This document shows positions 1-24,099 of a stretch of DNA of 24,099 nucleotides, piece after piece (positions within the stretch are counted from its first letter, which is position 1; the number at the start of each line of letters is the position of its first letter). The notes beneath the pieces are model-generated. The model had not been told where the DNA came from, did not search any database, and saw only the letters and a program-made list of their open reading frames with translations. Source of the DNA: a virus; IMG/VR virus record IMGVR_UViG_3300033145_001328, positions 1 through 24,099 of that record; one strand, given 5' to 3'. The position numbers and the translations under genes were made by a program.

Positions 1-165
1 GAAGAAAATAGCGGTGTATCCCCCCGATGGGATGCAATAGTTAATCTCATGGATGATGATATCCGTGAGAAAGTCCACGGGGAGTTAGCCCCGTGTACCG
101 AGCAAGAGTTTTGGAGCTGGTACGATGAGCTAGACCCGACCCTGGGCGATGTATCTCAATACTAA
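1..165 (+). CDS. Small conserved acidic protein, 3' part only
   Basis: The plus strand is open in frame 1 from the window edge to a TAA at 163-165, giving 54 residues. The residues read WDAIVNLMDDDIREKVHGEL, then APCTEQEFWSWYDELDP. I recognise this pattern (a short helix with DDxIRE..H.ELAPC..EEF) from small proteins of phage and plasmid early or accessory regions; their function is not known to me. The start lies outside the window. It is followed after 56 bases by another short plus-strand gene, and both run against the late genes. It is too acidic and too patterned to be a chance frame. Confidence 0.72.
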   Translation, partial: EENSGVSPRWDAIVNLMDDDIREKVHGELAPCTEQEFWSWYDELDPTLGDVSQY

Positions 166-221
166 GAAACACGAAAAAAGACAGATACTTAATACATCCA
201 CTAACCACAAGAAGGCAAAAA

Positions 222-386
222 ATGAAGAAAATAATAGACGGGAAATTATATAATAGCGATGCAGCCGAAATATTAGCAACACGCACCCATTATAATAATG
301 GGAACTATAGCGGGACAACTTATCTAATGCTCACCAAATCCAATAATATTTTTTGCTACACAAATGCAAACGGGCAAGATTGTTAA
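222..386 (+). CDS. Small conserved phage/plasmid protein (54 aa)
   Basis: ATG at 222 is preceded by an AAGAAGG Shine-Dalgarno at about 208-214. The 54-residue product begins MKKIIDGKLYNSDAAEILAT and ends in GQDC. The opening (MKKIIxGKxYxxxxAxxIA) is one I recognise from a widespread family of very short phage and conjugative-element proteins, function unknown to me. Stop TAA at 384-386 interlocks with the stop of the minus-strand ATPase fragment at 383-385, so the two transcription units meet tail to tail with no room for a terminator. Confidence 0.75.
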   Translation: MKKIIDGKLYNSDAAEILATRTHYNNGNYSGTTYLMLTKSNNIFCYTNANGQDC

Positions 387-688
387 TTAAAAGACTTAAA
401 TATTTCATTTGCTTTCAATTCTTTCGGCATATCATCAAGTATCGTTTCCGCTTTGTATTTAAAGCCCTTAAAGTATTCTTTTTTAAATATCTCCTTTGCA
501 ATGGTTGATTTGCCCGTTCCTGATCGCCCATGAATTACCCCGATAGACCATTCCCTATCTTCTATATCAATACTTCCCTTAAATTTTTCTTCAACGCTTT
601 CACTTTGCAAGTCATAGGTTGACATTACGGCGGCAACTCTATAAGATTTTTGAGGAGATATTTTTTTTAATATATCGAAACTCGGCAA
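383..688 (-). pseudogene. Truncated ABC-type ATPase (N-terminal stump with Walker A)
   Basis: Starts at TTG 688 with a GAGG seven bases upstream, overlapping the end of the ParB-like gene by 22 bases. Its 101 residues hold a clear P-loop, GRSGTGKST at residues 54-62, and the later segment ILDDMP. The ABC-type ATPases of phages that sit beside ParB-N proteins are much longer and carry a signature motif, Walker B and switch regions after this point; all are missing here. The frame stops (TAA) right after FKSFN, exactly where the plus-strand genes begin. As it stands it should not hydrolyse ATP. It is either the remnant of a recombination event or a chimeric junction. A natural minimal form is possible but unlikely. 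Confidence 0.7.
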
Positions 689-1227
689 TTCAAGCCCTCT
701 TTTTGAAAGCGATTATATAGTTTTTGTTGTTGATCTTCATCTTCACATTCTATTATTATTTCATAGCTTTCGGTGAGATTATCAGATAGATCTTTTTTCT
801 TTTTTTTATCCCCATCCAACCCCTCATAATCAAAAATATCTTTGAGTTCAATCTCGGAAAAACCAAGAAGCTCCATGTCCAGTGACCCATCATCAAGCTC
901 GACAATTAAATCCTTAAGTTTCGGGTAAGACCATTCTCCTTGTGCCGAAGGATTGTTAAGTGCAATATTTAGGACTTTTTCTTTTTGCTTGTTTAAGTTG
1001 ACAACGCTGACCTCTACTTTTTTTATGCCGTTTTCTTTTAAGATTTTATATCTTTGGTGTCCAGAAATAAGCGTAAAGTCTTTATTGATAACCAACGGAT
1101 CAACCAACCCAAACTCATTGATAATCTTTTTCAGCTTGTCATATTCAGGATCACCAGGCTTCAAATCCTTTCTCGGATTATAGGCAGCTGGCTTTATCTT
1201 TGATAATGGGATTGTTTTTATTTCCAT
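667..1227 (-). CDS. ParB N-terminal domain (ParB/sulfiredoxin fold) protein
   Basis: 186 residues. The ParB-N domain fills about residues 2-95, with NPR at 17-19 and the GHQRYK box at 56-61. A linker with a lysine run (about 140-145) leads to a C-terminal segment YEIIIECEDEDQQQ...CRVSIY that I recognise from phage-encoded ParB-N proteins. It lacks the HTH and dimer domains of chromosomal ParB, so partitioning is doubtful; the ParB/sulfiredoxin fold can be a CTPase or a nuclease, and the role in phages is open. It starts 3 bases after the stop of the 73-residue gene upstream and overlaps the ATPase stump downstream, so the pair were probably co-expressed. Confidence 0.82.
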   Translation of the reverse strand: MEIKTIPLSKIKPAAYNPRKDLKPGDPEYDKLKKIINEFGLVDPLVINKDFTLISGHQRYKILKENGIKKVEVSVVNLNKQKEKVLNIALNNPSAQGEWSYPKLKDLIVELDDGSLDMELLGFSEIELKDIFDYEGLDGDKKKKKDLSDNLTESYEIIIECEDEDQQQKLYNRFQKEGLNCRVSIY

Positions 1228-1230
1228 GTC

Positions 1231-1452
1231 TTACTTATCCAATTTAAAATTATTGCTAATGTCTTGACCTCCAGCACAATACAGCGTACTATAAGCATCT
1301 GTCTTAAACCCAAGGCGGTCATAAATTAAGTAGCGAAATGTACCAATATGCTTTGCATGTTCACACAGCGTTTCAAATATAACTGCCGTAGCAGCTAACT
1401 TTTGATCATAGGTTAATTTATCCCATACGTCTTTGGGGTCTATTTCATCCAT
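1231..1452 (-). CDS. Conserved hypothetical phage protein (73 aa)
   Basis: Begins at ATG 1452 with AGGAATAGTT upstream (SD AGGA). The product has a compact pattern: DVWDKLTYDQKLAAT, then FRYLIYDRLGF and an LYCAGGQDISN tail. I have seen this signature in small late-region phage proteins with no assigned role. It follows the 30-residue Lys-rich gene by 8 bases and precedes the ParB-like gene. No membrane segment or signal peptide is visible. Confidence 0.75.
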   Translation of the reverse strand: MDEIDPKDVWDKLTYDQKLAATAVIFETLCEHAKHIGTFRYLIYDRLGFKTDAYSTLYCAGGQDISNNFKLDK

Positions 1453-1460
1453 AACTATTC

Positions 1461-1553
1461 CTATACAAACCTTCCAGCCCTACCTCTTGAGGGTGTCTTT
1501 TTCGGTTTTGCCTTTGACTTTGACTTCTTTTTCTTACCTTTTTTCTTTGCCAT
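1461..1553 (-). CDS. Very small lysine-rich protein (30 aa)
   Basis: Found by reading the minus strand: ATG 1553 to TAG 1461, 30 codons, 13 or so of them lysine (MAKKKGKKKKSKSKAKPKK...), ending RGRAGRFV. A GGGAG lies 10-14 bases upstream. Short basic proteins ending in GRFV are frequent in phage structural clusters. It may bind nucleic acid or be virion-associated, which is inference from charge only. It fills an otherwise empty gap in a tightly packed operon, which supports it. Confidence 0.6.
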   Translation of the reverse strand: MAKKKGKKKKSKSKAKPKKTPSRGRAGRFV

Positions 1554-1584
1554 TTGTGCTATGCTCCCTTTGTCTGTTCATTGT

Positions 1585-1731
1585 TTAGGTATGATCTTCA
1601 AACATCCGGGGATATTCCCCCATATCTGAATTAATCTTTTTTAGCTCCCCCATTATCACCGTTAAAGTCCAACCAATATGAGTAATAGCTATTCCGATGT
1701 AAGCAATTGCGGCAAATATATATATTTCCAT
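1585..1731 (-). CDS. Small membrane protein (48 aa)
   Basis: ATG 1731 starts one base after the TGA of the glycosyltransferase, a coupling arrangement. The product begins with a hydrophobic helix (about residues 4-28, IYIFAAIAYIGIAITHIGW) and ends in a polar, acidic tail (KINSDMGEYPRMFEDHT). A single membrane span with a short cytoplasmic or periplasmic tail could be a holin-like or accessory membrane peptide, but nothing in it is diagnostic. Confidence 0.6.
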   Translation of the reverse strand: MEIYIFAAIAYIGIAITHIGWTLTVIMGELKKINSDMGEYPRMFEDHT

Positions 1732-1732
1732 A

Positions 1733-2899
1733 TCAACACCTCATCTTATGAATTGTATTTAACACTTCATCAATTGATATATTGCCTAAACACGGCAGTT
1801 CACCGACATGATACTCTTGACATACATCATACCAGCAAGGATTTTTCGTTGATTGTTTGACAGAACGACGAGATAAGGTAGGTTTTTTTACACACTTCCC
1901 TTGAATCGGTACACAAAATGGATAGGATTGTGTCATTACTTTTGCATTTGTATTGCCGAACAACCCAATACACGGAACGTCCATTGCACCGGCAAGATGT
2001 AAGATCAAGCTGTCATTCGTTATAATAAGATTGCATAAACTTATGATTGCCCCTACATGCCTTAAAGAATACCGATATTCCATCAATCCAGGATGTGCGC
2101 CACCTACTTTTCTATCTAATTCAATAACCCTGTTCTTTGGTTTTAACTTCTTTTTCAATTCATCAAAACCATGCCATGTCTTACCCGGCACACTTGCATT
2201 AGTGCCTAACCCGATTGTAAACTTATCGTCTTTTACAATCCTTTTAGCTTTTTCTATTTCATCATCACTGGGAAAATATGAGGGTTTTCTAAACGGGCTG
2301 TCCTCTAATCCAATCGCCTTTAACCACGTATTTGTTCTCAATACATTTTCAGATTCAAGGGCGTGAACCCTGATTTTATCTAAATCAATTACTTCAGCAC
2401 TCACCCTTCGTGGTTTAACGAAAGGATTATTATACAAAAGTTCTTCCATGTGTTTTTTTACATGGAAACTTACACTATACCCTATGCTATGTAATGATTC
2501 GGCAATACCCGTTGCCCTCAACACATCCCCGAAATTACCGTTATATCTGATGATAAAATGTTTTTGGGGATCGATCTCTTTTTTAGATATTATCGTAGGA
2601 ATTTTGGTGGGTTTAATCTTAAACGAATCTTTGAAATGCCTGACTTCTTTTGCAATTTTTACAGGAACTACACGGGGACGGTTTTTGATAAAGGTGTATG
2701 TTTCACCCCTGAACTTAATCGTCTTTTTTTCGTGTGTTCCGGTATATTCAACCATTACTGATTCGGGAATAATGCACAAGCCCCTGTCCAGATATGGTTT
2801 TGCCTCGGTCTTCGGCAGTGGTTTTACATCACCCTTTGTGACTTTACCATATTCCGTGAGTTGATCTTCAGTCCACTCAATTATAACTGTGTTTATCAT
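1733..2899 (-). CDS. Glycosyltransferase family 9 (heptosyltransferase-like)
   Basis: 388 residues. The N-terminal ~85 residues are a small separate domain with the pattern GKVTKGD...EAKPYLDRGL. The GT9 part starts near residue 114 with IIRYNGNFGDVLRATGIAESL (GD at 124-125, the nucleotide-sugar enzyme N-domain turn) and continues with IGLGTNASVPGKTWHG at 229-244 and the hallmark LIITNDSLILHLAGAMDVP (291-309). A Cys-rich C-terminal part (CWYDVCQ..., CLG) is also usual in GT9. Family members move a sugar from an NDP or ADP donor, typically heptose to LPS. In a virion gene cluster the acceptor could be a virion protein, host LPS or a hypermodified base; this is not visible. Preceded by the 121-residue gene (1-base gap). 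Confidence 0.86.
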   Translation of the reverse strand: MINTVIIEWTEDQLTEYGKVTKGDVKPLPKTEAKPYLDRGLCIIPESVMVEYTGTHEKKTIKFRGETYTFIKNRPRVVPVKIAKEVRHFKDSFKIKPTKIPTIISKKEIDPQKHFIIRYNGNFGDVLRATGIAESLHSIGYSVSFHVKKHMEELLYNNPFVKPRRVSAEVIDLDKIRVHALESENVLRTNTWLKAIGLEDSPFRKPSYFPSDDEIEKAKRIVKDDKFTIGLGTNASVPGKTWHGFDELKKKLKPKNRVIELDRKVGGAHPGLMEYRYSLRHVGAIISLCNLIITNDSLILHLAGAMDVPCIGLFGNTNAKVMTQSYPFCVPIQGKCVKKPTLSRRSVKQSTKNPCWYDVCQEYHVGELPCLGNISIDEVLNTIHKMRC

Positions 2900-2900
2900 C

Positions 2901-3266
2901 TTAACTCTTATCGAATGAGTATTTTTTTCTTTGGTATTTTTTTCTTTTTTTCACCGACTTTGATTCCACTTCCTTAGTTGTGGAGTCCTTTTTGTCCTTG
3001 CCCGATGTGGTGAATGCAGGAATAAAGGCTTTATTGTCTTTCAATAGTGCTTCGTGAGTTTCTTTGTCTACCTCAACAATTTTACCTTCCATATAGGCTT
3101 TCTGCATCTTCTCATCATAATTAGTTGTTGGCACTGGGACATACTCCGCAATCCCCCTCTTAACCTCCAAATCTGCAACCTCAGAATCAACTGATAGCTC
3201 ATCGCCCATTTTCACTTTACCGTGACTTGTGTCTTGACCAACTAAATATCTAACTTTTTTCTTCAT
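2901..3266 (-). CDS. Small protein with SH3-like N-terminus and basic tail (121 aa)
   Basis: ATG 3266 follows a strong GGGAGGTG. The first ~45 residues show GKVKMGDELSVDSEVA...VKRGIAEYVP, matching the spacing of the N-terminal domain of the neighbouring glycosyltransferase (GKVxxGD...A....RG(I/L)...P). The remainder is charged and ends in a Lys/Arg-rich stretch (KKRKKYQRKKYS). The shared domain suggests both proteins dock to the same partner or arose by duplication of a small beta module. Function unknown. Confidence 0.72.
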   Translation of the reverse strand: MKKKVRYLVGQDTSHGKVKMGDELSVDSEVADLEVKRGIAEYVPVPTTNYDEKMQKAYMEGKIVEVDKETHEALLKDNKAFIPAFTTSGKDKKDSTTKEVESKSVKKRKKYQRKKYSFDKS

Positions 3267-3278
3267 CTTGCACCTCCC

Positions 3279-3500
3279 TTAAGTTCCCCTTATTATGTAG
3301 CCGATTAAATCTCCTACTCCATGATTTCCCATTTTACATATATGAGATTCTATTAAATGTCCTTTAAATCCCTTTGTTCCTAAATCTACATTTAATAATA
3401 TTTCCTGCAATACCATGGGAGCAAATTTTTCCCCACAACATACACCATCAAATTCTTTGCCGCACATTCTGCATTTATACTTAAATACGGCTTCTTTCAT
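3279..3500 (-). CDS. Cys/His zinc-finger-like protein (73 aa)
   Basis: Starts at ATG 3500, overlapping the stop of the previous gene as ATGA. CxxC at residues 10-13 (CRMC), then CC at 21-22 and the SHIC group near 52-55 give one likely C2H2- or C4-type zinc site: KYKCRMCGKEF looks like a zinc-finger start and GHLIESH supplies the histidines. Function unknown; one of several tandem Cys-rich small genes here. Confidence 0.72.
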   Translation of the reverse strand: MKEAVFKYKCRMCGKEFDGVCCGEKFAPMVLQEILLNVDLGTKGFKGHLIESHICKMGNHGVGDLIGYIIRGT

Positions 3501-3670
3501 TTTTTATCTCTTTGTTTAAAACAATCGGGCTTTTCCACAAATTGGCATATGGGTAATCCAGCACTTTTAGCATAAGAAAGCATTTCACGGGTTAATGCTC
3601 TACTACATTCTTTTCCATCTTTACAAATCTTGTAATATGGGCAAAATGTCGCATCTCGATAACATATCAT
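3497..3670 (-). CDS. Cys-rich small protein (57 aa)
   Basis: Read directly: ATG 3670 to TGA 3497, 57 residues beginning MICYRDATFCPYYKICKDGK. Cysteines at 3, 10, 16, 22, 42 and 50. The pattern CPYYxxCxDGxECSRAL resembles phage Cys-cluster peptides that bind zinc; this is pattern reading only. Its TGA overlaps the next ATG (ATGA), and it fills the gap between two other genes, so translation is likely coupled. Confidence 0.7.
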   Translation of the reverse strand: MICYRDATFCPYYKICKDGKECSRALTREMLSYAKSAGLPICQFVEKPDCFKQRDKK

Positions 3671-3683
3671 TTGTTCTCTCTAT

Positions 3684-4022
3684 CTAAGAAAATTTCCCAA
3701 GCAAGCAGTCCCATGTTCCCAGGCCATGCTTAATGCAAAAATCACCTACATCATGCCTTCTCAATCCTAATGGATATTTTCTTTTGGTAATAGTATCAAT
3801 TATTTCTTCTGGTGTTACTTTTTCCTCTTCTTCGTTTTCAATATAAGAATCCGTTACAGCAAATTTCTTTTTCCAATCATCATAATCATTAATATCTAGT
3901 TCTGGTATTACATGTAGTGAAAACACCCATCCCATACTACTTTTACCTATATGTAAAGGCTCATCATTTCTGCCACAAGTAGGGCAAGGCTTGTTTTCAT
4001 ACCAATAATAATTCATTCCCAT
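3684..4022 (-). CDS. Conserved phage protein with N-terminal CxxC (112 aa)
   Basis: The open frame reaches back to 4052, but that start would sit inside the upstream gene. I choose ATG 4022 (MGMNYYWYE): it follows that gene's stop by 4 bases and has GGG nine bases upstream. CPTCGRND at residues 13-20 is followed by LHIGKSSMGWVFSLHVIPE, a pattern I know from a widespread small phage protein family. No function has been established that I know of. The CxxC with later Cys (DFCIKHG, WDCLLG) may bind zinc. Confidence 0.78.
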   Translation of the reverse strand: MGMNYYWYENKPCPTCGRNDEPLHIGKSSMGWVFSLHVIPELDINDYDDWKKKFAVTDSYIENEEEEKVTPEEIIDTITKRKYPLGLRRHDVGDFCIKHGLGTWDCLLGKFS

Positions 4023-4026
4023 TTTA

Positions 4027-4461
4027 TTAATCCCTATCTGTCGGGTCTTCATCTAATTTGCATTGAACCGGAACGATGGTATAAAATATGTTCTGTCTCT
4101 GCGCATCATAACCCCAAGTAGTTTTTCCAATTAGCATCCATGCTATGGTGTTGCTTAAACTAATACTAGACCTGATGGCCTGTCTTATGTATTGATCTGA
4201 TAATAGCTGTGCATCATCACCCTTTTCAAGATTGTCTTCCTTCATTGTAGCAACAATCTCAAAATGGTAAGTGGCATCTACGTTATAATTAGAACCAAAT
4301 TCCGCCTTGATTTCTTCCGAGCCGGATTTTCTAACTGTTATAGCGTCCAGTTCGTCCGGTTCTGGCCGTCTTTCAATTAAGAATGTCTTAAACATATTCT
4401 GAAGATCATTATCATCTTCAATCTGTTCTTTTAATGATTTTCTAACTGCTTTTAAGCTCAT
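4027..4461 (-). CDS. Probable tail terminator / head-tail completion protein
   Basis: 144 residues, mixed alpha-beta, with no signal peptide. Position after the gpS-like gene and the segment IAWMLIGKTTWGYDAQRQNIFYTIVPVQ (a WGYDAxRQN strand-turn-strand) fit phage proteins that cap the tail tube or join tail to head. The family assignment is inference from order and size. A terminator-like hairpin lies 12 bases upstream of its start, and GGTGAAAT is its ribosome site. Confidence 0.55.
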   Translation of the reverse strand: MSLKAVRKSLKEQIEDDNDLQNMFKTFLIERRPEPDELDAITVRKSGSEEIKAEFGSNYNVDATYHFEIVATMKEDNLEKGDDAQLLSDQYIRQAIRSSISLSNTIAWMLIGKTTWGYDAQRQNIFYTIVPVQCKLDEDPTDRD

Positions 4462-4472
4462 ATTTCACCAAT

Positions 4473-4506
4473 AAAAAAGTTACACCCGATTGCTACAAGT
4501 GTAACT
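4473..4506 (-). terminator. Rho-independent terminator or attenuator
   Basis: Eight-base perfect inverted repeat AGTTACAC (4478-4485) / GTGTAACT (4499-4506), 13-base loop, followed on the minus strand by a run of six T (4478-4473). It sits between the 58-residue gene and the start of the tail-terminator-like gene, only 12 bases before its ATG. Confidence 0.72.
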
Positions 4507-4535
4507 TCTGTGATTAATCTGTTGTAGTTTAGTCT

Positions 4536-4712
4536 TTAGTCAAATATTAATTTTAAAATGTCTTCGGCTGCTTGGTTCCTGGTTTTCATGTTGGTAATGC
4601 CATAACGGTCATGTAGCAACATGGCTACATTTGAAACATAAGCAATCTTTAATCCAGCATCTCGTTTAAGTGCATCACTAATTGTTTTCCTAGCTTTTTT
4701 TACAGATATCAT
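4536..4712 (-). CDS. Small conserved phage protein (58 aa)
   Basis: Read directly: ATG 4712 (GAGG eight bases upstream) to TAA 4536. Helical 58-residue protein with the pattern DALKRDAGLKIAYVSNVAML and an ending QAAEDILKLIFD. I recognise this R-D...aYxxNxAM...N.AA..il.lIF pattern from short phage proteins in structural clusters; no role known to me. It is followed by a terminator-like hairpin. Confidence 0.7.
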   Translation of the reverse strand: MISVKKARKTISDALKRDAGLKIAYVSNVAMLLHDRYGITNMKTRNQAAEDILKLIFD

Positions 4713-4722
4713 TTTCTATGCC

Positions 4723-4980
4723 TCACCCTTGATTTATTATAGTTGTTGCTTTTAAACAATCCCTACATAAATATGTTGCGGCTGAACAATTATCATGCAA
4801 CCAATAATGGCCAACCCCACCATTAGAATGTAGTTCACAAACCCTCTTCCGGTTTCCACCTATTTCATGAGCAACAAAAGCTATTCTTGCTATGCCTTTA
4901 CAGTGGCAACATTTTGTGGTTTTAGAAAACGGCTCTTGCTGGCTTTTATCTAATCCGTCTTCACCTAAATATACATCCAT
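4723..4980 (-). CDS. Zinc-ribbon-like phage protein (85 aa)
   Basis: Cysteines at 24, 25, 27, 48, 65, 72 and 75: CCHCKG near the middle, CELH, then NCSAATYLCRDCLKAT at the end. The combination (CxxC-like pairs plus WLHDNC and a closing C..C) is one I recognise from a phage zinc-binding family of unknown role. SD GGGGAAATAATC before ATG 4980. It lies between the gpS-like gene and the 58-residue gene. Confidence 0.75.
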   Translation of the reverse strand: MDVYLGEDGLDKSQQEPFSKTTKCCHCKGIARIAFVAHEIGGNRKRVCELHSNGGVGHYWLHDNCSAATYLCRDCLKATTIINQG

Positions 4981-5001
4981 GATTATTTCCCCACATTTGA
5001 T

Positions 5002-5457
5002 TTATCTTTTATTTATAGCTTCATCAACAAATCTTTTCGTTTCTTTATCAAGTGCTTTCTCGTCTTCCGGTGTGATATCCAAAACAACACGTTTCGGTAA
5101 ATTACCCATTCCAAAATGATGATGCATGTACTTCTTGCCTTCGGGTGACATAAAATATATTCTGGCCTCGGTTGCGCTTACGTCAGTGGTAAGGGCTGCG
5201 TGCATTAATCCTTCATCAATTAACATATGCTCATAACCACGCCTTGCACCAGTTGACTTGCTTTTCATCTTCATGGCTGTTGATTCGGCAAGTTCCGGCC
5301 ATTTAACACCTTGATAGCTTTCTCCCTCGCCTCTTTTTTCAAATTTCTTTTCTGTCCTATGAACAAATAACCCCGCCAAGTCTTTTAACAACGGTTTGGT
5401 ATCCCCTATCCTCTTAGCCAGTTTTTCTATGTCTTTTGGTAATTGAATTATATTCAT
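5002..5457 (-). CDS. Phage virion morphogenesis / tail completion protein (gpS-like)
   Basis: 151 residues. After a helical start come VHRTEKKFEKRGEGE...GVKWPELAEST, where W-x(3)-L-(x)-T-x-K is the family signature, then MLIDEGLMHAAL and HHHFGMGNLPKR. This matches the Mu gpG / P2 gpS-like group, proteins that complete the tail and join it to the head. Its ATG shares the A of the upstream TAA (TAATG). The position after the connector and before the terminator fits. Confidence 0.83.
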   Translation of the reverse strand: MNIIQLPKDIEKLAKRIGDTKPLLKDLAGLFVHRTEKKFEKRGEGESYQGVKWPELAESTAMKMKSKSTGARRGYEHMLIDEGLMHAALTTDVSATEARIYFMSPEGKKYMHHHFGMGNLPKRVVLDITPEDEKALDKETKRFVDEAINKR

Positions 5458-5825
5458 TACTTGTTCACTTCTTTCTTTTTCATGTTTGCTTCGGCATCAA
5501 CCGTATTATCTCCGGTCTTAACCCCCACTCCCATATCACCCGCCGTATTTCCCTGGCCGATGTCGGCAGCACTAATCAGGGTCTTCATGTAGTTGGAAAT
5601 AACGGTTTCCATAGTGCTACTGATAACGGTCTCCATCTCATTGCTTATCTTGGTCATCATTTCATTTGAAACTTCAGCCGTGCCTATCTCTTTTTCTACA
5701 TTCGACATCACATAAAACTGATTAGCGCTACAGCCCCAAATACAGACCAGGGATACCGCAATCACAAAGAAGGCTACTAGCGCTATCAATGCTTGTCCAC
5801 ATAATGCAATTACATCTAATTTCAT
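5457..5825 (-). CDS. Single-span membrane protein with coiled coil (122 aa)
   Basis: One hydrophobic helix, residues 7-31 (IALCGQALIALVAFFVIAVS...), then Cys and a coil-forming stretch with near-repeats of METVIS (residues 50-85). The tail is polar and contains GDMGVGVKTGDN. ATG overlaps the peptidase stop (ATGA). N-in with a periplasmic coil resembles an inner-membrane spanin in layout, but no o-spanin partner is visible beside it, so a structural or exclusion role remains possible. Confidence 0.7.
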   Translation of the reverse strand: MKLDVIALCGQALIALVAFFVIAVSLVCIWGCSANQFYVMSNVEKEIGTAEVSNEMMTKISNEMETVISSTMETVISNYMKTLISAADIGQGNTAGDMGVGVKTGDNTVDAEANMKKKEVNK

Positions 5826-6169
5826 TTCTTTTTCCCCTTCTGCGGATAAAGTAAATCCATTACTTCTTTTGTCTTTCTTATTACCTGATTTTCTTCCTCA
5901 GCACAGCCCACATTATCCATTTCCCCGCTTTGATAATAAGTGACATGTAGCAATTCATGTATTGCAGCCTCCCTCCTGTCAGAACTACAAGCATTCGTAT
6001 CAATGTAAATCCTTTTCTTGTCATCAACGGCAAGACCACGAATCATGTCTTTTTTCTGATATTCCCTTAATAGATTCAGGGGGAATTCGGTGTGAATTAC
6101 ATCATAATCCGCAAGAACATTAACAACCTGTCTCAATAATTGTTTTAGCTTTTCGCAACCCTTGCACAT
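5822..6169 (-). CDS. HExxH metallopeptidase-like protein (115 aa)
   Basis: The zincin motif HELLH is at residues 71-75 inside AAIHELLHVTYYQSGE, with acidic residues further on (EEENQ) as a possible third zinc ligand. IYIDTNACSSDRRE before it is the strand and helix start expected for small phage zinc peptidases (ImmA/IrrE- or M78-like). N-terminus CKGCEKLK. No signal peptide. It might process the capsid or tail, or act on a host factor; the family link is motif-based only. ATG 6169, weak AGGAAG upstream. Confidence 0.72.
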   Translation of the reverse strand: MCKGCEKLKQLLRQVVNVLADYDVIHTEFPLNLLREYQKKDMIRGLAVDDKKRIYIDTNACSSDRREAAIHELLHVTYYQSGEMDNVGCAEEENQVIRKTKEVMDLLYPQKGKKK

Positions 6170-6245
6170 TATGCATCACTTCCTATAACATCATTAAAAT
6201 TTTACACATGCTATTAGCACCCGACCTTAACTTGATTTCCATTTT

Positions 6246-6941
6246 CTACCCCAACACTATCTCGCCACTCCCAAAAGTCTCTTTATTCCAGGAAGCGGCA
6301 TAGGTTTTAAATGTGAACTCGTCTTCATCGGCAAAATCCGTAGCGCCTGCGGTAATAGTAAAAGATAGTTTCCTTTGATCCCCGTATTTTTCTGAATCTG
6401 CCTGAGTGGGATAAACACCATCGGTAATGTCATAAGGGTTTAGTGCTCCCGTCTTACTTCCAATAACGTCAAAGGACGGGTCTCCCTCAGATATGCACCG
6501 TACAATCCATGATTCTGTAATGGTTTCATTATCATCAACGGCTATAACGGATATTGTACCGTCTCCGGTATTCTGTGAGGATGCTACGGCTACATCGGCA
6601 CTTGCACAATAACGCAACCCCTTAATCATGTTCTCGGCCTGTTCAAAATACTGCTTTGCCCGTTTCTCTTTATCATCATCTGTTATGATGGGGTTATCAC
6701 GAAGCATTAAAGCCCGTGCATATTCAAGGGCAATCTGCTTACAGTCTGATATAATATGGGTGGCGGGAACAGCAGTCCTCCCCTTTAGTTGACTATCAAC
6801 CCAATTCTCGGCTTCGGTCACAATCAAATCAAGGGCAGTATTCTTTTCCGATTGCTTTAAATCACCGTCAAGATATGATTCAAATTTCTTGCCATTTGGA
6901 AATACCAGTAAATTTACATTGGTTATGTAGTTGCCCGCCAT
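6246..6941 (-). CDS. Head-tail connector protein (gp6-like) with C-terminal beta domain
   Basis: 231 residues, with SD AAGGAGTAACAC before ATG 6941. Residues 10-110 are helical with the WVDSQLKGR and IALEYARALMLRDNP segments typical of phage head-tail connector (gp6/gp15-like) adaptors that dock under the portal. The second half (from about 115) is beta-rich (DGTISVIAVDDNETITESW ... SGEIVLG), like an Ig-type virion domain. Position directly downstream of scaffold, capsid and two small genes supports it. Confidence 0.72.
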   Translation of the reverse strand: MAGNYITNVNLLVFPNGKKFESYLDGDLKQSEKNTALDLIVTEAENWVDSQLKGRTAVPATHIISDCKQIALEYARALMLRDNPIITDDDKEKRAKQYFEQAENMIKGLRYCASADVAVASSQNTGDGTISVIAVDDNETITESWIVRCISEGDPSFDVIGSKTGALNPYDITDGVYPTQADSEKYGDQRKLSFTITAGATDFADEDEFTFKTYAASWNKETFGSGEIVLG

Positions 6942-6951
6942 GTGTTACTCC

Positions 6952-7491
6952 TTAAAGTGCTTGATCTTGTATTTTACTTCTCTTCTTTCCGAAAGTTGCC
7001 GGTTTTTCTTTTTCACCTTTTGTTTTTCCATCTACCCACGGAGACGGTTTTTTCTTTGATTTTCTACCTGGCTTTCTGCCCGTTTTTTTCTTTGCTGATT
7101 TTACGGGTTGGGATACTTTACTTGTATCACCCTCACCCAAAGGTTGTACTTCGATATGTTCTTTGGTGTCTTTTTGTACTTCAACCCCCGGCGTTGTTTC
7201 TGTTTCGATTTTTTCAATTCTCTTGTGAAGATTTTCCACTTCTTTGTCAGGGGGTTCTACTTCGCGTATTTGGAATTTCCAGTTTGGATTATTTTTTAAC
7301 AGGGGTTTTACTTTGGAATAATGATCGGCTGTAATAGTCATCCATTCATTCTTAATACAGGATATGAGTTTTTGGGGTGCTCCTGGAGCCAGACAAGGAT
7401 TTTTCAATAACTTGTCTTCCCTTTCACCAACCCACATCACTTCATGCTTTTTTATGGTATCAAAGTTTTTCTTTTTATTTGTTTCGTTCAT
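6952..7491 (-). CDS. Hypothetical structural-region protein with Lys-rich tail
   Basis: 179 residues. The frame is open further upstream, but GGAG seven bases before ATG 7491 decides this start and lets the gene overlap the previous one no further. The first 80 residues hold MWVGEREDKLLKN...APGAPQKLI and a globular fold; a predicted coiled segment (VENLHKRIEKIE) and a basic tail rich in KKKTGRKPGRKSKKK follow. Perhaps a virion-associated DNA-contacting protein, which is inference from charge. Confidence 0.66.
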   Translation of the reverse strand: MNETNKKKNFDTIKKHEVMWVGEREDKLLKNPCLAPGAPQKLISCIKNEWMTITADHYSKVKPLLKNNPNWKFQIREVEPPDKEVENLHKRIEKIETETTPGVEVQKDTKEHIEVQPLGEGDTSKVSQPVKSAKKKTGRKPGRKSKKKPSPWVDGKTKGEKEKPATFGKKRSKIQDQAL

Positions 7492-7531
7492 TTGTTGTCT
7501 CCATTTAAAGATTGTTTTATTTTTAATTAAT

Positions 7532-7834
7532 CTATGGACAAAATCCTCCATCATCCTCAATTTTTCTTTTCAACATTTCTTCTGTTTTCATCTCCTCAGA
7601 AATAATTTCAATTTGCTCTTCTGCGGAAGAGAATACGGCTGGTTCAATGACCTTAAAGAATTTCTTCACATATGCTTCCCCGAAAATCACAATTTCCCCA
7701 TCGGGAAATATTCGCACAATATAGTTTCGCATATTCGGAGCTGCTCGAAGTGTCATTTCTTTTGGCTGTGCTTTACCGTTTTCACATTCAAACGGTGCAT
7801 TGATTAAATCTCTTATTTGTTGTTTGGTGTCCAT
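7532..7834 (-). CDS. Hypothetical protein downstream of the capsid gene (100 aa)
   Basis: ATG 7834 with AGGAG eight bases upstream. The segment RAAPNMRNYIVRIFPDGEIVIFGEAYVKKFFKVIEP reads as a compact beta domain, followed by a charged helical tail. Capsid-following genes often encode decoration or connector-side proteins, but nothing diagnostic is seen. It begins after a strong hairpin that follows the capsid gene. Confidence 0.65.
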   Translation of the reverse strand: MDTKQQIRDLINAPFECENGKAQPKEMTLRAAPNMRNYIVRIFPDGEIVIFGEAYVKKFFKVIEPAVFSSAEEQIEIISEEMKTEEMLKRKIEDDGGFCP

Positions 7835-7848
7835 TATTTGTTCTCCTG

Positions 7849-7888
7849 AAAAAGTTAAGGGGGTGCCGTATTAGGACACCCCCGTTAA
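7849..7888 (-). terminator. Terminator/attenuator after major capsid gene
   Basis: GGGGGTG (7859-7865) pairs with CACCCCC (7877-7883), with the flanking TTAA/TTAA extending the stem. On the minus strand the hairpin is followed by TTAACTTTTT. It lies in the 77-base gap between the capsid stop and the next start (ATG 7834, about 15 bases beyond). A partial terminator here would keep capsid message high relative to the genes downstream. Confidence 0.75.
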
Positions 7889-7911
7889 TTGTTAAACATA
7901 AGAGTTGTTTG

Positions 7912-8961
7912 TTAAGCGTTAGGATTAACCGCGGCAGATTTGATCTGCTTAAGGTTTTCAGAGGTCATCACACTTGCTACTCGACCCAAGGCAGAACCAA
8001 CGCCAATCTCGTTCTTATAATCCCTGGTTTCGTCCGTGTAATAGATACCTTCAACCATTTCACCGTTCCCAGGATCATATCCCTGGACGGCGTATGCTAA
8101 TGCCTCACATCCCATTACTGTTGCCGTAGCAACTGCAACGCTTGGAGAACTAGTCGATGCAACGGTAGGAACCGCATTGGATTTGAACAGTGCAACACCA
8201 TTCCAATATCCAAACGGGGTAACTCCACCGTATGGAGGTTTTTTGCCCTGGAATAACCAGTTTTCGATACCTCTTATATCAGCATATTGCTGATAATTTC
8301 TCCACGCATCAGTAACGGTAAGGTAATGAGCTTGACGGGTGTGGAGAAAGGCTATATATTTTCCCTCCTCACCACCAACGGGAATAGCATTATCCTCTTC
8401 AAGGCTCTCCTTTGCCAGGTCAATATCGGTTAGATCGAGAACATCGGTAGAATCAATATCCCCTAAGTTTTCCGCATCACCAGCCCAAATTATATCGGGG
8501 GCGGTCTCGCTAAATCCACCACCAGTACCTACGGCTGCCGTCAAGAGTGTGATGTCGATATGTCTAGCCCAAAATCTGGACAAAAGCATTACCGCACGCT
8601 CTCTCATTGCAAAAGTAATCTCTTTGGCTGCAAGAAACTCCCAGGATATTCCCTTTCGTCTCAAGACTGGCGCCAGATTCAATACCTCTGAATCTATATT
8701 ATCTTCATTCCCCTGCAATCTACCAGTTACGGCAGTATTGCTAATATCGAGAGTTCTGATAACATTAATGGTGGCACCAGGCTGATCCAGCAGATCAACT
8801 TTTTTTATGATGGGCATGAGAGAACCCTCTTCCCCCATAAATTTAGCTGCTTTACAAGCATCCATTGCCTTCTGGTATATCCGCTTAGACGTATTTGTTG
8901 GGATCACTCCCGATGTCCAATCGGAAGCACCCATTGCGTTCATAATATTTTCAGTGGTCAT
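7912..8961 (-). CDS. Major capsid protein (N4-gp56/DUF4043-like)
   Basis: 349 residues, SD AAAGGAGGTGAAAAT before ATG 8961. It carries the fold-specific run TRLQGNEDN-like TVTGRLQGNEDNIDSE (about residues 77-92), an aromatic/Arg helix region (RRKGISWEFLAAKEITFAMRERA split in two segments), YIAFLHTRQAHYL (about 203-215) and IRGIENWLFQGKKPPYG. I read this as the N4-gp56 capsid family used by several tailed phages. It follows a Lys/Glu coiled-coil scaffold protein and sits between hairpins on both sides. Confidence 0.86.
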   Translation of the reverse strand: MTTENIMNAMGASDWTSGVIPTNTSKRIYQKAMDACKAAKFMGEEGSLMPIIKKVDLLDQPGATINVIRTLDISNTAVTGRLQGNEDNIDSEVLNLAPVLRRKGISWEFLAAKEITFAMRERAVMLLSRFWARHIDITLLTAAVGTGGGFSETAPDIIWAGDAENLGDIDSTDVLDLTDIDLAKESLEEDNAIPVGGEEGKYIAFLHTRQAHYLTVTDAWRNYQQYADIRGIENWLFQGKKPPYGGVTPFGYWNGVALFKSNAVPTVASTSSPSVAVATATVMGCEALAYAVQGYDPGNGEMVEGIYYTDETRDYKNEIGVGSALGRVASVMTSENLKQIKSAAVNPNA

Positions 8962-9000
8962 ATATTTTCACCTCCTTTTTTCCTTGGTGAAAATGGACAT

Positions 9001-9028
9001 AAAAAAAGCCCTGGTTTTATCCAGAGCT
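9001..9028 (-). terminator. Terminator/attenuator between scaffold and capsid genes
   Basis: Plus strand: run of A (9001-9007), AGCCCTGG (9007-9014), six-base loop, CCAGAGCT (9021-9028). Read on the minus strand it is an 8-base stem with one G-U pair followed by seven T. It lies 40 bases before the capsid ATG and leaves its SD free. Confidence 0.78.
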
Positions 9029-9088
9029 TTCTTAATTCCTTGTTGTTATTGTGAATAGAGTCGCCTTATTTGACCACTCGGCTATCTA

Positions 9089-9841
9089 CTATTGTTTTTT
9101 CTTATTCTCCATTCTTTGTAGGATTTCCTTTGACTCTGCTTCTTTTTCGGGAGTCATTTCACCCTTGTTAAGTTCATTAAGCCGTTTCATATCATCAGTC
9201 TGTACTATCTTTTGTGGTTTTGTCGCCTTGGGTTCTGCCGGTGCCTTATAAGTGCTTTCTCTGTCAACGCTAAAATCAGCAACAATATTTTTTGCAATAT
9301 CCGAAGGCTCTTCGGTATCTTTCTTATTACTGAGCCTGTCCTCTAGCTCGGCCTGTAACCCTTTCCGTTCGGCTGCATTGGTTTTAATTCCTCCCCGATT
9401 AAGCTCTTCCATAAGCAGCAACTTAGCCTTAAGGTTGATTATGGATTTAGCATTACTTTCTTTTGTTCCTTCCAGCTTGCCGGATAGATCGGCGTTTGCT
9501 TTTTCAAGTTCGGTTATCCTTTCACTAGCTAATTGTGCTTCCGACTTGTCTTTATCGTCCTGAACCTTCTTTTCCCTTTCAAACACAGCCAGTTTTTCAT
9601 TTGTAGCTTCAAGTATTTCCTTGATGCTTTTATTCTCATTCTCCTTTTCTGCGATCCGGCTAAACAGCTTGTCAGACTGAACCTTTACCCTGTCGTCTTT
9701 CAGTGGATCATATTTCTCATGCCCTGGGTCTGCGGCAGTTAAGTCTTTTGCTACGGGTGCTACTACTGGTGGTGTAACTACTGGCGGGGTTACTGCTTTT
9801 TCTTCTGGTTTTTCAACTGGTAGGTTATCATTTTCAGCCAT
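9089..9841 (-). CDS. Capsid scaffolding protein
   Basis: 250 residues starting at ATG 9841 with a strong AGGAGGAAATAATC. A Pro-rich N-terminus (KPEEKAVTPPVVTPPV) leads to a long Lys/Glu helix (about 60-150) with clear heptads such as LASERITELEKANADLSGKL, and a charged C-terminus (EILQRMENKKKQ). Immediately upstream of the capsid gene and coil-rich, it matches capsid scaffolds in phages. No protease domain is seen. Confidence 0.8.
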   Translation of the reverse strand: MAENDNLPVEKPEEKAVTPPVVTPPVVAPVAKDLTAADPGHEKYDPLKDDRVKVQSDKLFSRIAEKENENKSIKEILEATNEKLAVFEREKKVQDDKDKSEAQLASERITELEKANADLSGKLEGTKESNAKSIINLKAKLLLMEELNRGGIKTNAAERKGLQAELEDRLSNKKDTEEPSDIAKNIVADFSVDRESTYKAPAEPKATKPQKIVQTDDMKRLNELNKGEMTPEKEAESKEILQRMENKKKQ

Positions 9842-9864
9842 GATTATTTCCTCCTGTTAGAATT

Positions 9865-9890
9865 AAAAAAACCCGCCAAAATAGCGGGCT
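9865..9890 (-). terminator. Terminator/attenuator before scaffold gene
   Basis: AACCCGC (9870-9876) pairs with GCGGGCT (9884-9890), with one G-U wobble in the RNA, loop of seven. On the minus strand it is followed by a T run (9871-9865) and then, 24 bases later, by the scaffold ATG. Confidence 0.74.
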
Positions 9891-9920
9891 TCATGTATCT
9901 TATTTAGGTATTGGTAACAC

Positions 9921-10139
9921 CTAAACTTCAAGTTCCTTTTTGAATTGTTCTAATAGCTCAAGATTCCACCTGATCATGTTTTTCTTGTGACTGTCTTTTG
10001 TTTTAATCAGGCTCAATCCCTCAATGTATAGGTTTACAGTATCCTTGGTAACGTAAAAAAGTTTTGTACTGCTATCGGCAGCACTAACATCAATCACCCC
10101 CTCTAAAATCCCGTCTATCTTCAGTTTTCTTTTCACCAT
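9921..10139 (-). CDS. Small hypothetical structural-region protein (72 aa)
   Basis: ATG 10139 with AGGTGG upstream. The sequence starts MVKRKLKIDGILEGVIDVSA and is beta-rich, then helical (LELLEQFKKELEV). No family recognised. It precedes the scaffold and is followed by a terminator-like hairpin. Confidence 0.6.
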   Translation of the reverse strand: MVKRKLKIDGILEGVIDVSAADSSTKLFYVTKDTVNLYIEGLSLIKTKDSHKKNMIRWNLELLEQFKKELEV

Positions 10140-10153
10140 TTCGCATAGCCACC

Positions 10154-10459
10154 TTATTCATATTCTACATAGAGAGACATATCTTTTTGAAACTTATTGT
10201 TTGCACTTGTAACTATTTTAAACTTAATCGTATATTTAGTATCTGCCGTTCCAGCCTGAACTTTTCCAAGTAGTTTTTGACCGCTCACTGATTTAGATGC
10301 AGATACAAGCATAGTTCCAGTTTTATCGTTTCCGTCTGCATCATGAATTTTTATATCACTAGAGGCCAAGGTAATGGTTTCATTTGTTGCCATGTTCTTG
10401 GAAAAATCACATTCTATAGGAAATACCTCATATGTATATTTTTCAAAATCTGTATCCAT
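10154..10459 (-). CDS. Ig-like structural/decoration protein (101 aa)
   Basis: SD GGAG five bases before ATG 10459. The pattern SSDIKIHDADGNDKTGTMLV, KVQAGTADTKYTIKFKIVTSANNKF, then LYVEYE resembles the small Ig-like domains widespread in phage virions (...DGxDvTxxM......gGtxxxxYxIxxxVtTsxG...). Likely surface decoration or neck. Good fit by eye, not verified by alignment. Confidence 0.68.
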   Translation of the reverse strand: MDTDFEKYTYEVFPIECDFSKNMATNETITLASSDIKIHDADGNDKTGTMLVSASKSVSGQKLLGKVQAGTADTKYTIKFKIVTSANNKFQKDMSLYVEYE

Positions 10460-10498
10460 AACTACTCCATTAACAATTATTCGTGCTCATAACTTTTT

Positions 10499-10699
10499 TT
10501 AATACTCACCAGACTTAATCTTTTGTCTCTTAATAGTGGTTTCTTTTTGCTCATCATCAGCACTTGCGCCTGTATGTTCCCGCTTAAAAGAAAACCTGGC
10601 AATGCTGTCAGTGGCCAGATTTCCCAATCCACCAAACCCTTCTATCGGAAGGTTTTTATTGCCCGCCCCTCCGCCATAACCTGCTATTGCTAAATTCAT
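10499..10699 (-). CDS. Gly-rich small protein (66 aa)
   Basis: ATG 10699 overlaps the stop of the repeat-containing structural gene (ATGA). The product is Gly-rich at the start (IAGYGGGAGNKNLPIEGFGG) and basic/polar at the end. The composition suggests a flexible structural peptide. No recognised family. Confidence 0.62.
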   Translation of the reverse strand: MNLAIAGYGGGAGNKNLPIEGFGGLGNLATDSIARFSFKREHTGASADDEQKETTIKRQKIKSGEY

Positions 10700-12066
10700 A
10701 CCGGATCTCTTTCGTAAACGTTTTCATGGGTGGCGTTACCGTTATAATCCTTCAAATCAAACGTTATCAAGGGTGTTACCTTATCATCATCATAGATAAT
10801 CATTTGATTGTTTTCATGATCAACAACACATTTATTGTTTCCTAATTTCTTAATATATGTAACCAGGGTTTCAATGCTGTCAATTTGCGTTTCTGTGGTT
10901 GAACTCAGGTTTACCGTTCCCGTAATCGTTCTTGTTGCATAAGCCCATATATCGGCTATAAGCGTGTTGAATGTTGTAAGGCTTGACCTGCTAGATACGG
11001 TAGCATCTATTTTGGCTCCATCAAATGGGGTTGAATCTGATAAGATTGCATCTCTTACATTATTTGCCGTGTGTGAACTTCTTGATGAAACCGTTGTGTC
11101 AAGATTAGATACGTCAGACTTGAAATCATTAACTCCTGATACTGCACCACCCTTAACTTTACCCACATCAACTTCATCTGATGTGGGATCAAAGGTACTT
11201 ACCCCACTAACATCTGCTTTGTATTGATTGGGGTTATCTAAATCTGCTTGAATTGCCGTGAGTTCAGAATCATATTCATTGGCTGGTGCTCTTGATGAAA
11301 CCGTTGTATCAAGATTAGATACATCTGCCTTAAAATCATTAACGCCTGAAACGGCACCATCATTTACTTCTCTCACGTCTGATTGAACCATGTCTGCGGC
11401 ATTGAAAGTTAGCTTATCTGTCTTAGTTTTTATGGCATCTATTTCATCGTCTTTATCTGTTTTATCGCTGGAGCCCATGATCTCATTTGTGGGGAGTTTA
11501 CCCTGTATTTCACCTGTATCAGAAAGAATGTCCGTTACATTACCTTGCATGGTATCTATTTTAGTTTCATTCGCATTTACTTGAGTAGTGATATTGCTTT
11601 CGGCTGTGTCAAGCTCTCCCTTTGTAGGGGGATCATAGGTTGTAAGTGCATCACCACACTCAGCCGCAACAGCTGCTTTCATATTAGTCGTCAGATCTAA
11701 GGCCGCAAGAAATGACTTGGTTTCAACATCTAAACTGTCTGACCCCAATACCAGTGAATCATGCACTTGTTTAGGTATTACCATATATTCATGAAACACA
11801 CTCAGACTACCTGTTTGATGAACATATAAATTTAACCTCCCCAAATCACTTGTATCTGCACTTCCAAGTGGGCAAGCATAAACCCCGACCTCGTCATGGG
11901 TAGCATTAGTACCCTCAGCCTTTTGTGCCATATTTCCACCATTCTTAGATAGTCTGACATCAGCCTGAACTATCGTCAACCCTGTTTCCACGGTCGCACC
12001 ATCAGTATCATCCACAAATGGCCCTATCATGACTGTACAGGTGCTACACTGTGCCAAGTATAACAT
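10696..12066 (-). CDS. Large structural protein with internal repeats (456 aa)
   Basis: SD GAGGAG ten bases before ATG 12066. The N-terminal ~105 residues (VETGLTIVQADVRLSKNGGN, THDEVGVY, HEYMVIPKQVHDSLV) match a domain I have seen at the start of phage head-fibre or capsid-decorating proteins. A Ser/Thr/Asp-rich stretch with long spacer helices follows, containing two near-identical units, GAVSGVNDFK(A/S)DVSNLD (about residues 239 and 309). The C-terminal segment is beta (MIIYDDDKVTPLITFDLKDYNG). Suggested: a fibre or extended surface protein. Confidence 0.72.
   Translation of the reverse strand: MLYLAQCSTCTVMIGPFVDDTDGATVETGLTIVQADVRLSKNGGNMAQKAEGTNATHDEVGVYACPLGSADTSDLGRLNLYVHQTGSLSVFHEYMVIPKQVHDSLVLGSDSLDVETKSFLAALDLTTNMKAAVAAECGDALTTYDPPTKGELDTAESNITTQVNANETKIDTMQGNVTDILSDTGEIQGKLPTNEIMGSSDKTDKDDEIDAIKTKTDKLTFNAADMVQSDVREVNDGAVSGVNDFKADVSNLDTTVSSRAPANEYDSELTAIQADLDNPNQYKADVSGVSTFDPTSDEVDVGKVKGGAVSGVNDFKSDVSNLDTTVSSRSSHTANNVRDAILSDSTPFDGAKIDATVSSRSSLTTFNTLIADIWAYATRTITGTVNLSSTTETQIDSIETLVTYIKKLGNNKCVVDHENNQMIIYDDDKVTPLITFDLKDYNGNATHENVYERDPV
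11081..11148 (-). repeat. Repeat unit 1 in structural gene
   Basis: Begins cttgatgaaaccgttgtgtc on the plus strand and is near-identical to 11291-11358, at a 210-base offset (70 codons). It encodes the segment around VNDFKSDVSNLDTTVSSR. It is a tandem-like duplication within the gene, not a shadow of other features. Confidence 0.8.
11291..11358 (-). repeat. Repeat unit 2 in structural gene
   Basis: Second copy of the unit at 11081-11148, with only a few silent or conservative changes (cttgatgaaaccgttgtatc...). The Ala-for-Ser change (KADVSNLD) in the protein marks some divergence. Recombination between the two would delete or add 70 codons. Confidence 0.8.
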
Positions 12067-12069
12067 TTT

Positions 12070-13428
12070 CTATAAACTCCTCATTCTATTATAATAATTA
12101 GACATCATTGCTATGGTTCCAGCCACAGTATCATATGTAACACTAAGAACAGGATCATCACCTGTTCCTGTGTACTCTTTCGATCTGATTATAGCTTCAG
12201 TAAGACTGGTAGGAGTATTATCATTCAAATCGTGCCCTTCCCTTATTCCTAACTTTGTCCATGTGGAGCCATCATGCTTGATCCACCCTCTCCCTGTTGC
12301 ATTAAGTGTAAATACTTTTTTCCCAGTTCCACTAATACTAACCCTTGGAGCCCCTTCTACTGCACCATGAGTGCTTCCACAAGTATCATAATCAGCTGCT
12401 GCTAATACAGTATGGTTTGGTTGGGTAGTTTGAACAATTCCGTAATTCCCACTACCTGTCACACTATAGGCAGTAATAGTTACAGTAGCAGCCGATATAA
12501 CAATATCCTGAGCTAGTCCTGTAGTATTAAAGGGTAAAAATCCTCTCTCAATATAATAAGCATTCACCTTCTCCTCAGTATTGACTACTATACGGTCATA
12601 ACCATAATATGCACCGGCTCCTGAATAAGCATTATGAGCACCATCCCAAGTGCCCAAACCCCCAGATCTTATATATCCATCACCCCCCCCAGAAAAATAA
12701 CTGGCATCATCATCTGTTCTTACTGGATAAGAAGCCCCCTTTAAAAATTCTTTCGATATTCTTTTTATAAGATAAAGTACTCCGTTATCTTCTTCAAATT
12801 CTAATGGGACGCAAATACCTTTTTCATCATTACCTCTTACATACGCCTTTCTCAAATACGATTTAGATTCCTCATCTTTAGAAAAAACAATTTGTTCAGT
12901 AAACCTTTTACCCTTTAAATCTGCTATAGGATTATTCGAAATACTTACTCGTGAGTTAATCCCCTTTGCCCCATTCACGTTTTCAAATTCTATCTTAAAC
13001 CTAAATTCTAAATCATTTGATAAGTCTATAGGTTTTTTATCTATAATCACCTCTATCTTACGATTGTTTCTTCCTCCAGAAACTTCAAGATGAATTCCAG
13101 CACTAAAGGCATCTTCATACTTGAATCTGTTTATATCAATTTGTTCAATTTGGACTGGATTACATTCGGGAATTATTTTTATGGAATGGCCTTGATTAGT
13201 GAAAAGTATTCCATCTTTATGGTTAGCCGTACTTGGAACTCGCAAAGAGTATGGAGCTGTGGTTAACTCCCAGTTAGTGCCAGAGCGAGTGAAGGTTAGA
13301 TCTATGTCAGTCCATTTCCCATCTTTAAGGTATTGAATATTCCCAGTATGGATTTCCATCCCTTCTGGGGTTTTCCTATATGATCTATAATTTTTAGCCA
13401 TCTCCTTGGGGTTAGGTGACTTTTTCAT
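12070..13428 (-). CDS. Fibre/adhesin-like structural protein (452 aa) with DNRLRE-like C-terminus
   Basis: I choose ATG 13428 (GAGG six bases upstream; MKKSPNPKEM). The N-terminal half (QYLKDGKWTDIDLTF ... SLRVPSTANH) is beta-rich; from about residue 240 a Gly/Ser-rich stretch (SGGGDGYIRSGG) precedes a domain like the DNRLRE surface domains (AYYIERGFLPFNTTGL, ATVTITAYSVTGSG, GTGKKVFTLNATGRGWI). Likely a surface fibre or head adhesin. An in-frame G8 tract at 12683-12690 could make it phase variable. Confidence 0.7.
   Translation of the reverse strand: MKKSPNPKEMAKNYRSYRKTPEGMEIHTGNIQYLKDGKWTDIDLTFTRSGTNWELTTAPYSLRVPSTANHKDGILFTNQGHSIKIIPECNPVQIEQIDINRFKYEDAFSAGIHLEVSGGRNNRKIEVIIDKKPIDLSNDLEFRFKIEFENVNGAKGINSRVSISNNPIADLKGKRFTEQIVFSKDEESKSYLRKAYVRGNDEKGICVPLEFEEDNGVLYLIKRISKEFLKGASYPVRTDDDASYFSGGGDGYIRSGGLGTWDGAHNAYSGAGAYYGYDRIVVNTEEKVNAYYIERGFLPFNTTGLAQDIVISAATVTITAYSVTGSGNYGIVQTTQPNHTVLAAADYDTCGSTHGAVEGAPRVSISGTGKKVFTLNATGRGWIKHDGSTWTKLGIREGHDLNDNTPTSLTEAIIRSKEYTGTGDDPVLSVTYDTVAGTIAMMSNYYNRMRSL
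12683..12690 (-). repeat. Poly-G8 tract inside fibre gene
   Basis: Eight C on the plus strand (8 G in the coding sense) encode the Gly run of YFSGGGDGY near residue 247. A one-base slip here would cut off the DNRLRE-like C-terminal half. Its unusual length in an AT-rich window makes slipped-strand variation conceivable. Confidence 0.8.
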
Positions 13429-13440
13429 GCTAAACCTCAT

Positions 13441-13926
13441 CTAGGTTAAATCCAAGATAATCGTTCTATATTGCCAATACATCGTTGAAATAATTAAATT
13501 GTATGGGTCTTCAGGCGGTATTATGTCTTCTGGTATAGTTGTTGGAACAGTTGTTGGAATTGGAATAAAATAATGTTTTGTTTCCTCATTACTGGGATCA
13601 CTTTCATTCCCCGTAAAGTCTAATGCCCGTACAATAATGTATATATTATAGGGCGTTCCTACTGGAACTGGAATTTCTACTTCCATCCCATATGGTTCAG
13701 ACATCTCCTCATTATATTCTAGGGTTAGCGAGGATTCCCGGTTAGAGGAATTAGGATAAAATGTATCATACTCCCCAGAAGTATTGCCCATGTATACACG
13801 CCATCCCGTAAAGTCTTCCGAGATTACCTGTTCCCATGATAAAGTCTCTACTCTTGTATCGGCACGACAAGCCGCACATGATGTAAATATCAAAAAAATT
13901 GTTAATAGTGATGCTAATTTTTTCAC
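13441..13926 (-). CDS. Exported fibronectin type III-like protein, possibly a lipoprotein (161 aa)
   Basis: The open frame reaches 13935 (GTG), but GGGAG lies eight bases before the second GTG at 13926, which I choose (VKKLASLLTIFLIF...). The N-terminus is a signal sequence: basic, hydrophobic, then FTSCAAC, an imperfect lipobox (F at -3). Residues 23-115 form an FN3-like domain (VETLSWEQVISEDFTGWRVY, NIYIIVRALDFTGNES). A Pro-rich linker and a short C-terminal beta tail follow. Secretion and the FN3 type suggest host-surface or exclusion function rather than virion assembly. Confidence 0.73.
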   Translation of the reverse strand: MKKLASLLTIFLIFTSCAACRADTRVETLSWEQVISEDFTGWRVYMGNTSGEYDTFYPNSSNRESSLTLEYNEEMSEPYGMEVEIPVPVGTPYNIYIIVRALDFTGNESDPSNEETKHYFIPIPTTVPTTIPEDIIPPEDPYNLIISTMYWQYRTIILDLT

Positions 13927-13955
13927 GTTAATCACTCCCTCTTTTAGTTAAAACC

Positions 13956-14108
13956 TTACGAGCATGTCCAACAAAAAAACCATAACTCACATGCCAAAAT
14001 AGTAGCCCAACATATCCAGTCACCCAATGTATGTGGAGCTTCCTTTATTTCTTCGACAATAGCCTTCTCTTGCTTTCGTTCTTTTTTTAACCTACTTTTT
14101 CTTCCCAT
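13956..14108 (-). CDS. Small membrane protein (50 aa)
   Basis: Read directly: ATG 14108 (GGAG six bases upstream) to TAA 13956. Highly charged N-terminus (MGRKSRLKKERKQEKAIVEE) and one hydrophobic C-terminal helix (WICWATILACELWFFCWTC) with several Cys and Trp. A tail-anchored type protein; no recognised family. It begins 10 bases after a terminator hairpin. Confidence 0.62.
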   Translation of the reverse strand: MGRKSRLKKERKQEKAIVEEIKEAPHTLGDWICWATILACELWFFCWTCS

Positions 14109-14118
14109 AATCTCCAAT

Positions 14119-14156
14119 AAAAAAACACTCAATTAACAGTTGTGTTAACCAAGTGT
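14119..14156 (-). terminator. Terminator/attenuator upstream of the 50-aa membrane gene
   Basis: ACACT (14125-14129) / AGTGT (14152-14156), a 3x3 internal loop, then TTAACA (14133-14138) / TGTTAA (14143-14148) with loop GTTG. On the minus strand it is followed by seven T (14125-14119). The ATG 14108 is ten bases past the T run, so transcription reaching the next gene must pass it or start inside. Confidence 0.77.
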
Positions 14157-14220
14157 ATTCGGCTATCGAACCAAGATGGATGGTTCGGTAGGTTCGATAA
14201 ACGGCACCCGAATGCCTCAG
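14157..14220 (-). promoter_or_regulatory. Candidate structured RNA leader in front of terminator
   Basis: In the 127-base gap between two genes the RNA from the minus strand can fold with ATTCGG (14157-14162) against CCGAAT (14208-14213), enclosing a 9-bp hairpin TATCGAACC (14164-14172) / GGTTCGATA (14191-14199). GGTTCG occurs twice (14182-14187, 14191-14196), so CGAACC can pair with either copy, a bistable layout. A short hairpin GGCA/TGCC (14203-14216) competes. The terminator 14119-14156 follows directly. Not a tRNA: acceptor and T-stem cannot be built. Confidence 0.45.
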
Positions 14221-14235
14221 TTACCGCCTATAATA

Positions 14236-14640
14236 TTATGCCGATATTCCTATCGGAACAAATTCAATAACGCACAGCAAGTGAATTGTATGAAAATCAA
14301 AAAAGGGCTTTCTCTTTAAAAGCCCTATCTCAAAAGCAAATCCCCATTTTCCATAGAATATACTTAGAATTACTCCCCTAAGTTGTTCCGTCGTAACAGT
14401 AATAATGGAAAAGCCTCTTCCATAATAGTTATAATCATTCCAATTTACATCAATCGGATATACTGTCTCGTTAATTGTAAAATATACCCTGCCCCCATAA
14501 TATCCATAATTCATCTTTGTGTCTGGATAAAAACATGAATTGTATTCCCATAGCTTACCTTCTATACCGGTAAAACTAAGAGAAACAAAAAAGATAAAGA
14601 TCATCAGCAATATAATCAAAGCCATTAATTTACGTTTCAA
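14236..14640 (-). CDS. Exported small protein with TTG start (134 aa)
   Basis: TTG 14640 is preceded at ten bases by AGGAG; no ATG with a ribosome site fits. The product has a signal sequence or anchor (residues 1-25, MKRKLMALIILLMIFIFFVS) and a Tyr/Asn-rich beta part (NYGYYGGRVYFTINETVYPI, YNYYGRGFSIITVT). Residue ~105 onward reads through a hairpin encoded at 14304-14326 (KRKPFF), and stop codons lie in both other frames just before it, so the last ~22 residues may be a late addition. Function unknown. Confidence 0.62.
   Translation of the reverse strand: MKRKLMALIILLMIFIFFVSLSFTGIEGKLWEYNSCFYPDTKMNYGYYGGRVYFTINETVYPIDVNWNDYNYYGRGFSIITVTTEQLRGVILSIFYGKWGFAFEIGLLKRKPFFDFHTIHLLCVIEFVPIGISA
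14298..14326 (-). terminator. Terminator-like hairpin inside the end of a coding frame
   Basis: AGGGCTTT (14304-14311) pairs perfectly with AAAGCCCT (14319-14326), seven-base loop, then T5-T6 on the minus strand. It has full terminator form but lies inside the frame of the exported 134-residue protein, 60-90 bases before its stop. Confidence 0.7.
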
Positions 14641-14681
14641 GCAATTTCATCTCCTATAAAATTGTTACCTACAAATTTGTT

Positions 14682-15611
14682 TTATTTTTTTAACTTTAAG
14701 AAATTATTTGGCACATCAGAATCGGCTATAAAATTGCGATCTTTCTTACTGTATAGAATTCTTTTATTTCCATTCATTGCATCTTTCTCATCATCATCTA
14801 ACCATTCTTTTTTAATTGCGTACCATCGATGACGACATGCCCAGTGCAACCCCGTAGAAAAGGTACGGGGATTTATCTTTAACCATTCCTTTCTGGATAA
14901 AATTCTACCAACATGACGTAAGCACAGCTTACTTGCCCTCGAATCTACAGGCCCTGCCATACGAAAGTATTTTTCATTTCTGTCCTTAATGGCATTTGTC
15001 TCGCGGCTTATTCGAATCAGTTCATTTCGTGCCTCCCAGCCCGCCCTTGTCTTTCTGGTCATTCTCGACGTCGGGAGAAGGCCGTCACTGTCCATTAATT
15101 TCTTAATCAGATCGGCTTTAGTGCCTACTCCGGCCATGATATGTTCGGTAATAGTCTTACTTGCAAATTGCTTGTAACTATCACCGGCCTGGATTAAAGA
15201 ACCCTTCCAGCTTTCAAGTGCTACCCTGACCTGTGTTTTGTCTAAATCAGCAAACGTATCAATTGATATCCCCGCAAACGATTTAAACTCGTTCATTCGT
15301 TCAATGGAATCACTGACTATTTCGGGATAATATTTAGTCGCCCAATCAACACCGGCATTTGTGATATGTTGCTGGTGGAGTCTCACTACATTTGAAAGCG
15401 TGGCCTCTGTTCTGGCAATGTCTAGTTGAATAGCAAGATCATTGGGGGATATTTCAAGATTTTTGACAAGCCTTCTCAGTTCAGATGCCGTCCTGCGCTC
15501 TGCATTGGCACAGATTTTAAGAAAGTCTTTTTCTGCGGGTGCAACAATCTTTTCCAGTGCTTCTTCATGAGCACCGGCCATTTGTTCCATTATTCTTAGG
15601 ATTGACGGCAT
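14682..15611 (-). CDS. Minor head protein / head morphogenesis (MuF/SPP1 gp7-like)
   Basis: 309 residues, helical N-terminal region with IQLDIARTEATLSNVVRLHQ (about 62-82), a central segment ASKTITEHIMAGVGTKADLI, and the C-terminal MuF-like signature with a conserved Arg/Cys/His set: RMAGPVDSRASKLCLRHVGR, TGLHWACRHRWYAI. These internal head proteins are usually beside the portal gene, as here (two small genes between). No SD is obvious for ATG 15611. Confidence 0.82.
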   Translation of the reverse strand: MPSILRIMEQMAGAHEEALEKIVAPAEKDFLKICANAERRTASELRRLVKNLEISPNDLAIQLDIARTEATLSNVVRLHQQHITNAGVDWATKYYPEIVSDSIERMNEFKSFAGISIDTFADLDKTQVRVALESWKGSLIQAGDSYKQFASKTITEHIMAGVGTKADLIKKLMDSDGLLPTSRMTRKTRAGWEARNELIRISRETNAIKDRNEKYFRMAGPVDSRASKLCLRHVGRILSRKEWLKINPRTFSTGLHWACRHRWYAIKKEWLDDDEKDAMNGNKRILYSKKDRNFIADSDVPNNFLKLKK

Positions 15612-15655
15612 TTAATACCACTATCTGGGTTTAAGAGTTACCTTGCCATTTGACC

Positions 15656-15742
15656 TTACTGTTTCTTGGGAGTATAGGGTTTTGGCATTCTTCTTGTTCC
15701 ATCGTTTTCAATGGCCTGCATGTTTTCTCTCCATTTTGTCAA
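15656..15742 (-). CDS. Possible very small basic protein (28 aa), TTG start
   Basis: TTG 15742 to TAA 15656, reading L/M-T-K-W-R-E-N-M-Q-A-I then DGTRRMPKPYTPKKQ. The TTG sits on the TGA of a neighbouring short frame (TTGA). The composition looks coding and it fills a 127-base gap in the packed operon, but it has no clear ribosome site and could be chance. A shorter version starts at ATG 15721. Confidence 0.33.
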   Translation of the reverse strand: MTKWRENMQAIENDGTRRMPKPYTPKKQ

Positions 15743-15769
15743 ATTATTCCCAATTCTTTATGATAACAA

Positions 15770-16039
15770 TTAGGGTTTTTGCTCATTGTCTTTCTTCGGG
15801 TTCCAATCAAAATCAGTGATTTTGCCCCCCTTGCTAAAAAAAACAGGATTTGCTCTGGGGATAACTTCCCCCGGCTTGACTTCGGGTAAATCGGGATGTT
15901 CCAACACAAGGCATATCCGGTCTGGGTGTGTGGGGTCATTAAGACGCCTTACTATCTTCGTTCCCTTGGGGAAATGTAGTACATTTAGGATTAGTTCCCC
16001 GCTTATCTCGACGCGCACAATATTATCTGGTATCGGCAT
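15770..16039 (-). CDS. Hypothetical protein (89 aa) between portal and minor head genes
   Basis: The frame is open to 16057, but GGGG nine bases before ATG 16039 favours MPIPDNIVRVEISGELIL. A compact beta domain follows: LHFPKGTKIVRRL, CLVLEHPDLPEVKPGE. I recognise no family. Position suggests a head-associated accessory protein. Confidence 0.66.
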   Translation of the reverse strand: MPIPDNIVRVEISGELILNVLHFPKGTKIVRRLNDPTHPDRICLVLEHPDLPEVKPGEVIPRANPVFFSKGGKITDFDWNPKKDNEQKP

Positions 16040-16063
16040 GGTCTTTATCCCCTTCATTCAATG

Positions 16064-16342
16064 CTAAAATTGAGGGCATCTATTTATGCCTGCACATCTC
16101 TTCGTTTTAGGAATGGTAATAATTTCAAATCTTTCGTCAAGCGGCAATGGAGAACATATCAGGCGAAGAGTAACACCGTCAAAATCGGGTAAATCTTCGG
16201 GTTTGGCAAAAATTATTTGCAGCTCGTCCATAAAGTCCGCTTCGCTCCAGCGAAGGTTTTCCGAACCCTTTAAGCCTTCCCTCAATTGCTCAAGCAATGA
16301 AAGCAATAATTTATTCTGCCTGGGGTTATATCTTTTTGTCAT
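16064..16342 (-). CDS. Hypothetical protein (92 aa)
   Basis: The frame is open to 16378, but AGGAGG eight bases before ATG 16342 decides the start (MTKRYNPRQNKLLLSLLEQL). Helical start and mixed core (ADFMDELQIIFAKPEDLP, RLICSPLPLDERFEI). Ends KRCAGINRCPQF. No recognised family. Confidence 0.66.
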   Translation of the reverse strand: MTKRYNPRQNKLLLSLLEQLREGLKGSENLRWSEADFMDELQIIFAKPEDLPDFDGVTLRLICSPLPLDERFEIITIPKTKRCAGINRCPQF

Positions 16343-16430
16343 AATCCCTACCTCCTGTGGGTGAATAGGCGCACTCAACTGAGTCTGTCCAGCTTTAAAA
16401 CAATGTACCTATTCCGGTGACAGCCCCGCC

Positions 16431-16715
16431 TTACCCACCAGGCTTCCTCTGGATAAGTAAATCCAGCTTTTCATCCATCTTGCCTAAACGGGCTAACAAT
16501 TCTTTTCTGTCACGAATATAAATCTTTTCATCAAGTTTCTTTTCTTCCATACAATCTATTTTCTCTTGTGTAGCCTCGGCTAATTGATTCATTCTTTCCT
16601 GGGTGCCTGCATCACCCCAATAGTTAAAGCCTACAATGCTTATGAATATGGATATCAAAAGGAGTATTAATTTCCATGACAGCCTCTTATAGCCATTTCC
16701 GTTTGGAGTTGACAT
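16431..16715 (-). CDS. Membrane-anchored coiled-coil protein (94 aa)
   Basis: ATG 16715 overlaps the portal stop by one base (TAATG). One hydrophobic span at about residues 15-31 (KLILLLISIFISIVGF) precedes a coiled segment (ERMNQLAEATQEKIDCMEE, KMDEKLDLLIQ). Topology resembles inner-membrane spanins or anti-receptor peptides. Nothing diagnostic beyond topology; next to the portal it may be a small structural accessory. Confidence 0.68.
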   Translation of the reverse strand: MSTPNGNGYKRLSWKLILLLISIFISIVGFNYWGDAGTQERMNQLAEATQEKIDCMEEKKLDEKIYIRDRKELLARLGKMDEKLDLLIQRKPGG

Positions 16716-18205
16716 TATTGTACCTGCTTTTTCTTTTTCTTCTTCTTGTCCGATTCCTTCTTGTCTTTTAGGTTTTCAATGCTCTTATCAAATGCATCTT
16801 CCTCATTATCTGAAAGTGCTGTTCTAACACTTAATATTTCCCTATTTATTTTTTCGTTTTTCTTTAGCTTTTCAACTGCTTTATCTTCCTTTAAATCAGG
16901 GTCTTTTCGCATCAAAATCTCAGTCGCCGATGTCACGCCTATTCCAATCTCAAACTTATCTATTTTGATCTGTTCCTCGGCTGATTTAGGTGCTGATCCC
17001 TCATCAAAATTAAGGGTAAATGTATAATCCTTTAATTTATCTGTCTTACCCTTGTTTCGCTCGTGAACCAAAAGCGACATTTCAACAAGCTCTTCCTCGC
17101 TAACCCTGAAACTCGATCTCTTTTTATTTAAGAGCCCAACAAGCGGATACCATTGAACGATTAACGACACACCGGAGGCGGTTGTCTCAGACGGTGCCAG
17201 CGTAACTTTGGGAACGTGGGAGGTTGTGTAGAGATTATTAATCAGGAAATCTACGACATCCATAAGTTCTTTTATGGCCGCATTTGGATGGATAAATTCT
17301 ATTTTTCCATATTCAGGTGCAACTAGAAATCTTCCGATACCAGCTTTTAATTGCGTTGTGTTTAATGGCTGGCCCTTATCATTTAGCGGATTGCCGGCCC
17401 CATCAACACTTTTAACTGTTAAAACTAGCTGACCAAAACTCTGATATTGACAGACATATCTTAAATCAGACAATACGGTATTGATGTTATAGTTTTGTTC
17501 AACCACATCATATACGGGAGGATTTAGAAAATAAGACCTTGATCTTTGATCACTAAAGAAAAATACAAACGGTAATTTGCCGTAATTGTGTACTCCCTCG
17601 CGGCCTGGTATCGGTTCCCCGTCTTCATATTCCCGCCACATTTCTTTATCCCAGCATTGCTCATACAAAACGATCTCTATTTTATCGTCCTCTTTTCTAA
17701 TTTCTTTAAACCACCTCAAACACATAGCTTCTAATTCACCCGTTTCCTCCGATATATAGGGAAAGGCGTTTTGGGCGGAATAGGGAGTGTATATAATTTT
17801 GTCTTCGTCTGAATCATAAGATACCCGCACGCAACAAAACGGAGCCAGTTCACATTTCAAATCAATTTCTTGAAAAACATGGTGTTTCCCATCCCACACT
17901 TTGTCTTCTAAAATTGTTTTATAGTTATCATTGCCGTCAATCGTTCTGGCTGCCTGTCCTTCATATACACTCGCCCTTTTGTCTACAATGGGCTGAGTGA
18001 AATTAATCCAGAGCTTCGGCCTCTTACTGTAATTGGCTTCGGTTTCCTCACCAATATAAGGTAGATAAGATTCCTGATTTCCTACATAGAAATCATCGCA
18101 TTTTATGATATTGCTGATATACGGTCTCTCACCATAAACTTCTGCAATAATTCTGGCTCGCTCTATATTGCTAATGTTTTTATCTTCAAACTCCAATTTA
18201 CTCAC
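16715..18205 (-). CDS. Portal protein
   Basis: 496 residues with the SPP1-type portal features: IERARIIAEVYGERP at the start, KLWINFTQPIVDKRASVY near 64, IYTPYSAQNAFPYIS, a DVVEQNYNINTVLSDLRY helix, and a disordered Lys-rich end. It follows TerL by 3 bases and precedes the minor head gene, as expected. Start is GTG 18205; TTG 18196 has the better SD spacing (GGGAG, 8 bases) and is an alternative. Forms the dodecameric ring at the packaging vertex. Confidence 0.87.
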   Translation of the reverse strand: MSKLEFEDKNISNIERARIIAEVYGERPYISNIIKCDDFYVGNQESYLPYIGEETEANYSKRPKLWINFTQPIVDKRASVYEGQAARTIDGNDNYKTILEDKVWDGKHHVFQEIDLKCELAPFCCVRVSYDSDEDKIIYTPYSAQNAFPYISEETGELEAMCLRWFKEIRKEDDKIEIVLYEQCWDKEMWREYEDGEPIPGREGVHNYGKLPFVFFFSDQRSRSYFLNPPVYDVVEQNYNINTVLSDLRYVCQYQSFGQLVLTVKSVDGAGNPLNDKGQPLNTTQLKAGIGRFLVAPEYGKIEFIHPNAAIKELMDVVDFLINNLYTTSHVPKVTLAPSETTASGVSLIVQWYPLVGLLNKKRSSFRVSEEELVEMSLLVHERNKGKTDKLKDYTFTLNFDEGSAPKSAEEQIKIDKFEIGIGVTSATEILMRKDPDLKEDKAVEKLKKNEKINREILSVRTALSDNEEDAFDKSIENLKDKKESDKKKKKKKQVQ

Positions 18206-18208
18206 TCC

Positions 18209-19567
18209 CTACATATACGAACCAGATACCAACGGCTGTCTCTGCATTGGTCTGGTAATTGGCATAAGTGTGTATATCGCATAACCCGCACCATCACTGG
18301 CATGGGTTAGCTCTTTTCGTCTTTTGTCTATCTGCCCGTTTTTATCAAGTACAACTATCTGAAAGTCTTTGATAAGTTTTTTACATTTAGGATTAATCTT
18401 TACCCTTGTAAACTCTCCCCTGTCTTTTAGTGCTGAATTGACAGAATTTAGTCTGTCTTTCACAGGTGGGTTGCCGGGGGGAATATGTCCGTCATATGGA
18501 ACACCCCGACTAATTAAAACTTCTTTCATGATTAGATGGTCGGATTCACCAACCGTAGACCTATGACCACCACTTGCATCACTGAATATGTTTACATGTG
18601 GCTTTCTACCATCCAACTGCTCCATCTTCTTGTAATACCAATCACAAAAAATATTAATAGCTGCCTCAGTTTTTGCGTTATCAGGAATTACTATTTCGTC
18701 TATGAATTCGATGTAATCACTTTTGTATTGCAATATCTCCCACACCATAGGCGAAACATTAAAATCACAGGTGAGACCGAGATTCAGGTAAGAACTAAAT
18801 TCTACATCTGATATGTTATGTTTGTTAAACTCATGATAGGCACGGCCACTGGTCATATTGATGATTAAGCCATCAATATATGCTTGTGCTAATATGCTGT
18901 CGTAAGATTCCTCTAAATCGGATACATAATCATCGGGAAGATATATGTTTTCTCTACTGCTTGCTGTGAAAAGCCTATATTTCCCTTCTCGCTTGCCACC
19001 CTCACATTTATCCACAAACTCATCGGTAATCCAATGGAGCGTTCCTTCGGGAGTCGTCGATAAAAATCCCTTGAGATATCTTGCTTTCTTGTGCCGTAAG
19101 CGTGCTATCCCAATTTGCCAGGCAAGCAAATCAGACATGGCTGCTTCATCCATCCCAAAAAACGATAAACTAGGACCTCTTAGTGAATTGGGATTATCGG
19201 TAGATCTGAAAAAGATTTCGTTGCTGAGATGTCTTCCATTGTAAAGATTAACTACCGGATGGGGGGTCTTTACATATTTGTAATGTATGGGTGCAGAGGG
19301 GGTGGGAGGTATCTGCCTTTGTTCCAATATTTCAAAAAAGGTTCTTAATAGTGGTTCCTGTAACATGGCAAATGTGGGGGCTGCAAGCATCCCTGGCGCA
19401 CCAGGATTTTCTAATGCACATCTTAAACCCTTTTCACAAAATGCCCATGTCTTGCCACTGCCAAACCCCCCTAAAAAAGCCGAATACTTTTCTGGTGTAA
19501 AATAAAATTTCTTTTGTGTCGGCAAAAGTGGAACATCTATATTTACTACTCTTTTCTTTGCAAGCAT
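18209..19567 (-). CDS. terL: Terminase large subunit
   Basis: 452 residues. Walker A GGFGSGKT at 33-40, Walker B LSFFGMDE at 134-141 (catalytic E141), and coupling motif STTPEG at 170-175. In the C-terminal nuclease the aspartates are visible: LTCDFN (D268), FSDASGG (D330) and HASDGAG (D425). Packages DNA into the prohead with ATP and cuts it. Followed by portal after 3 bases; start ATG 19567. Confidence 0.93.
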   Translation of the reverse strand: MLAKKRVVNIDVPLLPTQKKFYFTPEKYSAFLGGFGSGKTWAFCEKGLRCALENPGAPGMLAAPTFAMLQEPLLRTFFEILEQRQIPPTPSAPIHYKYVKTPHPVVNLYNGRHLSNEIFFRSTDNPNSLRGPSLSFFGMDEAAMSDLLAWQIGIARLRHKKARYLKGFLSTTPEGTLHWITDEFVDKCEGGKREGKYRLFTASSRENIYLPDDYVSDLEESYDSILAQAYIDGLIINMTSGRAYHEFNKHNISDVEFSSYLNLGLTCDFNVSPMVWEILQYKSDYIEFIDEIVIPDNAKTEAAINIFCDWYYKKMEQLDGRKPHVNIFSDASGGHRSTVGESDHLIMKEVLISRGVPYDGHIPPGNPPVKDRLNSVNSALKDRGEFTRVKINPKCKKLIKDFQIVVLDKNGQIDKRRKELTHASDGAGYAIYTLMPITRPMQRQPLVSGSYM

Positions 19568-19591
19568 TTTGGTTAAACATCTGCCCTTCCC

Positions 19592-19774
19592 CTATGTCCA
19601 AGGATTTTTAATTTTACAGCGAACCCAAACATATAGTGCAATAAGCAGATTTAAGGGGATCGGATAACAAACACTGCTAACTATGAATTCATTTCTAGTG
19701 TCGGGGAATTTGCGGGCACGATTTTCATCCGTTAGGGGTGAGGGGAAATCCTCGTAACAATGTAAAATCTTCAT
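19592..19774 (-). CDS. Small membrane-segment protein (60 aa)
   Basis: AGAGGT six bases before ATG 19774. Starts MKILHCYEDFPSPLTDENRA and has a hydrophobic stretch (VCYPIPLNLLIALYVWV) near the end. It occupies the gap between the lytic transglycosylase and TerL. No recognised family; the second half may be a membrane anchor. Confidence 0.55.
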   Translation of the reverse strand: MKILHCYEDFPSPLTDENRARKFPDTRNEFIVSSVCYPIPLNLLIALYVWVRCKIKNPWT

Positions 19775-19789
19775 TTCACGACCTCTCGA

Positions 19790-20335
19790 TTATATTGTTT
19801 TATATTTCCGGTAAAACCTTTCAATTTTAGATACGTAAGTTAGTGTTTCTTTCGAGTAGTCTCCGGTAAAATTAACTAAATACTTTTTAGAATATCTCCA
19901 TGTCTGCCATTTACCCGGGGGTGATCCCGCCCGCTTCCAATCCATAAAACCAAATGGAAGCCCCTCTGACTTCCTGGCAAGTCTTAATGTTTTATTAACA
20001 TTGCCCCGCCCTGCATTGTATGCAGCCAAAGTAAATCTTAGCCGCTCCTGTTCGTCTGGTATTTCCGAAAGTCGGCCATATAAAAACCATAGGTATCTTA
20101 CTCCAGCGTCTATATTCCATTCCGGCTCCCTCAATTCATCGATGCTTACCATTCCCATGTCTTTAGCCGTTCCTTGCATTAATTGCATTAAGCCACACGC
20201 ACCAGCAGGACTTTCGGCATAACGATAAAAATTGCTTTCCCGCCTTATCACGGCCTTGATTAATATCCAGTCAAATTCCGTGTACTTTTCAGTATAGTAT
20301 TGAATCAGACTGTCATACCGATCTTGTTTGAGCAT
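19790..20335 (-). CDS. Lytic transglycosylase (SLT fold)
   Basis: The frame reaches 20377, but those residues are the terminator hairpin; ATG 20335 with GAGGT upstream is chosen (MLKQDRYDSL). Catalytic Glu33 in IRRESNFY, then the SLT signatures GLMQLM (49-54) and AAYNAGRGNV (104-113). Cleaves the glycan backbone of peptidoglycan. No signal peptide, so export depends on a holin or it acts as a virion enzyme at entry. Unusual in lying between TerS-side genes and TerL. Confidence 0.85.
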   Translation of the reverse strand: MLKQDRYDSLIQYYTEKYTEFDWILIKAVIRRESNFYRYAESPAGACGLMQLMQGTAKDMGMVSIDELREPEWNIDAGVRYLWFLYGRLSEIPDEQERLRFTLAAYNAGRGNVNKTLRLARKSEGLPFGFMDWKRAGSPPGKWQTWRYSKKYLVNFTGDYSKETLTYVSKIERFYRKYKTI

Positions 20336-20348
20336 GTTCACTACCTCA

Positions 20349-20657
20349 TTAAAAAAACCCGTAGGCTTTATAAGCACGGGGTTTAGGTAAAACGATAATA
20401 TGCAGATGAACCTTAAATCTCTTCCACAAGTCTATCATATGATTTGCAAGTTCTATTGCATCTTCTTGATTAAATTCTGGGAAAACCTCAAAAGCTTCCC
20501 CCTCTTTCTGGTCGGGAAAAAGCCCACCATCAGCCCCCTCGCTCGGCGACCATTCTCCATCCTCAGAAGGCTCTCCCAAACCAATCAACCCCCAATGTGC
20601 ATATGCCCTTGTGCCACTTGAAAATATTATTTCGTCCTTCTCTTCATCTATTTTCAT
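20349..20657 (-). CDS. Acidic hypothetical protein (102 aa)
   Basis: ATG 20657 overlaps TGA 20654-20656 of a frame continuing from the Zn protein upstream. It is very acidic in the middle (GEPSEDGEWSPSEGADG) with a helix at DAIELANHMIDLWKRF and a beta end (HLHIIVLPKP). No recognised family. Confidence 0.62.
   Translation of the reverse strand: MKIDEEKDEIIFSSGTRAYAHWGLIGLGEPSEDGEWSPSEGADGGLFPDQKEGEAFEVFPEFNQEDAIELANHMIDLWKRFKVHLHIIVLPKPRAYKAYGFF
20351..20383 (-). terminator. Terminator/attenuator before lytic transglycosylase
   Basis: AACCCGT (20356-20362) pairs with ACGGGGTT (20376-20383, one bulged base) plus inner stem GCTT/AAGC; on the minus strand followed by T7 (20357-20351). It overlaps the last codons of the preceding gene and ends about 15 bases before the transglycosylase ATG. 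Confidence 0.72.
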
Positions 20658-20707
20658 TTACTGTAGTTCTCCACGATTTCTTTTCGGGCTAATTCCTCTA
20701 AAATCTC
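20654..20707 (-). other. In-frame coding remnant after the stop of the CxxC gene
   Basis: After TAA 20710-20708 the same frame continues for 17 sense codons (EILEELARKEIVENYSK) to TGA 20654, which forms an ATGA overlap with the next gene, the same linkage as other genes of this operon. This supports an ancestral longer protein cut by a new ochre stop. Confidence 0.5.
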
Positions 20708-21028
20708 TTATTCTCCCTTTGGGGCTGTATAGTCTCCACTTCTCCTTTTCTCCTCTTCATGTTTTTCCAAATGAAACACAAAGTACCTTCTCAATTCTTC
20801 GGGCAGATTTTCATCTTCTTCCACTAATCTTCTTTGACACTTTGGACAAATGTGAAAGGGTTCTTCTTTATCGGGGTCTAAAAGATATATATGGCGTGTT
20901 TGAAGCCAGCCGTGGTGTGACTCGCTCAATAAATCTAGCGTACTTATAGTGTCGTTAGATCGTTCTGGTGGCGGTTCTTTTAGTGGCCAACCAATACAGG
21001 CATCACATGCTATTCTCTTTTCTCTCAT
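20708..21028 (-). CDS. CxxC zinc-binding-type protein (106 aa)
   Basis: ATG 21028 overlaps the stop of the nucleotide hydrolase gene (ATGA). ACDACIGWP near residue 9 and CPKCQRR near 61 form a likely zinc site, with HLEKHEEEK in the C-terminal helix. No recognised family. The TAA at 20708 may be a secondary truncation. Confidence 0.66.
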   Translation of the reverse strand: MREKRIACDACIGWPLKEPPPERSNDTISTLDLLSESHHGWLQTRHIYLLDPDKEEPFHICPKCQRRLVEEDENLPEELRRYFVFHLEKHEEEKRRSGDYTAPKGE

Positions 21029-21543
21029 TTCCTGTAGTTCTCCAAAAACTCTTTTAAACTTATCTCTTTATCGTTTGAAAGAAATATCTTACAGGGATTT
21101 TTTTGATAACCTGTAACATAAACCACCTCACGGCCAAACACAAAAACTGTCTTCTCTTTGTATAAGCGCTCTATGATTCCAAAATCAAAAACATCATTTG
21201 CAATCGGTCGTGGCTTTACATCTATCAACTTCACCCGATCATCAAACTCTGGATGGGTTTTTGTGTAATCTAAAAGCGTAAAGCATCCCCACGCAGCTTG
21301 AGCTACATGATGTAATCCTGTTTCCTCATCATAATCTTCACCACGCCAAAATTTCCACAAATGACGCATGATTGCACCAAAGACACGCCCCCAAGCCATT
21401 CCCTTTTCCATGTTCCTGGGTTCATATTTTTTAGCACCTATAGTATATACCTTGGCAAGCTCTAGGAGTGGTTGAGGCGGAATTAGATCAAACCTTTCCT
21501 TGTTCTCATCGTACTTGATACCGTCTTTCAGTTGATCGCTCAC
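21025..21543 (-). CDS. dATP/dGTP diphosphohydrolase-type protein (DUF5664-like)
   Basis: 172 residues with GTG start 21543 (GTGA overlap). DGIKYDENKERFDLIPPQPL, TIGAKKYEPRNMEKGMAWGR (about 34-53), IMRHLWKFWRGEDYDEETGL and HHVAQAAWGC give the signature of the all-helical NTP hydrolase-like family with acidic metal sites (EExxHH type). Members remove pyrophosphate from dNTPs. Role here is nucleotide-pool control in the infected cell, by family knowledge. The C-terminal third is not recognised. Confidence 0.76.
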   Translation of the reverse strand: MSDQLKDGIKYDENKERFDLIPPQPLLELAKVYTIGAKKYEPRNMEKGMAWGRVFGAIMRHLWKFWRGEDYDEETGLHHVAQAAWGCFTLLDYTKTHPEFDDRVKLIDVKPRPIANDVFDFGIIERLYKEKTVFVFGREVVYVTGYQKNPCKIFLSNDKEISLKEFLENYRK

Positions 21544-21875
21544 TTCAAATCCTCAATATTATAATAAACGGGAATGTCCAATTCTTGTGCTCTTTTGATT
21601 TCTTCAATCGTTCCCCTGCTATTCGTCCATCCAGGAACAACTAAAACGGCATCGGCAGCTTCAAGCCATGCCATAGAATAATTGTAATAATCCTGGACAG
21701 TGATTTTTTCACCATCTCTAAGCATTAGGGTAAAGTGATAATCGAGCCAGGGACAGAAGGGAGAATGCCCTTTGAGCAAAACCTCTGTACTCAAACGCAT
21801 ACCACTACGCATATTGTTTAAAACATCTAATACGTTATCTGCGGAATAAGCACCGGCTACGTAAACTCTTTTCAC
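21540..21875 (-). CDS. DUF4406 / nucleoside 2-deoxyribosyltransferase-like protein
   Basis: 111 residues with a GTG start 21875 overlapping the previous stop (GTGA). RVYVAGAYSADNVLDVLNNM is the typical Rossmann start; FCPWLDYHFT and WLEAADAVLVVPGW follow; the end NSRGTIEEIKRAQELDIPV matches the 2-deoxyribosyltransferase/DUF4406 clan, with GTxxEI as the usual substrate-binding loop. Coupled to the dATP/dGTP hydrolase gene below, it suggests nucleoside salvage or a pool-modifying pair. Confidence 0.8.
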   Translation of the reverse strand: MKRVYVAGAYSADNVLDVLNNMRSGMRLSTEVLLKGHSPFCPWLDYHFTLMLRDGEKITVQDYYNYSMAWLEAADAVLVVPGWTNSRGTIEEIKRAQELDIPVYYNIEDLK

Positions 21876-22033
21876 TTAACCCCCAATTCCTCAACCACTT
21901 TCACCCCTGCTTTCTTGATTAAATCATCTTTCTTCACTATGACGCAGCCATTAAGTTCAAGCCATAGTTCTAAACTGTGTGCTGTTGGGTATCCTAAGAT
22001 AGCAATTAACTTTTCAATCAGCTCTTTATCCAT
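21872..22033 (-). CDS. Small helical protein (53 aa)
   Basis: Read directly: ATG 22033 to TGA 21872. It begins MDKELIEKLIAILGYPTAHS and ends VKVVEELGVK. The stop overlaps the next GTG (GTGA) and the start lies 16 bases inside the end of the upstream gene. No recognised family. The tight linkage on both sides supports it. Confidence 0.62.
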   Translation of the reverse strand: MDKELIEKLIAILGYPTAHSLELWLELNGCVIVKKDDLIKKAGVKVVEELGVK

Positions 22034-22461
22034 TTCTCACCGTCCCATGTCTTGTTTCTCATGAAGAAAGCACATAAAACTGTTTCTCTTGTCAGATGAT
22101 TGTTTTTTAATAGTAAATTAAGTATTGATGGGTGATCTTCTCTCATAAATTTTCCAACTTCCTCATGACAATCTTGACACCAGTAACCTCTTTCGTGGAT
22201 ACATTTCATTGCATCTGCTACCATATCCCAATACTGGTCTTGGTGGGGAACATAAACGCAACGCCCAAATCCTCCACTTCCATGAATATCGTGAAATTCC
22301 TCAGACCAGGGACTGTCGGGATTTCTTGCACATATAAAATCTTCTATTTCACTGTTCCACCCATAAAACCTTTCGTGGTCCGGACAATACCTATCCCCGA
22401 TTTTGTGTTCCTGAATTTCGGGGCAATCAACCATGGCTATGTGAATTTTACTTCTATCCAT
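22018..22461 (-). CDS. Hypothetical Cys/His-rich protein (147 aa)
   Basis: ATG 22461 is chosen over GTG 22464 by SD spacing (AAGGA). Contains DCPEIQEHKIGDRYCPDHERF (split), CIHERGYWCQDCHEE and CARNP, so several possible metal sites (CxxC at about 95-98). The end is helical (LLKNNHLTRETVLCAFFMRN). No recognised family; first gene after TerS. Confidence 0.64.
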   Translation of the reverse strand: MDRSKIHIAMVDCPEIQEHKIGDRYCPDHERFYGWNSEIEDFICARNPDSPWSEEFHDIHGSGGFGRCVYVPHQDQYWDMVADAMKCIHERGYWCQDCHEEVGKFMREDHPSILNLLLKNNHLTRETVLCAFFMRNKTWDGEKWIKS

Positions 22462-22464
22462 CAC

Positions 22465-22917
22465 CTATTCCTTCAAGGGTGAACCCTTGGTGGCATCTAT
22501 TACATTAAACACTATTGGATTGCCCTCGGCATCACCACCTATCTGTAGGCTCATAACATGCTTCCATTTTTCGGGGTCTCTATTACACAGCCAGTTCATG
22601 TCTGCCTGGTCTGAAGGGGGAACATATTTTCTGGTTATTGTTTGTCTTGTAGTTCCATCCCTGTATTTTGTTACCTTAACCTCTTCATACCAAAAGCCGA
22701 GTGCTTTTTTAAACATGGCAGCCTCTACCTGCCCGTTCGGAGTTTTCTTTGCTTTCTTTATAGTGGCGGTTAAATTGTTATACTTCAACCTATCGGTAAA
22801 AGTTTTTCTCGGTGTTTTCAGTATCTTAGCTATTTCTTCATCGATTTTCCCTTCACCGTATAGCGCAACTATTAATTTCTTTTCATCATCTGTAAATTTC
22901 TTCTTCGGTCTAGCCAT
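22465..22917 (-). CDS. Terminase small subunit-like protein
   Basis: 150 residues. Basic N-terminal HTH (ARPKKKFTDDEKKLIVALYG ... DEEIAKILKTPRKTFTDRL), then a second helix with the family pattern VEAAMFKKALGFWYEE, ending in the VPPSDQADMNWLCNRDPEKW box. These are features of phage small terminase subunits that bind the packaging site and recruit TerL. TerL lies 2.9 kb downstream, separated by accessory genes. Start ATG 22917 with a weak GGGAC upstream. Confidence 0.76.
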   Translation of the reverse strand: MARPKKKFTDDEKKLIVALYGEGKIDEEIAKILKTPRKTFTDRLKYNNLTATIKKAKKTPNGQVEAAMFKKALGFWYEEVKVTKYRDGTTRQTITRKYVPPSDQADMNWLCNRDPEKWKHVMSLQIGGDAEGNPIVFNVIDATKGSPLKE

Positions 22918-23042
22918 AATTATCGTTGTCCCTGTTAGTGTTTATTGTCTGATGCTTTGAATGTTCTACGGTCTTTGACACAATGAAATACATTTGCAAC
23001 ATACCACCTGCTTATCGTTACGTATTTCCCAATTCCCTACCT

Positions 23043-23348
23043 CTAGCTTCTGATCCAACTACGGTTAGAAGTGTGGTTATTTAATCTCTTAATTAGTAAA
23101 TCTGCGACTTTACTTATTTGCTCCCTTGATGGATTTAAAGTATTAACGACAACACCAAAACGCTTATTTGATTTTGTGTCTCTTATCCCTATGGCAGTCA
23201 TATTTCGATAATCAAAAGGCGTAATAAAAAACTCTATATTTTGGGTCTTCCGAGATTCGCTTCCCCATATGCTTGCAAGCGGAGAAGCTAAATAAGCTCC
23301 GGCAACAAGTATTCCCGTTCTTTTTATAAATTCTCGTCGAGTAATCAT
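23043..23348 (-). CDS. Tat-signal small exported protein (101 aa)
   Basis: The N-terminus TRREFIKRTGILVAGAYLAS is a clear twin-arginine signal (S/T-R-R-x-F-I-K) with a hydrophobic core and Ala-rich cut region. The mature part is ~70 residues (FFITPFDYRNMTAIGIRDT, FGVVVNTLNPSREQISKVAD) with no family I recognise. Tat substrates fold before export, often with a cofactor, though none is evident. Follows a second Tat-signal gene by 4 bases. Confidence 0.72.
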   Translation of the reverse strand: MITRREFIKRTGILVAGAYLASPLASIWGSESRKTQNIEFFITPFDYRNMTAIGIRDTKSNKRFGVVVNTLNPSREQISKVADLLIKRLNNHTSNRSWIRS

Positions 23349-23352
23349 CCTT

Positions 23353-23589
23353 TTAGTTCGGCTTTATTTGCTCCGAATTGAGTGGCACAAAATTGCCACC
23401 TCTCGACTTGGTGATGCTTTTATTGGTATAATACTGATACACACCATCATGATCTATTCGCAGCAGGTATAATCCTGGGTCAACCACACCACCCATTGGT
23501 TTTTTCTTTGAGAGATATGGGGGAAACAACAAAAATGCCGGTACCCCAAGTGCTAAAGTTTTTAAGAATTCCCTTCTTGCTTTAAGCAT
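23353..23589 (-). CDS. Tat-signal small exported protein (78 aa)
   Basis: MLKARREFLKTLALGVPAFL carries RREFLK followed by a hydrophobic core, a twin-arginine signal. About 45 residues remain after it (GLYLLRIDHDGVYQYYTNKS). Its ATG lies 8 bases inside the end of the thioredoxin-like gene (GGGAG upstream). No recognised domain. Confidence 0.7.
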   Translation of the reverse strand: MLKARREFLKTLALGVPAFLLFPPYLSKKKPMGGVVDPGLYLLRIDHDGVYQYYTNKSITKSRGGNFVPLNSEQIKPN

Positions 23590-23890
23590 TGTTCTCCCTC
23601 AAAACCTCATCAATTTTACCAAGATCAGGAACTCCTACCCACCGGCCAAGCATTGTCTCAGTATGCTGCCCATTTTTGTATTCCATGATTAATACCAGTG
23701 TCGGAAATGACCAAACCCCACAATAGGTCGCTTCTGTAAGACCATCAACCTCACCAGAATCATACTTTTCAATAACATATTTGCGGGATTCCAGGGATTT
23801 GAGAGTATCTTGGGTTTTCTGAGCGGCACATTTGGCGCAGTTCCGGCCAAAGAAATACTTAAAATATAGTTTTTTTGACACGTTGGGCAT
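23582..23890 (-). CDS. Thioredoxin-like protein with CxxC
   Basis: 102 residues. Strand KKLYFKYFFG, then CAKC at residues 18-21, a helix (AQKTQDTLKSLESR), and cis-Pro segment WSFPTLVLI (Pro63), all as in thioredoxin/glutaredoxin folds. Two half-cystines in CAKC can form a dithiol. No signal peptide, so cytoplasmic unless fused upstream. The ATG 23890 has AAGGA 12 bases upstream and overlaps the Cys-rich gene before it. Confidence 0.77.
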   Translation of the reverse strand: MPNVSKKLYFKYFFGRNCAKCAAQKTQDTLKSLESRKYVIEKYDSGEVDGLTEATYCGVWSFPTLVLIMEYKNGQHTETMLGRWVGVPDLGKIDEVLRENNA

Positions 23891-24060
23891 AATGATAAGA
23901 GTTCCTTTTTCCCTTCAATTTTTATGTGGTGTGTTATGGGAAGTATCCACTTTCTACAAACCAGACATCTTGATTCAATTAAATAATCACATTCACAATC
24001 ACTTCTAGTGCAATACCTGATTGTACTTTCGCTTACTTTGGGGCGTTTTCCCGACGGCAT
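23689..24060 (-). CDS. Cys-rich zinc-binding-like protein, overlapping the thioredoxin-like gene
   Basis: Only the first ~66 residues look coding: CTRSDCECDYLIESRCLVC (C17, C22, C24, C32, C35) and CPTC at 58-61 make two zinc-type sites. Past codon 64 (23869) the frame is just the shadow of the thioredoxin gene. The frame is open to the right edge, 13 codons beyond ATG 24060, and no SD is near, so the start could be outside. A -1 slip at 23875-23869 would fuse it to the thioredoxin fold. Confidence 0.55.
   Translation of the reverse strand: MPSGKRPKVSESTIRYCTRSDCECDYLIESRCLVCRKWILPITHHIKIEGKKELLSLCPTCQKNYILSISLAGTAPNVPLRKPKILSNPWNPANMLLKSMILVRLMVLQKRPIVGFGHFRHWY
23869..23875 (-). other. Slippery heptamer A-AAA-AAC
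   Basis: On the minus strand the heptamer is in the X-XXY-YYZ phase for the upstream frame: codon CAA(62) ends at A 23875, then AAA (23874-23872) and AAC (23871-23869). A -1 shift leads directly into the thioredoxin frame (CTA TAT TTT AAG). No stem-loop downstream has been confirmed by eye. Confidence 0.5.
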
Positions 24061-24099
24061 TACATTGGTATATACACCTATTGCGTACTTCCATTTTGG

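Follow-up and report, generated by a model that had tools for sequence, protein, structure and literature searches.

The window, a linear IMG/VR virus record of 24,099 bases analysed here as a whole, carries on its minus strand two small genes, Tat78 and Tat101. Judging from sequence, we consider it somewhat better than an even chance that these are accessory, Tat-targeted genes of a tailed phage. They are probably real, independently acquired moron-like genes that occupy a variable slot beside thioredoxin-like and packaging genes. The Tat78 protein (78 aa, MLKARREFLKTLALG..., positions 23353-23589, minus strand) begins with the signal A-R-R-E-F-L-K and a hydrophobic stretch followed by KKK. 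Tat101 (101 aa, MITRREFIKRTGILVAG..., 23043-23348, minus strand) begins with T-R-R-E-F-I-K.

Transcription of the minus strand proceeds from a Cys-rich Zn-finger-like ORF (from 24060 leftward) through a thioredoxin-like gene (102 aa, 23582-23890), Tat78, Tat101 and the terminase small subunit gene terS (22465-22917), and then to the genes for an SLT transglycosylase, TerL and the portal. The first-pass annotation had described the thioredoxin-like gene and the two Tat genes as one overlapping row. All three ORFs are present on the minus strand with the expected sizes and coordinates, and the description holds for the thioredoxin-like gene and Tat78, whose reading frames share 8 nt, but not for Tat101, which starts 4 nt past the Tat78 stop codon without overlapping it. 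The proposed accessory position ahead of the downstream neighbour TerS is borne out. TerS is assigned to phrog_309 with an E-value of 1.5e-19; the gap between Tat101 and terS is 125 nt. No terminator, promoter or RNA structure above the shuffle level was found in the region of the Tat genes.

The S/T-R-R-x-F-L-K motif is present in a short n-region of both proteins and of a Tat78 homologue from a related phage, G002 (TRREFIK in Tat101, ARREFLK in Tat78, SRRKFLK in the homologue); the first position of the Tat78 motif is A, not S or T. The generic Tat signal domain TIGR01409 (TAT_signal_seq, a curated NCBIfam model with a cut-off of 16.7 bits) shares with these proteins an RRxF[LI]K motif ahead of a short hydrophobic stretch. 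Against this model, Tat101 scores above the cut-off both as a whole protein (18.9 bits) and over its first 34 residues (22.0 bits), and the G002 homologue passes over its first 33 residues (17.7 bits; 15.1 bits for the whole protein), whereas the Tat78 signal, at 14.2 bits, falls below it. The earlier claim of Tat-type signals in both proteins is thus upheld by the motif, and by the profile for Tat101 and the homologue's signal. The window proteins also differ from the generic domain in that a clear AxA cleavage site is absent from both: inspection of the region after the h-region revealed no good signal-peptidase site in Tat78 and only weak ones in Tat101, and both proteins may therefore stay anchored.

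Occurrence of the two signals was compared with chance by a strict scan for RRxF[LIVMF]K near a start codon, followed by a hydrophobic stretch, in ORFs of at least 60 aa. The window contains two such ORFs, while each of 400 first-order Markov shuffles contains none, therefore the occurrence is not due to chance. With relaxed criteria, scanning about 208 kb made up of the window and of related and other phage loci returned only Tat78, Tat101, the G002 homologue and one further ORF of 58 aa on the minus strand of locus L003, whose appearance is unlike a Tat signal.

The main competing reading of these N-termini, to which we assign a distinctly smaller but still appreciable probability, is that they merely resemble Tat signals and function as membrane anchors or as ordinary Sec signals. 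The sub-threshold TIGR01409 score of Tat78 speaks for it, as does the Pfam Tat model PF10518, which matches neither window protein and matches the G002 homologue below threshold; the hydrophobic stretches could also act as anchors. Against it stand the scores of Tat101 and of the homologue's signal above a curated Tat cut-off, the retention of RR-x-F-L-K in the Tat78 homologue, and the KKK past the hydrophobic stretch of Tat78, a trait of Tat signals that avoid Sec. Compared with these proteins, Tat cargo is typically larger, and it often binds cofactors; some Tat substrates stay membrane-anchored. A similar size class and signal are found in TIGR02811 (formate dehydrogenase region TAT target; small bacterial Tat proteins, model length 66). 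However, the N-terminal part of the G002 homologue matches this model over the signal only, with 15.8 bits, far under the cut-off of 48.45 bits, and no formate dehydrogenase genes were recognised near the Tat genes.

Tat targeting of accessory genes is the reading further supported by the comparison of Tat78 with its only detectable homologue, found in G002 (L018:573-806). The two proteins are 40% identical over 67 columns, with an E-value of 6e-11 in the pairwise comparison and 4e-7 in the record search. Tat101 matches Tat78 or the homologue with 18.9 bits only, and since this generic Tat similarity is much weaker, the relation between Tat78 and the homologue is specific. Over the first 30 codons of the two genes, pS (0.76) exceeds pN (0.28), a sign of purifying selection on the putative signal part of Tat78; beyond the signal part the proteins diverge fast. 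Conservation with synonymous-biased change is therefore seen for Tat78 and its homologue, but not for the pair of genes, as Tat101 is absent from both relatives of the window. The codon usage of Tat78 (0.17 bits per codon, compared with 0.22 for TerL) supports a phage-like, coding ORF, and an SD-like sequence, GAGGGAG, lies directly 5' of its ATG. Spurious ORFs, also considered, were ruled out by the empty shuffles together with selection on the Tat78 homologue.

The codon fit of Tat101 is weak (0.06 bits per codon) and its GC content is lower (0.37), therefore the case for its being a coding ORF depends on its open frame, its position and the signal. The same combination of weak fit and lower GC might be the pattern of a recent import. 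An AlphaFold model of Tat101 built from the single sequence has a weak beta-beta-beta-alpha core in the mature part (residues 51-90, pLDDT 72-76), for which a fold search found no structural match with E < 0.001; the Tat78 model is too poor for a fold search (pTM 0.19).

The absence of a known family for the mature parts, noticed in the first-pass annotation, was confirmed in Pfam, PHROGs and NCBIfam. Searches of these collections and of PADLOC with Tat78 and Tat101 returned only Tat-signal models and chance matches, and neither protein nor the G002 homologue matches any PHROG. The tblastn searches with whole Tat78 and Tat101 in 50,697 GenBank phages and 72,556 plasmids, and with the signal parts and the mature part of Tat101 separately in the same phages, gave nothing meaningful. 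Relatives of Tat101 were detected neither in GenBank phages and plasmids nor in IMG/VR, including the two related phages. Scans of IMG/VR with Tat101, Tat78, the thioredoxin-like protein, TerL and the portal yielded two informative relatives in total, G001 and G002; scans of this kind detect chiefly close relatives. When genome collections were scanned with alignments of TerL and the capsid, no relatives were found, therefore no host was assigned. A literature search of partial coverage found no described phage Tat substrates of the Tat78 or Tat101 kind.

The two relatives were retrieved through the TerL and thioredoxin searches of IMG/VR. In G001 (76,763 bp), identity to the window is 80% for TerL, 66% for the thioredoxin-like protein, 75% for TerS and 56% for the capsid; in G002 (40,741 bp), it is 75% for the thioredoxin-like protein, 71% for the portal and 85% for the capsid. 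The structural genes of the three phages share 56-85% identity, and the phages differ in the presence and position of the Tat genes. In G001, an HTH gene comes after the thioredoxin-like gene, and a motif scan found no Tat-like ORF in the entire record. In G002, the Tat78 homologue lies upstream of the Zn-finger and thioredoxin-like genes, that is, on the opposite side of the latter compared to the window. As the Tat genes vary in this way while the thioredoxin-like and structural genes are kept, we interpret them as mobile accessory cargo of a variable slot rather than as a conserved module. The interval after the thioredoxin-like gene of G002 contains, in place of the Tat genes, an unrelated lipoprotein-like ORF (L018:1881-2198) with the lipobox FIVGC and a weak match to the Rz-like spanin family phrog_456 (E 0.09); such an ORF would fit a slot that takes exported cargo. 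The genes between terS and terL are rearranged as well (18209-22917 in the window, L002:6749-11314 in G001). Several genes including SLT separate them in the window, whereas in G001 they adjoin and SLT lies upstream.

If the Tat-type N-termini work as signals, a host TatABC system would take both proteins to the inner membrane or the periplasm. At least Tat78 would probably stay anchored in the membrane, because its sequence has no good signal-peptidase site. At the membrane or in the periplasm, the proteins may target the envelope of the infected host, the likeliest class of role. Any function proposed is guesswork, since the mature parts match no family or fold. The likeliest single role, a tentative suggestion with the odds clearly against it, is superinfection exclusion by blocking competing phages, or envelope remodelling. 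The signals generally described for envelope-acting accessory proteins of phages are of the Sec or lipoprotein type, and to our knowledge superinfection-exclusion lipoproteins and the T4 antiholin RI carry other signals, of the Sec type. In other respects these small envelope proteins are comparable to Tat78 and Tat101, being likewise short, N-terminally targeted, phage-encoded and accessory (for RI, PMC8385771). If Tat78 and Tat101 are routed through Tat, folded phage proteins would cross the membrane before lysis. The importance of this is moderate for now.

Two other roles appear improbable. The proteins could be lysis or assembly accessories, for example a small inner-membrane regulator of holin or endolysin, in line with the SLT-type transglycosylase gene in the same cluster and with the possible Tat involvement discussed for the Mu gp25 releasin, which has a reversed twin-arginine motif (PMC9239132). 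However, the SLT protein is common to all three phages and the Tat genes are not, and no matches to holin or antiholin families were found in Pfam and PHROGs. Slightly less probable still, the two proteins could be decoys, in which the signal is the working part and occupies TatBC, slowing or redirecting host Tat export, while the tail hardly matters. Such an arrangement agrees with the location of Tat78 conservation in the signal, with two signals in tandem, and with tails that are short and mutually dissimilar. Yet cargo that faces the host would be just as likely to keep its signal while its tail changes fast, and Tat101 has its weakly predicted folded core. At the same low probability, we speculate that phages of this group may carry small, fast-evolving proteins in which the Tat signal itself does the work, giving the phage entry to the host machinery that exports folded proteins or tying it up; if true, it would be a phage strategy directed at TatABC.

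The thioredoxin-like protein is kept in both relatives. Its assignment to the thioredoxin fold is partly supported by profile similarity: it matches phrog_22 (thioredoxin, E 0.0049) and PDB thioredoxins (E 0.002), but scores 13.4 against the NCBIfam thioredoxin model, below the cut-off of 96.8. The CAKC motif near the N-terminus and a downstream cis-Pro-like SFPT are found in the window protein, and C18xxC21 and P63-T64, the latter at the cis-Pro position, are invariant in all three phages. The protein has no signal peptide and is therefore presumably cytoplasmic. The first-pass annotation suggested a phage-made redox or periplasmic module. A module in which this protein would set the thiol state, reduced or oxidised, of the two exported proteins in the envelope fits the adjoining genes and the fold assignment but is very unlikely, because Tat78 and Tat101 contain no cysteine at all, which largely refutes it, the thioredoxin-like protein lacks an export signal, and the genes are uncoupled: the thioredoxin-like gene stands without any Tat-like ORF in G001, and it lies downstream of the Tat78 homologue in G002. 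Neither an exported oxidoreductase nor a Cys-bearing exported substrate was found among the three proteins, and the neighbour that the thioredoxin-like gene has in all three phages is instead the Cys-rich Zn-finger-like ORF.

In all three phages, the upstream Zn-finger-like ORF extends without a stop for about 64 codons into the thioredoxin-like gene, in the +1 frame, with a near-identical stop position (23689-23890 on the minus strand of the window, L018:1020-1221 and L002:6818-7010). The other frame across this overlap is interrupted by many stops. Divergence at third codon positions is only a little lower there, therefore dual coding is possible.

Both relatives contain a long run of genes resembling those for sugar or surface glycan metabolism (L016:5244-19174 in G001, L021:915-9018 in G002). 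By eye, it includes methyltransferase, radical-SAM-like, epimerase/dehydratase-like, GHMP-kinase-like and SIS-domain-like ORFs. The window has a gene of the heptosyltransferase family (PF01075) at 1733-2899.
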